Assembly (NCBI RefSeq): GCF_007971225.1
Contig: NZ_CP042435.1
Coordinates: 3,351,501 to 3,415,500 of the forward strand
Direction: 5' to 3'
DNA from: Panacibacter ginsenosidivorans
GTDB taxonomy: Bacteria; Bacteroidota; Bacteroidia; Chitinophagales; Chitinophagaceae
Length of the DNA: 64,000 nucleotides
Under the pieces are notes generated by a model. The model was not told the DNA's origin. It saw only the letters and a list, made by a program, of their open reading frames with translations, and ran no database searches. Both the position numbers and the translations under genes were made by a program. Every line of letters begins with the position of its first letter. The first letter of the stretch is position 1. Positions 1 to 64,000 of the stretch are shown here, piece after piece.

Positions 1-1341
1 GTGCTCAGGAAGACTTACCCATTCTTTAAAGCCTTGGAAATTTGCATTGGAAAATTTATGTTGTGCAAATGCGCCGTTGGGAGAAACGATGTATTCGTGC
101 GTGCCTTTTTCTGCAGCGGGCGAAAGCAATTGTTTATCTCCGGTGCCATCTAATTTGGTGCGATACAAATATTGCTGTGTTGCATTATCAGGCGATGCCA
201 TAAAATAAACATAGCCGCTTTTGCCATCAATTGCTTTGATGGTGATGATATCATAATTACCTTTTGTAACAAGCGTTTCTTTCTTTCCATCGCGACTGAA
301 AATATAAATATGCCGCCAGCCATCTTTTTCACTTACCCACAGAAATTGTTTGCCATCATTCAGCCATTCCCAACCTGCGGGATCCCCATCATTCCATCTT
401 TCTTTGATATCGATCCATGCTTTATCTGATTCGCTGTATATTTCTTTTGCTTCTGCAGTCTTTGCATTGCATACAAATATTTTTGCTTCATTTTGTTTGC
501 GGTTGAGTTGCTCTAATATCAACTCTGTTGAATTGGCTGCCCATTCCATGCGCGGAATGTAGTGCTGCTGCTGATCTCCGGGAACATTCATCCATGTTGT
601 TTTTTGTGTAGCAATGTCAACAACACCAACTTTGCATGCGGAAGGGCTTTCGCCAACTTTAGGATATTCAACAGGAATAGTGTAGGAGTAAATACTGTCT
701 GTATTATTGATCATCAAAAAGTTCCTGATCTTGTATGCATCAATTTGCCAGTACGCAATGCTTTTGCCATTGGGGCTCCAGCGAAAACCATCGCGGCAGC
801 CAAATTCTTCTTCATATGCCCAATCAAATGTGCCATTGATCAAACGGTCTGTACCATCTTTTGTAAGCTGTGTTATTTTATTTGTGGCTAAGTCTTCCAG
901 GTAAATATTATGGCCACTTACATAAGCAACCTCAGATGCATCAGGAGAAAACTTTGCAAACATCAGTGATGATGCAGGTAATGATTTTCCTATTTGCGTA
1001 AGCTTGTTATCGCTAAGATCAAGAATCCAGTAATCTCCTTTTGTATCGTAGCGCCACACACGTTTTGAGTTGGTGTAGATCAATACTTTTTTACCATCTT
1101 CCGAGAAAAAAAAGTTGCGCACTTTTAGTGAAGTTGATGTACCCGTAGGAGTAAGTTGGGATTTATCTACAACTACCGTTTTGGTATCAGCGGGTAATGC
1201 ATGCAAAACAATTCCTGATTGGCCGGCTTCATAATAACCAGTTCCATCAGATGTCCAGTGTACACCTTTTGGCGGTTGCGCAATTACAATTATATGGGAG
1301 CAAACAAAAAGGGTAAATAATAGAATTCCGCGTTTGAGCAT
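1..1341 (-). CDS. Dipeptidyl peptidase IV-type S9 serine peptidase, N-terminal part (runs off window)
   Basis: I read an open frame of 447 codons from an ATG at 1341 down to base 1 with no stop. It starts with a signal peptide (MLKRGILLFTLFVCSHIIVI...). WD-like propeller repeats follow, and at about residue 175 the segment FDWAYEEEFGCRDGFRWSP, which is the DPP-IV glutamate motif that binds the substrate N-terminus. The catalytic Ser-Asp-His domain would lie to the left of base 1. Family members are periplasmic peptidases that release X-Pro dipeptides. The truncation is only the window edge. The family call is firm; the exact substrate is not known. Confidence 0.9.
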   Translation of the reverse strand, partial: MLKRGILLFTLFVCSHIIVIAQPPKGVHWTSDGTGYYEAGQSGIVLHALPADTKTVVVDKSQLTPTGTSTSLKVRNFFFSEDGKKVLIYTNSKRVWRYDTKGDYWILDLSDNKLTQIGKSLPASSLMFAKFSPDASEVAYVSGHNIYLEDLATNKITQLTKDGTDRLINGTFDWAYEEEFGCRDGFRWSPNGKSIAYWQIDAYKIRNFLMINNTDSIYSYTIPVEYPKVGESPSACKVGVVDIATQKTTWMNVPGDQQQHYIPRMEWAANSTELILEQLNRKQNEAKIFVCNAKTAEAKEIYSESDKAWIDIKERWNDGDPAGWEWLNDGKQFLWVSEKDGWRHIYIFSRDGKKETLVTKGNYDIITIKAIDGKSGYVYFMASPDNATQQYLYRTKLDGTGDKQLLSPAAEKGTHEYIVSPNGAFAQHKFSNANFQGFKEWVSLPEH

Positions 1342-1426
1342 AAAGAAAGATTTAGAATGCTGAAAGTAAAGTTTCTGCACGAATCTTTTGTACTAAAGAT
1401 TGTGAAATTGATGAGCGGATGTATCA

Positions 1427-1463
1427 AAACACTAAGCATCGCACTGTGCGATGCTTAGTGTTT
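1427..1463 (-). terminator. Perfect 18-bp hairpin, likely pyrG terminator
   Basis: Arms 1427-1444 and 1446-1463 are exact reverse complements with a 1-nt centre (effectively a 17-bp stem with a 3-nt loop). On the minus strand it follows pyrG by about 100 bp and ends in GTTTTG, so it is a plausible terminator. The A/T-rich outer arms make it symmetric, so it could act in both directions. Confidence 0.6.
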
Positions 1464-1503
1464 AAAATTTATACTGCTCTTTATGCGGATGAATGTACAG
1501 AAC

Positions 1504-1551
1504 GTACAAGAGTGCGACGCAACAAAAGCTTAATACTTATTCTACGGCTTA
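1504..1551 (+). repeat. GTAC repeat unit 1
   Basis: Core GTACAAGAGTGCGACGCAAC at 1504-1523, followed by AAAAGCTTAATACTTATTC and a CGGCTTA end. It lies just downstream of the pyrG stop. The 5' flank ends in CAGAAC. Confidence 0.9.
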
Positions 1552-1564
1552 GTACAAGATATTA

Positions 1565-3624
<2,060 letters not shown>

Positions 3625-4464
3625 ATGAAAAAGTTAATTGTCTTCCTGTTTGGTAGTATTTCGGTTACAGCTACCTATGCACAAATGAACATGAATTGTT
3701 GTTTGCCCGTTAATGCAACTGAAAAATATGCACTTAATGCCAATGACAAAGATTTTGTAGCAGCACACCTTTCTCCATTGCCTTATACTTATGTTGGCCC
3801 CGGCGCTGATTTTACTTATAAAGCTGCTGATGGCACTGATGCGCATGGATGGATGATTAAGGCTGATAAACCCACTGATTACTATCTTTTCGTAATACAT
3901 GAATGGTGGGGTTTGAATGATTATATCAAAAAGCAAAGTGAGCAAATGGCCAATGATCTTGGTATAAACGTAATAGCACTGGACTTGTATGACAATCAGG
4001 TTGCTACAACGCCTGCCGATGCGGCTAAAATTATGCAAACTGTAAAAACAGAAAGAGCTATGGCTATTATTCATGGAGCGTACAATTTTGTTGGCGCAAA
4101 TGCAAAAGTGTTTACGATTGGCTGGTGTTTTGGAGGTGGTTGGAGTTTGCAAACCGCTATAGAAGGTGGCAAACAAGTGGCAGGGTGTATTATGTATTAT
4201 GGTCAGCCCGAAGAAAATGTAAACAGGTTAAAAACTATTAACTGCGATATCATTGGATTTTTTGGTAATAAAGACACGCATCCAAGCCCTGCCATGGTGG
4301 ATGGATTTGTAAAAACTGCAGATGCTGCAGGCGTAAAATTAATGGTGAATCGTTATGAAGCAACACATGCGTTCGCAAACCCAAGTAATCCCAATTATGA
4401 TAAAGATGCTACTGCAGATGCTTATACCAAAGTAAAAGACTTTATAAAAGCGAGGATGGAATAA
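3625..4464 (+). CDS. Secreted dienelactone hydrolase family protein
   Basis: 279 aa with a Sec signal peptide (MKKLIVFLFGSISVTATYA, then Q). The alpha/beta-hydrolase fold has the DLH nucleophile motif GWCFGGG (Cys around residue 170), an acidic residue in FFGNKDTHPSP and a His in THAFANP, so the Cys-Asp-His triad is complete. HEWWGLNDYI near residue 91 is typical of the family. Members hydrolyse dienelactones or other esters; the true substrate is unknown. The gene stands alone between inverted repeat units 2 and 3 and ends in a hairpin terminator. Confidence 0.9.
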   Translation: MKKLIVFLFGSISVTATYAQMNMNCCLPVNATEKYALNANDKDFVAAHLSPLPYTYVGPGADFTYKAADGTDAHGWMIKADKPTDYYLFVIHEWWGLNDYIKKQSEQMANDLGINVIALDLYDNQVATTPADAAKIMQTVKTERAMAIIHGAYNFVGANAKVFTIGWCFGGGWSLQTAIEGGKQVAGCIMYYGQPEENVNRLKTINCDIIGFFGNKDTHPSPAMVDGFVKTADAAGVKLMVNRYEATHAFANPSNPNYDKDATADAYTKVKDFIKARME

Positions 4465-4494
4465 ATGTTTTTTAAAATAGATGATCAAATTTCA

Positions 4495-4530
4495 AAAAGG
4501 CTAACGATCAATATTGATTGCAGCCTTTTT
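4495..4530 (+). terminator. Rho-independent terminator after the DLH gene
   Basis: AAAAAGGCT (4495-4503) pairs with AGCCTTTTT (4522-4530) and is followed by more T residues, 31 bp after the stop. Confidence 0.7.
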
Positions 4531-4619
4531 TTATAGTGATAATTGTTCTTTGCAATAGCGCTATTATTTAGTAGCAGTTAGTCTGAGTAAAGCTATATAT
4601 TGTTGCATAAAGTTGTAAC

Positions 4620-4676
4620 GTACAAGCGTGCGACGCAACAGGCGATGCTATGAAATTATATTGCATGGTACATAAT
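4620..4676 (+). repeat. GTAC repeat unit 3
   Basis: Core GTACAAGCGTGCGACGCAAC (4620-4639), then AGGCGATGCTATGAAA and a GGTACATAATAAA end. It forms an inverted pair with unit 2 around the DLH gene. Confidence 0.85.
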
Positions 4677-4758
4677 AAATCTTTCATATTTTTTTGCTTA
4701 TTTATTTTGTAGCATATAAAATTTTATATTTAGGGCTATAAGATAAACAGCGATCAAT

Positions 4759-5361
4759 ATGACAGTTGCTGAGTTTGAAGAAATAAAGCGTAAGGTTCTC
4801 AGGCAACTGGAAGATCAGTTACCTGAGAACCTTACTTACCACAACGCATCACATACAGCAGATGTTTTAGAGCAGGCACAATATATTGCACAGCAGGAAG
4901 GTTTTACCAATGAAGAAGAAATAATGCTTTTGAAAATTGCTGCATTATTTCATGATACAGGTTTTTTGAAGGTATATAAGAATCATGAAGCAAAAGGCTG
5001 TGCCATAGTGCGTGTACAAATGCAACACATATTTGATGAAGCTGCGCTTGAGAAGATATGCGGATTAATAATGGCTACAAAAATTCCACAAAAACCTCTG
5101 ACGCCTCTTGAAGAGATCATTTGCGATGCAGACCTGGACTATTTAGGAAGGGAAGATTTTGGGCCTATAAGCAATGCATTGCGGCTTGAGTTTCTTGCCA
5201 ATAATATTGTGAAAAATGACCGTGAATGGCAGGAAAAACAGATCAGTTTTTTTGAACAGCACAAATACTTTACTGCAACATCCAATAGCAAAAGAAATTC
5301 CAGGAAACAAGAACGGCTTCAGGAACTAAAAACGATTTTCAGCTTGCAATATGGCTTATAA
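4759..5361 (+). CDS. HD-domain phosphohydrolase
   Basis: 200 aa, soluble. Metal-binding HD signature: His in YHNASHTADV (about residue 29), the HD pair in ALFHDTGFL (about residue 70), His in KNHEAKGC and Asp in CDADLDYLG. HD proteins of this kind cleave phosphomonoesters or phosphodiesters, including cyclic nucleotides. The stop is 9 bp from the next ATG, so it is co-transcribed with a large membrane protein ending in a cyclic-nucleotide-binding domain. That makes a cyclic-nucleotide phosphodiesterase an attractive but unproven role. Confidence 0.85.
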   Translation: MTVAEFEEIKRKVLRQLEDQLPENLTYHNASHTADVLEQAQYIAQQEGFTNEEEIMLLKIAALFHDTGFLKVYKNHEAKGCAIVRVQMQHIFDEAALEKICGLIMATKIPQKPLTPLEEIICDADLDYLGREDFGPISNALRLEFLANNIVKNDREWQEKQISFFEQHKYFTATSNSKRNSRKQERLQELKTIFSLQYGL

Positions 5362-5370
5362 AAAACAACC

Positions 5371-8300
5371 ATGACAATAGCAGCATTAGCACGTTTATTG
5401 AATGTGCGTAAGGAAGAAAGATGGCTGGTTGCAAAACTTTTCTGGATACAGTTTTTCCAGGGTGCAGGTGTAGCATTTTTTTTCACATCAGCGTATGCAA
5501 CATTTCTTAATAATCATGAAGTATCTGATCTCTCTTTTGTATACATATACACAGCTATATTACTTTGGTTAACCGGGCTTATTTATGGTAAACTGGAGCA
5601 TAAATACCACGTCTCAGATTTTAGCAGGTATATAGTCTGGTTCATGGCCGGGAGTATTCTGCTGATAAGAATAGTTGGCTATTCTGTACCTATTCCGGGG
5701 TTTGATTATTTTATATTGATATGGTTCAACGTACTTTATCTGTTGAGTAATCTTGAGTTCTGGGGTATTGCAGCGCTTGTGTTTGAAGTAAGGCAGAGTA
5801 AAAGACTTTTTAGTATTATAAGTGCAGGGGAAATTCCGGCGAAGTTTATTGGATATACACTTGCTTCGCTAACAGTATCTTATGTGGGCACGGCCAATTT
5901 ATTAATTCCTTCTTTTGTCTGTGTACTTGCATCCCTTCCGTTTCTCCATAAGATTGTAAAATCTGGTACACTGCACGAACATGCACACCATCACTTCCAT
6001 GGGCATGAAGAAGAGCATGGTGAAGGGATGATCAAGACATTTATAAAAAAGTTCACTTCGGATAAACTGATCTTATGGCTTGCCATACTTTCTTTCATTA
6101 TGTCTGTATGTCTGGTTGTAGCTAATTTTTCTTTTTACAGTAAAATAAAGGAAGCCTACCATAGTGATATTGAGCTTGCTATATTTATAGGTTCTTTCCT
6201 CGCAGTTATACGCATATGTGCCTTACTGGTTAAGTTATTACTTACAAGCAGGCTGGTAGCGTCTTTGGGCATCAAACGTTCATTGCTGCTAACGCCGATA
6301 ATATTTACGGGCTGTATTGTCATGGTAATATTACTCAGGTATGTATTTCATGCGGAAGAGGCAGTGTTATATATGTTTGGCGCTACATGTATAGTACTTG
6401 ATGTATTGAAAACGTCCATCAATTCTCCTGTCTTTCTTAGTATAATGCAACCGCTTCCTATACATGACCGGTTGCGTTCTCATAATATTGTAAAAGGCAT
6501 TATGGACCCTTTTGCGTATTTGTTTTCAGGCGCTTTTTTATTTGAACTCATAAAAATTCAACATGGTATTAATCTTACGGCACTTTCTTATTTTTTATTA
6601 GCGTTTGCTTTATGCTGGATAATAGGAATTTTTTTCGTTGATAAAGAGTATTACGCCACCGTTTTAAAAGCTATCACCAGTAAATTCTATAACAGATCAG
6701 ATCTGGCAATTGATGATGCAGACACCATCGCATTTATCAGGAAAACGCTTGAATCAGGCAGCGAGTTAGAAATCATACATATACTAAGACTTATACGGTT
6801 TAGAGAAGACCCTGTTTTAAATGAAGTGCTTATAGAAAAATTGCTGTACCATAATTCAGATGGAATAAAAGATGAGATGCTGACGTTATCCCAGGCTGGC
6901 ATTATAAATATTTCCGCTGCGGCCATTCAGAAGATGCTTGCAGATACCACGCTTGCACTGCCATTAAAACGCAAAGCATTTTCCATATTGTGCAGTAAAG
7001 ATGCAGATGATGCAACAATTTTTTTACATGCGCAAAATAATGATGATCTTATTCGCTCTGAAGCATTGGGTAAACTTTTGGCAAGCCCTCAATCAGCATA
7101 TTTTGCAAATGCCGGGATCATTATTACTGACCTTATTATTTCTGATGATGAACAAAACCGCATTACTGCCGCAATATCTATTGCAAAATCAAAGAATGAG
7201 GTATTCAAAGACCAATTGATTCAGTTAATAAATGATCCAAACAGTATTGTAAGTAATACAGCGATCAATGCATCCGGCAATTGGCCCAACGAACAACTAG
7301 TAATAGCTATACTTAAACATATAAAAACAAAAAGAAATGAAGTTTGCCATGCGTTACTTGCCGCAGGCCCTATTGCACTTCCTTATATAGCGGCTTATAT
7401 AATAAGCAACGAAGCAAATTATGATGAACGTAAGCAATTGCTAAAAGTATGTGGCGCAATAGGTGGTGAAATAAGTATCAACACCCTTACAGATATTTAT
7501 AATAAGCTTCCTGAACATGCGCATACCATTATAAAAGCCATTTATAATTGCAGCCAAAAGACGATTGTAAACAACCATATATTCCTGGAAGCCGTTGCAC
7601 AAAAATGTATTGTGGAAGCTGCAGAAATTCTGCAAATGCAGCATCAGCTATATTCAAGCCACCAACAGTTAAAGCTATTGATGGATACACTTACCATTGA
7701 ATTGGATGAAACAAGAGAGAGCCTGCTATATCTTTTTTCTATTCTTTATAAGGCTACCGAAATTGAAAACGTACGCCGCACGCTGGCACTTAACAGTAAA
7801 GAACAAACAGCCAATGCTTTTGAAATGCTGGAAATATCTGTGCCAAAAAAGCTATCACACGATTTTATTGCCATTTACGAAAAAGGAGATATTGAACAGC
7901 GTGTTGCAATGCTGTATAATAAAAAAAATACTGTCGCAAAAGATACCGCTGAAATATCTTCTTATATCTTGCGCAGCAGCGAAACAATTTTCCTCGACTG
8001 GTCAAAGTCATGCGCTGCCTATACTTTACAAAAAAATAAAATTCCGTATGACAGTGCACTGGTAAAAAGATATTTGTATGCAGAAAACCCTGTCCTGAAA
8101 GAGACCGCAAACTTCACACTCAATAATGTTATGAACAGCAAATTATTACTTCTGGAAAAAGTACTTGTATTAAAGCGTACAGCTATTTTTTCCGAAACAC
8201 CGGAACACATACTCGCAGACCTTGCACCCCTTATGCAGGAAGTGGAGTTTAAAGAAGGCACGCAAATATTTGCAGAAAACGCTATTGGCGATAGCATGTA

Positions 8301-8586
8301 TATTATTTACCAGGGCAGTGTGCGCATACACAAGGGTACCACAACGCTTACTATTCTGGATAAAGAAAACGATGTGTTTGGCGAACTCTCACTCTTTGAT
8401 GCAGAAAAAAGATCTGCCAGCGCAACGGCAAACACAGATTGTTTTCTGTTTAAAATAGAGCAACTTCCGTTTTATGAATTAATTGAAACAAGGCCCGAGA
8501 TCATTAAAGGCGCCATAAAGATGTTATGCAAAAGATTGCGGGCACAAAATGAAAGAACGGTTGAAATACAAAAAGAAAATACATAA
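5371..8586 (+). CDS. Npt/MFS-like transporter fused to HEAT repeats and a cNMP-binding domain
   Basis: 1071 aa in three parts. Residues 1-425 form about 10-12 membrane helices resembling ATP:ADP antiporter (Npt/NTT) or MFS proteins. They are interrupted near residues 202-216 by a His-rich cytoplasmic loop (HEHAHHHFHGHEEEH). Residues 440-900 are alpha-helical HEAT-like repeats. Residues about 940-1050 are a Crp-type cyclic-nucleotide-binding fold whose phosphate-binding cassette is intact (FGELSLFDAEKRSASATA, with the conserved Arg). There is no DNA-binding HTH. I infer a carrier gated by a cyclic nucleotide; the substrate is unknown. It forms an operon with the HD hydrolase upstream. Confidence 0.75.
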   Translation: MTIAALARLLNVRKEERWLVAKLFWIQFFQGAGVAFFFTSAYATFLNNHEVSDLSFVYIYTAILLWLTGLIYGKLEHKYHVSDFSRYIVWFMAGSILLIRIVGYSVPIPGFDYFILIWFNVLYLLSNLEFWGIAALVFEVRQSKRLFSIISAGEIPAKFIGYTLASLTVSYVGTANLLIPSFVCVLASLPFLHKIVKSGTLHEHAHHHFHGHEEEHGEGMIKTFIKKFTSDKLILWLAILSFIMSVCLVVANFSFYSKIKEAYHSDIELAIFIGSFLAVIRICALLVKLLLTSRLVASLGIKRSLLLTPIIFTGCIVMVILLRYVFHAEEAVLYMFGATCIVLDVLKTSINSPVFLSIMQPLPIHDRLRSHNIVKGIMDPFAYLFSGAFLFELIKIQHGINLTALSYFLLAFALCWIIGIFFVDKEYYATVLKAITSKFYNRSDLAIDDADTIAFIRKTLESGSELEIIHILRLIRFREDPVLNEVLIEKLLYHNSDGIKDEMLTLSQAGIINISAAAIQKMLADTTLALPLKRKAFSILCSKDADDATIFLHAQNNDDLIRSEALGKLLASPQSAYFANAGIIITDLIISDDEQNRITAAISIAKSKNEVFKDQLIQLINDPNSIVSNTAINASGNWPNEQLVIAILKHIKTKRNEVCHALLAAGPIALPYIAAYIISNEANYDERKQLLKVCGAIGGEISINTLTDIYNKLPEHAHTIIKAIYNCSQKTIVNNHIFLEAVAQKCIVEAAEILQMQHQLYSSHQQLKLLMDTLTIELDETRESLLYLFSILYKATEIENVRRTLALNSKEQTANAFEMLEISVPKKLSHDFIAIYEKGDIEQRVAMLYNKKNTVAKDTAEISSYILRSSETIFLDWSKSCAAYTLQKNKIPYDSALVKRYLYAENPVLKETANFTLNNVMNSKLLLLEKVLVLKRTAIFSETPEHILADLAPLMQEVEFKEGTQIFAENAIGDSMYIIYQGSVRIHKGTTTLTILDKENDVFGELSLFDAEKRSASATANTDCFLFKIEQLPFYELIETRPEIIKGAIKMLCKRLRAQNERTVEIQKENT

Positions 8587-8589
8587 TTT

Positions 8590-8644
8590 TTTTTACCAAT
8601 CTCCTGCACAAGTATTAGGCTTTCGTTGCGTCGCACTCTTGTAC
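8590..8644 (-). repeat. GTAC repeat unit 4
   Basis: Core GTTGCGTCGCACTCTTGTAC at 8625-8644, preceded by TATTAGGCTTTC. It follows the transporter stop directly. Forms an empty inverted pair with unit 5 (70-bp spacer). Confidence 0.9.
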
Positions 8645-8713
8645 TCATGAATAGCCTTGAGCATTAGCTACGTGTTACGGTACTTTGTGCAAAATTTGAA
8701 AAGAGTTCAGAAC

Positions 8714-8768
8714 GCACAAGTGAGTGACACAACCGGCGATGCCACATATACTGCAGCCGGCCAACAAA
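8714..8768 (+). repeat. GTAC repeat unit 5 (GTGACAC subfamily)
   Basis: Core GCACAAGTGAGTGACACAAC (8714-8733), then CGGCGATGCC and a GCCGGCCAACAAA end. GTTCAGAAC precedes the core. Confidence 0.85.
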
Positions 8769-8897
8769 TTTTATTTTATCTCATTCCTGTAGAAATTTTA
8801 CATCAAAACTTCCACACATTTTTACTTCATTTTTATTTAATTTTTTACTGGCACAGCATTTGAATTATTACCTGCATAACAATTAAACTAATTACCT

Positions 8898-9080
8898 ATG
8901 ACACGCATAAGAACAAAATCGGCGTTAAGCGAAAACGTAAATGTGAATTTCAATCAATCAAAAGAAATTGCTTACTGGGCAAACAAATACAATATGACCA
9001 TCGAAAAATTTCAGCAACTGTTTAAAGAAGCTGGTTATTCAATTTCAAGATTATTGAGTTCAGGAGTTTTGACAGCATAA
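8898..9080 (+). CDS. Small DUF3606-like protein
   Basis: 60 aa. The segment from residue 19 (NQSKEIAYWANKYNMTIEKF) fits the short DUF3606 pattern, in which a YW-containing helix is followed by a second amphipathic helix. No signal peptide or membrane segment. Function unknown. It is transcribed toward another very small basic protein 61 bp downstream, with a shared terminator after that gene. Confidence 0.7.
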   Translation: MTRIRTKSALSENVNVNFNQSKEIAYWANKYNMTIEKFQQLFKEAGYSISRLLSSGVLTA

Positions 9081-9141
9081 TTCTTCCGGTACCCGTAAGT
9101 TCCGGATCTATATATACATTTATTTCTTTACAGCGAATTGT

Positions 9142-9318
9142 ATGGCTAAACCAGTTAAAAAGAAAGGAATAAAGAAGAATAAGCCTGGCGTTAAAAACTC
9201 GCTTGTAAATAACATAAATGCAAGAAAGAAGAAGGGAATCTCAAGAAGCAGAAAAAAATCTACGATCTCGAAAAAGTCGTATAAAAAGATGGAGGATAAC
9301 TGGGGCGGAAAAGATTAA
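9142..9318 (+). CDS. Small highly basic conserved protein
   Basis: 58 aa, from ATG 9142 to TAA 9318. About 40% of residues are Lys or Arg, with a patterned core (NNINARKKKGISRSRKKS) and a non-basic tail ending DNWGGKD. From memory similar short Lys-rich proteins with a SKKSYKKM-like segment occur widely in Bacteroidota, which supports a real gene; a database check is needed to confirm this. Likely nucleic-acid binding, but no function is established. A strong hairpin follows 22 bp after the stop. Confidence 0.65.
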   Translation: MAKPVKKKGIKKNKPGVKNSLVNNINARKKKGISRSRKKSTISKKSYKKMEDNWGGKD

Positions 9319-9340
9319 GCCTGCCATAGATTCTCTGATA

Positions 9341-9371
9341 ATAAAGCCACATAAAAATTATGTGGCTTTAT
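9341..9371. terminator. Bidirectional terminator between convergent genes
   Basis: A 13-bp perfect stem (9341-9353 with 9359-9371, AT-rich outer arms, GCCAC core) with a 5-nt loop, followed on the plus strand by CTTTTTT. It separates the basic small protein from the convergent amidohydrolase. Confidence 0.8.
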
Positions 9372-9376
9372 CTTTT

Positions 9377-10477
9377 TTAGTCAGAAGGAAAAAGAGATTT
9401 ATCAATGTTTGGAATTATAAGCAGCGCATTCTTATAATAGATCTTTTTCAGAATATCATCTGTTAATCCCATTCCGTACATGCGCCAGAATGCATGATAT
9501 TTTTTGTGATAAGGAAAATATTCATCTTCTGTTTCGAGCACACGAAAATAAGTCTGGTATTCTTCGGGCACCCAACTGTCTTTGCCAAACATAATGCGGT
9601 CCTGGTATTTTGTAAAGAATGCTTTTGCCGCTTTTGGCTGGCGACCAATTTCCGCAATCACAGCACCAAATTCCACAACAACATTCGGCATATCTGTAAG
9701 CAAGGAATCGAGTTTAGAAAGATTGTTTGCATACCATCCAAAATGCGCCGCTATAAAAGTTGTATGCGGATGTTTCTTGAACATTCTGTGTTGTTCTTCA
9801 ATCAAGGTTTCCCAGGGCGCAGGATTGGTTGCGCTTCTTTTTCTTTCCGGATGTGTTTTTAATTCAAGCCAGCGTTCATTGTGTTCATCCATTGGTTCCC
9901 AGAAAGGTGCAGGGTCTGCAGTGTGAATGAGCACGGGAATTTTCAACTCACCACATTTTTCCCAAATGGCATCAAGTCTCGGATCATCAACTGTTACACG
10001 TTTGCCATTCACATCTTTTACTGAGAAGCCAAGATTTTTGAAGACCTTCAGACCATTCGCGCCATTATGCACATCCTCTTCCAATTGTTTAACTGCTTTT
10101 TCTGTCCAGCCTGGTGCGCCAACCCTGTCGAAATCAATATTTGCAAAAATGATAAAGCGATTTGGGTATTGGCTTTTCACATTATCTGCCATGCGTTTCA
10201 AAGAACCACCATTGCCCCCACTAAGATTCACCATCACTTTTAAATTCAGGTTATCCATGTCTTTCACCAAACCATCAAGACTGCCGCTGCCCATATTCCA
10301 TTGATGATTGTGCACGTCAATGAAAGGATATTTTGCTTTTGTTATATGATGTTCAGGAACCACCAGTGTTGATGTTGGTTCATATTCCTCAAACCCCATT
10401 TTGTCGGTGGTCTGGCAGTGTGCAGATTGCGCAATGAACGCAAATGCCACAATTGTTTGCAGAAGGGATCTATACAT
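9377..10477 (-). CDS. Secreted amidohydrolase family protein
   Basis: 366 aa from the ATG at 10477, chosen because it gives a clean signal peptide (MYRSLLQTIVAFAFIAQSAHC). The longer frame to 10534 adds no plausible sequence. Amidohydrolase-2-type TIM barrel: FIDVHNHQ near the N-terminus (metal His pair), HTADP, FIAAHFGW and the late metal Asp in FGKDSW. Members are decarboxylases or hydrolases of cyclic or aromatic substrates; the substrate here is unknown. Monocistronic; it ends at the shared hairpin. Confidence 0.88.
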   Translation of the reverse strand: MYRSLLQTIVAFAFIAQSAHCQTTDKMGFEEYEPTSTLVVPEHHITKAKYPFIDVHNHQWNMGSGSLDGLVKDMDNLNLKVMVNLSGGNGGSLKRMADNVKSQYPNRFIIFANIDFDRVGAPGWTEKAVKQLEEDVHNGANGLKVFKNLGFSVKDVNGKRVTVDDPRLDAIWEKCGELKIPVLIHTADPAPFWEPMDEHNERWLELKTHPERKRSATNPAPWETLIEEQHRMFKKHPHTTFIAAHFGWYANNLSKLDSLLTDMPNVVVEFGAVIAEIGRQPKAAKAFFTKYQDRIMFGKDSWVPEEYQTYFRVLETEDEYFPYHKKYHAFWRMYGMGLTDDILKKIYYKNALLIIPNIDKSLFPSD

Positions 10478-10569
10478 AGCAGATGTTTGAGTGAAGATAT
10501 TATTGCAGCAAAAGAAATTAAAACCGTTCAGCAATGTTAACAGGATTTTTGATGCAATTGAAATTATTT

Positions 10570-10623
10570 ATGTAACCGGCAGTATTGCTATTATTGAGCT
10601 TTCGTTGCGTCGCACTCTTGTAC
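10570..10623 (-). repeat. GTAC repeat unit 6
   Basis: TGTAACCGGCAGTATTGC end, then TTGAGCTTTC and core GTTGCGTCGCACTCTTGTAC at 10604-10623. Inverted partner of unit 7 around the PIG-L gene. Confidence 0.9.
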
Positions 10624-10713
10624 TGAAGAAATTCAAAACAACCAGGCGACAGGCAAGGAGGCAAAGAGTTTTTTGATTAGGTTTACAAAACTTGCTTCAA
10701 TCAAACATTTGTT

Positions 10714-11475
10714 ATGAGTTATTTCAAAAACAATCGCAGAAAATTTTTGCAACAATCAGCAACAGGATTGGGAATGTTATCATTGCCTGCTTTATTAAAT
10801 GCGCAGGTTACGAATAAAAAAGACAAGAAGAAAATTGTTTGTGTCGGCGGCCATCCGGATGATCCTGAAAGTGGCTGTGGCGGCACGCTTGCTAAGTTTG
10901 CAAATGCAGGTCATGATGTAACAATTATTTATTTAACAACAGGGGAAGCAGGCATAGAAGGCAAATCTCATGATGAAGCAGCTGCAATTAGAAAACAGGA
11001 AGCCATTAATGCATGCAAAATATTAAATGCAAAACCTGTATTTGCCGGACAAATAGATGGAGATACGATTGTAAATAATGAATGGTTGCAAAAGCTGCAA
11101 CAACTCATCAAGAATGAATCTCCTGATATTGTGTTTGCACACTGGTCGATTGATTCACATAAAGATCATCAATGCGCAAGTTTATTAACTATACAAACAT
11201 GGATGCGTGCACAACAAAAATTCCCATTGTATTTTTTTGAAGTTTGTACCGGCGAACAAACCATGACTTTTCATCCAACAGATTATATTGATATCAGCGA
11301 TACACAGCAACAAAAAAGAAAAGCGGTGTATTGCCACACCAGCCAGGAGCCGCCGGGCATCTATGCCTGCGGCCATGCGGCTATGGAAGAATTTCGTGGA
11401 AGAGAAATTGGTGTAAAAGCTGCAGAAGCATTTGTAAGAATGAACGGAAGAACGCAAGGTGGTTTATCAATATGA
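10714..11475 (+). CDS. PIG-L family deacetylase with Tat-like signal
   Basis: 253 aa. The N-terminus has a twin-arginine type leader (NNRRKFLQQSATGLGML). The zinc site of the LmbE/PIG-L fold is visible as GGHPDDPESGCGG, where the usual Glu after HPDD is Pro, and SHKDHQ near residue 150. Members remove N-acetyl from GlcNAc-linked substrates. The HPDD metal-binding residues are kept, so activity is plausible. The gene is alone between inverted repeat units 6 and 7. Confidence 0.88.
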   Translation: MSYFKNNRRKFLQQSATGLGMLSLPALLNAQVTNKKDKKKIVCVGGHPDDPESGCGGTLAKFANAGHDVTIIYLTTGEAGIEGKSHDEAAAIRKQEAINACKILNAKPVFAGQIDGDTIVNNEWLQKLQQLIKNESPDIVFAHWSIDSHKDHQCASLLTIQTWMRAQQKFPLYFFEVCTGEQTMTFHPTDYIDISDTQQQKRKAVYCHTSQEPPGIYACGHAAMEEFRGREIGVKAAEAFVRMNGRTQGGLSI

Positions 11476-11491
11476 TGAATTATGATCAGGT

Positions 11492-11548
11492 GTACAAGTG
11501 TGCGACGCAAGAAAAATTTAATAGTTATTCTAAAGCGTGACTCATAAC
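11492..11548 (+). repeat. GTAC repeat unit 7
   Basis: Core GTACAAGTGTGCGACGCAAG (11492-11511), AAAAATTTAATAGTTATTC, and an end GACTCATAA that touches the 3' end of the next gene. Confidence 0.9.
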
Positions 11549-11551
11549 ATT

Positions 11552-12697
11552 TTAAAAACTTACGCGGCTATTTATTCTGCTTAGCAACATGTTATAACTG
11601 TCACGTAATAATTTATCAGCAATATCTTCTCTGCGTGGTTCATTTACGAAACTATTGTTGATCAATCTAAGATCATCGGCAGTCAATGCACGACTATCTC
11701 CACGATATGTTGCAGTTTGAATCTCCCAGTTGTAAGTGTTGGAAAAATTATCATAGAAACTATTTCGGCTGCTGTATGCATCATAAATGCGGCATTGCAA
11801 TGTGGCATTGCTTTGCATGTAGCGTTTGGTTACATATACAGTTGCTGTAACTGTTGTGTAGATTGGTCTTGGCGGGTTTGTTTTTGTTTCTCCTGTTTTT
11901 ATCTGTGCAGTTCTGTTAAGTGTATAATATTGTGTAAAAAGCTGGCTTATAAAAATGCGTGTGAAATTAAGATCAACAATTTTATCGGGCTGTATGTTTT
12001 GAGATCTTGCTTCCCAATCGTTGAAAAATTTTACGTTGCGGTAAGAACGAAAATTGAGATCACGAACCATTTGTTGTTGCAGCCAGTCATTTTGAAACCC
12101 CCAGAAATTATAACCATTGTTGTAATAGTTAACCGGATTCACAATAACTTTTATATAAGACTTATCATAAGCTTCCGCCATCAGGTCTTTTACATCTTTA
12201 TAACCGGGAACCGCTTTGTTTGCTTTTACAAAATAATCATAAGCTTTCTGTGCACCTTCTCTTGTGTTGTAATTTAAATTGGAAACTCCTTGTTCATAAT
12301 ATTCATCTGCCGCATGATTATATTCTTCCTGTATTTTATAAGACGGATCCCATGGGTTGGGCAATGCTTCTTTTGCTGCAGGTGTGGAAAGAATCGCTTC
12401 ATACATGTGTTGCATTACAAGCCATTCATTGGCTAAAGCAATGTGCCTGTCACCGCCGCCAAGATTATAATATTTTGCATCTGTAAGGCTATCTCTTTTA
12501 TTTAATGCTGCCCTGTAAGCCTCTGGCAGCAAGTGTTTCGCTTCTTCATCATTTGGGTTTTTCTTCAAACGATCAACAAGGTCAAATACCTGTTTGTCTT
12601 CAAAAGTGTAATTCTGTTTTACAGCGCTTGTTGTACCACAACCATAATAGGCAAGAATAAATAATAAGAAAAATAATTGCAGCAAGCGGTGCACCAT
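11552..12697 (-). CDS. Lipoprotein of unknown function
   Basis: 381 aa. Lipoprotein leader with lipobox AYYGC around residue 20. The first half is helical, TPR-like and rich in Asn-Pro pairs. The second half is rich in Tyr, Asn and Thr and probably beta-structured. No catalytic motif recognised. It is probably anchored in the outer or inner membrane. It sits between repeat units 7 and 8, whose CTCAT ends face it. Confidence 0.75.
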   Translation of the reverse strand: MVHRLLQLFFLLFILAYYGCGTTSAVKQNYTFEDKQVFDLVDRLKKNPNDEEAKHLLPEAYRAALNKRDSLTDAKYYNLGGGDRHIALANEWLVMQHMYEAILSTPAAKEALPNPWDPSYKIQEEYNHAADEYYEQGVSNLNYNTREGAQKAYDYFVKANKAVPGYKDVKDLMAEAYDKSYIKVIVNPVNYYNNGYNFWGFQNDWLQQQMVRDLNFRSYRNVKFFNDWEARSQNIQPDKIVDLNFTRIFISQLFTQYYTLNRTAQIKTGETKTNPPRPIYTTVTATVYVTKRYMQSNATLQCRIYDAYSSRNSFYDNFSNTYNWEIQTATYRGDSRALTADDLRLINNSFVNEPRREDIADKLLRDSYNMLLSRINSRVSF

Positions 12698-12730
12698 GGT
12701 GTTCTGTTTTGATGCAGAAAGGTAATAATT

Positions 12731-12787
12731 TTTATGAGCTTGGCGATAGAATATGCATGATGCTTACGTTGCGTCGCACACTTGAAC
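12731..12787 (-). repeat. GTAC repeat unit 8
   Basis: TTTATGAGCTTGGCG end, core GTTGCGTCGCACACTTGAAC at 12768-12787 (GTAC changed to GAAC). Forms an empty inverted pair with unit 9 (81-bp spacer). Confidence 0.85.
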
Positions 12788-12868
12788 TGAAGAATGCAAT
12801 TCAAAAATCAGAAATCAAACCAGAGGCGACAAGTTTTTGCCTTCTGCTTCGATACTATTTATCCTGCA

Positions 12869-12922
12869 GTACAAGTGAGTGACACAACAGGCGATGCCAA
12901 AAGACATGCAGTTGACAACAAA
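12869..12922 (+). repeat. GTAC repeat unit 9 (GTGACAC subfamily)
   Basis: Core GTACAAGTGAGTGACACAAC (12869-12888) followed by AGGCGATGCCAAAA. Abuts the 3' end of the small lipoprotein gene. Confidence 0.9.
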
Positions 12923-12926
12923 AAAA

Positions 12927-13262
12927 TTATAAAGGAGATATATTTAGCACTTCAATGAGTTTACCGCTGCAATCGCCTCCGGCATCTTTCCATTCAATTT
13001 TTACTTTGGTGGGATAACTGATATTGTTCACATTTAAAGAAGAGCCTTCCGGAATTTTGTCAAACTTATATTCTTTGCCGTCAATATTTACAAGCCAGCC
13101 CCAGCAACAGGCACACTTGTCCGGATTCAATCCTGTAATTGTTCCGGTGGATTTTTCAGATGAATTGTCAGAGGTATTTACTGCAGATTCTTTGTCAGCA
13201 GTTTTACTACAGGAAGTAATAAGCAAAGCGGCTGTAAGAAGCGTAAGAAATACATTTTTCAT
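12927..13262 (-). CDS. Small lipoprotein with a CxCCWGW motif
   Basis: 111 aa. Lipobox ITSC (Cys around residue 18), a Ser/Asp-rich linker, then a compact domain with DKCACCWGW near residue 50 and a late GGDCSG. The cluster of Cys next to Trp suggests a disulphide or metal-bound fold. Function unknown. Upstream lies purU on the same strand, 60 bp away, so co-transcription is possible. Confidence 0.75.
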   Translation of the reverse strand: MKNVFLTLLTAALLITSCSKTADKESAVNTSDNSSEKSTGTITGLNPDKCACCWGWLVNIDGKEYKFDKIPEGSSLNVNNISYPTKVKIEWKDAGGDCSGKLIEVLNISPL

Positions 13263-13321
13263 TTGGCAATGTTTTTAAAAATGACAAAGAAAAAAAACCG
13301 GGCGTTGCACCGCTTATGTAT

Positions 13322-14149
13322 TTATTCAAACACAACTGTTTTATTCTTGTAGACAAACACACGATCATCAAACACAAGTTGCAAAGCTCTTGCAAGCACA
13401 GCTGTTTCAATTTCTTTACCGGCTTTCATCATGCCACTTGCTGTAAATGTATGGTTAACCGGAATGATCTGCTGCGCAATAATGGGACCTTCATCAAGAT
13501 CGTTTGTTACAAAATGCGCAGTTGCGCCAATCAGTTTTACGCCACGCTCAAACGCTTTCCTGTAAGGGTTAGCGCCGATGAATGCCGGGAGAAACGAATG
13601 ATGAATGTTAATGATTTGAGTAGGAAAATAAGTCACGAATTCCGGCGAGAGAATACGCATGAATTTTGCAAGCACAAGGTAATCGTAGTTATAAGCACCG
13701 ATGGCATTTTGCAATTCTTCTTCAAATGCAACCTTATCTTTTTCTTCATGCGAAATGAAATGAAAAGGAATATCAAAGCGATCACAAATGTTTTCTAATG
13801 TAATGTGGTTGCCAATTACGCATTGCACAGATGCGCCCAATGTTTTAAAATGATTGCGGATAAGAATATCAGCAAGACAATGATATTCTTTTGTAACGAG
13901 TACAATTATTTTTTTCTCAGGACTTGGGTCAACTTTTATTATTGCATCAGTTGGTAATACATTTCTTATTTTTTCTTCTAAATTTTGTGCATCCGAATAT
14001 TGTTCAATTTCTACACGCATAAAGAAGCGGTTCTCTTCTTTATCTACATGTTCACGCATAGAAATAATGTTGATGTTTTCTTTTGCCAGCGCACCTGAAA
14101 TTGCCGCAACTAATCCTACCTGGTCCTTACATTGAATAACGATGATCAA
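13322..14149 (-). CDS. purU: Formyltetrahydrofolate deformylase
   Basis: 275 aa, usual length. N-terminal ACT domain (CKDQVGLVAAISGALAKENIN), then a formyltransferase-like domain with NIHHSFLPAFIGANPY (catalytic Asn/His) and DLDEGPIIAQ (catalytic Asp). It hydrolyses 10-formyl-THF to formate and THF, supplying formate and balancing one-carbon units. polA lies 46 bp upstream on the same strand, so both may share a transcript. Confidence 0.95.
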   Translation of the reverse strand: MIIVIQCKDQVGLVAAISGALAKENINIISMREHVDKEENRFFMRVEIEQYSDAQNLEEKIRNVLPTDAIIKVDPSPEKKIIVLVTKEYHCLADILIRNHFKTLGASVQCVIGNHITLENICDRFDIPFHFISHEEKDKVAFEEELQNAIGAYNYDYLVLAKFMRILSPEFVTYFPTQIINIHHSFLPAFIGANPYRKAFERGVKLIGATAHFVTNDLDEGPIIAQQIIPVNHTFTASGMMKAGKEIETAVLARALQLVFDDRVFVYKNKTVVFE

Positions 14150-14195
14150 ACTATTTTAATTTATTGTTTAGTGCTCGTTGTAAATTGTTCATTGA

Positions 14196-17045
14196 TTAAT
14201 GTGCTTCCAGCCAATTATCACCAAAACCAACTTCTGCTTCAACTGGCACGCCGTGTGGTAATGGTAATGCTGCCTTCATGTTTTCGAGTATCAAAGGCTT
14301 AAGTGTATCCATTTCTTCTTTCAATGCATCGAAGACCAACTCATCATGTACCTGTAAAAGCATTTTGCTTTGTAATTTTTCTTTCTTCATGGCTGCATGA
14401 ATTTTTATCATTGCCAGTTTTATCATATCAGCAGCAGTGCCCTGTATAGGAGAGTTAATGGCATTTCTTTCGGCAAAACCCCTAACTGTAAAGTTTGATG
14501 AATTGATGTCTCTTAACCAGCGTTTACGCCCCATCAGTGTTTGCACATAGCCATGTTCTCTTGCAAAGTTGATGGTGTCATCCATATACTTTGTAATGCC
14601 AATGAATTCCTTCTTGTAATTGTCAATGATCTCTTTTGCTTCTGACCTGCTGATGCCAAGATTATCTGCCAGTCCAAACGCCCCCTGGCCATAAATGATC
14701 CCGAAGTTTACGCTCTTTGCTTTATACCGCATTTCTTTCGTTACATCTTTTGCTTCTATGTTATATACTTTAGCAGCGGTGGCAGTATGAATATCTATGC
14801 CGCTTTTAAACGCCTCGCACATGTTAGGGTCACCGCTGATGCCGGCGACTATGCGCAATTCAATCTGCGAATAATCTGAGCTAACCAAAACATGTTTATC
14901 ATCTCTTGGTATAAATGCTTTACGAATTTCTTTACCGCGGTCTGTGCGGATTGGAATATTCTGTAGGTTAGGATTATTACTGCTCAGTCTTCCTGTGACT
15001 GCCACAGCCTGTGCGTAAGATGTATGCACACGCCCAGTTTTTTTATTAATCAGTAAAGGCAATGAATCTACATAAGTTGATTTCAATTTTGTCAATTCCC
15101 TGTAAACAAGAATATCCGCAACGATTGGGTTTGTGTGAGAAAGTTTCAACAACACATCTTCGCCTGTGGCATACTGGCCGGTCTTTGTTTTCTTTGCTTT
15201 GGGATCAAGTTTCAATTTTTCAAACAACACTTCACCCAATTGTTTCGGAGAAGACAGATTGAATTTTACACCTGCTCCTGCATACACATTTTCTTCAGCT
15301 AATCTTGCTTCGCGTTCTAATTCTTTGGAATAATCTTTTAAAAACCCTTCGTCTATTTTTATGCCTTCAAATTCCATGTCAGTTAACACTTTTACCAAAG
15401 GATTTTCCACTTCATAAAAAACTTTTTCCACTTCTTTTTCTTTCAAACCCGGGTGCAGTGCATGTTTCAGTTGTAAGGTTATATCTGCATCTTCCGCAGC
15501 ATAATCTTTTATTTTTTCGACTTCCACATCACGCATGTTGCCCTGGTTCTTGCCTTTCTTGCCGATAAGTTCTTCAATGTGCACCGGCTCATAGCCCAGG
15601 TATTGTGCACTTAACAAATCCATACTGCGTCTGCCTTCAGGTTCTATTACATAATGTGCCAGCATCGTATCATAAATATTTCCCTTCAATTCAATCCCAT
15701 ACCACTTTAATACAAGCATATCGTACTTAAGATTCTGCCCGATCCATGTAATCTTTTCTGAATTAAACAACGGCGTAAATTGTTCCAGTATTTTTTTAGT
15801 TGCTGTTTGATCTGCAGGACAAGGAATATAATAAGCTTCATGCGGAATATAAGAAAAGCTCATTCCCACCAATTCAGCATCATTTGCATCAATGCCTGTT
15901 GTTTCTGTGTCAAAACATATTTCTGTTTGTTGCAACAGGTCCTTTACTAATGCAGCAATCTTTTCTTGTGTATCTGCAAGAATATAATTGTGTGCTGTGT
16001 TGTTGATATTTTTATCAGCACCAAAACCAGTAGCCTCAACATCTGCATTACCATCTGTATTTGCAGCAACTTCTTTCTTTTCACTTTTTGCTTTTGACTT
16101 TTCGCTTTGCTCAACAACGTTTCCAAACAAGTCAGTCTGAACACCTACCGGGGCAGTTTGAAACACATTGAATTCTTCTCCCAACACACGTTTACCAAGC
16201 GTTTTAAATTCAAGCTCTGTAAATACTTCTATTAATGCAGGCTTGTTCCATTCTTTCAAACAGAATTGTTCTTCGTGAAATTCAACAGGCACATTGGTAA
16301 TTATTCTTGCCAGTTTTTTACTCATGATGGCACTTTCTTTTCCATTGCGTACTTTTTCACCTAGCGATCCTTTTATATTATCTGCATTTGCAAGAATATT
16401 TTCTATAGAGCCATATTCTTTCAGAAGCTTTGCTGCTGTCTTTTCACCGATTCCCGGAATGCCCGGAATATTATCTACTGCATCACCCATCAACCCAAGA
16501 ATATCCACTACCTGGTCAACCCTTTCAATATCCCATTTCGTACATACTTCTTTCGGACCCATTATTTCAACATCTCCGCCCTGGTAACCGGGTTTATAAA
16601 TAAATATTCCATCTCTAACCAACTGACCATAATCTTTATCCGGTGTAACCATATACACATCGTAACCCGCATCATGCGCCTGCCATGCAAGCGTTCCAAT
16701 TACATCATCCGCTTCATAACCTGTAACACCAATTACGGGAATATTAAATCCTTCAATAATGCGCTTGATAAACGGAATTGCAGCCGAAAGATCCTCCGGT
16801 GTCTCCTGCCTGTTTGCTTTATAATCCGCAAAGTCGGTATGTCTTTCTGTTACACCTTCTACATCAAAGCAAACGGCCATGTGCGAGGGCTTTTCTTTAT
16901 TCATAAGGTCAAACAATGTATTGGTAAAACCAAACTGCGCATTGGTATTAATACCTTTCGACGTAATACGTGGGTTACGTATCAATGCATAATATGCACG
17001 AAAAATAAGTGCATACGCATCCAGTAAAAATAATTTCTTAGCCAT
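14196..17045 (-). CDS. polA: DNA polymerase I
   Basis: 949 aa with all three domains. 5' nuclease at about 1-290 (LLDAYALIFRAYYAL, GYEADDVIG). 3'-5' exonuclease at about 350-545 with an intact DEDD set (CFDTETTG, NLKYD, YAAEDAD), so proofreading should be active. Family A polymerase at about 560-949 with SSDYSQIELR, KSVNFGIIYG and QVHDELVF. A Lys/Glu/Ala-rich, low-complexity linker lies between the first two domains. Its role is gap filling, primer removal and repair. The ATG at 17045 fits MAKKLFLLDAYA. Confidence 0.97.
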   Translation of the reverse strand: MAKKLFLLDAYALIFRAYYALIRNPRITSKGINTNAQFGFTNTLFDLMNKEKPSHMAVCFDVEGVTERHTDFADYKANRQETPEDLSAAIPFIKRIIEGFNIPVIGVTGYEADDVIGTLAWQAHDAGYDVYMVTPDKDYGQLVRDGIFIYKPGYQGGDVEIMGPKEVCTKWDIERVDQVVDILGLMGDAVDNIPGIPGIGEKTAAKLLKEYGSIENILANADNIKGSLGEKVRNGKESAIMSKKLARIITNVPVEFHEEQFCLKEWNKPALIEVFTELEFKTLGKRVLGEEFNVFQTAPVGVQTDLFGNVVEQSEKSKAKSEKKEVAANTDGNADVEATGFGADKNINNTAHNYILADTQEKIAALVKDLLQQTEICFDTETTGIDANDAELVGMSFSYIPHEAYYIPCPADQTATKKILEQFTPLFNSEKITWIGQNLKYDMLVLKWYGIELKGNIYDTMLAHYVIEPEGRRSMDLLSAQYLGYEPVHIEELIGKKGKNQGNMRDVEVEKIKDYAAEDADITLQLKHALHPGLKEKEVEKVFYEVENPLVKVLTDMEFEGIKIDEGFLKDYSKELEREARLAEENVYAGAGVKFNLSSPKQLGEVLFEKLKLDPKAKKTKTGQYATGEDVLLKLSHTNPIVADILVYRELTKLKSTYVDSLPLLINKKTGRVHTSYAQAVAVTGRLSSNNPNLQNIPIRTDRGKEIRKAFIPRDDKHVLVSSDYSQIELRIVAGISGDPNMCEAFKSGIDIHTATAAKVYNIEAKDVTKEMRYKAKSVNFGIIYGQGAFGLADNLGISRSEAKEIIDNYKKEFIGITKYMDDTINFAREHGYVQTLMGRKRWLRDINSSNFTVRGFAERNAINSPIQGTAADMIKLAMIKIHAAMKKEKLQSKMLLQVHDELVFDALKEEMDTLKPLILENMKAALPLPHGVPVEAEVGFGDNWLEAH

Positions 17046-17097
17046 GCAGCTAAGGTAGGGAATTCACATTTCGGATTTGTGATTTATGATTCTGGAT

Positions 17098-17155
17098 TTT
17101 TGGGGAACGAACTGCAGTGCTGCTATAAAGCTTTGGTTGTGTCACTCACTTGTAC
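17098..17155 (-). repeat. GTAC repeat unit 10 (GTGACAC subfamily)
   Basis: TTTTGGGGAACGAACTGC end, CTATAAAGCTTTG, core GTTGTGTCACTCACTTGTAC at 17136-17155. Inverted partner of unit 11 around murF. Confidence 0.9.
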
Positions 17156-17223
17156 GTCCGGTTCAATGAGCAGCAATAGTTACATCTTCCTTTGTTTCCG
17201 TAAATTGCCACAAATTTTTACAG

Positions 17224-18507
17224 GTGACCATAGAATCATTATACCAGATATTTCTGCAGCATCCATCTATACAAACAGACACACGCAAACTAAAACCAGG
17301 CGACCTTTTCTTTGCGCTTAAAGGACCAAACTTCAACGGTAATCTTTTTGCATTGAAAGCACTCGAAATGGGTGCGGCTTATTCAATCGTTGATGAAGAT
17401 ATTGAAGGTGCAAATGACAGCATTATTAAGACAGACGATGTACTAACTGCTTTACAGCAACTCGCAAAATACCACCGCGAACAATTTAATATTCCTTTTA
17501 TCGCTATCACCGGGAGTAATGGTAAAACCACCACAAAGGAATTAGTGAGCACTGTGCTCGCTTCACATTTTAAAACATATACTACAGAGGGAAATTTGAA
17601 TAATCATATTGGCATTCCTATTACATTACTAAGTGTACAAAAAGATGCTGAAATGGCCGTGATAGAAATGGGTGCCAACCACCAGAAAGAAATTGCAAGC
17701 TACTGTGTTTATACACAACCAACACATGGCATCATCACCAATTGCGGCAAAGCACACCTGGAAGGTTTTGGTGGCATTGAAGGTGTAAGGAAAGGAAAGG
17801 GTGAATTGTTTGATTATATAAGAGCCCGCAATGGGACTGTATTTGCTTATGATGATTACGATTATTTGCACGATATGAGCAAAGACATTCAACACATTGA
17901 ATGGTATGGATCAAAAAAAGGAACTGTTACTGGTCATGTGTTGCAAAGCGAACCATTTTTGGAAGTGGCGTTTACAAAAGGAGGTTCTTTTACTTCTCTT
18001 AAAACGCAATTGGTAGGCGATTATAATTTGCCAAACGTTTTGTGTGCGGTAGCTGTAGGGAAACATTTTAATGTGCCTGATGAAAAAATAAGATCGGCCA
18101 TTGAAAATTATATACCATCTAACAGCAGGTCTCAGTTAATGGAAAAGGGAAGCAACAAAATTATTCTTGATGCTTATAATGCCAATCCAAGCAGCATGAA
18201 ACTGGCGATAGAAAATTTTGCCAAACTGCATGCTGATAAAAAAGTTTTAATGCTCGGCGGAATGATGGAACTTGGCGAAGAAAGCATTGCAGAGCATAAA
18301 AATATTATTGCACAAATTGATGCATATAAATGGGATGCTGTTGTATTAGTGGGTGGAGATTTTGCTAAGATTGATCATGCTTATACTTTCTTTGCTAATT
18401 CAACAGAAGCTGCAGTATGGTTGCAGCAGCAACATTTTGAAAATACTTACCTGCTTGTAAAAGGATCGAGAAGTATGGCAATGGAAAAAGTTTTGCAGCC
18501 TGTGTAG
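17224..18507 (+). CDS. murF: UDP-MurNAc-tripeptide--D-Ala-D-Ala ligase
   Basis: 427 aa. Begins at a GTG (17224), as no in-frame ATG lies near; the product then starts TIESLYQIFLQHPSIQTDTR as in the family. Mur ligase ATP loop ITGSNGKTTTKEL near residue 97, NHIGIPITLL, EMGANHQKEIA, and the C-terminal DAYNANPSSM. It adds D-Ala-D-Ala in cytoplasmic peptidoglycan synthesis. It is separate from any mur/dcw cluster, a single gene enclosed by inverted repeat units 10 and 11. Confidence 0.95.
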   Translation: MTIESLYQIFLQHPSIQTDTRKLKPGDLFFALKGPNFNGNLFALKALEMGAAYSIVDEDIEGANDSIIKTDDVLTALQQLAKYHREQFNIPFIAITGSNGKTTTKELVSTVLASHFKTYTTEGNLNNHIGIPITLLSVQKDAEMAVIEMGANHQKEIASYCVYTQPTHGIITNCGKAHLEGFGGIEGVRKGKGELFDYIRARNGTVFAYDDYDYLHDMSKDIQHIEWYGSKKGTVTGHVLQSEPFLEVAFTKGGSFTSLKTQLVGDYNLPNVLCAVAVGKHFNVPDEKIRSAIENYIPSNSRSQLMEKGSNKIILDAYNANPSSMKLAIENFAKLHADKKVLMLGGMMELGEESIAEHKNIIAQIDAYKWDAVVLVGGDFAKIDHAYTFFANSTEAAVWLQQQHFENTYLLVKGSRSMAMEKVLQPV

Positions 18508-18623
18508 CTTTTTTCCCGCAAAGACGCCAAGGCCAAAGAAGCGAGAAAATACGCGTTGCAGCTTTCCTCATTATGTTTTGCTCTGCGTGATACTCTTTCT
18601 CTTTTTTAAACAATGAGCAGAAC

Positions 18624-18680
18624 GTATAAGAGTGCGACGCAACAGGTGATGCCATAAAAACAATTGCACGGCTCATAAAA
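18624..18680 (+). repeat. GTAC repeat unit 11
   Basis: Core GTATAAGAGTGCGACGCAAC (18624-18643), AGGTGATGCCATAAAA, and an end CGGCTCATAAAA only 10 bp before the Crp-family ATG. Both flanks of the murF pair also contain an AATGAGCAG word inside the GTAC ends. Confidence 0.9.
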
Positions 18681-18689
18681 ATAATAACT

Positions 18690-19322
18690 ATGAATCTTCG
18701 TGAAAAATTTCCTCAGCTGGAACCCGCCTTGATCAATGAAATGGAAACAGAAGGCATGATAAAAGAATTTACTGCAGGCGACATACTGATGCGTAAAGGT
18801 CAATACATCAAAAGCACCATACTTATACTAGAAGGCATTGTAAAAATCTTTAGGGAAGATGAGGAAGGTGCAGAGTTTTTGATGTATTACCTGCAACCGG
18901 GTGAGGCTTGCGCCATCTCTATTATTTGTGCATCAAAAGCAGAAACAAGCCAGATAAGCGCCGTGGCAATGGAAGACACAACTGCTTTGATGGTGCCGAT
19001 AAGATTCATGGATGAATGGATGAGCAAATACAAAAGCTGGTACTACTTTGTTCTGGAGACTTATCGCAACAGGTTTGAGGAATTGCTTATTGTTATTGAT
19101 AATGTTGCATTCAGAGGCATGGATGAACGCTTGTTTTTCTATTTAAAACGCTATACAGAAACGAATCACTCCAATATTATTTCTCTCTCTCACCAGCAAA
19201 TCGCCGACGAACTGAATTCTTCCCGGGAAGTGATCTCAAGGTTGCTGAAAAAAATGGAGCAACGCGGACTGGTTGTACTTAACAGGAACTCCATAGAATT
19301 GAATGCAAAAGCAGTTCTGTGA
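18690..19322 (+). CDS. Crp/Fnr family transcription regulator
   Basis: 210 aa. N-terminal cyclic-nucleotide-binding-like beta roll (residues about 20-130; KGQYIKSTILILEGIVKIFRED), dimer helix, and a C-terminal winged HTH (LSHQQIADELNSSREVISRLLKKME). The effector cassette lacks a clear GEL...R motif (GEACAISIICASKAE), so cAMP binding is doubtful. It heads a run with rhodanese, thioredoxin and DUF983 genes, suggesting a redox or sulfur-stress regulator. Starts 10 bp after repeat unit 11. Confidence 0.92.
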   Translation: MNLREKFPQLEPALINEMETEGMIKEFTAGDILMRKGQYIKSTILILEGIVKIFREDEEGAEFLMYYLQPGEACAISIICASKAETSQISAVAMEDTTALMVPIRFMDEWMSKYKSWYYFVLETYRNRFEELLIVIDNVAFRGMDERLFFYLKRYTETNHSNIISLSHQQIADELNSSREVISRLLKKMEQRGLVVLNRNSIELNAKAVL

Positions 19323-19377
19323 CGTTAGTCACTTTTATTCTAAAATGCAAGGCTGACCTTTGCCTAAAATAAAAAAT

Positions 19378-19671
19378 ATGGGATTCTTTCAAAAATTATT
19401 TGGCAACGGCAACAAAGATGAATTAAAGGTCTTACTCGACAGAGGCGCATTATTGATTGATGTGCGCAGCAGGGAAGAGTTTAATGCTGGTCATGCTCCA
19501 AAAGCAATTAATATTCCATTGCAAATGTTGGTTCAGTCAACAGACAGGCTGAAAGGAAAAAACGTAATAACCGTTTGCAAAAGTGGCGCAAGAAGTGCTA
19601 TGGCGGTGACGATGTTGCAGAAAGAAGGCGTAAAAGCTTTCAACGGTGGCGCATGGGATAACTGGCAGTAA
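19378..19671 (+). CDS. Rhodanese-like sulfurtransferase
   Basis: 97 aa from ATG 19378; a TTG at 19360 is in frame but adds only six residues without support. Single rhodanese domain: LIDVRSREEFNAGHAPKAINIP and the active-site loop CKSGARS with the catalytic Cys. It transfers sulfane sulfur or delivers persulfide. Lies 55 bp after the Crp gene and 28 bp before the thioredoxin start. Confidence 0.93.
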   Translation: MGFFQKLFGNGNKDELKVLLDRGALLIDVRSREEFNAGHAPKAINIPLQMLVQSTDRLKGKNVITVCKSGARSAMAVTMLQKEGVKAFNGGAWDNWQ

Positions 19672-19699
19672 GTTTGATGCTTTTATAAAAATTTTTGTT

Positions 19700-20023
19700 A
19701 TGGCAACTTCAGTAAACGAAACTTATAGCGAGATCATCAACGGGACAACGCCTGTGCTGGTAGATTTCTCTGCAGAATGGTGCGGACCCTGTAAAATGAT
19801 GGCGCCGATACTTAAAGAACTGCATGGTATGCTGGGCAGCGCGGTGCGTATTTTAAAAATTGATGTGGACAGGAACCCAAAGCTTGCGGCTCAATATAAT
19901 ATAAGTGGTGTGCCTACGCTTATCTTATTCCAAAGTGGAAAAGTATTATGGCGGCAATCAGGGGTTATGCCTGCAAACCAGTTGGTTAAAGTTATAAAAC
20001 AACATGCGGTGCTTGCTGCATAA
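19700..20023 (+). CDS. trxA: Thioredoxin
   Basis: 107 aa from ATG 19700; the upstream in-frame ATG at 19646 overlaps the rhodanese gene and adds sequence unlike thioredoxins. Active site EWCGPCKMM and the cis-Pro loop SGVPTLILF are intact. Cytoplasmic dithiol-disulfide reductant. Co-transcribed with the rhodanese gene, which suggests it reduces the persulfide carrier, although it could be a general thioredoxin. Confidence 0.93.
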   Translation: MATSVNETYSEIINGTTPVLVDFSAEWCGPCKMMAPILKELHGMLGSAVRILKIDVDRNPKLAAQYNISGVPTLILFQSGKVLWRQSGVMPANQLVKVIKQHAVLAA

Positions 20024-20077
20024 AATTTACTTACCTGAGCAATTAAAACACGAACTTTGCAGGCGAAATTACAGATC

Positions 20078-20539
20078 ATGAGTGAGCAGAAAGCAAAACC
20101 ATCTTATTTGTTGAGCGTGCTGGGGAACAAATGTCCGCGGTGCCGCGAAGGTTATATATTCGAATCAAAAAATGCCTACGCATTAAAGAAAAGCTCTTAT
20201 ATAAAAATGCCGGAGAAATGCCCGGTGTGCGGTCAACCAACAGAAATTGAAGTTGGGTTTTATTACGGCACCAGTTATGTTAGTTATACGCTTACGGTTG
20301 CTTATTCTGTAGCCACTTTTATTGCCTGGTGGGTACTGCTTGGCTTTTCCATTTACGATAACAGCATATTTTACTGGCTCGGTTTCAATTCCATTTCTAT
20401 GTTATTGTTGCAACCTGTTTTCATGCGCTTGTCGCGTAGCATGTGGTTTAGCTGGTTTGTTAAATACGATCCCGATTGGAAAAATCATCCTGTTGGCAAA
20501 CAGGAAAGAATAGTGGAAGAACATATGGGCAACTGGTGA
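20078..20539 (+). CDS. DUF983 membrane protein
   Basis: 153 aa from ATG 20078 (a TTG at 20057 is less likely). Two CxxC pairs near the N-terminus (NKCPRCREG, EKCPVCGQP) look like a zinc ribbon. Two or three hydrophobic helices follow (residues about 70-125). DUF983 proteins are inner-membrane, and their biochemical role is unknown. Last gene of the Crp-rhodanese-thioredoxin run. Confidence 0.88.
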   Translation: MSEQKAKPSYLLSVLGNKCPRCREGYIFESKNAYALKKSSYIKMPEKCPVCGQPTEIEVGFYYGTSYVSYTLTVAYSVATFIAWWVLLGFSIYDNSIFYWLGFNSISMLLLQPVFMRLSRSMWFSWFVKYDPDWKNHPVGKQERIVEEHMGNW

Positions 20540-20581
20540 TGATACCCGGCCCTAAAGGGGGTAAGAAATTTTTTAGGACAA

Positions 20582-20626
20582 ACTTTTGAGCTACTATTAA
20601 GCTTTGGTTGTGTCACTCACTTGTAC
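20582..20626 (-). repeat. GTAC repeat unit 12 (GTGACAC subfamily)
   Basis: ACTTTTGAGCTACTATTAAGC, core GTTGTGTCACTCACTTGTAC at 20607-20626, then GTTCAGA. A shorter unit than most. Inverted partner of unit 13 around the NYN gene. Confidence 0.9.
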
Positions 20627-20669
20627 GTTCAGATCATTATGAGCAAGTAATTGTATTATTCCTAAATGG

Positions 20670-21449
20670 TTATTTTCTCTTCACATAAACATGTTTAATA
20701 TTTCCTTTTCCGGTTTCGCGCTGATCTATTTCAAAAACATTCATGTTCTTTATTAATTGCACCAATTTGCCAAATCCATAGTTACGGCTATCAAAATTGG
20801 GCATCTTTTTAATAAGTATATTTCCAAGGTCACCTAGGAAAGCCCAGCCATTTTCATCGGCAATATCTTCAATGCTGTCTGAAATAAGTTTGATCAGTTT
20901 CTTATCAGCCTTTAATATCGGTTGTTTTGGTGCAGGCTTTGTTTGATGCTGGGAAGATGGTTTAGCCGCAGCAGGTTTGCCTGTTTCGGATTCTTCCACT
21001 TCAGGCTCGGCAGTAAGGATTTCTATATAAATAAATTTATCGCAGGCAGAAATGAAAGGTTTGGGTGTTTTCTTTTCCCCAAAGCCAAACACTTTCATAC
21101 CGGCCTCACGTAAGCGTGTGGCAAGCCGGGTAAAATCGCTATCGCTTGATACAATGCAGAACCCATCAACTTTTCCCGAATACAAAATATCCATTGCATC
21201 AATGATCATTGCAGAATCGGTGGCATTCTTTCCGGTGGTGTAACTGTATTGCTGAATGGGTGTAATGGCGTTTTCCAGCAGTACACCTTTCCAGCCTGAA
21301 ACAGTTGGTTTTGTCCAGTCTGCATAAATTCTTTTAAATGTAGGTGTTCCATATTTCGCAATTTCTTCAAACATTTCTTTTACGCTGGCATATGGAACAT
21401 TATCAGCATCAATTAAAACGGCAAGCCTGAGATCATTGTTATTGTTCAT
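20670..21449 (-). CDS. NYN (PIN-like) domain protein with OST-HTH/LOTUS domain
   Basis: 259 aa. N-terminal NYN nuclease fold: VLIDADNVPY (catalytic Asp), NATDSAMIIDAMD, VSSDSDFTRLATRLRE and the GFGEKKTPKPF end typical of LabA/MARF1-like proteins. A Pro/Lys/Ala-rich linker (about 150-175) joins it to a C-terminal OST-HTH RNA-binding domain (NGWAFLGDLGNILIKKMPNFDSRNYG). Predicted RNase or RNA-binding factor; target unknown. Alone between inverted repeat units 12 and 13. Confidence 0.9.
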   Translation of the reverse strand: MNNNNDLRLAVLIDADNVPYASVKEMFEEIAKYGTPTFKRIYADWTKPTVSGWKGVLLENAITPIQQYSYTTGKNATDSAMIIDAMDILYSGKVDGFCIVSSDSDFTRLATRLREAGMKVFGFGEKKTPKPFISACDKFIYIEILTAEPEVEESETGKPAAAKPSSQHQTKPAPKQPILKADKKLIKLISDSIEDIADENGWAFLGDLGNILIKKMPNFDSRNYGFGKLVQLIKNMNVFEIDQRETGKGNIKHVYVKRK

Positions 21450-21596
21450 AACTATTAAATTAATCCTATATAGATAAAGATAGTCAGAATAAAACGATTG
21501 TAAAGTTGTTGCGCTTTGTGTTGTTTTGACAAATAGCTTTGCAGTTTTTTAAGGCAGTATGTGAATTGCCATGGTTTGCTGCCTGTAGTTCGGAAA

Positions 21597-21653
21597 GTAC
21601 AAGAGTGCGACGCAACAGGCGATGCATAAAAAACTACAGGCGGGCTCATAAAT
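21597..21653 (+). repeat. GTAC repeat unit 13
   Basis: A well-preserved unit: GTTCGGAAA, core GTACAAGAGTGCGACGCAAC (21597-21616), AGGCGATGCATAAAA, and end GCGGGCTCATAAATT. 37 bp before the TonB receptor ATG. Confidence 0.95.
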
Positions 21654-21689
21654 TAACTAACAGTGTCAGAAATTTTTAAACAACAAAGA

Positions 21690-24038
21690 ATGCTTACAAA
21701 GGTTTTACAGGTTGCTGTTTTTGTAGTACTAACTAACGCGGTTTGTGCACAGGCAACCATTTCGGGGAAAGTAAAAGGATCTAAATCTAATGCGGTAGAG
21801 GGTGCAACAGTACATGTGCTTAATTCGAATGCCGTAACCATTACGGATGCACACGGAAATTTTACGATCAGCAATATTGCAAAAGGCTCTTACACGATCA
21901 CAATCGAAGCATTAGGTTATGCAACAAAAAATGAGATAATTTCTACAGGTGAGTCTTTAGAAATTTTATTATCAGAAGATTATAAACAGTTAGATGATGT
22001 AACTGTGAGTGCAGAAAAAAGAGAAGCATCCCTTCAGCAAACGGCTTTAAGTATGACCTCACTTTCTGCCAAACAAGTGCAGCAATACAGGCTTTGGAAC
22101 AGCAAAGAATTAACAGCGATCGTGCCTAATCTTTATTCAAATAATTCCGGTGATGAAAGAAATGTTACATCTATTCGAGGTATAACTACTACATCATACG
22201 ATCCTGCGGTAACAACATACATTGATGGCGTGAATCAATTCAGTCTTGATACTTACATGCCGCAATTACTGGATGTTGAAAGAATAGAAATTCTTCGTGG
22301 GCCACAAGGCACATTGTATGGCCGCAATGCAATGGGAGGCGTGATCAATATCATTACCAAGCAACCAACCAACACAGCAAGTGGTTTTGCAGAAATAAGC
22401 ATTGGTAATCATAACCAGCAGCGTTACAATCTTGGTGTTCGCCTGCCGGTTATAAAAGATAAATTATTCTTTGGTGCAGCAGCCATGTTCAACAAACGCG
22501 ATGGCTTTTATACCAATGAATTCAATAATTCTTCCTACGATAAACAAAATGGTTTCACCGGTAATTACTATCTGAAATATTTACCCAATCAAAAATGGGT
22601 AATAACATTAAACGCCAAACATCAGAACACAAGAAACAATGGCGCATTTCCCTTGGTAAATGGTGTTGATGAAGCATTCAATAATCCTTATAAACTTTCG
22701 CAGAATGCATTGGCGAAAATGATCGATAATACTTTCAACGCATCGCTGGTTGTTAATCATACAGGCAATAGATTTAATTTTTCTTCACAAACAGCATGGC
22801 AACAAAATCACCGTTATTATAATGCACCACTCGATGGAGATTTTTCCACTCTTGATATAATTAGTATCATTAATGATTATGGTAAAAAATGGAACAACGT
22901 AAAAGTATTTACAGAGGAATTACGCTTCAGTTCGCCAGCCAATAATGCTGCTGCATTAAAATGGACTGCCGGCGCATACTTCTTTCATCAAAATGTTCCG
23001 AATAAACAAGCAACTTATTTCGGCGAAGATGCCGGTTATTATGGTATTCCGGATACCGATTTCTCTACCATCAGTACAAGCACCGGCAAGAATACCGGCA
23101 TAGCAGCATATGGACAGATCAATTATACATTCAGTAAAAAGTTTGAATTGATAGCTGGCCTGCGTTACGATCATGAGAGCAAAAAATTATCTGTGCTGGG
23201 TGAGTATGAAAAAGCAGGTGTTGGAACTATTGTTACATTGCCCGATACAAGTGCAACAGCCAACTTCAATGCAGTTTCGCCAAAGCTGGGCATCAATATC
23301 CATGCAACGGCAAACAATCTAGTTTTTGCAACATACAGCCGCGGATACAGAACAGGCGGCTTAACCCAATTATCTTCTGATCCATCGAACCCGCCGCTTT
23401 ATCCTTACAAGCCTGAGTACAGCGATAATATTGAAGCGGGCATAAAAAATAATTTCTTTAATGACCGTTTGCGTGTAAACATTACTGCGTTCATAACTTT
23501 CGTTACCGATGCGCAGGTGCCAACACTGGTATTACCCGAAGCAATTACCATTACTAAAAATACGGGCAAGCTTACCAGTAAAGGCGCAGAACTTGAAGTA
23601 TCTTCCACACCCGTAAAAGGCCTGCAGCTTGATTATAATTTTGGTTACACCAATGCAAAATATAAATCACTAAAGGTTTCCAGTAATGGAGAATCTATTG
23701 ATCTTAATGGCAACAAACAGATCTTTACGCCGGATGTAACTTCTATGCTTGCTGCCCAATACAGTTTGTTGCTCAATCAAAAACAGCAGGTAAAATTAGT
23801 TGCACGTGCTGAATGGTTTTATCTTGGCACTACATATTTTGATCTTGCCAATAATATCAGCCAGTCGCCTTACCAGTTGCTGAATACACGTATTGGTGTA
23901 AGCAGCAAACATGCTGATCTTTTCTTCTGGGCAAGAAATATTACAGACAAACACTACATAGCTTATGCATATGATTTTGGTGCGGTGCATTTGGCTGATC
24001 CAAGAACAATTGGTGTTTCATTGATGGCTAAATTCTAG
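21690..24038 (+). CDS. TonB-dependent outer membrane receptor
   Basis: 782 aa from ATG 21690, which gives a proper signal peptide (MLTKVLQVAVFVVLTNAVCAQ); the GTG at 21663 would add nine residues. A carboxypeptidase-like domain (about 25-100) is followed by a plug (RNVTSIRGI, VERIEILRGPQGTLYGRNAMGGVINI) and a beta-barrel ending in hydrophobic-Phe (GVSLMAKF). It is not SusC-like and no SusD follows, so it may import siderophores, vitamins or another small ligand. Monocistronic, with its own terminator. Confidence 0.92.
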   Translation: MLTKVLQVAVFVVLTNAVCAQATISGKVKGSKSNAVEGATVHVLNSNAVTITDAHGNFTISNIAKGSYTITIEALGYATKNEIISTGESLEILLSEDYKQLDDVTVSAEKREASLQQTALSMTSLSAKQVQQYRLWNSKELTAIVPNLYSNNSGDERNVTSIRGITTTSYDPAVTTYIDGVNQFSLDTYMPQLLDVERIEILRGPQGTLYGRNAMGGVINIITKQPTNTASGFAEISIGNHNQQRYNLGVRLPVIKDKLFFGAAAMFNKRDGFYTNEFNNSSYDKQNGFTGNYYLKYLPNQKWVITLNAKHQNTRNNGAFPLVNGVDEAFNNPYKLSQNALAKMIDNTFNASLVVNHTGNRFNFSSQTAWQQNHRYYNAPLDGDFSTLDIISIINDYGKKWNNVKVFTEELRFSSPANNAAALKWTAGAYFFHQNVPNKQATYFGEDAGYYGIPDTDFSTISTSTGKNTGIAAYGQINYTFSKKFELIAGLRYDHESKKLSVLGEYEKAGVGTIVTLPDTSATANFNAVSPKLGINIHATANNLVFATYSRGYRTGGLTQLSSDPSNPPLYPYKPEYSDNIEAGIKNNFFNDRLRVNITAFITFVTDAQVPTLVLPEAITITKNTGKLTSKGAELEVSSTPVKGLQLDYNFGYTNAKYKSLKVSSNGESIDLNGNKQIFTPDVTSMLAAQYSLLLNQKQQVKLVARAEWFYLGTTYFDLANNISQSPYQLLNTRIGVSSKHADLFFWARNITDKHYIAYAYDFGAVHLADPRTIGVSLMAKF

Positions 24039-24063
24039 CAGCATTAAGCAAACAATATTTATG

Positions 24064-24090
24064 AGAAGGTCTAAAAAGACCTTCTTTTTT
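24064..24090 (+). terminator. Terminator after the TonB receptor gene
   Basis: AGAAGGTCT (24064-24072) pairs with AGACCTTCT (24077-24085) across an AAAA loop, followed by TTTTT. Confidence 0.85.
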
Positions 24091-24143
24091 GTTTACCCAA
24101 CTGTATTGCTACTATTATACATTCTTGCGTCGCACTCTTGTAC
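24091..24143 (-). repeat. GTAC repeat unit 14
   Basis: GTTTACCCAACTGTATTGC, ATTATACATT, core CTTGCGTCGCACTCTTGTAC at 24124-24143. Inverted partner of unit 15 around the SMUG2-like gene. The rest of the 24039-24400 gap has only the terminator and a promoter. Confidence 0.9.
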
Positions 24144-24364
24144 GTTTTATCATTCTTCAACAAAGATTATGTATCTAAATAGCTCCCTTTAAGGTAGGGG
24201 CAAACAAAAAGGCAGCAAAGAATTGCCGCCCGTCTTCAATTGCTTATGTATGTTTTTGCGTAAGTTTCTAACGACGTAAAATTGCAGAATTGATCAACAG
24301 AAAAATATTTCATTTGTATGAAACGTATTTTCATTTGAACGAACCGTACAAAAATGAAAATAAG

Positions 24365-24396
24365 TTGTAAAGCCTTCTTTGCTGTAATTACTTTTG
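24365..24396 (+). promoter_or_regulatory. Bacteroidota-type promoter of the SMUG2-like gene
   Basis: TTG (24365-24367), 21-nt spacer, TACTTTTG (24389-24396), matching the TTG / TAnnTTTG consensus of the primary Bacteroidota sigma factor. The ATG starts 4 nt after it, so the transcript may be leaderless. Confidence 0.6.
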
Positions 24397-24400
24397 AAGC

Positions 24401-25084
24401 ATGAAAACATTTGCAGAGAACATACTTGATTTTCTATTTGATTTAGAACTACCATTTAAACTGCCCAATAAAATAGAAGTATTAGATGCGCACAAACTGC
24501 CTGAAGTACATGCAGCCTGTAAAATTTTTTATGAAAAATTTTATACAGATCATAATGAAAGATACTTGCTTATTGGCATTAACCCCGGCCGTTTCGGTGG
24601 TGGCGTAACCGGTATTCCGTTTACAGACCCTGTACGTTTACAAAATGATTGCGGTATTGAAAATAACTTTCAAAAGAAACAGGAGCTTTCTTCTGTTTTT
24701 ATTTATGATATGATCAATGCGTATGGAGGCACACAAAAATTCTACAGTAAGTTTTATATTTCAGCAGTTAGTCCGTTGGGTTTTGTAAGAGCAGGAAAGA
24801 ACCTGAATTATTATGATGATAAGGTATTACAACAACGTATAGAACCATTTGTAATTGATTGCATGGAGAAGCAAATTGTTTTTGGTATTAAAAGAAACAT
24901 TTGTTTCTGCATTGGTGAAGGAGAAAATTTTAAATACCTCAAAAAACTGAATGAAAAACATGCATGGTTTGATGAGATAAAAGCACTTTCACATCCAAGA
25001 TTTGTGATGCAGTACAAGCTGAAAACAAAAGACCTTTATATTCAGCAATACATTCATGCGTTTGCACGGGTAACGCAGGCTTGA
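24401..25084 (+). CDS. Uracil-DNA glycosylase-fold protein, SMUG2-like (DUF4918)
   Basis: 227 aa. UDG-superfamily motif 1 is seen as LLIGINPGRFGGGVTGIPFTDP near residue 65, and the C-terminal DNA-insertion motif as ALSHPRFVMQY near residue 196. This layout fits the SMUG2/DUF4918 group found mainly in Bacteroidota. Predicted to remove uracil or oxidised or deaminated bases in repair; the specificity is inferred. Single gene between inverted repeat units 14 and 15. Confidence 0.85.
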   Translation: MKTFAENILDFLFDLELPFKLPNKIEVLDAHKLPEVHAACKIFYEKFYTDHNERYLLIGINPGRFGGGVTGIPFTDPVRLQNDCGIENNFQKKQELSSVFIYDMINAYGGTQKFYSKFYISAVSPLGFVRAGKNLNYYDDKVLQQRIEPFVIDCMEKQIVFGIKRNICFCIGEGENFKYLKKLNEKHAWFDEIKALSHPRFVMQYKLKTKDLYIQQYIHAFARVTQA

Positions 25085-25125
25085 AAGTAACTATAATATT
25101 CAGTGTGCTGAATAACGAGATAAAC

Positions 25126-25180
25126 GTACAAGAGTGCGACGCAATAAAGTTGAATAAAGTATTGCAGCCGGATACATAAA
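25126..25180 (+). repeat. GTAC repeat unit 15
   Basis: AAAC, core GTACAAGAGTGCGACGCAAT (25126-25145), AAAGTTGAATAAAGTATTGC, end CCGGATACATAAA. Confidence 0.9.
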
Positions 25181-25187
25181 ATAAAAA

Positions 25188-25217
25188 ACCCGTTTTGCAT
25201 AATTATGCAAAACGGGT
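25188..25217 (-). terminator. Terminator of the 25.2-25.6 kb small gene
   Basis: A 14-bp stem (25188-25201 with 25204-25217; ACCCGTTTTGCATA) with a minimal loop. On the minus strand it is followed by TTTTTTAT, 15 bp after the stop at 25233. Confidence 0.8.
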
Positions 25218-25232
25218 AAGTTTCAAAAATCT

Positions 25233-25580
25233 TTACAATTCAAATATCAACTGATCATCCCTGTTCTCCACTTTCAACTGACGAATAAAATTGTCGTATC
25301 CTTCTTCATCTTCATGATTACTGTACATGCCATATGCATCAAGGCTGTAACCGATAAGTCCGTCGTTTGCTTCTATTAAATAAAGAATAGATGATTCGCC
25401 AGGATCAGAATCCCCTTCGAAGCGATAGGTTTTGATAATGGTTAGTTCTTCCGGCTGGTAAAATTTTCCTTTATTTGCTGTAAAACCTTCGCTGGTCCAC
25501 CTGAATTCCTGATCCATTTTTTTTAAACGGAGCATTTCCAGTATGCTGCTGAGGGTTGTCATTTCATTTGTTGTGTTCAT
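25233..25580 (-). CDS. Small conserved soluble protein, unknown function
   Basis: 115 aa, acidic, no signal peptide. Motifs: GFTANKGKFYQPEELTI, KTYRFEGDSDPGESSILYLIE and GYSLDAYGMYSN. From memory it resembles a short Bacteroidota family that is sometimes labelled phosphoribosylpyrophosphate synthetase, but it has none of that enzyme's PRPP-binding motifs and is far too short. Function unknown. It lies 107 bp from the downstream end of the histidine kinase gene on the same strand. Confidence 0.75.
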   Translation of the reverse strand: MNTTNEMTTLSSILEMLRLKKMDQEFRWTSEGFTANKGKFYQPEELTIIKTYRFEGDSDPGESSILYLIEANDGLIGYSLDAYGMYSNHEDEEGYDNFIRQLKVENRDDQLIFEL

Positions 25581-25687
25581 AAGTTTAAATTTCTGGTAAA
25601 TAATTACTGTTATATATGTGTTGCATAATTATTTGCAATACCTGTAACCAGTATGATAAGAAAAAATGCTGCCAGAAATTTTTATAC

Positions 25688-27094
25688 TTAGCAGTTCTCA
25701 GCGAAGTTTAAGTTGATGGTAAATGTAGAACCTTTTCCCTCCTCACTTTCTACATCAATAGTTCCTTTATGGTTTAATATTATGTTTTGCGTGGATGTAA
25801 GTCCTAAGCCGGTTCCTTTGGGTTTCCCTGTAAAGTAGGGTTCAAATATTTTAGCAATAGATTCTTTGTTTATGCCAGAGCCGTTATCGATTATGGTAAT
25901 GCAACATTTATTATTTACATTGGCAGTACCTATTTTTAAAATGCCCTTTTCTGCTTCCATTGCTTCTATGGCATTTACTATGATATTTAACAGGGCTATC
26001 TTCATCCTTTCTTTATCTACAGAAACCATGCACATTCCATCTTCATAGCCTTTTACGAGTTTGATGGACTTTAATTCCAGGCGATCGTTGGCATCTATCA
26101 GCACTTCGTCAATCAAATCATTAATAGAAATATCTTCTACCTGTAATTGTGCAAATTTTGTAGAATTAAGCAGGTCTGACACTAATTGGTTAATACGTTT
26201 TGCATTGCGGTCTATCATATCAAAAAAGATAACATAATCTTCATTGCCATTAAGATCGCTGCGTAATTGTTCTGAAGCAAGACCTATATTGGTTAAGGGG
26301 TTTCTTATTTCATGTGCCATTTGCCTGGCTATACGGCCACTGGCCGCGAATTTTTCAATACTTCTCAATTCCTTTAATTCGCGGTTGGCTTCATTCAGTT
26401 CATCAACTCTTTTTTCAAGCTCAATGCGGTATCTCGTTGCATGCGAGGCTGCGATTTTTTTAGCCCTGTTTTCTTTATTATAAACCACCCAGGAATAGAG
26501 CGCAAGCACTACAGCAATTATAATAGAAGTAATAATAAATACATTAAGCGTTTTTAAAACGCTGTTCATCTTATTTGTGCGTTCCGCCAGGAAATTTTTT
26601 TCCGTATTCTCCATTGTATTTACCATATCTCTTATAGTGTCCATAACTTCCTTACCGTGGTATGACATTGATTTAAGTGAATCAGTTGTCTGCATGTCAT
26701 GATTATCGAAGGATATAATCATTTCCTTCATTATCCTGTATTTTTCATTTATCCTTGTCTTAAGTGTTTCAAGCCTTGTTTCCTGCATTTCATTGTCTTT
26801 CCATAATTCCCTTAATGCAAGAAAATCAGGTTTTAACAGGGAAAAACTTTCATTATATTCCGAAAGAAACTGCGTGTCTTTTATGATCATGTATCCGCGT
26901 GAACCCGTTTCCGCATCTGTAAGATGAGATAATAGGGATTGTAACCTGTTGATGATAATGTTGGTATGCTGAACCAGGGTTGTCTGTTCTTTCAGCTTAC
27001 TGGTAGAGATAAAAAAAGAAATGTATGACAGTGTTAGCAGCAGGAAGACTGCGATATAACCTGCCTTTACGCGATTTTCAATCTGTAGTTTCAT
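25688..27094 (-). CDS. CHASE3 sensor histidine kinase
   Basis: 468 aa. TM1 at about 12-30, a periplasmic CHASE3 domain (LSHLTDAETGSRGYMI) to about 180, TM2 at about 185-208, and a coiled coil. HisKA follows with the phospho-acceptor in QMAHEIRNPLTN, then HATPase with an N-box (NIIVNAIEAM), DNGSGI and GTGLGL. An orthodox membrane sensor kinase without HAMP or receiver. No response regulator gene adjoins it, so its partner is elsewhere. Confidence 0.93.
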   Translation of the reverse strand: MKLQIENRVKAGYIAVFLLLTLSYISFFISTSKLKEQTTLVQHTNIIINRLQSLLSHLTDAETGSRGYMIIKDTQFLSEYNESFSLLKPDFLALRELWKDNEMQETRLETLKTRINEKYRIMKEMIISFDNHDMQTTDSLKSMSYHGKEVMDTIRDMVNTMENTEKNFLAERTNKMNSVLKTLNVFIITSIIIAVVLALYSWVVYNKENRAKKIAASHATRYRIELEKRVDELNEANRELKELRSIEKFAASGRIARQMAHEIRNPLTNIGLASEQLRSDLNGNEDYVIFFDMIDRNAKRINQLVSDLLNSTKFAQLQVEDISINDLIDEVLIDANDRLELKSIKLVKGYEDGMCMVSVDKERMKIALLNIIVNAIEAMEAEKGILKIGTANVNNKCCITIIDNGSGINKESIAKIFEPYFTGKPKGTGLGLTSTQNIILNHKGTIDVESEEGKGSTFTINLNFAENC

Positions 27095-27207
27095 GAAGAA
27101 ATTGGTTATGAATACAACACATTTTTAACATGTGCAACAGTGGTTAGCAATACCTTTTAAAGATAATGGAATTTACTTTCCCTGTTATTCTTAAAATTAA
27201 AATAATA

Positions 27208-28689
27208 CTATTGCTTCTCTATCCACACACTTACTGAACCCGCGGGTGCATAAAATTCCCCCCATCCATCCTCGTTTATTGCAACTTTTGCCTGATGTTT
27301 TTGTAATAGGTCAATAAATGTTTTGCCTGCATAACGTTTACCTATTTCCATATTTTTAAAACCTTCCTCACCGTTCGATAGTACCACTGCACAACCATTG
27401 TGTTCATCATCACCTTCTCTTGTCCAGCCAATGCAATTGCCATGATCAAAGTAATCGCGTTGCGTGCCATAAGCAAATTGCCTTCTTGCATATAGCAGTG
27501 TATCAAGTTCTTCACATTTTGGTAAAAATATTTCATAATCGTTCCCGTCATTTCCTTTATCAATATACGATGCGCCATAGAGATCCGTAAAAAATACACA
27601 GGGATATCCATCCTGTCTAAGCAATATCAACGCATAAGCAATTGGCTTGAACCAGAGTTCTACCGGAGCTTCCAGCGCCTGCAATGGTTGTGTATCGTGA
27701 TTTTCCACAATCGTTACTGCAAGTAACGGATTAGCTGCGACGAGTGTATCGTTGAAAATAGTAGTAAGATCAAAATCTTTTCCTGCTTTTGATGCGCGGT
27801 GCAAATTATGATGGAGTGATGCATCGAATAAGCTCATCCTGCCTTCTGTTGCAGTAATATATTTTTGCAGTAAATCAAGATAGCCTGGCGCCCAATATTC
27901 ACCTACCGCAAAAAGATCCGGTTTTACTTCGGTACGCATATAATCGAGCCATTCATTATAAAATTGCGGGGCGATATGTTTTACGGCATCGAGTCTTACA
28001 CCATCAAAATGAACAGTATCATAATACCATTTTCCCCAACGCTTTAATTCTTCCCGCACTGCCTTATTTCTGAATTCAATATCCGTATACATCAGGTAAT
28101 CGAAATTTCCTTTTTCTTCATCAACTACCTCTTCCCAACCTTCTCCGTATTCATTCAGGATAGAAAAAATGCCTTTTTCCTGCAGGTTACTTGCATAATC
28201 TGTTCCGGTGAAACAACGGTGATCCCAAACAAAATCTGAATACTTTCCGTGGCGCTGCGGGTAAGTAAATTTTGTATACGCTTCTATTTCAAATGCGTCA
28301 CTCGTAAACTCCTTCCGGTTATCAGGATTAACCCTTTTTACAAATATTTTCTCAGTTTCATCTGCACCCCCTAAATGATTCACTACAATATCAGCGTATA
28401 CTTTTAAACCCGCATCATGGGCGGTATTTACCGCATTTATCAGATCTTCTTTTGTTCCGTATTTTGTGCGCACTGTACCTTTCTGATCAAATTCGCCAAG
28501 ATCATAAAGATCGTAAACATCATAGCCAACAGAATAACCACCTGCCGAAGCTTTTGACGCAGGTGGCAACCACACTGCTGTGATACCTTTTTCTGCCAGT
28601 TGCTTTGCGTCAGTTTTTAATTTGTTCCACAAGCTTCCGTCTTGCGGATAATACCAGTGAAAGAATTGTAGTAAAGTTGCGTTCTCCAT
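27208..28689 (-). CDS. Cytoplasmic-type alpha-amylase (GH13)
   Basis: 493 aa without a signal peptide; N-terminus MENATLLQFFHWYYPQDGSLW as in GH13_5 enzymes. GH13 regions: DIVVNHLGG, FDGVRLDAVKHI (nucleophile Asp), FAVGEYW (acid Glu), TIVENHDTQP (third Asp). It hydrolyses alpha-1,4-glucans in the cytoplasm, probably for storage glycogen or imported maltodextrin. Monocistronic. Confidence 0.93.
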   Translation of the reverse strand: MENATLLQFFHWYYPQDGSLWNKLKTDAKQLAEKGITAVWLPPASKASAGGYSVGYDVYDLYDLGEFDQKGTVRTKYGTKEDLINAVNTAHDAGLKVYADIVVNHLGGADETEKIFVKRVNPDNRKEFTSDAFEIEAYTKFTYPQRHGKYSDFVWDHRCFTGTDYASNLQEKGIFSILNEYGEGWEEVVDEEKGNFDYLMYTDIEFRNKAVREELKRWGKWYYDTVHFDGVRLDAVKHIAPQFYNEWLDYMRTEVKPDLFAVGEYWAPGYLDLLQKYITATEGRMSLFDASLHHNLHRASKAGKDFDLTTIFNDTLVAANPLLAVTIVENHDTQPLQALEAPVELWFKPIAYALILLRQDGYPCVFFTDLYGASYIDKGNDGNDYEIFLPKCEELDTLLYARRQFAYGTQRDYFDHGNCIGWTREGDDEHNGCAVVLSNGEEGFKNMEIGKRYAGKTFIDLLQKHQAKVAINEDGWGEFYAPAGSVSVWIEKQ

Positions 28690-28720
28690 ATTGGCGTATT
28701 TATGAACTTAGTTTAAAAAA

Positions 28721-28778
28721 ATTATGGCCCCAGCCGTAGTAATTAATATTAAGCATTTCTTGCGTCGCACACTGCGGC
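28721..28778 (-). repeat. GTAC repeat unit 16 (degraded)
   Basis: ATTATGGCCCCAGCC end, TTAAGCATTT, core CTTGCGTCGCACACTGCGGC at 28759-28778; the GTAC end has decayed. Pairs with unit 17 around the DUF4142 gene. Confidence 0.8.
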
Positions 28779-28851
28779 ATTCTGCCCGCTATTGTACAAA
28801 ACAAATGCCATCGAAATTTTATATGTTTTGTTGATATATGCTTTTACAAAA

Positions 28852-28877
28852 TAAGCCGGTTTATGATAACCGGCTTA
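28852..28877 (-). terminator. Terminator of the DUF4142 gene
   Basis: A 10-bp stem TAAGCCGGTT/AACCGGCTTA with a 6-nt loop, 27 bp after the stop on the minus strand. The T-tract is short (TTTTGT). Confidence 0.65.
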
Positions 28878-28903
28878 AACAAATGTCTATTTATTTCCAC
28901 ACT

Positions 28904-29488
28904 TTATTTATCCAGTATGTCTTTGCTTTTTGTTGCCATGTCAAGATGGCTGCGCAGTTCAGGAAGCGTTGAAGTGAAGAATGCTTTTATATCTGAATCT
29001 GTAGCATCATTTGCGCATTTCTCATACATCTTAATGGCGTCCTCATGCTTTTCTACCATTGCTTTAGCAAACTCCTCATCAAAATCTTTTGCTTTTTTAT
29101 TTTTTATGTCTTCTATCTTTTTTTTCTGATCGTCTGTGATATCTGCTGGCAGCGTTATTTGTTTATCGGCGGCCAGTTGTTGTATGCGGCTATTAATATT
29201 AGCATGCGCATCAGCAAGCATTCCGGCTAATCTTTTACCCTCATCTGTATTCACATACTTTTTTGCGGAGTCTGCCATGCGCATTTCAAAAGAACTACCA
29301 AGCCATGCATCTACTATAAGCTGTGCATCTTTTTCATCTGCTTTACTGAACTTCTTGTCGTTTTGCTCTTCTGCGGCTTTTGCGGGATTTTCTGTTTTGT
29401 TGTTTTCTGTTGCATTGTTACAGGCCGATATCAGGAGTCCTGCTGCTAATAATGCGGCAACTGATTTTGCTGTTTTTTTGTAATTCAT
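28904..29488 (-). CDS. DUF4142 lipoprotein
   Basis: 194 aa from ATG 29488, which gives a good lipoprotein leader (KSVAALLAAGLLISAC, lipobox Cys about residue 22). The frame open to 29518 adds ten unlikely residues. Entirely helical, ferritin-like DUF4142 domain: EMRMADSAKKYVNTDEGKRLA, DFDEEFAKAMVEKHEDAI. Probably a periplasmic stress protein; no enzymatic role is known. Single gene between inverted repeat units 16 and 17. Confidence 0.88.
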   Translation of the reverse strand: MNYKKTAKSVAALLAAGLLISACNNATENNKTENPAKAAEEQNDKKFSKADEKDAQLIVDAWLGSSFEMRMADSAKKYVNTDEGKRLAGMLADAHANINSRIQQLAADKQITLPADITDDQKKKIEDIKNKKAKDFDEEFAKAMVEKHEDAIKMYEKCANDATDSDIKAFFTSTLPELRSHLDMATKSKDILDK

Positions 29489-29639
29489 GGTTAACTGTTT
29501 AAAATTTAAAAATGACATGCTTCAACAGGGGCATGTTTTATTATTTACATGTTTAATTTCTGTAAGATGGTTGTTGTGTTTCTAAAAATGCGTTGCAAAA
29601 TTTTGCTTATACTGCTATATGTACAATAAAGATCTGGAC

Positions 29640-29697
29640 GCATAAGAGTGCGACGCAACGGATGCTCAATAGCAGTATCGGCTTACGGCTAATAAAT
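29640..29697 (+). repeat. GTAC repeat unit 17
   Basis: Core GCATAAGAGTGCGACGCAAC (29640-29659), GGATGCTCAATAGCAGTATC, end ACGGCTAATAAATT reaching the stop of the next gene. Confidence 0.85.
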
Positions 29698-30182
29698 TAA
29701 AAAAGATTTGTTTCTGCTCTCAATTCTTTAGTAGAAAAACTGCTGATCATTTTTATTTTGAGAAATGCGTAGAGTATTTCATTTAGCTGGGTGCGCATCA
29801 GCTCTCTTACTTCTTGTATAACTTTATAATCATTGATAATGTTCCTGAAAACTTTCAGGATCTTTTTTTCATAGAATCTTGCGCACTCAAAAGGGCAACT
29901 GATCTGAACTGTATCATTCTCATTTTTTGCTACAGGTGAAAGGTCATTTACAGGAAACAATTGCATTAAAGAATCCATATAACTTTTTACCTGCTCTTCG
30001 CAAGGACCTGTTTCAATAACAAAATTCAAAATGTTACCGCGCAGGCTTTTATCTTCCGTTTGTAATGCTATCTGTTCCATCTTTAAGCGTACTGCAGATA
30101 ATAATAACTTCAGTGGTTCTAATCGTGCAATGGTGTAGCGCATATTCATCCTTTCGGAGGATGTAGGTTGTGTGTAAATCAT
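29697..30182 (-). CDS. Hypothetical soluble protein
   Basis: 161 aa from ATG 30182 (30191 is an alternative three codons longer). The open frame to 30251 crosses a strong inverted repeat and is unlikely to be translated. Predicted mostly helical, with one Cys pair spaced widely (GPCEEQV, SCPFECARFYEKK). I recognise no family. The inverted repeat 34 bp upstream suggests repressor control. Confidence 0.6.
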   Translation of the reverse strand: MIYTQPTSSERMNMRYTIARLEPLKLLLSAVRLKMEQIALQTEDKSLRGNILNFVIETGPCEEQVKSYMDSLMQLFPVNDLSPVAKNENDTVQISCPFECARFYEKKILKVFRNIINDYKVIQEVRELMRTQLNEILYAFLKIKMISSFSTKELRAETNLF

Positions 30183-30215
30183 GGCAGGCATTTCTTTCCT
30201 GTTAAGATACAAAAA

Positions 30216-30240
30216 ATATACCTCAAATAGTGAGGTATAT
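30216..30240. promoter_or_regulatory. 10-bp inverted repeat upstream of the 30.2 kb gene (operator or leader hairpin)
   Basis: ATATACCTCA (30216-30225) and TGAGGTATAT (30231-30240) are exact reverse complements with a 5-nt spacer. It lies immediately upstream of the minus-strand gene, next to a TATTTTTTG-like promoter element. Dyads of this size are typical repressor sites. Confidence 0.5.
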
Positions 30241-30257
30241 ATGTAAAACATTATGTA

Positions 30258-30404
30258 TCAGGCTTTTTGAATGACAGCCAGCAATAAAGAAATTACAGCA
30301 AGCACTAATAATATATGAATGAGACCTGTGGAGCTGTAAACAAAAAACCCTAAAAGCCAGCCTATCACAAGTATTACGGCGATGATGTACAACAAACTTC
30401 TCAT
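30258..30404 (-). CDS. Small lmo0937-type membrane protein (DUF5670)
   Basis: 48 aa. MRSLLYIIAVILVIGWLLGFF followed by a turn (VYSSTGLIHILL) and a second helix ending VIQKA: the two-helix hairpin of the lmo0937 family. These tiny inner-membrane proteins are common in Bacteroidota next to stress genes. Function unknown. It lies just upstream of the hypothetical gene ending at 29697 and on the same strand. Confidence 0.8.
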   Translation of the reverse strand: MRSLLYIIAVILVIGWLLGFFVYSSTGLIHILLVLAVISLLLAVIQKA

Positions 30405-30594
30405 AGTGTTTTATTTTTAAATGAGTAATTATAAATGCTTTGAAAATTTTATGCCATGTATAAAAGTTAAGCTACTTAACCTGTTTTTATTGAAGGTTGT
30501 AGAGAGCGGAATATATTTTGAGAAAAAAATTACACAAATGCGGAACATGTAGATTTTACAGGGATGTATTATTTTTCATTAACAGGCGCAAGCA

Positions 30595-30629
30595 AAAAAG
30601 GGTTGCGCAAAAGATGTGCAACCCTTTTT
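30595..30629 (-). terminator. Terminator of the DUF3857 gene pair
   Basis: AAAAAGGGTTGC pairs with GCAACCCTTTTT around a short loop. On the minus strand T residues follow, 28 bp after the stop at 30657. Confidence 0.8.
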
Positions 30630-30656
30630 ATAATTCTGAAAGAATAAAATTTTTGC

Positions 30657-32624
30657 TTAATTAGCTTTTTGTAACACGAGTGTAATTTTATTAAAGTCTG
30701 CAGAAGCGTTGATAACACGTTTAAAATCTTCAAACTGATCAAGCGGATAAAATACCTTACTATAAGTTTCTTTTATCTGGACAGTGATGGTGTTATTGGT
30801 TTGTGTATAGCTGCTTACAAAGCCCATTGTTATTTCGTCGTTGTCTTTGTGTACAATATTCATGTTAATGTCGTTAAGATTTTTGACGGTGTAGCCATCG
30901 GGCAACTGGATGATGATCTTTCTTTCAAGCACATGCGGGAAAGGAAGCTCTGCGGGTAACTGACGTGGCTTTTCCTGGTACATTTGGGCCTGCTGACCTA
31001 TTACTTCTCCTAATTTAAAAAGAATCTTATTGCCGGCCCTTTCAAGCAAAGTTGTACTTTTTATATCTGCACCTATGATCAGCGGTTTATTATCAAAATA
31101 ATCTGTAAGCGCTGCATTTTCAATTTTTATGTTGGAAATATTTTCACTGCCTGCAACTGCTTTTATAATTTCTTTATTTGCCTGATCTTGCTTGTCTTTG
31201 GGAAGGAAAGTATAAATAGGGCGGTATGATGTGGCGCCATAACCTTTTAATATTTGTCTGCTGTTTAGTAATAAGGTATCAAGATCTTCGCTAAATTTTA
31301 TGGTTGCTTCCATGTTGATGGCATGCTGGCTAAAATCTTCTGCAGTAATATTTCCAAATACACCAATGGCTGTTTTAAATTCACCAAGCACAGTGCCTTT
31401 TAAAAATAATCCTTTTGTATAAGTATATTCAAAAGGGATGTAAGGATAACGTAGTTCTACACTCGTTGGGGAAATAAATTTTTTGGTTGAAGGAAAATAT
31501 AACAACATATCATCGGCCCTGTCCCAATCTTCCAATTCTTCATCTATGGTAAAGCCTGTTCTGGTGCCAGGGTATACCAGTTGGTAATTAATATTCAGTT
31601 TGTCAAAAATGCCTGCAAATAACCTAACGATACCATTATGGTTGGTGGCTTTGCTTTTTATGATGGCTTCAATATTCGTTGCTTCATCTGCAATCAACTC
31701 TTCATTGATGTTAATGTTTGTTTTAAGATAATCTTCTACTGCAAGCACCGTTGATGCAACATCGCTGCTGTTTGTAACAGGAATCTTTTTTACAAATCCA
31801 TCCAGTACTTTTTCTTCTTTGGAAGTGCGTTCTGTGTAATATGGATAAACCTGCTTTGCCAGATCTTTCCAGGTATATAGCCTCACATTCGCACTCTTTG
31901 AGATATTATAGCTTAGTTTATAATCTACACGTTGCAAATAGGGATCTGTAAAGGAATATTTTTCTTCCTCCATTTCTTTCATGTTGGTACCTATACCTGC
32001 AATAACACGCTGCTCACCAATTACTGAATCTTTACTTACTGCAAAACCGTTATAACCTTTTGCATCAAACTTTAAATAGTCTGGGGTAATCAGTAAAAAT
32101 CTTGCCTCCTGTACCGGTATGTTGCTACGCTGAAATATTTCTGAGCCGAATAATGAAAGGGGCTTTTCTTCTAACCATGTATATTCAACTTCGCAGCCTT
32201 TTTCAAGGCCGTCCATTGCAAACAAATTATATTTTCTGCCGTCTTCCTCTATTTCTTTTATGTTGCCTGCAGGAAGATCAATTACTTTACCATTCTTTAA
32301 AACAGCCCTTGCTTTAATGTCTTTTACTCCTGAAGGTGAGTAAAGCGGGATGTATATTTTATTATACATCTCTATTCCTTTGTCATCTATTATTTTAATA
32401 ATAGCATGATCTGTTTCATATATAACAAGGCTTTCTTTGACCTTTACATATTCAATGGTGCGTTCATCCAGTATTGCCACCGCACTTGCTGAATCAAATA
32501 TTTTATTTACACTATGCAATACCGGTTTCTCTGCCCAGGACTGTTTAAGATCATAATTGAAACCCTGTGCATGCAAGCAGATCACCGCATTGCTTAATAA
32601 ACCTAATAATATTAATTTCTTCAT
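30657..32624 (-). CDS. DUF3857 protein with degenerate transglutaminase-like domain
   Basis: 655 aa, signal peptide MKKLILLGLLSNAVICLHAQ. An N-terminal DUF3857 beta domain (about 60-230) is followed by a transglutaminase-like region. Where the paralogue immediately upstream has RYGDCKDMASIL, this protein reads KATNHNGIVRLF, so the catalytic Cys is missing. The later His/Asp positions are also changed. Probably a binding or structural pseudo-enzyme. It follows its paralogue by 15 bp in an operon. Confidence 0.85.
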   Translation of the reverse strand: MKKLILLGLLSNAVICLHAQGFNYDLKQSWAEKPVLHSVNKIFDSASAVAILDERTIEYVKVKESLVIYETDHAIIKIIDDKGIEMYNKIYIPLYSPSGVKDIKARAVLKNGKVIDLPAGNIKEIEEDGRKYNLFAMDGLEKGCEVEYTWLEEKPLSLFGSEIFQRSNIPVQEARFLLITPDYLKFDAKGYNGFAVSKDSVIGEQRVIAGIGTNMKEMEEEKYSFTDPYLQRVDYKLSYNISKSANVRLYTWKDLAKQVYPYYTERTSKEEKVLDGFVKKIPVTNSSDVASTVLAVEDYLKTNININEELIADEATNIEAIIKSKATNHNGIVRLFAGIFDKLNINYQLVYPGTRTGFTIDEELEDWDRADDMLLYFPSTKKFISPTSVELRYPYIPFEYTYTKGLFLKGTVLGEFKTAIGVFGNITAEDFSQHAINMEATIKFSEDLDTLLLNSRQILKGYGATSYRPIYTFLPKDKQDQANKEIIKAVAGSENISNIKIENAALTDYFDNKPLIIGADIKSTTLLERAGNKILFKLGEVIGQQAQMYQEKPRQLPAELPFPHVLERKIIIQLPDGYTVKNLNDINMNIVHKDNDEITMGFVSSYTQTNNTITVQIKETYSKVFYPLDQFEDFKRVINASADFNKITLVLQKAN

Positions 32625-32639
32625 GATAAGGGCTTGTAG

Positions 32640-34583
32640 TTATTTGCGTGCTTCCAGCACAACCTGTTCTTTATATTGGTTATTGATCTTTTTGATTGCA
32701 TTATTCCAATCAGGAAAATCTTTCGGCTGCATCAGCAGGTAGTTGTTGCGAAACTCCTGCATAGCTATTATTTTATTTCCCTGTTTTGTATATTTTATAG
32801 CAAAACTGAATGATGGATTATCTACAGTAAAATCCTTTGGTATATATGTTACGTTATACTTTTCAGGTATTTCCAGCACGGTATATTGTTTAATAGAATA
32901 TTTATAATCATTCTCCATTGGTATTTTTCTTCTTGCTGTATCAATAATGCTGTAATCAGTAAAGAGCTTTTCAAGATTAAGATTTATGTATAATTCATCA
33001 GAGATCTTTTTACTGTAATCAGGCACTTCAAAATCTGCCTGTATATTAACTGACTTAGCAATGTTATCAAGTTTGCTGATGTTGAAATTACCCAGAATAA
33101 ATTTGTTGCTTGCTTTGCCCATACGATACTTTACATAATCCTTTGTTTCTTTTGGATCGCTGTACATAAGCTTTGTATAAATGTCAGATCCAAAATAACC
33201 GTCATAATACACACTTGAAAATCCTTTGATGCCATTATCGCTTAAAGTAATATATGTACTGTCTACCAGTGTGCTTTTGTTTACATCAACTTCCGGCACT
33301 CTTATTATTTTATACTCATCTGCAGAGATAGCTATCATTGCCTGCTTGCCCTGAATAAAAGCACTGGGCAAACCAAATATGCAATTAGGATCAGTGCCGT
33401 CAAGAAATATCCAATCATTGCCGGTATTCAATGCAGCTATCATGTGATTATCTGTAATTGGTAATGGCACATCATTATAATCGTAAGGTATATCCCTGGT
33501 TCCGATCCAGGTAAAATAAGCCTTTAAACCTGCAGCCTGCAACAATGCGGTTAATATGCTGGCCATATCTTTACAATCACCATAGCGGCGTGTGCAAATA
33601 GCGGCAGCAGGCCTCGGCACAAAACCTTCAAGACCATCTTCAAAAGCTACATATTTTATATTTGATTGTACCCATTCATAGATCTTTCTTGCTTTTACAA
33701 GATCATTTGTAACACCGGCGGTTAGGCTGTCTGCCAGCAGTTTCAATTCCTTTGATTCATTATTTACGCGGCTTATAAATCCATAATCCCATTTATACAG
33801 GTCATTAACGTTGCCAAGGAAATTTACTGTTTCTCCTTTATCATTTTTGTAAGAAACGAGCTGTATAATTATATGCGGTTCATAATAAGAGGCTGCGGGA
33901 GCATTGGAAAATCTATCCGTAGGTTTTATATCGCTGGCGGTAAAAGTATAGGTATGCTGGCGACCTCTGTTTGATTCTGTTACGTTTATTTTTTTTGCCG
34001 CATCATTCAGCACGGTGTATTTTAATTGCATATCGGTGGGAAGTGTAACTGTATAAACGGCATTTACCACAGGTATATAAGATTCACAATAAAACGGAAT
34101 AAGCATATGCACGTCTTTGTAAGCTTCTGAATATTCCATATGTGCTATTGCACCTTTAACAAGCGATGGAAAATCAAAACCTGTTTGTTTTGTATCATCA
34201 TAAAAAATACTCCTGCTTCTTGCGCTCTCTGTTTTTACATCGGTAACTTTTATCTTATTATATTTTTTGCCATCGGGCACTTTTGTGTATGCTTCAAAAT
34301 CAAGAAGACTGTTGTATGAATTATTATAAATGTATTGCCTGTTGTAAGCTCCGTTAGCTTTATCATCCAGTACAAGTATGTCCTGCTCATTTTTACTTTC
34401 TGCATACGGCTGGCCGTCTTTCATAAATATTGTAAGCGACTTGCTGATGTTTTGTATAACGGCATAATCGTTTGGATACTTTGCAGCAAGCTCTTCAAAC
34501 GACTGTGCATTCGCTTTGCGTGAGAACAGTATTACAGCTGCCGATAAAAAAAAGTAGATGTATGGTCTATGTATCTTTTTCAA
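32640..34583 (-). CDS. DUF3857 and transglutaminase domain protein
   Basis: 647 aa with signal peptide (about 1-26, ending KANAQ). DUF3857 (about 50-220), then a transglutaminase-like core with an intact triad: Cys in RRYGDCKDMAS (about residue 335), His in DNHMIAAL and Asp in FLDGTDP. The C-terminal part is beta-rich. A periplasmic or outer-membrane cysteine protease or transglutaminase-like enzyme, substrate unknown. First gene of a two-gene operon with a paralogue that has lost the Cys. Confidence 0.9.
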   Translation of the reverse strand: MKKIHRPYIYFFLSAAVILFSRKANAQSFEELAAKYPNDYAVIQNISKSLTIFMKDGQPYAESKNEQDILVLDDKANGAYNRQYIYNNSYNSLLDFEAYTKVPDGKKYNKIKVTDVKTESARSRSIFYDDTKQTGFDFPSLVKGAIAHMEYSEAYKDVHMLIPFYCESYIPVVNAVYTVTLPTDMQLKYTVLNDAAKKINVTESNRGRQHTYTFTASDIKPTDRFSNAPAASYYEPHIIIQLVSYKNDKGETVNFLGNVNDLYKWDYGFISRVNNESKELKLLADSLTAGVTNDLVKARKIYEWVQSNIKYVAFEDGLEGFVPRPAAAICTRRYGDCKDMASILTALLQAAGLKAYFTWIGTRDIPYDYNDVPLPITDNHMIAALNTGNDWIFLDGTDPNCIFGLPSAFIQGKQAMIAISADEYKIIRVPEVDVNKSTLVDSTYITLSDNGIKGFSSVYYDGYFGSDIYTKLMYSDPKETKDYVKYRMGKASNKFILGNFNISKLDNIAKSVNIQADFEVPDYSKKISDELYINLNLEKLFTDYSIIDTARRKIPMENDYKYSIKQYTVLEIPEKYNVTYIPKDFTVDNPSFSFAIKYTKQGNKIIAMQEFRNNYLLMQPKDFPDWNNAIKKINNQYKEQVVLEARK

Positions 34584-34652
34584 TATAATTTTCTTTAATG
34601 TTCGTGTTTAAATATCGTTTTATAAACTAGCCATTTATGCAAAGTGGAGTTT

Positions 34653-34708
34653 CTTTTGAACCGGGCAGTATTACTACTATTAAACCCGGTTGCGTCGCAC
34701 TCTTGTAC
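34653..34708 (-). repeat. GTAC repeat unit 18
   Basis: CTTTTGAACCGGGCAGTATT, ATTAAACCCG, core GTTGCGTCGCACTCTTGTAC at 34689-34708. Forms an empty inverted pair with unit 19 (74-bp spacer). Confidence 0.9.
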
Positions 34709-34782
34709 CCCTATAACTTTATTCAACCGCTGATGCGCAGCAAATATAAACAAGTTGCCATATGCAGCGCAGCGAACAAAGC

Positions 34783-34841
34783 GTACAAATGTGCGACGCA
34801 ACCAAAGCTTTATATCAGTTATGCAGCATGGTTTATAAATA
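34783..34841 (+). repeat. GTAC repeat unit 19
   Basis: Core GTACAAATGTGCGACGCAAC (34783-34802), CAAAGCTTTATATCAGTTATG, end ATGGTTTATAAAT, 20 bp from the stop of the YwqK/MORN gene. Confidence 0.9.
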
Positions 34842-34863
34842 TTATTATTATTTAGAAAGAACT

Positions 34864-37800
34864 TTAATTTTTTGAAACGCTCAACAGAAGATCATAATAA
34901 TAAGTGCGTGTTTCTTTCAGTTTGCCTGTTTCGTCGTAATATTTTGAAGCACCATTTAGTTCACCATTATACCAGTTTTCCTCTGCTTTTATATTTCCAT
35001 TAGGGTAATAACTTTTTACAGTGCCGTGTAGATTATCATAATAATAATTTTCTTCTTTTGCAAGCCTGTTGTTTGTATAATACGTTTTTCTTATTCCATT
35101 ATCGTAGCCGTATAATCTTGCACCATCAATATAGGGCGCACCACTTGTATAATAGAATTTGCGAACGCCGTTTACGTCGCTGTTCTCGTAATTTACTTCT
35201 GCGCTTTTATTGCCATTTTTGTAATAGGCAGTAACCATAGCGGTTCCATTTTTTACAGGAATGGGGGTTACTAATTTCCCATCTTTACCATAATAAGTAT
35301 AATTTATAAGAACGTCATTATGATAGGTTAGTTGTATTGCAATTTCATTATTATCCCCATAAACTATATAAGTACCATCAAGCTGGCCTTTATTGTAAGT
35401 AAGTATCCTGTCTTTTGTTCCATCTTCTTTATATAAGATTTCCTCACCCTGTTCTTTTCCGTCTACATAATTTTCTGTGTAATTAATTGTTCCATTCTCA
35501 TAATAATATTTCCATTCTCCTGTTTTCTCGCCAAGTGTATAGCGGCCCTCATTCTGTAGTTTACCATTATAATAATATGTTTTTGCAATGCTATCTTTAT
35601 AGCCATTTTTATAGAACAAAGTCATGCGGGGAGCGCCATCAAAGTAGAAGGCTTCGTATTTACCTTGCGTCATATAATTTTTGTAGGATGCTTTTATGTA
35701 AACTTTACCATTGTAATGTTTGTATATAAGTTCTCCAGTGCCACCCGGGAAATCTGACACAGCTAGTACATTGCCAAGTGTATCATATTGCACTGCTTTT
35801 TTGAGCCATCCTCTGTAGTATTGCTCCTCGTAATCTTTTTTGCCATTAGCAGAGTAGTATGTTGTATATCCATCCTGATCGTTATTTAAATAGTAATAAG
35901 AAACTACAGGAGTGCCAAACTGGTTATAAGAGATATGCTCTCCCTCCCTGCGTCCACTTTTGAAATAACCTGTAAACTTTAGATTGCCATTGATATGAAA
36001 ACTTCTTAACATGCCATTCTCTTCATTATCTGTAAAATTCATTTTTTCTGAGATCTGGCCGTTTGCGAAATAAATGGTGCGTTCACCGTCCAAAGAACCC
36101 TCTTTGTAATTAGCTTCTGTGCTTATTTTGCCCGAAGGGAAGTAGTAGGTGCTTTTTCCATCGCGGTAACCTTCTTTATTAAAAGATGCCTCATTATCTT
36201 TTGTTCCAAACGCATCATAGAAAGCAAGATTACCTGCCCCTTTCCGCGTAGTAAATGAATTTACTGTTTGCCCTTTTTTATCAAAGAATGTAAGCTCTCT
36301 TAGTTTTCCATTTTCGTAGATGCTTTCGCTGTATTTAATACCGTCTTCGTCAAAGCCTTCTTCTTTGCCATCTGCTTTGCCATTTGCATACTGTAATGTT
36401 TCAGAAAGCTTTCCATTTTCGTGATAGGATTTATATAAACCATTTATAGAACCATTGTTGTAACTATACTCACTTTTTAAGGCCTTTGAATCATAATATT
36501 CTTTCCATTGCCCGCTAAGTTTATCCTGGTCATATGTACCTTCCATTGTTAAGACACCATTTGAACTGAAGGTTTTATAGGCGCCGTTTAATTTTCCATT
36601 TGAATAATTTTTTATCAGCGAAGTTTTGCCATTGTTATGATAAACATTTACTGTTCCTTCCAGTTCATCATTCTTGTAAGTAGCTGTATAGTTCAAAAAG
36701 CCATCGTAAGTATAGCCTTTTTCTTCTCCTTCTCTTTTGTCGTCTATGTAGTGATTAATAGTTTGTAATAGCCCGTTGTAGAAATATGTTTTGTTTTCAC
36801 CATTTAGTTTGTCATGCACATATATATTTTCATCAGAGATATTTCCGTTGCTGAACCATGTAGTAACCTTGCCTTCCAGCATGCCATTTATAAATGAACA
36901 TTTCTGTTTCAGCTTTCCATTATCAAAATAAAATTCCCAGTCTCCGGTTTTTTCTCCATTATCATCAAAATTGCCTTTTGATTTTACGAGGCCATTTTCA
37001 TAATAAAAAACCCACGGGCCTGTGAATATATCTTCTTTGCCATTGTTATGCCAGTTGCCAATGCCCAGCAGGCTTCCGTCACTAAAATAATATTGTTGCG
37101 TGTTTGCCATTCTGGCTGTGTATTGCAGCTTTTCTGTTCTTCTTATCGCACTAAAATAGTCTGTAGCACTTTTTACAAATGCATATATTTTTTTATCATT
37201 TTTCTGGTTGAAACTTTTTACAGATTTTATATCAAGACCACTAAATATATAATTAAGGAAAATGTTGAATTGACCGTTCTTATATAGATCTGTATAAAAA
37301 GGGACATAATACTGCATAGAGAAACCATTGTCTGCAGCATTATATTCCAGTTTTTCCAGCATTACCTGTAGCTGCCTGGTAATGGGATCTTCAAGATCTG
37401 TTTGAAGTTTATATTTTTTGTCTAAAGCCGCTTTACTTAAAATAATTTCCTGCTGCAGTTCAAAGTCGTCGTCTGTAGAGATTTTGGTTGTGCCGATCTT
37501 TTCAGCTATATCATCGGTTACCTTAGCAATATTATTTAAGAAGGTAACACAGCTACCTGAATATTTACTTTCAGGGTTCATTAAAAGGCAGGTTGAAAAG
37601 CTCAACATTGCAGGAACAATATTTCCTTCTTTTGCAGCTATTACGCCAAGAAAATAATGAGATGATGTATGAAAGGGGTAAATGAGTAATGCTTTCTGAA
37701 GACATTTTTTTGCATCTGCATAGTTCTCCATATTTGAGTATGCAATGCCTTTATTGTACCACCCTAAATAGCTATTTGGATTTATTAAAAGCAAACTGTC

Positions 37801-38169
37801 GTAATAAACCACCGCTTCTTTTCTTTTTCCTGTAATATCAAGAGTATTGCCTATAAGATTGTACCAATCCCCTGATTTTTCAGGAAATTCAGCAAGACCT
37901 TGTTTTGCATAGCTGATGCTTTTTTCATAGTCGCTGTCCATGTAGCTGGCATAGGCTAGCTCATGTAGTATGGTGCTGTAATTGGTATCATTGCGGGAAA
38001 CTGTTTTATATAATTCAATGGCCTTAGTATAAGCACCATCTTCATATAACTTGCTGCATTTTTCAAGGATAGCTCCGCTGTTTACGGGTTCTTCTTTATC
38101 CTGTGCCCTAACAGTTAAAGTAAAGAAAAGAACAATTAAACCAGTAAGTAAGGGTCTTAATGTACACAT
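34864..38169 (-). CDS. Giant TPR plus YwqK/MORN_2-repeat secreted protein
   Basis: 1101 aa with signal peptide (MCTLRPLLTGLIVLFFTLTVRAQ). Residues about 30-200 form TPR repeats (YTKAIELYKTVSRND, YLGWYNKGIAYSNM). From about 370 to the end come over twenty tandem units of the type YxNGKxxGxxxxYYxNG, the MORN_2/YwqK repeat. These are often annotated as antitoxin, but no toxin is present. The repeats form an elongated beta scaffold, probably for binding at the cell surface. Single gene. Confidence 0.88.
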   Translation of the reverse strand: MCTLRPLLTGLIVLFFTLTVRAQDKEEPVNSGAILEKCSKLYEDGAYTKAIELYKTVSRNDTNYSTILHELAYASYMDSDYEKSISYAKQGLAEFPEKSGDWYNLIGNTLDITGKRKEAVVYYDSLLLINPNSYLGWYNKGIAYSNMENYADAKKCLQKALLIYPFHTSSHYFLGVIAAKEGNIVPAMLSFSTCLLMNPESKYSGSCVTFLNNIAKVTDDIAEKIGTTKISTDDDFELQQEIILSKAALDKKYKLQTDLEDPITRQLQVMLEKLEYNAADNGFSMQYYVPFYTDLYKNGQFNIFLNYIFSGLDIKSVKSFNQKNDKKIYAFVKSATDYFSAIRRTEKLQYTARMANTQQYYFSDGSLLGIGNWHNNGKEDIFTGPWVFYYENGLVKSKGNFDDNGEKTGDWEFYFDNGKLKQKCSFINGMLEGKVTTWFSNGNISDENIYVHDKLNGENKTYFYNGLLQTINHYIDDKREGEEKGYTYDGFLNYTATYKNDELEGTVNVYHNNGKTSLIKNYSNGKLNGAYKTFSSNGVLTMEGTYDQDKLSGQWKEYYDSKALKSEYSYNNGSINGLYKSYHENGKLSETLQYANGKADGKEEGFDEDGIKYSESIYENGKLRELTFFDKKGQTVNSFTTRKGAGNLAFYDAFGTKDNEASFNKEGYRDGKSTYYFPSGKISTEANYKEGSLDGERTIYFANGQISEKMNFTDNEENGMLRSFHINGNLKFTGYFKSGRREGEHISYNQFGTPVVSYYYLNNDQDGYTTYYSANGKKDYEEQYYRGWLKKAVQYDTLGNVLAVSDFPGGTGELIYKHYNGKVYIKASYKNYMTQGKYEAFYFDGAPRMTLFYKNGYKDSIAKTYYYNGKLQNEGRYTLGEKTGEWKYYYENGTINYTENYVDGKEQGEEILYKEDGTKDRILTYNKGQLDGTYIVYGDNNEIAIQLTYHNDVLINYTYYGKDGKLVTPIPVKNGTAMVTAYYKNGNKSAEVNYENSDVNGVRKFYYTSGAPYIDGARLYGYDNGIRKTYYTNNRLAKEENYYYDNLHGTVKSYYPNGNIKAEENWYNGELNGASKYYDETGKLKETRTYYYDLLLSVSKN

Positions 38170-38521
38170 GGGTCGTTTAAATAAATATTAGAAATGAAGT
38201 AATTTTGACTAGAACGCAAGCTAAAGAGCATTGGTTATGAGGGGCTGAATTTTTAATTAAAAAATAAGTCAGTAAAAAAATACTCTGTAAAGCTGTGTAA
38301 AAATTTGAACCGTACTTTGAGTTGATATTCTTAATAATACCAGCAACGGATTATGTAGCATCGTCCCTTGCGTCGCAATCACTTTAACTGTTGTAAAAAT
38401 AGCATCTGGAATTTTTTGAAATGATTTGCAGATAGAACTTAGTTAGACTGTTGTTATATAGCCAAGGCAACACGCTGTTCAAAAAGAAATGGTTACGAAG
38501 AAATTCATAACCATTTTTGTG
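38170..38521. other. 352-bp intergenic region with a degenerate repeat
   Basis: Holds repeat unit 20. The remainder is AT-rich with no coding sense. The promoter of the YwqK/MORN gene must be at its left edge. A 128-codon open frame running from here through the tRNA is a chance frame. Confidence 0.5.
38339..38386 (-). repeat. GTAC repeat unit 20 (CCTTGCGTCGCAATC variant)
   Basis: ACCAGCAACGG end, GCATCGTCC, core-like CTTGCGTCGCAATCACTTTA at 38367-38386. The inner part and the GTAC end differ from consensus, but it shares CATCGTYCCTTGCGTCGCAATC with unit 29. Confidence 0.7.
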
Positions 38522-38608
38522 CGGAGAGTAAGAGATTCGAACTCTTGATACAGTTTCCCGTATACACACTTTCCAGGCGTGCTCCTTCAACCACTCGGAC
38601 AACTCTCC
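38522..38608 (-). tRNA. tRNA-Ser (anticodon GGA)
   Basis: 87-nt class II tRNA. The acceptor stem GGAGAGT/ACTCTCC with discriminator G, D-arm TCCGAGTGG, anticodon loop CTGGAAA giving anticodon GGA (Ser, UCC codons), a long variable arm (TATACGGGAAACTGTATC), and T-arm AAGAGTTCGAATCTCTT. CCA is not encoded. Lies 34 bp downstream of tatD on the same strand. Confidence 0.97.
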
Positions 38609-38642
38609 GTTTTTAGGGGTTGCAAAAATAATCGTTCTCTTT

Positions 38643-39410
38643 TCAGCAGCCGAATATTTTTTCAGCATTTGCAGTAGTAATAGCAGCAACTTCTTCAATG
38701 GTAACTTTTTTAATTTCGGCCAGCTTCTCTGCAATAAATACAATATAACTGCTTTCGTTTCTTTTCCCACGATAAGGTACCGGCGTTAAATAAGGAGCAT
38801 CTGTTTCTAATACTATGTGCGCAAGGCCTATCTTCTCTATTACCTGTTGCAGCCCGGCATTTTTGTAAGTAAGTACTCCACCAATACCAACCAGGAAACC
38901 CATATCTATAATGGCTTTTACATTTTCATAGGTGCCGCTAAAACAATGAAAGATTCCCCTAAGACCCTTTTCTGCAAAGGGCTTTACAGTATCAATAGTT
39001 TCCTGCATGGCATTACGGGTATGGATAACAATGGGCATACTTTTTTCAAGCGCCCATTGCATTTGTATTTCAAAAGCAGCGTATTGTTCCGGGGTAAAAG
39101 TCTTATCCCAGTAAAAGTCAAGACCTATTTCCCCAATAGCTGCAAATTTTCTTTTTATGAGCCAGTCTTCTGCTATTTTTAATTCTTCTTTATAGTTTGC
39201 TTTTACTGAGCAGGGATGTAGGCCCATCATTGCAAAGCATGCACCTGGAAATTTTGTTTCCATTGTCAGCATTGCCTCAATTATACTGCTATCTATGGCA
39301 GGTAAAAAAAACTTTTCAACACCATTTTTTTTTGCTTTTTCTATAATATCGTTAATATCACTTTTAAAATCTTCGAGATATAAATGGCAATGTGTATCAA
39401 TAAATTTCAT
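38643..39410 (-). CDS. tatD: TatD family metal-dependent DNase
   Basis: 255 aa, usual length. Metal-binding motifs: [13 protein letters not shown] at the N-terminus, [11 protein letters not shown] (Glu), [16 protein letters not shown] and [10 protein letters not shown] (Asp). Amidohydrolase-fold nuclease that trims 3' ends or D-Tyr-type substrates depending on clade. Tandem with tRNA-Ser inside the repeat pair 20/21. Confidence 0.93.
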
Positions 39411-39539
39411 GTGTTTCTATAATGGCGACAAAGTTGCAAACTTCTTTATTATTAAACCACCTGCTGTTAGTGTATTTTTCATTTATTATGTGTAAGTGTG
39501 ACACCGGAAACCGCAGATGCCTTTTTTACTGCAAATGAA

Positions 39540-39590
39540 GTACTTGCGACGCAACTATGACGCTATGAAATAATTGAGCTTGGCACAAAA
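39540..39590 (+). repeat. GTAC repeat unit 21 (degenerate)
   Basis: GTAC directly joined to TTGCGACGCAAC (39540-39555); the AAGAG between them is lost. Then TATGACGCTATGAAA and a GAGCTTGGCACAAAA end. Confidence 0.7.
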
Positions 39591-39713
39591 ACACATTTTA
39601 CCTTAAATGGTTTATATATAAATCTTCACAAATTTTAAGTATTTATTTATAATGTTTAAACGCATTAACCCGTTAAAGGGCTTTCAATCATTTATTACCA
39701 AAATAAATTTTTT

Positions 39714-40604
39714 ATGCAAAAACTGACCATCGCTCCTGCCTGCATGGTTGCTGCTTCTATTATTTTTGTTTCAATTTTTACAGCCTGTTCAAAGTCAGGT
39801 AATTCAACTCCGCAGACCACAGACCAGGTTGCCTTAAACGCCAGCGCTTCTGCTGATAACCAGGCTGATGCTGTTTATAACGATGTTACAAGCAATGTGA
39901 TGGGTGTTAACAGCGAAATAGGTTTGGGAACAGGGATCGGCGTTTTTGTAGCAGATGCCAATAATGTTGCGCCATGGGAAACAGGCTGGCAACATTGCTT
40001 TACAGTTACGATCAGTCCTGAAGCAATTGGCGTATATCCAAAAACAGTTACACTTGATTTTGGCCCGGGTTGCGAAGGTCGGGATGGGCATATGCGTAAA
40101 GGGAAAATTATTACAGTATATACCGGCCCTATGTTCGTGGCAGGTAGTATAGCTACTACAACGTTACAAGATTTTTATTTTGATACATTACATGTTGAAG
40201 GCACGCATACACTAACTAATAACAGTACAGCAGATAATCATATTTTTAATTCTGTGATACAGGATGGGAAAATTACAAGCCCTTCCGGCAATTATGTGGT
40301 ATGGAACAGAACACGTACCTGGACACAAACAGAAGGAAACGGTACCCCTTATATCCCTTTGGATGATGTATATAATATCACAGGTAGTTCAAATGGTACA
40401 GTCTATGTTGGAGCAAGCAGTTTTCAATGGACTGCATCAATAACTCAGCCTCTTATACATAAGTTCCTTTGCCCGTGGAATGTATCTGGTCAGATAGAAA
40501 TTAATAGTGTAAATGTGAAAAGTACACTTGATTTTGGCGATGGCACGTGCGACAGGAAAGCCACACTAACAATTAACGGAAATATTTTTGAAATAATTTG
40601 GTAA
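39714..40604 (+). CDS. Lipoprotein of unknown function
   Basis: 296 aa. Lipobox FTACSKS (Cys about residue 25). The mature part is beta-rich with repeated Thr/Gly and two short Cys-containing segments (GPGCEGRDGHMRKGKI, FGDGTCDRKATLTING) that look like an internal duplication of a DFGPGC/DFGDGTC loop. No recognised domain. Predicted surface or periplasmic. It has its own terminator. Confidence 0.8.
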   Translation: MQKLTIAPACMVAASIIFVSIFTACSKSGNSTPQTTDQVALNASASADNQADAVYNDVTSNVMGVNSEIGLGTGIGVFVADANNVAPWETGWQHCFTVTISPEAIGVYPKTVTLDFGPGCEGRDGHMRKGKIITVYTGPMFVAGSIATTTLQDFYFDTLHVEGTHTLTNNSTADNHIFNSVIQDGKITSPSGNYVVWNRTRTWTQTEGNGTPYIPLDDVYNITGSSNGTVYVGASSFQWTASITQPLIHKFLCPWNVSGQIEINSVNVKSTLDFGDGTCDRKATLTINGNIFEIIW

Positions 40605-40670
40605 AACCTTTGGGTAATTAAATCGAAAGATTTACCTTCGTAAAGTTTTCATAGGGTACGGATTAAAAAC

Positions 40671-40703
40671 GGGCTGAGGTGTCTACCTTAGCTCTCTTTT
40701 TTT
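40671..40703 (+). terminator. Terminator of the 39.7 kb lipoprotein gene
   Basis: GGGCTGAGGT (40671-40680) pairs with ACCTTAGCTC (40685-40694, two G-U pairs) over a GTCT loop, followed by a T-run to 40703. Confidence 0.8.
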
Positions 40704-40730
40704 ATAGACGTTTTCATTTTATTTTACTAA

Positions 40731-40789
40731 ACTTTTGAACCCAGCCTTGGAATCATTTATTTAGCTTCCGTTGCGTCGCACATTTTCAC
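40731..40789 (-). repeat. GTAC repeat unit 22
   Basis: CTTTTGAACCCAGCC end, TTTAGCTTCC, core GTTGCGTCGCACATTTTCAC at 40770-40789; the GTAC end is decayed. Confidence 0.8.
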
Positions 40790-40847
40790 TTTCTAATCTA
40801 TATTGAACTTAGTTGTACTTCAGATATAAATTATTCAAAACAGTTAT

Positions 40848-41489
40848 TTATTGCAACGAATGAAATTGATATCCCTGTTTGCTAAAATGCTCCAATACTT
40901 TAGGTAATGCAAATCTCATTCTATCCCATGCTTTCGTGCTGTCATGAAATACAATGATGCTGCCAGGCTTTGCATTGAGTAATACATATTGAAGACACTT
41001 TTCCGGGGATAGCTCCAGGTCAAAATCTCCACTAAGAACAGACCACATAATTATCTTAAATGGTCTTGAATAGTATTTATTTTCTTTTGATTCCTGTAAT
41101 AATTTTATTTGAAATTTACTGATCCTTCCATAAGGAGGGCGAAACAGATCACTATCGATGTAGTTGGCAGCTTCGAAAATATTTTCAAAATATTTTTCAT
41201 TGCTTGTTTTCCATCCATTAAGATGATTGTAGGTGTGGTTTCCTGTTTTGTGCCCTTCATCAAGAATGCGTTTGTAAATGTCAGTTTGGTCCACTACATT
41301 TTTCCCTATACAGAAGAAGGTTGCTTTTGCATTATATTTTGCTAATTGATCAAGCACGAAAGGAGTGGCAGTCGGATGCGGGCCATCGTCGAAGGTGAGG
41401 TAAAGTACTTTTTCTTTCGTTGGTTTTTCCCAGGTCAACGAAGGATATAATTTTTTAATCAGCCACGGTACTTTCACGGTATAGAACAT
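40848..41489 (-). CDS. Polysaccharide deacetylase (NodB fold)
   Basis: 213 aa, no signal peptide but a hydrophobic patch near the N-terminus. NodB motifs: YLTFDDGPHP (base Asp plus metal Asp), GHKTGNHTYNHL (metal His pair), FRPPYGR, DFDLELSPE and FHDST. Metal-dependent de-N-acetylase of chitin, peptidoglycan or other polymers. It follows a fucosidase gene but a very strong terminator separates them. Confidence 0.93.
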   Translation of the reverse strand: MFYTVKVPWLIKKLYPSLTWEKPTKEKVLYLTFDDGPHPTATPFVLDQLAKYNAKATFFCIGKNVVDQTDIYKRILDEGHKTGNHTYNHLNGWKTSNEKYFENIFEAANYIDSDLFRPPYGRISKFQIKLLQESKENKYYSRPFKIIMWSVLSGDFDLELSPEKCLQYVLLNAKPGSIIVFHDSTKAWDRMRFALPKVLEHFSKQGYQFHSLQ

Positions 41490-41520
41490 ATATCAAAAAT
41501 AAATCAGAAAATAATGATGT

Positions 41521-41567
41521 AAAATTATAAAGACGCTGTATTATCAATACAGCGTCTTTATAATTTT
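41521..41567. terminator. Perfect 22-bp hairpin between fucosidase and deacetylase genes
   Basis: Arms 41521-41542 and 41546-41567 are exact complements over a 3-nt loop, with A/T-rich outer ends and GACGCTGTA in the middle. It begins 11 bp after the fucosidase stop on the minus strand and works as its terminator. Confidence 0.85.
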
Positions 41568-41577
41568 ATTTGAATGA

Positions 41578-42909
41578 TTAATTCTTTACTTCCATTACAA
41601 CAACCATGTCAGGTTCCATATCATTATCCGGAAGAAAAAGTTGTGCAGTTCCATTCTTTAATTGTGTCTTTACAGAACTCTTATCCTTCAGCAAATATGC
41701 TTTTGTTATTTTCCTATATGGAAATTGCTCTAAGATCACAGAAGCTCTTTGTTTGTCAAAAAAGTGCAGGTATATTTTATTTTCTTTTTGTGTCATACAT
41801 CCCCAACTTTGCGGTTTTACGTACCCCGCAGTAGTGTTGTAAATGCTTTCCCCATACACACGCAACCATTCGCCCATCCAATGCAAACGTTCCACAAATT
41901 CAGGCTGAATTTCACCATTAGGCATTGGACCAATATTCAATAAAAAATTTGCACCAAGCCCGGATGCTTTTACCAGGTATTGCAATAGTTGCTCATGCGT
42001 TTTGTATGTTGTATCAGTTATATTAAAACCCCATGAATTATTGATCGTCTCGCAAGTTTCAACAGGTAACTTATCAGAAGCTTCCTGGTAACTTAAACCT
42101 GATTTATTTTCCCCGGGCAGGTCTTTCTCAAACATTTGAAAATCCTCACCGGGAAAGGGAGTCAAATGATGGTTGTTCCCAATCATACATTGTGGTTGCA
42201 GTTTATGAATAAGGCCGTAGATCTCATCATAGTGCCAGTCAATTCTTGCACTCCTGTCTGCCGCACCTTCCGGTGCTGTTTGATCCCAATGGCCATCGAA
42301 CCAGATGCCACCTATCTCTCCATAATTAGTTAGCAATTCCGTTAATTGATTTTTCATGAAAGCAATATAGTCGTTCCAATTGCCCTGCACTGTTCTGCCG
42401 GTGCCTTTACCAGTTCTTCCGGTTGTCCACGAATAATCATCTCGTCTCCAATCAAGTAAAGAGTAATAAAGAAATAATTTAATGCCCTGTTTATGACATT
42501 CATCAGCCATCATCTTTACAATATCTTTTTTATAGGGCGTATTCATAATATTGAAATCAGAATACTTTGTATCCCACATGCTAAACCCATCATGATGCCT
42601 TGTAATAAGCGTTATGTATTTCATGCCTGCATCTTTAGCCATGCCAACCCATTTGGCTGCATCAAATTCAATCGGGTTAAAAAAATCCATCAGCCTTGTA
42701 TAATTCTTTACGGTAATATTACGGTTGTTCATTACCCATTCTCCATCACCGGGAATACTAAAAGGCCCCCAGTGAATAAATAATCCAAATTTTGCATCTG
42801 CAAACCATTGCCTTGCTTTAAGATTTTCGGGAGCAGGTGTGTAATTGCTTTGTGCGTAAGAAGAAATTGCTATGCATGCATATAATATGAGCAGGTACAT
42901 TTTTTTCAT
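41578..42909 (-). CDS. Secreted alpha-L-fucosidase (GH29)
   Basis: 443 aa with signal peptide MKKMYLLILYACIAISSYAQ. GH29 barrel features: WFADAKFGLFIHWGPFSIPG, ITRHHDGFSMWDTKYSDFN, GGIWFDGHWDQ (nucleophile Asp about residue 200) and a later NNSWGFNITD. Exo-acting release of fucose from periplasmic or surface glycans. It is single, not in a SusCD locus. Confidence 0.93.
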   Translation of the reverse strand: MKKMYLLILYACIAISSYAQSNYTPAPENLKARQWFADAKFGLFIHWGPFSIPGDGEWVMNNRNITVKNYTRLMDFFNPIEFDAAKWVGMAKDAGMKYITLITRHHDGFSMWDTKYSDFNIMNTPYKKDIVKMMADECHKQGIKLFLYYSLLDWRRDDYSWTTGRTGKGTGRTVQGNWNDYIAFMKNQLTELLTNYGEIGGIWFDGHWDQTAPEGAADRSARIDWHYDEIYGLIHKLQPQCMIGNNHHLTPFPGEDFQMFEKDLPGENKSGLSYQEASDKLPVETCETINNSWGFNITDTTYKTHEQLLQYLVKASGLGANFLLNIGPMPNGEIQPEFVERLHWMGEWLRVYGESIYNTTAGYVKPQSWGCMTQKENKIYLHFFDKQRASVILEQFPYRKITKAYLLKDKSSVKTQLKNGTAQLFLPDNDMEPDMVVVMEVKN

Positions 42910-43052
42910 GCGGCATGTATTTGTTTAAAGATAAGTATAGCATTCGAAATGAGAATTATTCTGCATGCACAAAAAATAAAACAGGTAAAATACTAAGCAA
43001 ACATGTCAGAATATTACAATGCAATGGCATTTTGCTGAATAGTTAACAGAAC

Positions 43053-43109
43053 GTACAAGTGAGTGACACAACGAAAGTTTAATAGTAGTAAAGCCGCTAA
43101 GTATAAAAC
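43053..43109 (+). repeat. GTAC repeat unit 23 (GTGACAC subfamily)
   Basis: CAGAAC, core GTACAAGTGAGTGACACAAC (43053-43072), GAAAGTTTAATAGTAGTAAAG, end GCCGCTAAGTATAAAA touching the DUF6569 stop. Confidence 0.9.
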
Positions 43110-43110
43110 A

Positions 43111-44136
43111 TTAATCACTATAAGCAATAAGATGAATTACTTTTTTATCATAAGTAAAAATAGCACCATGGTCAGCAAGATATTTTTGTTGCTGTTCTTC
43201 TGTCTTTAAAAATTTGTCCAGGAATTTTTTTACTTCATCGTCTGAAACGCTTACAGTACCTGATTTATCACGCACACTACGCATATAACCCTTTAGCATT
43301 GTTTCAAAAGAAGTAATGCAAAGATCGCTGCTGCCGAAGAGTTCGCAATTAATAATATGATCTCCTGAAAGTGCTACAAAACCCGCATAAAGACTATCGC
43401 TGTCCTTCATTTTTTTCCTGAAGAAAGCAAGACAGGCAGAATCTGCGCCAGATGTATCACGGTATAAATTAAGATATGCGCTTGTTGCACTTTGTTTTTT
43501 ATCATCTGCCAATTGCCGGTCAATTTCTTTCCAAACCTTGTTTTGTTTTTTGGTAATATTCATTTGCTTTCGCAATGATGAATTGGCTGGGCCTGCATAC
43601 CTGAAATTGCGCAGCCTGTTTTCCCATCTCCCTTTCTCTACACAAAATACTGGCACAAAATTTTCATCATCACCCGGTGGAATTATTGTTGTTTCTGCAA
43701 ATGCCCTGTCCTGTTTGCCACCTGCAACCATCTCGCCGCTTTCAATAAGAACATTTTTTTTCGAATGATTTCTCAACTCAAGCATACCAACATCTGCACC
43801 ACCCTGTGTGGTCATTTCTCTTACCGTTATTTTTCCCTCTTTCAAAGCATCTTCAAAAGAAATAATATTATTGCTTTGAGTGCTTTTCTTTGCAACAGCA
43901 GTATCCCTGAATTTCACAGGTATCAATTTCAGGTTATTACAAACCCATGGCGAATCATACTGAACAGATAATGTAGCGTATGTTAATTGTGCAAAAGAAG
44001 CTGAAGAAAATGAAAAGAAAAATACAACAGCAAAAAAAACTTTGCTGAAAAATATGTTGTGTGGTTTTTTGGGTACCGGCTTTTGCCTTTTATGGCATCG
44101 CCTGTTGCGTCGCATTCCGTTCATCGTTTTGATCAA
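43111..44136 (-). CDS. Secreted DUF6569 (ARPP-1) domain protein with repeat-encoded N-terminus
   Basis: 341 aa if started at ATG 44136 (ATG 44121 and 44112 are also possible). Residues about 8-20 (MRRNRRCHKRQKP) are translated repeat unit 24. A hydrophobic signal segment follows (FFAVVFFFSFSSASFA), and no Met lies between. The mature domain has VLIESGEMVAGGKQDRAFAETTIIPPG and FCVEKGRW, typical of DUF6569. Function unknown; probably periplasmic. Confidence 0.8.
   Translation of the reverse strand: MIKTMNGMRRNRRCHKRQKPVPKKPHNIFFSKVFFAVVFFFSFSSASFAQLTYATLSVQYDSPWVCNNLKLIPVKFRDTAVAKKSTQSNNIISFEDALKEGKITVREMTTQGGADVGMLELRNHSKKNVLIESGEMVAGGKQDRAFAETTIIPPGDDENFVPVFCVEKGRWENRLRNFRYAGPANSSLRKQMNITKKQNKVWKEIDRQLADDKKQSATSAYLNLYRDTSGADSACLAFFRKKMKDSDSLYAGFVALSGDHIINCELFGSSDLCITSFETMLKGYMRSVRDKSGTVSVSDDEVKKFLDKFLKTEEQQQKYLADHGAIFTYDKKVIHLIAYSD
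44067..44123 (-). repeat. GTAC repeat unit 24 (inside a coding N-terminus)
   Basis: TTTTTTGGGTACCGGC end, TATGGCATCGCCTG, core GTTGCGTCGCATTCCGTTCA at 44104-44123. The only unit overlapping a predicted coding region. Confidence 0.85.
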
Positions 44137-44199
44137 TGATTTAGCTGACTGGAAACGAAACTACATTACTATTTCAATATAAAAGCATAAAACACAGAA

Positions 44200-44231
44200 T
44201 TGGGTTGCAGCCCTTACAAGGATTATCTTTG
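44200..44231 (+). promoter_or_regulatory. Bacteroidota-type promoter of gltX
   Basis: TTG (44200-44202), 21-nt spacer, TATCTTTG (44224-44231), an exact TAnnTTTG box 36 bp before the gltX ATG. Confidence 0.65.
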
Positions 44232-44267
44232 CAATCCTAAAAAAGTTTTAGTATTTAAAATAAATCT

Positions 44268-45806
44268 ATGCCCGGCGATAATAAAGTAAGAGTCCGTTTT
44301 GCACCTTCACCAACGGGAGGGCTGCACCTTGGTGGTGTGAGAACAGTGTTATTCAATTATCTTTTCACCAAACATAATGGTGGCGATTTTATTCTGCGTA
44401 TAGAAGATACAGATCAAACACGTTTTGTTCCTGGTGCAGAAGAATATATTTTCGATTGTTTAAAATGGTGTGGCCTTGAACCAGATGAAAGCCCATTGCA
44501 TGGTGGCCCATATGCACCTTACAGGCAAAGCGAACGCAAGCCAATCTATAAACAATATGCAGAACAGTTAATAAAAGATGGTTACGCCTACTATGCATTT
44601 GATACAGCTGAAGAACTGGACGAAATGCGCAGCAAATTTAAAACTGCGGAGAATACTTCGCCACAATATAATTATGTGCTGCGTGAGAAGATGCGTAATT
44701 CATTAACGCTTGGAGATGACGAGGTAACAAGATTGTTAAGTGAGGAAGCGCCTTATGTGATCCGTATCAAAATGCCACTTGATGAAACCATTACTTTTAC
44801 TGATATGATCCGTGGTGAAGTCTCATTTAATTCTTCACAGGTGGACGATAAAGTTTTACTAAAGGCTGATGGCATGCCTACCTATCATTTGGCAGTTGTG
44901 GTGGATGATTACTTAATGAAGATCACACATGCCTTTCGTGGAGAAGAGTGGTTGCCAAGCGCACCGGTTCATGTAATACTCTGGAAATATTTATTTGGTT
45001 TGGAAAATATGCCGCAATGGGCGCATCTTCCTTTGATCTTAAAACCAGATGGTAATGGTAAACTAAGTAAACGTGATGGAGACCGTCTTGGATTTCCTGT
45101 ATTTGCGATGAATTGGATGGATGCCAAAATGAATGAACTGACAGAAGGCTTTCGGGAAAGAGGTTTTTTACCAGAAGCATTTGTAAACATGCTTGCAATG
45201 CTCGGCTGGAATGATGGAACAAGCCAGGAAATTTTTACACTTGATGAATTGATCAGTAAATTTTCAATGGACCGTGTGCACAAGGGCGGTGCCAAATTCG
45301 ATTTTGAAAAAGCAAAATGGTATAATCATGAATGGATAAAAAAATTACCTGTTTCAAATTATAAGGCACAGATAAAAAAGCTGTTTGATGAAAAAAATAT
45401 TGTTGCCAGTGATGATAAAAAATTTGAAACTGTTTTAGAATTAGTAAAAGAGCGTTGTACATTACTCCCCGATTTTGTACAACAGGCATCTTTCTTTTTT
45501 CAATCGCCTGTTGATATTGATATAAATGCTATCAAGCCAAAATGGGATGAAAAGAAAAATCTTTTCTTCACCGAATTGATCCGTGCATTTGAGCTTGCTA
45601 CTTTATGGGAGCATGATGAACTGGAAAAAGAATTTAAAGAAATGGCAGCTGCACATCAAATAAAACCGGGGGAATTAATGCTGCCATTACGAATTATGTT
45701 GGTGGGTGGTAAGTTTGGTCCAGGTGTATTCGATATTGCAACTATTATTGGCAGAGAAGACACGGTTAAACGTATTCAACATACTTTGTCTTTATTGCAG
45801 TCATAA
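44268..45806 (+). CDS. gltX: Glutamyl-tRNA synthetase
   Basis: 512 aa. Class I signatures: RFAPSPTGGLHLGGVRT (HIGH) and GKLSKRDGD (KMSKS). The order RIEDTDQTR, GPYAPYRQSER is standard. It charges tRNA-Glu. I cannot tell from sequence whether it is discriminating. The catalytic core is complete and the C-terminal anticodon-binding region is helical. A clear promoter lies upstream. Confidence 0.97.
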   Translation: MPGDNKVRVRFAPSPTGGLHLGGVRTVLFNYLFTKHNGGDFILRIEDTDQTRFVPGAEEYIFDCLKWCGLEPDESPLHGGPYAPYRQSERKPIYKQYAEQLIKDGYAYYAFDTAEELDEMRSKFKTAENTSPQYNYVLREKMRNSLTLGDDEVTRLLSEEAPYVIRIKMPLDETITFTDMIRGEVSFNSSQVDDKVLLKADGMPTYHLAVVVDDYLMKITHAFRGEEWLPSAPVHVILWKYLFGLENMPQWAHLPLILKPDGNGKLSKRDGDRLGFPVFAMNWMDAKMNELTEGFRERGFLPEAFVNMLAMLGWNDGTSQEIFTLDELISKFSMDRVHKGGAKFDFEKAKWYNHEWIKKLPVSNYKAQIKKLFDEKNIVASDDKKFETVLELVKERCTLLPDFVQQASFFFQSPVDIDINAIKPKWDEKKNLFFTELIRAFELATLWEHDELEKEFKEMAAAHQIKPGELMLPLRIMLVGGKFGPGVFDIATIIGREDTVKRIQHTLSLLQS

Positions 45807-45891
45807 TTACCATTCAGCGTTTGGCAATTCCGTTAATAAAAACCTGTATTTTATAATCGAAGCCTGTTGTATCTTCCTGCAAATAAACTGC

Positions 45892-47427
45892 ATGAATAAG
45901 AATAACAGGCTTTTGTATTTTCTGGCACTCCTAAAAATTATCATTCCTTATTTACTTCAGAATAATGTGTACGGGCCGCACAGAGATGAGTTTCTTTACC
46001 TGGCAGAAGGGCATCATATGGCGTGGGGTTTTATGGAAGTACCGCCATTGCTTTCAGTGTTTGCATGGTTTACACATATTTTTGGTGATGGAATGTTTTG
46101 GATAAAACTATGGCCATCAATATTTGGCGCTGCAACTTTTATTGTTGCCGGAAGAATTGTTTTATCTCTTGGTGGCAAAAGTTTCTCGTTGTTATTATTG
46201 TTTCTGCCATTCATATTCGGCGTTTACCTGCGGCTATTCTTTTTATTTCAGCCAAATCCACCTGAAATTTTTTTCTGGACGTTGATCATGTACAGCATTA
46301 TTCGCTTTATTCAAACGGAGCAGAATAAATGGCTTTACTTGTTTGGTATAAGCGTAGGGCTTGGCATGATGAGTAAATATTCTGTTGCGTTTATTACAGT
46401 AAGTGTGTTGCTTGGGTTGATGTTTACAAAATACAGAAGTGTTATTGGCAATAAGCATTTTTGGTATGCTTCAGTGATCGGGTTTATCATTTTTTTGCCT
46501 AATCTTTTATGGCAGTACAATAGAGATTTTCCGGTTGCACATCATATGCAGGAATTGCGCGATACACAATTGCAGTATATAAGCCCACTGGATTTTTTGA
46601 AAGACCAATTGTTGATGAATATTCCATGTGTATTCATATGGGTATCAGGTTTGTGGTATGTGCTCTTTTCGCACAAAGAGAAACGGTTTCGTTTTGTTGG
46701 CTATGCTTACTTTATTGTAATCATTTTGTTTCTTATCGGGCATGGAAAAAATTATTATTCACTGGGCGTTTATCCTGTGCTATTTGCTTTTGGTGCCTAC
46801 AATCTGGAAAAATTTACGAGCGAAAAGCGAAAAATATTGTGTTATGCATTTATCATTTTCCCGGTCGTGCTGGGAACATTAATGATACCAATTGCATTGC
46901 CAATTTTTCCTCCGCAACAACTTGCAGATCTATACGAAAAGATGGGAACAAAGAACACAGGCGCATTAAAATGGGAGGATCTCAAAGATCATCCATTACC
47001 GCAGGATTTTTCTGATATGCTTGGCTGGGAAGAAATGGCGCAGAAAATGAGTAAGGCGTATGAAACACTTGACAGCGCTGAAAAGAAACATACTGTTTTA
47101 TTCTGCGATAATTATGGCATGGCGGGTGCAGTTTCTTTCTACGCAAAAAAATATCATCTGCCGGAAGCATATAGTGATAATGCAAGCTTCCTGTATTGGC
47201 TACCCGATACAATGCATATTGACAACCTGTTGCTACTTACTGATGATCCCAATGAAATGCAGCATGATTTTATAAAAGATTTCTCTTCGGCAGTGTTAAC
47301 TGACAGCATCACTACTCCATTTGCAAGGGAGCATGGAGATTTTGTGATCTTACTAAAAGGCGCAAATGAAAAATTCAATCAATTCTTTAAAGAGAAAATT
47401 CAAAAAGACAAAGACGAGTTTAAATAA
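45892..47427 (+). CDS. Membrane glycosyltransferase, GT39/ArnT-like
   Basis: 511 aa from ATG 45892; the open frame extends back into gltX but that part is implausible. About 10-12 hydrophobic helices. The first periplasmic loop has YGPHRDEFLYLAEG, with the Asp-Glu pair expected for PMT/GT39 enzymes. The C-terminal soluble part (about 390-511) is periplasmic. It would transfer sugar from a polyprenyl phosphate to protein or lipid. 85 bp after gltX, possibly co-transcribed. Confidence 0.85.
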   Translation: MNKNNRLLYFLALLKIIIPYLLQNNVYGPHRDEFLYLAEGHHMAWGFMEVPPLLSVFAWFTHIFGDGMFWIKLWPSIFGAATFIVAGRIVLSLGGKSFSLLLLFLPFIFGVYLRLFFLFQPNPPEIFFWTLIMYSIIRFIQTEQNKWLYLFGISVGLGMMSKYSVAFITVSVLLGLMFTKYRSVIGNKHFWYASVIGFIIFLPNLLWQYNRDFPVAHHMQELRDTQLQYISPLDFLKDQLLMNIPCVFIWVSGLWYVLFSHKEKRFRFVGYAYFIVIILFLIGHGKNYYSLGVYPVLFAFGAYNLEKFTSEKRKILCYAFIIFPVVLGTLMIPIALPIFPPQQLADLYEKMGTKNTGALKWEDLKDHPLPQDFSDMLGWEEMAQKMSKAYETLDSAEKKHTVLFCDNYGMAGAVSFYAKKYHLPEAYSDNASFLYWLPDTMHIDNLLLLTDDPNEMQHDFIKDFSSAVLTDSITTPFAREHGDFVILLKGANEKFNQFFKEKIQKDKDEFK

Positions 47428-47485
47428 TTTTTGGGTTACCAGCTTTTGTATTTCAATTAATCATTGTTGCGTCGCACTCTTGTAC
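47428..47485 (-). repeat. GTAC repeat unit 25
   Basis: ATTTTTGGGTTACCAGC, core GTTGCGTCGCACTCTTGTAC at 47466-47485. Starts at the stop codon of the glycosyltransferase gene. Confidence 0.9.
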
Positions 47486-47526
47486 TGCACAATTTTCTTC
47501 TGCAGATAATACAAAATCCAAATGCT

Positions 47527-47534
47527 TATTTTTG
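47527..47534 (+). promoter_or_regulatory. -7 box of the B12-binding gene
   Basis: TATTTTTG fits the TAnnTTTG box, 20 bp before the ATG at 47555. No clear -33 TTG at normal distance, so tentative. Confidence 0.4.
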
Positions 47535-47554
47535 CTCGTCAATAAAACGGTTGC

Positions 47555-47974
47555 ATGAGTACAATATTAAATCGCCCGGTAAGAGTTTTGGTAGCAAAAG
47601 TTGGACTCGATGGTCACGACCGCGGTGCTAAGGTAATTGCTACTGCTTTACGCGATGCGGGTATGGAAGTGATCTATACAGGCCTGCGTCAAACCCCTGA
47701 AATGGTTGTGAACACTGCATTACAGGAAGATGTGGATGCTATTGGTGTAAGTATTCTCAGCGGCGCACATATGACCGTATTTCCAAAGATCCTGCAACTG
47801 ATGAAAACAAAAGAAATGAATGATGTATTACTTACCGGCGGTGGCATTATTCCTGATGATGACATGAATACACTCAATGAAATGGGTGTTGGAAAATTAT
47901 TTGCACCTGGTACCGCTACAACGGAGATTGCTGATTATATAAAAGATTGGGTTAGTAGAAACAGAAGTTTTTAG
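47555..47974 (+). CDS. Cobalamin-binding subunit (methylmalonyl-CoA mutase C-terminal type)
   Basis: 139 aa. Complete B12-binding fold: [14 protein letters not shown] (the DxHxxG motif with the Co-binding His), SILSGAH and [10 protein letters not shown]. It equals the stand-alone small domain of a split mutase or of an acyl-CoA mutase like isobutyryl-CoA mutase. No large mutase subunit is in this window. Single gene inside inverted repeat units 25 and 26. Confidence 0.9.
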
Positions 47975-48001
47975 TATCACATTGCTGCCATAATTATTAC
48001 A

Positions 48002-48058
48002 GTACAAGAGTGCGACGCAACAAAAGCATTATTTATAACCTACAGCCCGGATCATAAT
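48002..48058 (+). repeat. GTAC repeat unit 26
   Basis: Core GTACAAGAGTGCGACGCAAC (48002-48021), AAAAGCATTATTTATAACC, end CCCGGATCATAATT, 37 bp before the alpha-galactosidase ATG. Confidence 0.95.
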
Positions 48059-48095
48059 TAAAACAATATGTATATTCACTCTCAAACTTTTTTTG

Positions 48096-50294
48096 ATGAA
48101 GTATACATATCTCCTCACTGCACTAACAAGCTTGCTTTGCATTTCCAATTCACTTATTGCACAAACATTTATTCCTATTGAAACAAAAGATCACGCTATT
48201 GTTCTGCAGGCAGATAAAAATAACTACCTCAGCATGGTGTATTGCGGAGACCGGATAAATGAAGTGAAAGACTATGGCGCTATTGCAGGTATGTTTAAAT
48301 TTTCTACAGATAATGCTGGCAGTTATAATAATGCGTATACACCTGCTGGTACATGGAGTCTTTCGGAGCCTGCGATACAGGTTACACATTCAGATGGCAA
48401 TCCATCAACTGATCTGAAATATGTTAATTATGAAGCAACAGCATTAGATGATAACACAAGTCTTACTACCATTCACTTGCAGGATCCATTGTACAAACTT
48501 GCTGTGAATCTTTTTTATAAAACATGGAAAAATGAAAATGTAATTGAGCAATGGAGCGAAATTGTAAACAATGAAAAAGGCCCGGTGGTGATGCAGAAAT
48601 ATGCATCTGCTAATTTATTTTTTTCTGAGAAAGATTTTTATCTCACCAGTTACCAGGGAGAATATCTTACAGAGATGCAGCCGCAGGAAGAAAAATTATT
48701 ACAAGGCAATCGTGTAATAGAAAGCAAGCTGGGTACACGTGCTATGTTATTAGGTACACCAAATTTTATGGTATCGTTTGGTAAACCTGCAGACGAAAAC
48801 AGTGGCAAAGTTTTGTTGGGTCAACTTGCATGGAGTGGTAATTATAAATTAGATTTTGAAATTGATTCTTATAAGAATCTGCGGTTGATAGCAGGCATCA
48901 ATCCTTATGCATCTGCATATACACTGGCTGCAGGTAAATCTTTTAAAACGCCTTCACTTATTTATACCATTTCTGATAATGGTACAGGTCGGGCAAGCCG
49001 CCAGTTACAAAGCTGGGCAAGAAAATATCAGGTACTTGATGGGGAAGGAGAGCGGTTGACATTGCTTAATAACTGGGAAGCAACTTATTTTAATTTCAAT
49101 GAACAAAAATTAGCTGCATTATTTAAAGATGCAAAAAATTTAGGAGTTGATATGTTCCTGCTGGACGATGGATGGTTTGGTAATAAATATCCACGCAATG
49201 GTGATAATGCTGGTCTTGGCGACTGGCAGGAAAATGAAAAAAAATTGCCGAATGGTATTGGCTACCTTGTTAAAGCAGCAAAAGATTCTGGTGTAAAATT
49301 TGGTATCTGGATAGAACCTGAAATGGTAAACCCTAAAAGTGAATTGTATGAAAAGCATTTGGATTGGGTGATACGTCAGCCAGAGCGTCCTGAAAAATAT
49401 TATCGTAATCAACTCGTGCTGGATCTTACAAATCCTGAAGTGCAGGATCATGTTTTTGGTGTGGTTGATAATCTCTTTACAAAAAATCCTGAACTGGCTT
49501 TTATAAAATGGGATTGCAATGCAGTTATCTACAATGCTTACTCTGCTTATCTCGAAAAGAATAAAATTCCGCAGACACATTTGTATGTTGAGTATGTAAA
49601 TGGTTTATACAAAGTGCTGCAACGCATAAGAGCAAAATATCCGAAAGCGCCGATGATGCTGTGTTCCGGCGGAGGTGGCCGTGGCGATTATGAAATACTA
49701 AAATACTTTACAGAGTTCTGGCCAAGCGATGATACGGAACCAATTGAACGCATTTTTCAGCAATGGAATTATTCCTATTTCTTTCCATCGATTACAACAG
49801 ATTGTCACGTTACTGATTGGGGAAAACAGCCTATAAAATTTCGAACAGATGTGGCAAGCATGGGTAAACTTGGATTTGATATTGTTGCCAGCAAACTCAG
49901 CGAAAATGATCTTGCGTATTGCAAGCTGGCAGTAAAAAATTATAATGGCTTTAAAGATATTGTGTGGCATGGAGATCAATATCGGTTGGCAAGCCCATAT
50001 GAAAATCCTTTTGCATCTTTCATGTATGTAGATAAAAATAAAAGCAATGCCATCATGTTTACTTACATGCACAATACACGTGTGAATGAAGCCAGTGAAA
50101 GACCTGTTAAATTAAATGGCCTTGATGAGGATAAAAAATATGCTGTGAAAGAAATCAATTTATATCCCGGCACAAGAACAACAATTGATGAAAGTAAAAT
50201 TTATAGTGGCGCATTTTTAATGAATGTAGGTATTAACCCTGATGTTAATAGCAGAAGAACAAGTGTGGTACTGCAGGTTACAGAAAGTAAATAA
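48096..50294 (+). CDS. Secreted alpha-galactosidase (GH36)
   Basis: 732 aa from ATG 48096 (a TTG just before is less likely); signal peptide to about residue 22. GH36 features: LLDDGWFGNKYPRNGDNAGLGDW, GIWIEPEMVNPKS, AFIKWDCN (nucleophile Asp), CSGGGGRGDYEI and WPSDDTEPIER (acid/base Asp). Exo-alpha-galactosidase in the periplasm. Single gene between repeat units 26 and 27. Confidence 0.95.
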   Translation: MKYTYLLTALTSLLCISNSLIAQTFIPIETKDHAIVLQADKNNYLSMVYCGDRINEVKDYGAIAGMFKFSTDNAGSYNNAYTPAGTWSLSEPAIQVTHSDGNPSTDLKYVNYEATALDDNTSLTTIHLQDPLYKLAVNLFYKTWKNENVIEQWSEIVNNEKGPVVMQKYASANLFFSEKDFYLTSYQGEYLTEMQPQEEKLLQGNRVIESKLGTRAMLLGTPNFMVSFGKPADENSGKVLLGQLAWSGNYKLDFEIDSYKNLRLIAGINPYASAYTLAAGKSFKTPSLIYTISDNGTGRASRQLQSWARKYQVLDGEGERLTLLNNWEATYFNFNEQKLAALFKDAKNLGVDMFLLDDGWFGNKYPRNGDNAGLGDWQENEKKLPNGIGYLVKAAKDSGVKFGIWIEPEMVNPKSELYEKHLDWVIRQPERPEKYYRNQLVLDLTNPEVQDHVFGVVDNLFTKNPELAFIKWDCNAVIYNAYSAYLEKNKIPQTHLYVEYVNGLYKVLQRIRAKYPKAPMMLCSGGGGRGDYEILKYFTEFWPSDDTEPIERIFQQWNYSYFFPSITTDCHVTDWGKQPIKFRTDVASMGKLGFDIVASKLSENDLAYCKLAVKNYNGFKDIVWHGDQYRLASPYENPFASFMYVDKNKSNAIMFTYMHNTRVNEASERPVKLNGLDEDKKYAVKEINLYPGTRTTIDESKIYSGAFLMNVGINPDVNSRRTSVVLQVTESK

Positions 50295-50351
50295 TTTTTG
50301 AGCCAATCTTTATTGCTACTATTAAGCTGTTGTTGCGTCGCACACTTGTAC
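50295..50351 (-). repeat. GTAC repeat unit 27
   Basis: AATTTTTGAGCCAATC, TATTAAGCTGTT, core GTTGCGTCGCACACTTGTAC at 50332-50351. Starts right after the alpha-galactosidase stop. Confidence 0.95.
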
Positions 50352-50372
50352 TTTATCAATATGCCGCAACAA

Positions 50373-50960
50373 TTATTCTTTTATAGTAATTTGATAAACC
50401 TTGCTTACATCTTCAATGCTTTGCTTCTTCAATTTTTCATAAGCTGCATCTTTAACCTGCCTGTTGAAAGCATAGGCTTTGCCGTTCCATCTCCACACAG
50501 GATATTCCATGCCGGGCCCACCAATCAACAAATCAGGATAACCAAGATTTGCGGTTGCAAGTGCGTCAGGCACCATGCCCGGAAAACCAAGGTGATTTAC
50601 ATAAATGCCTTTAGCATCTTTTATAAACAATGCTATGCTGGTGCCTGCATTTCCTGAAGTATACGAATTGCCGAATGAAACAAAAATTTCTTCCTTGCCA
50701 TCTTTATTCATATCGGTAGGTAATACTGTTGCAGTGAATGGATAATCCTTACTGTCTTTATCTGAAGCAAATGGTTGGTCTTTATTACCTGATAATATAA
50801 AACCCAGTTTTGTTGCTATTTCATTTTTTTCTGCAACAGTAAGTTTTGTTTTTACATTTTTAAAAAGCGTGGTGGCCACATTGTTGAGTGTATTACTTTG
50901 TGCATTTGTATCTAGTATAGCACAGGTAAGGAGTGTAACGAGTACGGATAATTTTTTCAT
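50373..50960 (-). CDS. Secreted hypothetical protein with an EF-hand-like loop
   Basis: 195 aa, signal peptide MKKLSVLVTLLTCAILDTNAQ. One calcium-loop-like stretch DMNKDGKEEIFV near residue 85, as in FG-GAP or dockerin-type loops, then GYPDLLIGGPG and WRWNGKAYAFNRQ. Probably a small secreted beta domain. Function unknown. Enclosed by inverted repeat units 27 and 28. Confidence 0.75.
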   Translation of the reverse strand: MKKLSVLVTLLTCAILDTNAQSNTLNNVATTLFKNVKTKLTVAEKNEIATKLGFILSGNKDQPFASDKDSKDYPFTATVLPTDMNKDGKEEIFVSFGNSYTSGNAGTSIALFIKDAKGIYVNHLGFPGMVPDALATANLGYPDLLIGGPGMEYPVWRWNGKAYAFNRQVKDAAYEKLKKQSIEDVSKVYQITIKE

Positions 50961-51015
50961 AGCAGGGAAGTTTGGTTCCTATAAAGATAATAAATAGCTG
51001 ACGACAGTTTCAGAC

Positions 51016-51073
51016 GTACAAGTGTGCGACGCAACAAAAGCTAAATTTTTATTCAACACCCGGGTTCATAAAA
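51016..51073 (+). repeat. GTAC repeat unit 28
   Basis: CAGAC, core GTACAAGTGTGCGACGCAAC (51016-51035), AAAAGCTAAATTTTTATTC, end CCCGGGTTCATAAAAA touching the TRIC-like gene. Confidence 0.95.
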
Positions 51074-51076
51074 AAA

Positions 51077-51679
51077 CTAAATCTCAGGCAAACTCAATCT
51101 CTTTCTTTTAGAATAGATTCTTACTGCAACAATAATGATAATGCAGATGGAAAGATTGATATGATGTTCTAACGGAATTTTTTTCAACAGAATATATATA
51201 ACGCCGCCAATAGCACAGGCTGTGGCATAAAGTTCTCCACGCTTTAATAAATTGGGAACGGCGTTGCATAAGATGTCGGCGATCAATCCACCGAAAGTAG
51301 CAGTGATAACGCCCATAACAACTGCATACGTATCGTTTAATCCAAATGCTAAACTTTTTTCAATACCTGTTACAGTAAAGAGACCGATTCCAACAGCATC
51401 TGTAAAAAAGATTGTGCGCCTGAACTGCCGGTAATTAAGTTGAAACAAAAAAGTAATAACAATCGAAGCAAGTACAAGTAATAAAGCAATATTATCATTT
51501 ACCCAACTTACAGGTCTTGCGCCAATAAGCAGATCCCGTAAAGTGCCACCACCATAAGCGGTAACAAATGCAAGCACTGCAGCGCCGAAAATATCCATCT
51601 TATAGGTTCTTGCTTTAAATGCGCCTGTAATGGCGAAGATAAAAATACCGGCGTATGCAAGCAGGTCAAGAAAATTCAT
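51077..51679 (-). CDS. TRIC-type (UPF0126) cation channel protein
   Basis: 200 aa with seven hydrophobic helices in the two-fold repeated TRIC pattern. GGGTLRDLLIGARPVSW in the first half and FGGLIADILCNAVPNLL in the second are the paired glycine-rich helix kinks. Predicted trimeric inner-membrane cation channel. No partner gene nearby. Confidence 0.9.
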   Translation of the reverse strand: MNFLDLLAYAGIFIFAITGAFKARTYKMDIFGAAVLAFVTAYGGGTLRDLLIGARPVSWVNDNIALLLVLASIVITFLFQLNYRQFRRTIFFTDAVGIGLFTVTGIEKSLAFGLNDTYAVVMGVITATFGGLIADILCNAVPNLLKRGELYATACAIGGVIYILLKKIPLEHHINLSICIIIIVAVRIYSKRKRLSLPEI

Positions 51680-51725
51680 GGAACAAATTAAGCAATGAAA
51701 TTAATGATGCGTTACAAAAATAAAA

Positions 51726-51746
51726 AACCCGCTTATAAAGCGGGTT
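51726..51746 (-). terminator. Terminator of the 51.8 kb small gene
   Basis: AACCCGCT/AGCGGGTT with a 5-nt loop. On the minus strand TTTTTTATTTTTG follows. About 70 bp beyond the stop at 51816. Confidence 0.8.
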
Positions 51747-51815
51747 ACGAAGTTAGCAACGGTTGTTTGCGAGAAGGTTTTTCGGTCCTGTAAGCTCTTA
51801 TTATCTACCAGTGTA

Positions 51816-52013
51816 CTAAGCTGATAGTTTATATGATTTAAATGACAGGTCGTTGTGTTTTACAGATTCAATGGCCTCTTCTGCCAGGTTTCTGCACACA
51901 GTTTCTGCACGTTCACTATTGTTTACTTTTACATTTGAAGATGCAACAACCAATCTTAACAATGTAGAGAGCTCTACTTTGTGCTGCATCCTTCTTCTTT
52001 TCTGGTGTTCCAT
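51816..52013 (-). CDS. Small hypothetical protein
   Basis: 65 aa, basic N-terminus (MEHQKRRRMQHKVELSTLL), then an amphipathic helix-rich body (RAETVCRNLAEEAIESVKHND). No signal or membrane segment. A strong terminator downstream in the correct orientation supports a real transcript. Function unknown. Confidence 0.55.
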   Translation of the reverse strand: MEHQKRRRMQHKVELSTLLRLVVASSNVKVNNSERAETVCRNLAEEAIESVKHNDLSFKSYKLSA

Positions 52014-52189
52014 GGTTGCTTGTTTTAAGTGTTAATCATTTATTACGATGTAAAATTGCAACAGAAAACAAAACAAGGAAAGTAAATAAAGACAGGGAAC
52101 ACAAAACGCGTAACGAAGTGTTTAAAACTATGAATGAACCGTCGGGCAGAGAACTTAATATTCCAATAGTAGCAGGATAGAAAAGCTTT

Positions 52190-52242
52190 TATGATACCAG
52201 CTTTGTTTTTATGGCATCGTTCCTTGCGTCGCAATCCTTTCA
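52190..52242 (-). repeat. GTAC repeat unit 29 (CCTTGCGTCGCAATC variant)
   Basis: ATGATACCAGC end, TATGGCATCGTTC, core-like CTTGCGTCGCAATCCTTTCA at 52223-52242. It shares its variant core with unit 20. No plus partner follows. Confidence 0.75.
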
Positions 52243-52283
52243 TCTGATGAATATAAATTGAGCTGGTTAACAACGGAGTGTTG

Positions 52284-53051
52284 TTATCTGTCGAACCATT
52301 TTTTGAATGTCGGCGCTTTTTCGCGGCTGATATCTACTTCAAACTTTAAGGGTGCCTTTAACGAAACGGTAAGCTTTGCATTCTCATGCGGCTTTACACT
52401 TTGTATGGCATCAATATGAATAATATATTGCCTGTTTGCACGGTAGAATTTTTTCGGATCAAGCAATTCCTCCACTTCTTCAAGCGTGGTGAAATCGAGA
52501 ATATATTTATCGCCGTTAAAGGTAAAAAGATAGTTCAGGTTTTCCCGCATAAAACAGGCAATATCATTGGTGTTTACAGGTATCCAGTTGTTACGGACAC
52601 TTACAATAAATTTTTCTTTGTATAAAGAAGTTGTGTTGCCCTGCTTAAGATTTTTTACCAGTTGCTGAATATCTATTGGTGCTGCAGATTTGCTTTCTAC
52701 AATGCTCCTGCATTTTTCAATGGCCTTTTTTAATTCATCTTCATCTACAGGTTTTAAAAGATAATCTACTCCGTTAACTTTAAATGCTTTCAACGCGTAT
52801 TCATCATAAGCAGTAGTAAAAATAATCGGACAATTGAGTTTATAAATATCAAACAGTTCAAAGCTTACGCCATCGCTTAACTGTATATCCATAAAGATAA
52901 GATCGGGTTCTGCATTCTGCATGAACCATTTCTTAGCAGTTTTAAGACTGGGCAATACTTCCACAATAGTAATGTCGTTGGCTACTGTTTGTATTTTATT
53001 CTGCAGCTCTTTTGCAATGAGTGTTTCGTCTTCAAGGATCACAGCTTTCAT
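52284..53051 (-). CDS. LytTR response regulator
   Basis: 255 aa. Receiver domain (ILEDETLIAKELQNKI; phospho-acceptor Asp in DLIFMDIQLSDG, about residue 57; the late Lys in LLKPVDEDEL), then a LytTR DNA-binding domain (FIVSVRNNWIPV, RANRQYIIHIDAI). Cognate regulator of the kinase gene 27 bp upstream on the same strand. Confidence 0.95.
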   Translation of the reverse strand: MKAVILEDETLIAKELQNKIQTVANDITIVEVLPSLKTAKKWFMQNAEPDLIFMDIQLSDGVSFELFDIYKLNCPIIFTTAYDEYALKAFKVNGVDYLLKPVDEDELKKAIEKCRSIVESKSAAPIDIQQLVKNLKQGNTTSLYKEKFIVSVRNNWIPVNTNDIACFMRENLNYLFTFNGDKYILDFTTLEEVEELLDPKKFYRANRQYIIHIDAIQSVKPHENAKLTVSLKAPLKFEVDISREKAPTFKKWFDR

Positions 53052-53078
53052 ATAAGTTTGAGTTTAAATGTGGTACAA

Positions 53079-56000
53079 TTATATTAATGGAACTTTTACG
53101 AAAAAATATTGATCAGTTCCTTCAATAATAATAGGTTTATGGCTTAGGAAATTGTAAAGCGATTTCATGTTTAACAGGCCCTGTTTGTTGCTTGTTTCAA
53201 GAAAATTTTTCTTTTGCAGATTATTCTTTACAACGATGTATTCATCTTCGATTAGAATATCTATTATCAATGGAGAGTCTTCATCAATGATATTGTGCTT
53301 GATGGCATTTTCAATAAGATTCTGCAACGTAACAGGCGCTATCTTATAGGTATAATATTCTTCAGGAACATTAATGTTTACCACTAGTCCTTTTTCAAAC
53401 CGGGTTTGCTGCAGTTGAATAAAGGTTTCTACGAATTTTATTTCCTCCATCAGCGGCACAGTTTCCCTGTCGCGACTTTTGAGTATATAACGATAGATCT
53501 TTGACAGGCCATCTAAAAAATCCACTGCAAGCTTTTGGTCAAAGCGTATAAGGCTACTTAAAGATGTTAGTGAATTAAATAAGAAATGCGGGTTAAGATG
53601 TTGCTTCAGACTTTCATACATCACCAATGCTTTTTCTTTTTCCAAAGCATCTGCCTTTCCGCTAAGCTGCATGATCTGTTGCTGCTTTTTTAATTTGTAA
53701 CGGTAAAAAATATAAGTTGAGTTAGCTATAATGATAGCAAGCAATACAAAGAACCACCATGTTTTATAAAAAGGCTCTTCTACATGTATTGGTATCGATA
53801 TTATGGCACTGTCCCAATGACCAGGTTTATTAGTTGACTTTACTTTGAAGGTGTAATCACCCCCGGGCAAATTTGCATAACCCGCATAGCGACGTTTGCC
53901 TGCATTTACCCAATCTTTATCAAAACCTTCAAGCATATAGGTATATTCCTGTTTATCCGGCCTTACAAGATCCAATGCAGCATATTCAAAAGAAACAACA
54001 TTTGCGTTTGACGGTATTGTATACCTTTTACCCGCAGTTATAGTACTGTTGAAAAATTGTTCTTTATCATCTATTTTAAAAGAAGTTATAGTCAGTGGAA
54101 CTTTATAGCTTTTCAGGTCTGCTTCAGCAGGGTTAAAAACATAATATCCGGCAGAAGAAAAAATGGCCATATTTCCGTTGCGGAAGGCATAAAGATTATT
54201 ATCACCTGTGTTGGCTGTAATACCATCCCTTGCGCCATAACTGGTAACGTTATAAGTACCTTTCGTTATCCTGCAAACACCAGAAGCAGAACTGCACCAT
54301 ATATCTCCTTTTTTATCTTCCCTTATACTTGTAATCATATTGCCCATAAGGCCCGCTTCTGCATCAATAATTGTATTGAGTTTAGGAAAAGCTTCATGCG
54401 TATTATAAAAAGACAAGCCTGCATCCGTTCCTGCCCAGACATCACCATTGCTGTCAGCAAATAAAGAAAAGACACGGTTGTCTGATACTTTGGAAGAAGG
54501 CTTTGCATTTACATCAAGACTTATAAACCTGCCCAATGTTTTATCGTAATATCCAAAACAACCTCTTGTGCCGCCTATCCATATCCTTCCCGTTGCATCT
54601 ACTACAAGACCTTTGATAATATTTGAAGGTAAAAGATGTTTACTGTCTGTTGCATTATTGTAATAATGATCCCATGTTTTGTTACTTTCATCATAACAAA
54701 AAACACCATTTCGTTCAGAGGCAATCCATGCCTTACCTTCTTTGTCTTCTGCAATATGTATAAAGTAATTTGATTTGAGCGTACTGGTATAAGGAGGTGG
54801 CTGTGTTATTAAGACAAGCTTATTTTTTTGCTGATCATATTGATAAATAAAATCCCTCGTTACGATCCAGATATTCCCCTTACTGTCTTCCATCATATCT
54901 GGTACAGAAAGAATATTTTCTTCTTGTGGCGATACATCAAATGAAAAGGTTTTAGTGCTGCCTGTTTTTTTATCAGTCACATGCAGCCCATCTGCAAATC
55001 CGGTACCTGTAAAAAGCCATCTGCCAGCCTTGTCTTCCAGCATACTGTTTACACCCCAATACACCCCATTGTCAGTTCGGGTAACGGGTATCCCTGTATA
55101 ATGAAACCTTGAATCATCCTGCCTTACTTTTAATAAACCAACAGGAAACGAAAGCCATATATTATCCTGCTTGTCTATCATTAAGTGGTAGCATAATTGT
55201 CCCGGTATATTATTTTCTTTGTTGCTGTCACCACCAAAAAAATGAAACTGCCTGGTTTCTATATTAAAACTGCCAAATCCCTTATCGTTACTGGTTATCC
55301 ATAATTCTTTTTTGTTTTTATATTTCATATCACTTACAATATTTGTAGTAGCAACGCTTGTTTTGTGCATATCAAATTTGTAAGTGTTCCATTGGTTGGT
55401 GCGAATATTATAATAACTTAAACCGCCTGCCCAGGAACCAAGCCAGAAACCATTTTCATCAGGGAGCATTACACTGAACAGGTCGTCCCTTATCTGGTCA
55501 TGTTCCAATGGTTTTGCCCGTACCGGTATTATTTCTTTTGAAGACGCATTGAATTTATATAAGCCATCATGTGTGGCCAGCCAGTAAATATTATTATCTC
55601 CTTCCAGCATATCATACACAGAGTTATAAATAACCCTGAGTTCATCAGAATAAAAATGGTTTGTGTCTGAAATAATATTGTAATGCTCAACCTTACCTGT
55701 TACAGGGTCAAGCTTAATAAAACCTTTTTGCGAAAGACCTGCCCAAACGGAATTTTCTTTATCAACGTATAACATAGATATGTATGATGCCACATGCGCA
55801 GTAGTATCGAAACTTGTTACATTATAATTCTTAAATATCCCTGTTGCGGGGTCATAACTGCAGATCTTTTCTTTGTTAAGCCCAAGCCATAACCTGCCTG
55901 TTTTGTCTTCTGAAATTTTGAGTACTGTATTTTCAGGTAAAGAGCTATTGTCGCCTTTTATTTTTCTAAATACCTTAAAACTATAGCCATCATACCTGTA

Positions 56001-56192
56001 CAAACCAGTAGTAGTACCAAACCACAAATAGCCATGAGAATCCTGCAGCATGGTATTGATGGCATTGCTCTGCAGACCCGATGTTTCATCGAACTTTGTT
56101 ACTTCAAATGTTTCTGACTGACTAAATGCAACTGCAGGGAAAACAAATAAAATAAACAGGAAAAAAAAACTATGTTTTGGTATTGCAAACAT
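53079..56192 (-). CDS. Propeller-sensor LytS-type histidine kinase
   Basis: 1037 aa. Signal peptide (about 1-24), two-component-regulator propeller repeats (about 30-720; DSHGYLWFGTTTGLYRYDG is a typical unit), a Y_Y_Y domain (about 730-800), one TM helix (about 812-832), and a His_kinase domain whose phospho-acceptor is in LKQHLNPHFLFNSL. It has no fused receiver or HTH, unlike hybrid two-component systems; output goes to the adjoining LytTR regulator. The ligand is probably a periplasmic glycan or other solute. Confidence 0.95.
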   Translation of the reverse strand: MFAIPKHSFFFLFILFVFPAVAFSQSETFEVTKFDETSGLQSNAINTMLQDSHGYLWFGTTTGLYRYDGYSFKVFRKIKGDNSSLPENTVLKISEDKTGRLWLGLNKEKICSYDPATGIFKNYNVTSFDTTAHVASYISMLYVDKENSVWAGLSQKGFIKLDPVTGKVEHYNIISDTNHFYSDELRVIYNSVYDMLEGDNNIYWLATHDGLYKFNASSKEIIPVRAKPLEHDQIRDDLFSVMLPDENGFWLGSWAGGLSYYNIRTNQWNTYKFDMHKTSVATTNIVSDMKYKNKKELWITSNDKGFGSFNIETRQFHFFGGDSNKENNIPGQLCYHLMIDKQDNIWLSFPVGLLKVRQDDSRFHYTGIPVTRTDNGVYWGVNSMLEDKAGRWLFTGTGFADGLHVTDKKTGSTKTFSFDVSPQEENILSVPDMMEDSKGNIWIVTRDFIYQYDQQKNKLVLITQPPPYTSTLKSNYFIHIAEDKEGKAWIASERNGVFCYDESNKTWDHYYNNATDSKHLLPSNIIKGLVVDATGRIWIGGTRGCFGYYDKTLGRFISLDVNAKPSSKVSDNRVFSLFADSNGDVWAGTDAGLSFYNTHEAFPKLNTIIDAEAGLMGNMITSIREDKKGDIWCSSASGVCRITKGTYNVTSYGARDGITANTGDNNLYAFRNGNMAIFSSAGYYVFNPAEADLKSYKVPLTITSFKIDDKEQFFNSTITAGKRYTIPSNANVVSFEYAALDLVRPDKQEYTYMLEGFDKDWVNAGKRRYAGYANLPGGDYTFKVKSTNKPGHWDSAIISIPIHVEEPFYKTWWFFVLLAIIIANSTYIFYRYKLKKQQQIMQLSGKADALEKEKALVMYESLKQHLNPHFLFNSLTSLSSLIRFDQKLAVDFLDGLSKIYRYILKSRDRETVPLMEEIKFVETFIQLQQTRFEKGLVVNINVPEEYYTYKIAPVTLQNLIENAIKHNIIDEDSPLIIDILIEDEYIVVKNNLQKKNFLETSNKQGLLNMKSLYNFLSHKPIIIEGTDQYFFVKVPLI

Positions 56193-56324
56193 GCAGTTGG
56201 TAATTAACCTTCAAATTAGTGAAAACACTTGCTTTATAAAAACATTCTGCATGCAGCCTGCGAAAAATAAAATGAAGTGTTGCTTATTTCAAATAAAGCA
56301 TACAGCAAAAACAATGAAGAATAT

Positions 56325-56381
56325 ATTTATGTTGCCGACAGTAAAGCTTTGGGCATCGCCGGTTGTGTCACTCACTTGTAC
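56325..56381 (-). repeat. GTAC repeat unit 30 (GTGACAC subfamily)
   Basis: TTTATGTTGCCGACAG, GGGCATCGCCG, core GTTGTGTCACTCACTTGTAC at 56362-56381, then GTTCGGA. Empty pair with unit 31 (38-bp spacer). Confidence 0.9.
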
Positions 56382-56419
56382 GTTCGGAGCAACTGTCGAC
56401 AGCCGACTACTGTTATGCA

Positions 56420-56476
56420 GTACAAGAGTGCGACGCAACAAAAGCTAAATGCTTATCCAACAGCATGACTCCAAAA
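56420..56476 (+). repeat. GTAC repeat unit 31
   Basis: TTATGCA, core GTACAAGAGTGCGACGCAAC (56420-56439), AAAAGCTAAATGCTTATCC, end CATGACTCCAAAAA touching the globin stop. The two arms of this pair belong to different subfamilies. Confidence 0.9.
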
Positions 56477-56479
56477 AAA

Positions 56480-56899
56480 TTATGCCATCTGCGCACGGCC
56501 TGCACTTATCATCATCGCAGCGATCATTTCATAAAATGCACGCCAGGCATCTTTCACCTTTTCGTTCCAGCTATTGCCAAGACCTTTTTCCAATGTCCAC
56601 AGCAATGCATTACCCACCAAACGATAATGATCTGGTTTTACACCATAACCGGTGTGGCGCATAGACATGTTTTTTATATCCTCTGCCAATGCATCCGGAT
56701 CATCGATCCTGCGCACAATAGCAGTAAGCATATTGATAAGTTTGTAATGCTGTGCTTCCATTGATTCGGGAAACATTTTGCGCAAACGCGGATTATCAAA
56801 AAAAAGTTTGCTGTAAAAAAGATCGCCTAAAATATGCGCATCAACATTGTAGAAGCTTTTCCAACTTTGTTTTACTAATATTACCTGCTCCTCTGTCAT
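56480..56899 (-). CDS. Single-domain globin (flavohaemoglobin-type), copy 1
   Basis: 139 aa. Globin fold with Tyr-B10 in DLFYSKLF, a Gln at the E7 position (MEAQHYKL) and proximal His-F8 in MRHTGYGVKPDHY. This trio is typical of bacterial FHb-like globins that bind O2 and dioxygenate NO; no FAD reductase domain follows. Tandem with a paralogue 78 bp upstream on the same strand. Confidence 0.92.
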   Translation of the reverse strand: MTEEQVILVKQSWKSFYNVDAHILGDLFYSKLFFDNPRLRKMFPESMEAQHYKLINMLTAIVRRIDDPDALAEDIKNMSMRHTGYGVKPDHYRLVGNALLWTLEKGLGNSWNEKVKDAWRAFYEMIAAMMISAGRAQMA

Positions 56900-56977
56900 A
56901 TCTCACAATTTTGCTGTAAACTTTAAAAGAAAGCCCATGCAAATACACGGGCTCTCACCCCCTAAACTAAACATTAT

Positions 56978-57409
56978 TTATGCAGCTTCGGAGCTCAGAT
57001 TTCTGTAAGCGGCTTCTATCATTGTATTGGACAGCAAAGTGTAGCAACTGGCCCATGCCATTCTTGTTTCCTCTGTCCAATGTTCATCAAGTGCCTGGGC
57101 CAATGTCCATATCAAAGCGTTGCCTACTAATAAGTAGTGGCCTGGTTGTACACCATATTCCACATGGCGTCTTGCCAGTTTTGCCACATCTTTCAGCATC
57201 GTGGCAGGCCTGTCAAGTTTGCTAACTGCATAGTTAATCATGCTAATAAGCTTTGCAGATTGCTCTTGTATGGGTTTTTTGAACATACTTTTTATTTCGG
57301 GGCTGCCTGCAAAAAGGCGTGTATAAAATAACGTGCCTGCAACGGAAGGATCTAGCTTAGCTACTATGCTCCATGTTTTTTTTACGATCTGAATTTGATT
57401 ATTTGTCAT
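56978..57409 (-). CDS. Single-domain globin (flavohaemoglobin-type), copy 2
   Basis: 143 aa paralogue of the downstream globin. Tyr-B10 in TLFYTRLF, Gln-E7 in QEQSAKL, and His-F8 in ARRHVEYGVQPGHY are all kept. By eye the two share roughly a third of their residues, so the duplication is old. Likely NO or O2 handling; the two copies may differ in ligand affinity. Confidence 0.92.
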   Translation of the reverse strand: MTNNQIQIVKKTWSIVAKLDPSVAGTLFYTRLFAGSPEIKSMFKKPIQEQSAKLISMINYAVSKLDRPATMLKDVAKLARRHVEYGVQPGHYLLVGNALIWTLAQALDEHWTEETRMAWASCYTLLSNTMIEAAYRNLSSEAA

Positions 57410-57761
57410 ACAACAAGAATGAATATTTAAATGAATTGTTGCACAAAAATGATATGTGTAAGTACCGTAAAGAAATTTATACTACTCAACCTTGTATTTT
57501 TTCCAATAAACCGTATGGATCATTGATTGAAGCAGGAAAGTATAAATACTAAAGAGTAAGTAACTTTTTTGGGGCTATATTATAGTAAAGGAAAAGATAA
57601 AACGCTTTTGGTTTGCCTTTTATGAAAGCCCCTTTGCGTCCTGCTTTGCAATAAAAACACTTCAATCTTTTTTTGCTACACTCCGGCGAGTAATAATTGC
57701 AAACCGGCTTTATGCCACACCATATTTGCACCCACAAAATCACACAATAAACGTTACACTT
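57410..57761. other. 352-bp intergenic region
   Basis: Separates the divergent globin operon and a membrane protein gene. AT-rich, with no repeat unit of the GTAC family and no credible gene. A minus-strand 88-codon open frame here overlaps the start of the next gene and has no family features. Confidence 0.5.
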
Positions 57762-58535
57762 ATGAACAAACAGATCTTCGGCCTTATTGGGCAGAAATTT
57801 ATCAAAAATCTTCACGTACTTAAGGCATTATTGTTTTTCTGCAACCTTGCAGCCATTACCATTTATATTTTAGTACGATCTCTATTTCATGATTATAATA
57901 TACAAATGGGTGAAGAAGCATCTATATTTTCAAAAACAATTTTGATCGGCAGCATATTGGGTAGTTCATTATTTGCAATATATTTTCTTACAGAAATTGC
58001 TGAGGTGTTATTAAGCAATAAAGCATCTTTTGTTTTACCCGGAAAAATTCTTGCGGGTGCAGTGGTAGTATTTTTATTTATTTCGCTTGCTTCCTGTAGT
58101 AGCCAGGTCTCTGCGGGTATTAAAAAAGATCTTACTACAGGGCTTACAGCAAAATATAATAACGTTGAACCTGAAAAAGTAATGCTTGTTATGAATGGAG
58201 AAGTGCTTGACCATACAGATATTCCTTTGGGCGAAAGTTTTATATTGGTGAACGACAATGTAAAAGGCTTAAAAGAAAAAGATGGTAAAGTAAATGTTGG
58301 CTGCTCATTAGTTATAAAAGATAAAAATGGTAAAGAATTACTAAATGAACCAGATCTTTTAACGGGTGATGCAGGCCTATTCAATAAAGATATCACTTAT
58401 CTCAAATGCACGGTAAATACCGGTGCGCCCATGCAATGGGAAGAAACGTATGCGGTAAATGTTACTTTCTGGGACAAGAACGGCAACGGTAAAATTGAAA
58501 ACAATGTAAACATCAGAGCTATCGATATGCCATAA
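57762..58535 (+). CDS. Membrane-anchored hypothetical protein
   Basis: 257 aa from ATG 57762 (an earlier in-frame ATG at 57726 is less natural). Three hydrophobic helices (about 25-45, 65-90, 100-118) precede a soluble C-terminal domain of about 140 aa rich in Lys, Asp and Gly, with a Ca-loop-like DKNGNGKIENN near the end. Family not recognised. Own terminator. Confidence 0.75.
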   Translation: MNKQIFGLIGQKFIKNLHVLKALLFFCNLAAITIYILVRSLFHDYNIQMGEEASIFSKTILIGSILGSSLFAIYFLTEIAEVLLSNKASFVLPGKILAGAVVVFLFISLASCSSQVSAGIKKDLTTGLTAKYNNVEPEKVMLVMNGEVLDHTDIPLGESFILVNDNVKGLKEKDGKVNVGCSLVIKDKNGKELLNEPDLLTGDAGLFNKDITYLKCTVNTGAPMQWEETYAVNVTFWDKNGNGKIENNVNIRAIDMP

Positions 58536-58565
58536 ACGGCGGTGTTTGTTTTCCACTAACAACAG

Positions 58566-58600
58566 GCCTCTGAGTGAAGTATTCGCGAAGAGGCTTTTTT
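58566..58600 (+). terminator. Terminator of the 57.8 kb gene
   Basis: GCCTCT (58566-58571) pairs with AGAGGC (58589-58594), followed by TTTTTT. Confidence 0.75.
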
Positions 58601-58631
58601 GTTAGCAGTTATTACATTTCTTTTACTTTTG
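58599..58631 (+). promoter_or_regulatory. Bacteroidota-type promoter of the crotonase gene
   Basis: TTG (58599-58601), 22-nt spacer, TACTTTTG (58624-58631), 13 bp before ATG 58645. Predicted 5' UTR under about 10 nt. The -33 TTG overlaps the end of the upstream terminator. Confidence 0.55.
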
Positions 58632-58644
58632 GCAAAACTATTTT

Positions 58645-59421
58645 ATGTATCAAACGTTGCTCACCTCCATAGAAAACGGTATTTGCATCATTACTATTAA
58701 CAGGCCTGATAAATTAAATGCACTGAACAAAACAGTGATGGAAGAAATAAATACTGCTGTTGATGAAGTATACAGCAATGCTTCAATAAAAGCTGCGATC
58801 ATTACAGGGTCCGGGCCAAAGAGTTTTGTGGCAGGTGCCGATATCAGTGAGTTTATCGGGCTTAGTGTGGAAGAAGGCAAAGCACTTGCAAAAAAAGGCC
58901 AGGATATATTTTTTAAGATTGAACATTCCGCAAAGCCAATCATTGCCTGTGTAAATGGCTTTGCATTGGGTGGTGGTTGCGAACTGGCGATGGCCTGTCA
59001 TTTTCGCATAGCCAGTAATAATGCAAAATTTGGGCAGCCGGAAGTAAACCTTGGATTGTTGCCAGGCTATGGCGGCACACAACGTTTAACACAGCTGATC
59101 GGTAAGGGCCGCGCCATAGAACTAATGATCAGTGGTAATATGATCGATGCTGCAACTGCTTTGCAATATGGTCTTGTAAATTATGTGGTGCCACAGGAAG
59201 AATTGCTTGCAAAAGGCTTAAATATTCTGCACAATATTATTAGCAAAGCGCCAATTGCAGTTGGCAAATGTATTGCCGCCGCCAATGCTGTGTTTGATGA
59301 AACAAAAGATGGATTTGCTTTTGAAGTAGAGGCATTCGGCGAATGCTTTGGTACAAAAGACAAGTTAGAAGGCACCAATGCATTTCTTGAAAAAAGGAAA
59401 CCTGTGTTTAAAGGGGAATAA
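58645..59421 (+). CDS. Enoyl-CoA hydratase/isomerase (crotonase)
   Basis: 258 aa. Oxyanion-hole segments SFVAGADISEF and GFALGGGCELAMACHF. The two catalytic Glu positions of enoyl-CoA hydratases are present: CELAMAC and GQPEVNLGLLPGYGGTQRL. It probably hydrates short-chain enoyl-CoA in fatty or amino acid breakdown. No other beta-oxidation gene adjoins. Confidence 0.93.
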   Translation: MYQTLLTSIENGICIITINRPDKLNALNKTVMEEINTAVDEVYSNASIKAAIITGSGPKSFVAGADISEFIGLSVEEGKALAKKGQDIFFKIEHSAKPIIACVNGFALGGGCELAMACHFRIASNNAKFGQPEVNLGLLPGYGGTQRLTQLIGKGRAIELMISGNMIDAATALQYGLVNYVVPQEELLAKGLNILHNIISKAPIAVGKCIAAANAVFDETKDGFAFEVEAFGECFGTKDKLEGTNAFLEKRKPVFKGE

Positions 59422-59422
59422 T

Positions 59423-59479
59423 TTTTTGTTTCCTGCTTTAATATTTCATGTCATCACCTGTTGCGTCGCACACTTATAC
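59423..59479 (-). repeat. GTAC repeat unit 32
   Basis: AATTTTTTGTTTCCTGC, GTCATCACCT, core GTTGCGTCGCACACTTATAC at 59460-59479. Starts right after the crotonase stop. Confidence 0.9.
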
Positions 59480-59579
59480 TGCATAATATTATGCAGCAGG
59501 TAAAACGTAACAAGTGAAAAATAAAGATGTGATAAATACTTTGGCTTTTGACCTTTCACTTTTCACAATTGTTCCGAAC

Positions 59580-59636
59580 CTACAAGAGTGCGACGCAACA
59601 AAAGCTTAATTTATTTTCGACTGCCAGGCCCCAAAA
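59580..59636 (+). repeat. GTAC repeat unit 33
   Basis: GTTCCGAAC, core CTACAAGAGTGCGACGCAAC (59580-59599), AAAAGCTTAATTTATTTTC, end CCAGGCCCCAAAAAA touching the DUF1345 stop. Confidence 0.9.
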
Positions 59637-59638
59637 AA

Positions 59639-60328
59639 TCAACTACTTCTTAAACCGGCAAGTGTATTAATAGTAAGCGCCACCAGCACTGTATTATAGC
59701 CGAAGGCAATAAGGCTGTGCATTAATACCAGCCTGCGTAAACGGCGTGAGGTAACCTGCACATCTGATACCTGGAAGGTCATGCCGATGATAAAAGAGAA
59801 ATAAGCAAAATCAATAAAATCTGGGTTATCATTTGGCGTTGATTCTTCATCAGGAAAATCTAAGCCACGTGCAGGAGTATTTTCTTTTTCTTTATGATCT
59901 CCATAATATAAGTGTGCATAACGAACAGTAAAAATTGTATGCACTAATGACCATGAAAGCAACATAGAAGGAACTGCAACAAAAATATGCAGAAGTTTAT
60001 GTGAGTCTTTTTCCTGGATAAGTAAAGAACCAACTGCCAGCAAGCTTGCCAATGTTGCCACTAATACAATAGCAAATATTATAAAGCGTGAACCATCTTG
60101 TACCTGCGCCTGTTTACGAATTTGCTTCGAAGGTGTTGTATAAAAAACAAGCCAGTCAATAGTAAGAATGGCGAGGCTAAATGTGAGCCACCCTATCATT
60201 ACATGCGACAAAACATCTACCATGTCCCATGGAATAATAAAAAAGACCAGTAATGCTATTGCTAAACATAAACCAACTTTATGCAAAGCCATTAATTTTT
60301 TTATCCATGAGAAACGCTCTGCTTTCAT
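59639..60328 (-). CDS. DUF1345 membrane protein
   Basis: 229 aa, about five hydrophobic helices. DUF1345 signature segment DFIDFAYFSFIIGMTFQVSDVQVTS near residue 165, and an acidic loop (DFPDEESTPNDNPD) before it. Inner-membrane protein of unknown function. Its start is 17 bp after the stop of the fucosidase gene, so co-transcribed. The pair is flanked by inverted 140-bp repeats. Confidence 0.9.
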   Translation of the reverse strand: MKAERFSWIKKLMALHKVGLCLAIALLVFFIIPWDMVDVLSHVMIGWLTFSLAILTIDWLVFYTTPSKQIRKQAQVQDGSRFIIFAIVLVATLASLLAVGSLLIQEKDSHKLLHIFVAVPSMLLSWSLVHTIFTVRYAHLYYGDHKEKENTPARGLDFPDEESTPNDNPDFIDFAYFSFIIGMTFQVSDVQVTSRRLRRLVLMHSLIAFGYNTVLVALTINTLAGLRSS

Positions 60329-60345
60329 GTTGCTTATTTAATCGA

Positions 60346-61770
60346 TCAATTATTCTTTTCAATTAGTGCATCATTAATATTGTACACTTCTACTTCGCTA
60401 ATGAGTGGCAGATCTTTTGTGGCTGTTATTATAAAACGTATAGCACTTACTTCTGCTGCAGGAAATGTAATGATCCGTTTTCTGCCAATAGTGGTGCCGT
60501 TGATGGTTTGTAAAACTTTTGCACCATCCAGCAATTCAATTTTAAAACCACTAATGTTTTGCCCATGTTCTATTGCCTCACGAAGTACGATACAATTGAT
60601 CTTTTGACCGTCTGTAAACCTGAGCCAATACGATGTTTTTTTATAATTGATGTTTCTTTCATAAGTGTTTACATCGCCATCTGCAAAGAACTGTTTTTTA
60701 AAAAGCACATTATCATAATAGGTTTCTTTCTTTGCATTGGTTGCAAGATTAGTTGCAAAACTTTCATCCCGCAGTTTTTTAAAACCCATTAATGCTGCAC
60801 TGTCATGTTCATTTATCAGACCCCTTCTGTCTGGCGGTACATTTAATAAAAGACTTGCTCCGCGGCCAACAGATTTTAAATAAAGATCAAAAAGTTCCTG
60901 CGGTGTTTTTACTTTATCATCTTCATTCGCATGATAGAACCAACCCGGCCTTATGCTGACATCGCACTCTGCGGGAATCCAGTTCTTTCCATTATAATTG
61001 CCGCTATTCAGTGTATCTGTTGGTGGCGAACCTTCGCCTCTTTTAAAACCAGCAGTATCTAATAAATTCCAGTTGGTTTTTCCGGCAAAACCTTTTTCAT
61101 TACCTACCCAGCGAATATCTGGACCAATATCGCTAAACACTGGTGTGTTAGGTGCAATGGTCCTCATAGTTTGTTCAAACTTATGCCAGTCGTAGATTTG
61201 TTTCTTACCGTTAGGGCCTTCACCATTTGCACCATCCCACCAAAATTCGAATAAAGGGCCATAACGTGTAACCACTTCTTTCATCATGTTTATGAAAACA
61301 TCATTGTATTCATCAGTTCCATACTTTGGGTGATTACGATCCCACGGCGATAAATAAATGCCAAGTTTTAAATTGTACTCTTTGCATGCATCACTCAGCT
61401 CCTGCAGCACATCGCCTTTGCCGTCTTTCCATTTGCTTTGCGCAACGGTATGTGTGGAGTATGCGCTAGGCCACAAGCAAAAACCATCATGATGTTTTGC
61501 AGTAATAATAATTCCTTTTGCGCCTGCAGCTTTTGCAATGCGGCACCATTGCCTGCAGTCGAGCTGTGTTGGGTTAAATACTTCTTCCTGCTCTGTGCCT
61601 TTGCCCCATTCAAGATCAGTGAATGTGTTAGGACCAAAATGTGTAAAGAGATAAAACTCCATATCCTGCCATTGCAGTTGTCTGGCGGAAGGTACAGGTT
61701 CATTTGTTTTTTGCGCATGAAGCAATGACACAAAACAACATAAGCTAAATAATGTAAAAATGCTTCTCAT
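60346..61770 (-). CDS. Secreted alpha-L-fucosidase (GH29) with C-terminal discoidin-like domain
   Basis: 474 aa, signal peptide to about residue 19. GH29 features LQWQDMEFYLFTHFGPNTF, ITAKHHDGFCLWPS and FEFWWDGANGEG (nucleophile Asp). The C-terminal 110 aa (KKETYYDNVLF to EVEVYNIN) form an F5/8-type jelly roll. This layout fits the narrower-specificity GH29-B group. First gene of a two-gene unit with DUF1345. Confidence 0.92.
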   Translation of the reverse strand: MRSIFTLFSLCCFVSLLHAQKTNEPVPSARQLQWQDMEFYLFTHFGPNTFTDLEWGKGTEQEEVFNPTQLDCRQWCRIAKAAGAKGIIITAKHHDGFCLWPSAYSTHTVAQSKWKDGKGDVLQELSDACKEYNLKLGIYLSPWDRNHPKYGTDEYNDVFINMMKEVVTRYGPLFEFWWDGANGEGPNGKKQIYDWHKFEQTMRTIAPNTPVFSDIGPDIRWVGNEKGFAGKTNWNLLDTAGFKRGEGSPPTDTLNSGNYNGKNWIPAECDVSIRPGWFYHANEDDKVKTPQELFDLYLKSVGRGASLLLNVPPDRRGLINEHDSAALMGFKKLRDESFATNLATNAKKETYYDNVLFKKQFFADGDVNTYERNINYKKTSYWLRFTDGQKINCIVLREAIEHGQNISGFKIELLDGAKVLQTINGTTIGRKRIITFPAAEVSAIRFIITATKDLPLISEVEVYNINDALIEKNN

Positions 61771-61797
61771 TCATTAGTGGTTAAGGTTAAGATCAAT

Positions 61798-61854
61798 TTT
61801 ATGAGTCCGGCTTTTGCATTGCTATGATGCTTCTGTTGCGTCGCACTCTTGTAC
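61798..61854 (-). repeat. GTAC repeat unit 34
   Basis: TTTATGAGTCCGGC, ATGATGCTTCT, core GTTGCGTCGCACTCTTGTAC at 61835-61854, then GTTCGGAAC. Lies just upstream of the fucosidase start. Confidence 0.95.
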
Positions 61855-61954
61855 GTTCGGAACGACGGTGAAAAGTGAAAGGTCAAAAGATAAAGTATTT
61901 ATCACATCTTTATTTTTCACTTTTGACTTTTTACTTGCTGCATAGTGCTATGCA

Positions 61955-62012
61955 GTACAAGAGTGCGACGCAAGAAAAGCTCAATGCTTATTCTACAGTC
62001 GGGTACATAAAA
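61955..62012 (+). repeat. GTAC repeat unit 35
   Basis: CTATGCA, core GTACAAGAGTGCGACGCAAG (61955-61974), AAAAGCTCAATGCTTATTC, end GTCGGGTACATAAAAA touching the next gene's stop. Confidence 0.95.
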
Positions 62013-62015
62013 ATA

Positions 62016-62909
62016 CTATTTAAGTTTTGCAACCTGGTCGTTATAAAATTTTACTGTTTCAATAACATCGGGCAGGTTGTGCAACCAGTTAGATTCATGC
62101 TCTATAGAGATCATCCCATGAAACTGCTGGCGTTTAAGTTCTGCAAAAATTGGCTCGAACTTTATTACTCCTTTGCCAACGACGGTGTCTTCCGCATTTA
62201 CATCGTTAAACACTTTAATATCTTTCAAATGCACGCCATAAACATGACCTTCCAATTTCTTCAAACAATCAACAGGATCGAGGCCGCTACGTTCCCAATG
62301 ACCAACATCTGCACAGGCGCCAATATTTGCATGGCCTTTTATTGCAGCCAAAACAGAATCAGGGCTCCAGTAAGGATTTGGATTTCCATGCTCATGAATA
62401 GCAATTTTTATTCCGTATGCACCAGCTAAACTATCGATCATATCCCACTGGTCTTTCTTTGGCTCTGCAGTTATATAACTCAAACCAAATTCTTTTGCAA
62501 GATCAAATGCTTTGATCCATTGGTCTTTATTATCCGGAGAGATAACACCCATTGCCACGATCTGTATGCCTTTTGACTGCAGCAATTGTTTTAGTTTGTC
62601 TTTTGCATCATTGCTCATTTTTATACCAAACTCCCCTTTCATATCCGCACCTAAGGGCTGACCCCAATAGCACTCTATATCTTTTACGCCAGCACTGTCA
62701 ACTTTGTCTAAAGCCTGTGCAAGTGTAAAATGATTGAAGGTCCATGTTTGAATACCAATCTTCCAGTTGGAAGCAATGTCAAAAGAATTTGTTGTGTCTG
62801 GTGCGGCAACTGTTGTGTCTTTTGTATCTGACGTGCCGGAACCACTTCCACAACCAATGGCAAACGAAAGAGATAATAACCCCATTAAGCCCGTAACTAA
62901 ATTTCTCAT
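62016..62909 (-). CDS. Sugar phosphate isomerase/epimerase-like lipoprotein
   Basis: 297 aa. Lipobox AIGCGSG (Cys about residue 20). Xylose-isomerase-like TIM barrel with expected metal ligands: Glu in DIECYWGQ, IAIHEHGNP, ADVGHWERSG, VHLKDI and ISIEHES. Members isomerise or epimerise sugars or related compounds; being a lipoprotein, it acts outside the cytoplasm, as is common in Bacteroidota. Confidence 0.9.
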   Translation of the reverse strand: MRNLVTGLMGLLSLSFAIGCGSGSGTSDTKDTTVAAPDTTNSFDIASNWKIGIQTWTFNHFTLAQALDKVDSAGVKDIECYWGQPLGADMKGEFGIKMSNDAKDKLKQLLQSKGIQIVAMGVISPDNKDQWIKAFDLAKEFGLSYITAEPKKDQWDMIDSLAGAYGIKIAIHEHGNPNPYWSPDSVLAAIKGHANIGACADVGHWERSGLDPVDCLKKLEGHVYGVHLKDIKVFNDVNAEDTVVGKGVIKFEPIFAELKRQQFHGMISIEHESNWLHNLPDVIETVKFYNDQVAKLK

Positions 62910-63118
62910 TGGTTTTATTTTAAGATGAATAAAACTGAAAGTTAATCAACATACACTGTTGCAGAAGAAACAGAAAAATTTTTTTAGATTTTTTTTACCT
63001 GCTGGTTACATCCTTTTCCCGGGCTGCAACATAATAATGTACAACGGATGAAGAGGATACAAAAACACCGCTCCGCTTGTCCGCATTTAAATAACTTTTT
63101 TATTTCAAAAACACATTT

Positions 63119-63427
63119 ATGAAAAAGATCTTTTTAGCAGCATCATTACTTATCGCTGCAGCAACATTCACAGGATTTAGCAGTGCTCATGCTGCAGTAA
63201 CTATTTCAGTAAAATCAGGAGGAGGTGTACATATACCTGCTTCACAGGTTCCGGTTGCAGTACGTGCTTCTTTTGCCGCAAACTTTCCAACAGCTACCAA
63301 TGTAAGATGGGAAAGACAAACTGAGCATGGCAGAACTCAGTACCAGGCAGACTTTCTTATGAATGGCCAACGCTGGAGAGCAGTATTTGCATCAAACGGT
63401 ACATTATTAAGCGCAGGCCCACGTTAA
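63119..63427 (+). CDS. Secreted PepSY-like small protein
   Basis: 102 aa, signal peptide to AHA (about residue 25). The mature part has one PepSY-like unit: VPVAVRASFAANFPTATNVRWERQ, then TQYQADFLMNGQRWRAVF. Such small periplasmic proteins are abundant in Bacteroidota. Function unknown. A terminator follows. Confidence 0.82.
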   Translation: MKKIFLAASLLIAAATFTGFSSAHAAVTISVKSGGGVHIPASQVPVAVRASFAANFPTATNVRWERQTEHGRTQYQADFLMNGQRWRAVFASNGTLLSAGPR

Positions 63428-63451
63428 GAATGGTTGATTAAAGTAGCAATT

Positions 63452-63480
63452 AGCCATGCCCTACGTGGGGTATGGCTTTT
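63452..63480 (+). terminator. Terminator of the PepSY-like gene
   Basis: AGCCATGCCC pairs with GGGTATGGCT (one G-U pair) over a short loop, followed by TTTTGTTTT; 25 bp after the stop. Confidence 0.8.
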
Positions 63481-63706
63481 GTTTTACAGGAACTGATGAT
63501 TGTTGTATGGTTACATTTTTAGTAATTGGTAATACTTAGTTTAAATAAATGATTGTGCAATGTATGTTTAAGTATATACCGGGTCAACACGTAAAATTTC
63601 CTGTTCAACAGGTAATGCATTGAGTAATCATAATTTGCAGTTTACATTTACAGACTATCATTACGCTGCCATTTGAAAAAGCCATTAGTAACCCAAAACG
63701 AGTAGT

Positions 63707-64000
63707 ATGAAAACTGAAAAACTTATTTTCACAAGTATTACCGCAGCAGCAGTTTGCTTACTTGCCTGCAGTAAAGAGAACAGCCTTCGTAACAATAATG
63801 TTTCCAACGCAAGCTTTGCATCTGCACAACCTGAGAATGTTGTAACAAATATTTGCGACCAGTTTAGCTATGGAGATACAATTTTCTATCCACAGGAATT
63901 GCCGAATGATTACATTATTCATACGCTTACGCCGTTGTCAGGAACGTTTGGCTGTTTTCCCGATGAATTAAAAATGAACCCCCTGAATGGTGATATTGAT
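63707..64000 (+). CDS. Lipoprotein, N-terminal part (runs off window)
   Basis: 98 codons visible from ATG 63707. Lipobox CLLACSKEN (Cys about residue 21). The mature start is Asn/Ser-rich, followed by ICDQFSYGDTIFYPQELPND and FGCFPDELKMNP. Family not recognised. The truncation is the window edge; 280 bp separates it from the PepSY-like gene. Confidence 0.75.
   Translation, partial: MKTEKLIFTSITAAAVCLLACSKENSLRNNNVSNASFASAQPENVVTNICDQFSYGDTIFYPQELPNDYIIHTLTPLSGTFGCFPDELKMNPLNGDID

Follow-up and report, generated by a model that had tools for sequence, protein, structure and literature searches.

Palindromic units flanking a DUF1345-fucosidase segment of Panacibacter ginsenosidivorans belong to a dense family of BIME/REPIN-like repeats

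The inverted pair and its locus

The window, by which we mean the whole 64,000-nucleotide stretch of Panacibacter ginsenosidivorans DNA that was analysed, contains a DUF1345 gene (PF07077; 59639..60328, minus strand) and an alpha-L-fucosidase gene (PF01120; 60346..61770, minus strand) that are flanked by two intergenic units. Unit 1 (59422..59638, 217 bp) is composed of two inverted half-elements, A> and <A, whose cores (59461..59471 on the plus strand and 59588..59598 on the minus strand) lie 116 nt apart, core to core. Its T-run starts directly after the stop codon of its outer neighbour, an enoyl-CoA hydratase gene (PF00378; 58645..59421, plus strand), and its A-run reaches the DUF1345 stop codon. 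Unit 2 (approximate ends 61793..62014) has the same architecture, with A cores at 61836..61846 (plus) and 61963..61973 (minus), and lies in the gap separating the fucosidase start from the stop codon of its own outer neighbour, a xylose-isomerase-like TIM-barrel gene (PF01261; 62016..62909, minus strand). The original prediction had described two inverted copies of some 140 bp with about 124 identical positions, and this turned out to be exact: 59460-59599 and the reverse complement of 61835-61974 agree at 124 of 140 positions without gaps, whereas in 20 shuffles of the 6-kb region the 140-mer reached at most 63/140 in an ungapped comparison. An inverted-repeat search delimits the pair as arms 59461-59653 and 61781-61973, 193 nt long and 80% complementary. 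Each copy is internally an inverted pair of half-elements, and both TGCATA..TATGCA and CTTTTGACCTTTCACTTTTC are found in the two copies with small differences between them.

Identity between units 1 and 2 is 89%, and the other matches spanning at least 100 query bases do not exceed 76% among the matches scored (49 match rows for a 151-base query, with 40 of 1,681 first-look candidates scored), which suggests local copying. Judging from sequence likeness, the resemblance is read as one probable local copying of the unit interior in this lineage. The spacer is repeated more loosely: among the matches scored, 17 rows besides units 1 and 2 are 68-76% identical to the query over at least 120 of its 151 bases. 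These represent 15 distinct further places in the genome, since one place gave a row for each strand and a contig-end duplicate accounts for two rows. Close partners are scarce, as in a sample of 144 unit queries only four had a best partner of at least 85% over at least 100 bp, and units 1 and 2 themselves make up two of these four.

It had also been proposed that the two copies form a MITE pair able to invert or mobilise the DUF1345-fucosidase segment. The 140-bp inverted arms are real, and the anticipated presence/absence polymorphism does exist: in a genome of the same genus (G001), 23 bp separate the hydratase and DUF1345 stop codons where the window has unit 1, and unit 2 is present with a different interior. 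However, in G001, the only relative seen with both genes at this place, the DUF1345 and fucosidase genes have the same orientation as in the window, and adjacent fucosidase and hydratase orthologues keep the window's relative orientation at 13 of 13 loci; no inversion was seen. We found no evidence for mobilisation of the genes between the copies, which are ordinary ones. Half-elements are attached on at least one side to 466 of the 855 genes counted, and units 1 and 2 are thus no dedicated flanking device. Nor is a MITE in the strict sense supported: no target-site duplication is visible by eye at the one empty site (G001), no transposase came to light, and a group of near-identical young copies is missing. 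A MITE pair acting on this segment is therefore extremely unlikely. The pair is not special: its units are two members of several hundred palindromic intergenic units, and finding two such units in inverted orientation is in itself no sign of a mobile or invertible segment.

Copy number, structure and core types

The suggestion that the pair together with its spacer is a repeated element holds on a much larger scale, since both units belong to a dense genome-wide family. Allowing up to two mismatches, a 19-mer pattern has 1,518 sites in the 5.53-Mb genome (796 and 722 on the two strands) against 0 for the reversed pattern. A profile of the half-element gives 637 halves at E<=1e-3 in the 1.204 Mb sampled; over the initial 464 kb it has 245 matches at E<=0.01, against none in one Markov-shuffled copy. 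The density is about 500 half-elements per Mb, and we estimate 2,900 core copies. In the window, the 11-mer TTGCGTCGCAC occurs 29 times with at most one mismatch, against 0.70 expected. A half-element is about 60-90 nt long and is built, in this order, of a T-run, CCxGC, a variable module with two main forms (TTAAGCTTTTG or GGCATCGCCTG), the core, CTTGTAC and an inner arm. In a pair, the halves point towards one another, with a variable and often itself palindromic interior between them; many halves stand alone. Among the 58 relatives surveyed, the family is present only within the window's own taxonomic family, where 20 of 35 other members have any site and 13 of these 20 have fewer than 20; G025 has 226 sites and G028 has 57 in 4.7 Mb. 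Family copies were also found in viral-collection contigs.

The cores fall into discrete types. The two main ones are A, TTGCGTCGCAC, and B, TTGTGTCACTC; a minor type C comprises TTGCGTCGCAA and TTGCGTCGCAT. Besides units 1 and 2, the window has four paired units, given here core to core: A> <B at 8626..8732 and 12769..12887, A> <A at 34690..34801 and B> <A at 56363..56438. Its lone halves with core A are at 3298..3308, 10605..10615, 24125..24135, 28760..28770, 40771..40781, 47467..47477 and 50333..50343 on the plus strand and at 1512..1522, 4628..4638, 11500..11510, 18632..18642, 21605..21615, 25134..25144, 29648..29658, 48010..48020 and 51024..51034 on the minus strand. Lone halves with core B are at 17137..17147 and 20608..20618 (plus) and 43061..43071 (minus), and those of type C are at 38368..38378 (plus), 39544..39554 (minus) and 52224..52234 (plus), all three TTGCGTCGCAA, and at 44105..44115 (plus), TTGCGTCGCAT. 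Types A and B are three bases apart and intermediates are rare (2 TTGCGTCACAC among 270 listed). Decayed cores are scarce: counted without the profile, core A has 380 exact copies, 66 with one mismatch (control 8) and 171 with two (control 179), and the corresponding numbers for core B are 211, 9 (control 11) and 161 (control 189). The exact 11-mer is present in 275 of 288 paired and 315 of 349 lone halves (p=0.014) or, considering types A and B only, in 275 of 284 and 315 of 329, all four fractions being subject to a detection that itself depends on the core. The core is thus nearly letter-perfect while the surrounding letters drift, which hints at a process keeping it intact. As for a folded RNA, alifold on samples of 70-80 rows found just 4-5 pairs, within or beside the core, with energies of -7.3 for type B (controls -4.9, 0 and 0) and -6.1 for type A (controls -3.2, -0.8 and -1.5). 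Column covariation on 233 halves gave no clear pairing outside the core, and the window has no Rfam match at gathering scores.

Many exact short motifs distributed over both strands, in discrete variants and inverted pairs, bring to mind the known uptake signals, Neisseria DUS and Haemophilus USS. By this account, the core would signal DNA uptake or the start of recombination, and bias in these two processes would preserve its exact sequence. However, just 1 of 241 halves is intragenic by our own gene caller, and a structured flank of 60-90 nt is conserved around the core. Both observations argue against an uptake-like motif, and we consider it quite improbable.

Orientation and gene context

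Half-elements are strongly oriented relative to each other. Neighbours without an intervening gene are arranged as '><' in 151 of 158 cases (4 '<>', 3 '>>', 0 '<<'), in counts that miss some type-C halves because halves above E 1e-3, such as those at 38368, 39554 and 44105, were left out. Close pairs prefer to combine the main types, 107 of 144 being A+B against about 60 expected from type frequencies. Lone halves, counted under the same cut-off, show alternating directions from one gene to the next (215 of 252 neighbours), and a single gene, as defined by our own codon-usage gene caller, lies within 83 of 119 lone '>..<' pairs. Genes on the core side of a half are shorter and richer in AT than those on the T-run side, and GC3 is lower in enclosed genes. 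Two explanations of the alternation were considered and rejected. A global parenthesis grammar is not needed, since the cumulative orientation range of 15 over 864 kb lies within that of a first-order simulation (fraction at or below, 0.70), which makes the alternation a local one. That it arises because direct repeats are purged is argued against by adjacent paired units, which commonly give direct repeats flanking genes (56 intervals between paired units).

The alternation, the single gene in most lone '>..<' pairs and the lower GC3 would all fit '> gene <' or '< gene >' segments being mobile gene cassettes with the halves as terminal inverted repeats. One viral-collection contig, in which two facing halves surround one gene with a signal-peptide-like start, also fits. 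Yet the enclosed genes 38643, 40848 and 47555 and the outward-flanked gene 39744 are found in the same order in element-poor relatives such as G028, and consequently were not inserted. For gene 39744 in particular, a '< gene >' inserted cassette was dismissed, as tblastn places it between 40848 and 38643 elsewhere too (L113, L117, L119, L128, G028). Furthermore, no protein family recurs among 153 enclosed genes (22% of genome), the largest cluster being 3, and many enclosed genes look housekeeping-like by their N-termini, as judged by eye. Core types in the one-gene '>gene<' pairs (AB 37, AA 32, AC 8, BC 3, BB 3) are also close to random pairing. Taken together with these points, gene cassettes are a decidedly weak candidate. 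It is tempting to view the half-elements instead as orientation-coded boundary marks read by a putative host protein, with neighbours facing or backing each other across single genes. This is unlikely, but, if true, it would reveal a bacterial boundary system with polarity, going beyond a merely spreading repeat family.

An outgroup comparison over 400 kb of G028 yielded 22 informative neighbour pairs and no clear answer, and reciprocal-best-hit gene fractions showed no obvious pattern across interval types. Of the eight synteny breaks between the window (read outside positions 20001-24000) and G001 that could be localised to about 600 bp or less, six contain or abut a half; base rates are high and there is no matched control, so we attach no claim to this number.

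Relation to known repeats and upkeep of the core

Bacterial interspersed mosaic elements (BIMEs) are intergenic, modular, high-copy elements with inverted repeats in alternating orientation (PMC2817692). The present family shares each of these features, being an intergenic mosaic of alternating inverted repeat types. It differs from BIMEs in a core unlike GTAG-type REPs, in the lack of a long hairpin conserved inside one half, in an alternation that runs on across genes and in a genome without a RAYT match. It is thus not built of REP sequences, and position frequencies of 164 halves contain no conserved GTAG. Similarly to REPINs, which are extragenic inverted doublets with a spacer that can fold into a hairpin (PMC3116915), most gene-free neighbours here are facing doublets; the differences are that the genome has no Y1 match and hence no cognate repeat-flanked RAYT, that lone halves seem nearly as intact as paired ones, and that G001 has its RAYT-like gene amid other repeats, beside a split half. 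CGTC-tagged REPs, as reported by Di Nocera et al., have no dedicated transposase, occur in Bacteroidetes among other phyla and mostly form HH dimers; their CGTC tag is terminal and unpaired, stems are 8-9 bp and loops 4-5 bp (PMC3733652). The absence of a dedicated transposase, the phylum and the dimers recall our family, whereas here CGTC forms part of core A, core B lacks it, and a comparable combination of tag, stem and loop is not conserved. The BOX, RUP and SPRITE elements of Streptococcus pneumoniae are likewise small interspersed genome-wide repeats with slow turnover, but belong to another phylum and are likened here by description and not by sequence (PMC3049150). By analogy, the family appears to be built like enterobacterial BIMEs and REPINs with a sequence of its own.

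The window's genome has no Y1_Tnp (PF01797) match at E<=0.001, and G025 has no Y1 match either, despite 1,518 and 226 sites, respectively; a RAYT/REPIN system was accordingly rejected for the window's genome. A Y1 (IS200/RAYT-type) transposase might still have spread the halves in an ancestor, the gene having been lost here, or might act in other species. Y1 matches are found in 43 of 59 genomes. Of 20 Y1 regions examined in relatives, 5 have a half no more than about 300 bp away, and in each of them the Y1 gene is on the core side of that half (L085, with a truncated half; L086, with a split half; L089, L090 and L093). Two of these five belong to the four Y1 genes of G028, for all its few sites. 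However, none of the 20 regions has facing halves on both sides of the Y1 gene within 300 bp, and at L086, L090 and L093 the gene is surrounded by other hairpin repeats, for which reason we regard these as insertions into or beside halves of the family. At L086, the weak Y1 match of G001 (201 aa) is embedded among clustered other repeats, which split the half directly next to it. Spread by Y1 is thus very unlikely, although a past role for such an enzyme is still conceivable.

Our best reading, to which we give a probability of roughly 0.46, takes the repeats for a BIME/REPIN-like family of mosaic palindromes, in which a sequence-specific copying or repair activity maintains the core. Such an activity, be it a nuclease, a recombinase or a DNA-binding protein, would recognise the core, would not be a Y1/RAYT transposase of this genome and would copy or repair halves and units from one another. 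Mutated cores would thereby be replaced while the flanks drift. In favour of this reading are the copy number, the discrete core types, the facing orientation and A+B preference, the scarcity of decayed cores, the core-type switches and retained gene ends described below, and the different interior of unit 2 in G001 set beside the likeness of units 1 and 2. No protein behind the core upkeep was found. Active copying should yield near-identical young copies, and the fact that few were found counts against this reading; the alternation of lone halves and the asymmetry in base composition are not predicted by it either. Nonetheless, the family offers a clean case for asking what preserves REP/BIME-like repeats when the usual transposase is missing, and with one-mismatch cores so scarce, the maintenance hypothesis lends itself to direct testing.

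Purifying selection on a host function would account for the conserved core equally well. BIMEs are used by gyrase, Pol I or IHF, and the core might similarly be recognised by a chromosome-organising or transcription-boundary protein at the ends of transcription units. The scarcity of decayed cores and the near absence of intragenic halves are in line with this. So is the position of the outer edge, which often adjoins a stop codon: for 77 of 241 halves, the gene pointing at them has its stop codon 30-62 nt before the half. Halves are also conserved at the same gene ends in the window's genome and G001, where they keep their gene end despite a different neighbour in 15 of 28 cases vs 2 of 32 (Fisher p=1e-4). 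On the other hand, the patchy spread within the taxonomic family, the copies in viral-collection contigs and the switching of core type between the two species fit a host-function site poorly, and we hold it to be rather unlikely. The switching concerns 7 of the 30 gene ends that have a half in both genomes (A in the window's genome, B in G001), and at these seven every core is one of the two types at no more than one mismatch. Given the three-base difference between A and B and the rarity of intermediates, replacement is likelier here than stepwise mutation.

The mirrored copies and the family they belong to

The two mirrored 140-bp copies on either side of the DUF1345-fucosidase segment, in unit 1 (59460-59599) and unit 2 (61835-61974), are real: 124/140 positions are identical with zero gaps, whereas in 20 shuffles of the 6-kb region this 140-mer found no ungapped match better than 63. 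Their likeness reaches beyond 140 bp (193-nt arms, 80%), and each unit is in itself an inverted pair. The original prediction that they represent a repeated element is right, but understated, as both belong to a genome-wide family. The 19-mer TTGCGTCGCACTCTTGTAC has 796 + 722 sites in the 5.53-Mb Panacibacter ginsenosidivorans genome (G000) at no more than two mismatches (control, 0), and a half-element profile identified 637 halves in 1.204 Mb, which would correspond to ~2,900 halves in total if this sample is representative. It is worth pointing out that G000:C1:9169-11688 (L009) and 5525507-5528026 (L008) share 2,520 identical bases. Judging from this identity, the single contig seems to keep an untrimmed terminal overlap, in which case genome-wide copy counts would be slightly too high.

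Sites of the 19-mer are present in 20 of the 35 other genomes of the same family (58 other genomes searched) and in none of the 23 genomes that belong to other families of the order. Their numbers vary widely: the relative of the same genus (G001) has 842, followed by genomes with 375, 226, 150, 57, 44 and 28, and the rest are below 15. A slightly wider pattern gave 1,699 sites in the UBA4407 genome and 1,172 in the UBA7600 genome. In open-licence PubMed Central, we found no published description of this repeat family by title and abstract start and no literature on repetitive extragenic palindromic elements of Chitinophagaceae; papers matching the core string were unrelated, judged by title. 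Comparison was made with PMC2817692, PMC3116915, PMC3049150 and PMC3733652. The family is new and BIME-like, its unusual traits being a nearly frozen two-state core, a missing RAYT and alternation across genes.

Units 1 and 2 are 89% alike, and other matches over at least 100 of 151 query bases reach at most 76% (40 of 1,681 candidates scored). The G001 counterpart of unit 2 is a facing A-B pair whose interior differs, while G001 has no unit 1, its convergent stop codons being 23 bp apart. The simplest history is that one of the two sites received a copy of the other's interior in the G000 lineage. The proposal that the copies can mobilise or invert the segment between them is without support. 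In both G000 and G001, DUF1345 separates hydratase from fucosidase; in 13 loci of other relatives, hydratase and fucosidase are adjacent. Their relative orientation is the same in all 13, and no inversion is seen there or in G001. The closest named relative of the fucosidase is from Chitinophagaceae bacterium UBA4407 (80%). The gene block at 38643-61770 largely keeps its order in many relatives (the TatD gene at 38643, genes at 39744, 40848, 44268 and 46942, the B12-binding gene at 47555, then hydratase and fucosidase); compared with the relative G028, G000 has 41578, 43111, 48096 and 50373 in addition.

Anatomy of halves and integrity of the core

According to position frequencies around 164 cores and to listings, a half has a T-run at -39 to -34 from the core, followed by CCxGC near -29 and a variable stretch frequently ending in TTAAGCTTTTG or GGCATCGCCTG. 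Downstream of the core come CTTGTAC and an inner arm, e.g. GTTCTGAACATTATTCAGCAA. Two facing halves make up a unit: neighbours without a gene between them are facing in 151 cases, back-to-back in 4 and in the same (forward) direction in 3. Facing core-to-core distances peak at 40 and 47 nt, with a spread around 100-140 nt. Many unit interiors are themselves palindromic, and the median folding z is -3.2 (5-95%, -7.5 to 0.1; first 60 of 144 units, mononucleotide shuffles). The 144 close pairs comprise 107 A+B, 29 A+A, 4 B+B and 4 with the minor core C. This rarer type, TTGCGTCGCAA or TTGCGTCGCAT, is a subtype of its own, often followed by TCxxTTCA-like bases; in the window it occurs at 38368, 39554, 44105 and 52224, the first near tRNA-Ser (gga) at 38521-38608.

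A profile-free tally of all 11-mers across 1.204 Mb of G000, with reversed patterns as background, gave 211 exact copies of core B and 9 with one mismatch, not above the background of 11. For core A, the tally was 380 exact and 66 one-mismatch copies versus 8 in the control, part of this excess being type C. Whole units have drifted: the best between-unit score has a median of 86 bits, and 4/144 unit queries match another unit at 85% or better along at least 100 bp. Core integrity is upheld either by selection on every copy or by replacement from other copies. We favor replacement, because core types differ between G000 and G001 at 7 of the 30 gene ends where both have a half, and because A and B are three bases apart with intermediates rare.

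Gene ends and Y1 transposases

A half stays associated with its T-run-side gene, and a T-run facing a stop codon frequently begins right after it. Where the neighbor differs between G000 and G001, 15/28 ends marked in G000 are also marked in G001 versus 2/32 unmarked ones (p=1e-4); with the same neighbor, the figures are 15/22 and 2/56. At three junctions with the same neighbors, by our reading, a paired unit in one species corresponds to a lone (unpaired) half in the other.

IS200/RAYT-type Y1 transposases (PF01797) gave no match in G000; matches are found in 43/59 genomes searched. In none of 20 Y1 regions of relatives is the gene enclosed by facing halves at distances of up to 300 bp. Five regions (L085, L086, L089, L090, L093) do have a half, be it whole, split or truncated, within ~300 bp, the Y1 gene always being on the core side, and we interpret these as insertions into units. 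A Y1 enzyme might instead have had a past role in spreading the halves; in favor of this, two of the four Y1 genes of G028 are near a half despite only 57 sites in 4.7 Mb. In L086 (G001:C2:1542500-1550700), the RAYT-like 201-aa Y1 gene is surrounded by densely clustered repeats of other kinds, and one of these splits a half-element of the family, leaving an apparent 4-bp TCAC duplication. In the viral-collection contig IMGVR_UViG_2920066549_000001 (L286, 3921-4828), two facing halves enclose a single 242-aa gene with a signal-peptide-like start. This gene, surrounded by what we judged by eye to be phage genes, is possibly a moron.

Alternation of lone halves and base composition

Lone halves alternate across genes: 252 neighboring ones are facing in 119 cases, back-to-back in 96 and in the same direction in 20 (forward) and 17 (reverse), with a binomial p of about 1e-31. 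Next to a close pair alternation is weak (103 back-to-back versus 64 same-direction), and no long-range balance of orientation was found. Insertion of gene cassettes would fit such alternation; however, several of the enclosed genes are found in ancestral order in relatives that carry few elements. For 265 lone halves, the core-side gene is shorter than the T-run-side gene, its GC is lower in 75% and its GC3 is also lower (mean difference 0.042, Wilcoxon p=2e-25), the GC3 difference persisting in each of the seven length bins that had enough genes. In the 1.204-Mb sample, the mean GC3 of genes is 0.303 between facing lone halves, 0.356 between back-to-back ones and 0.330 between close pairs.
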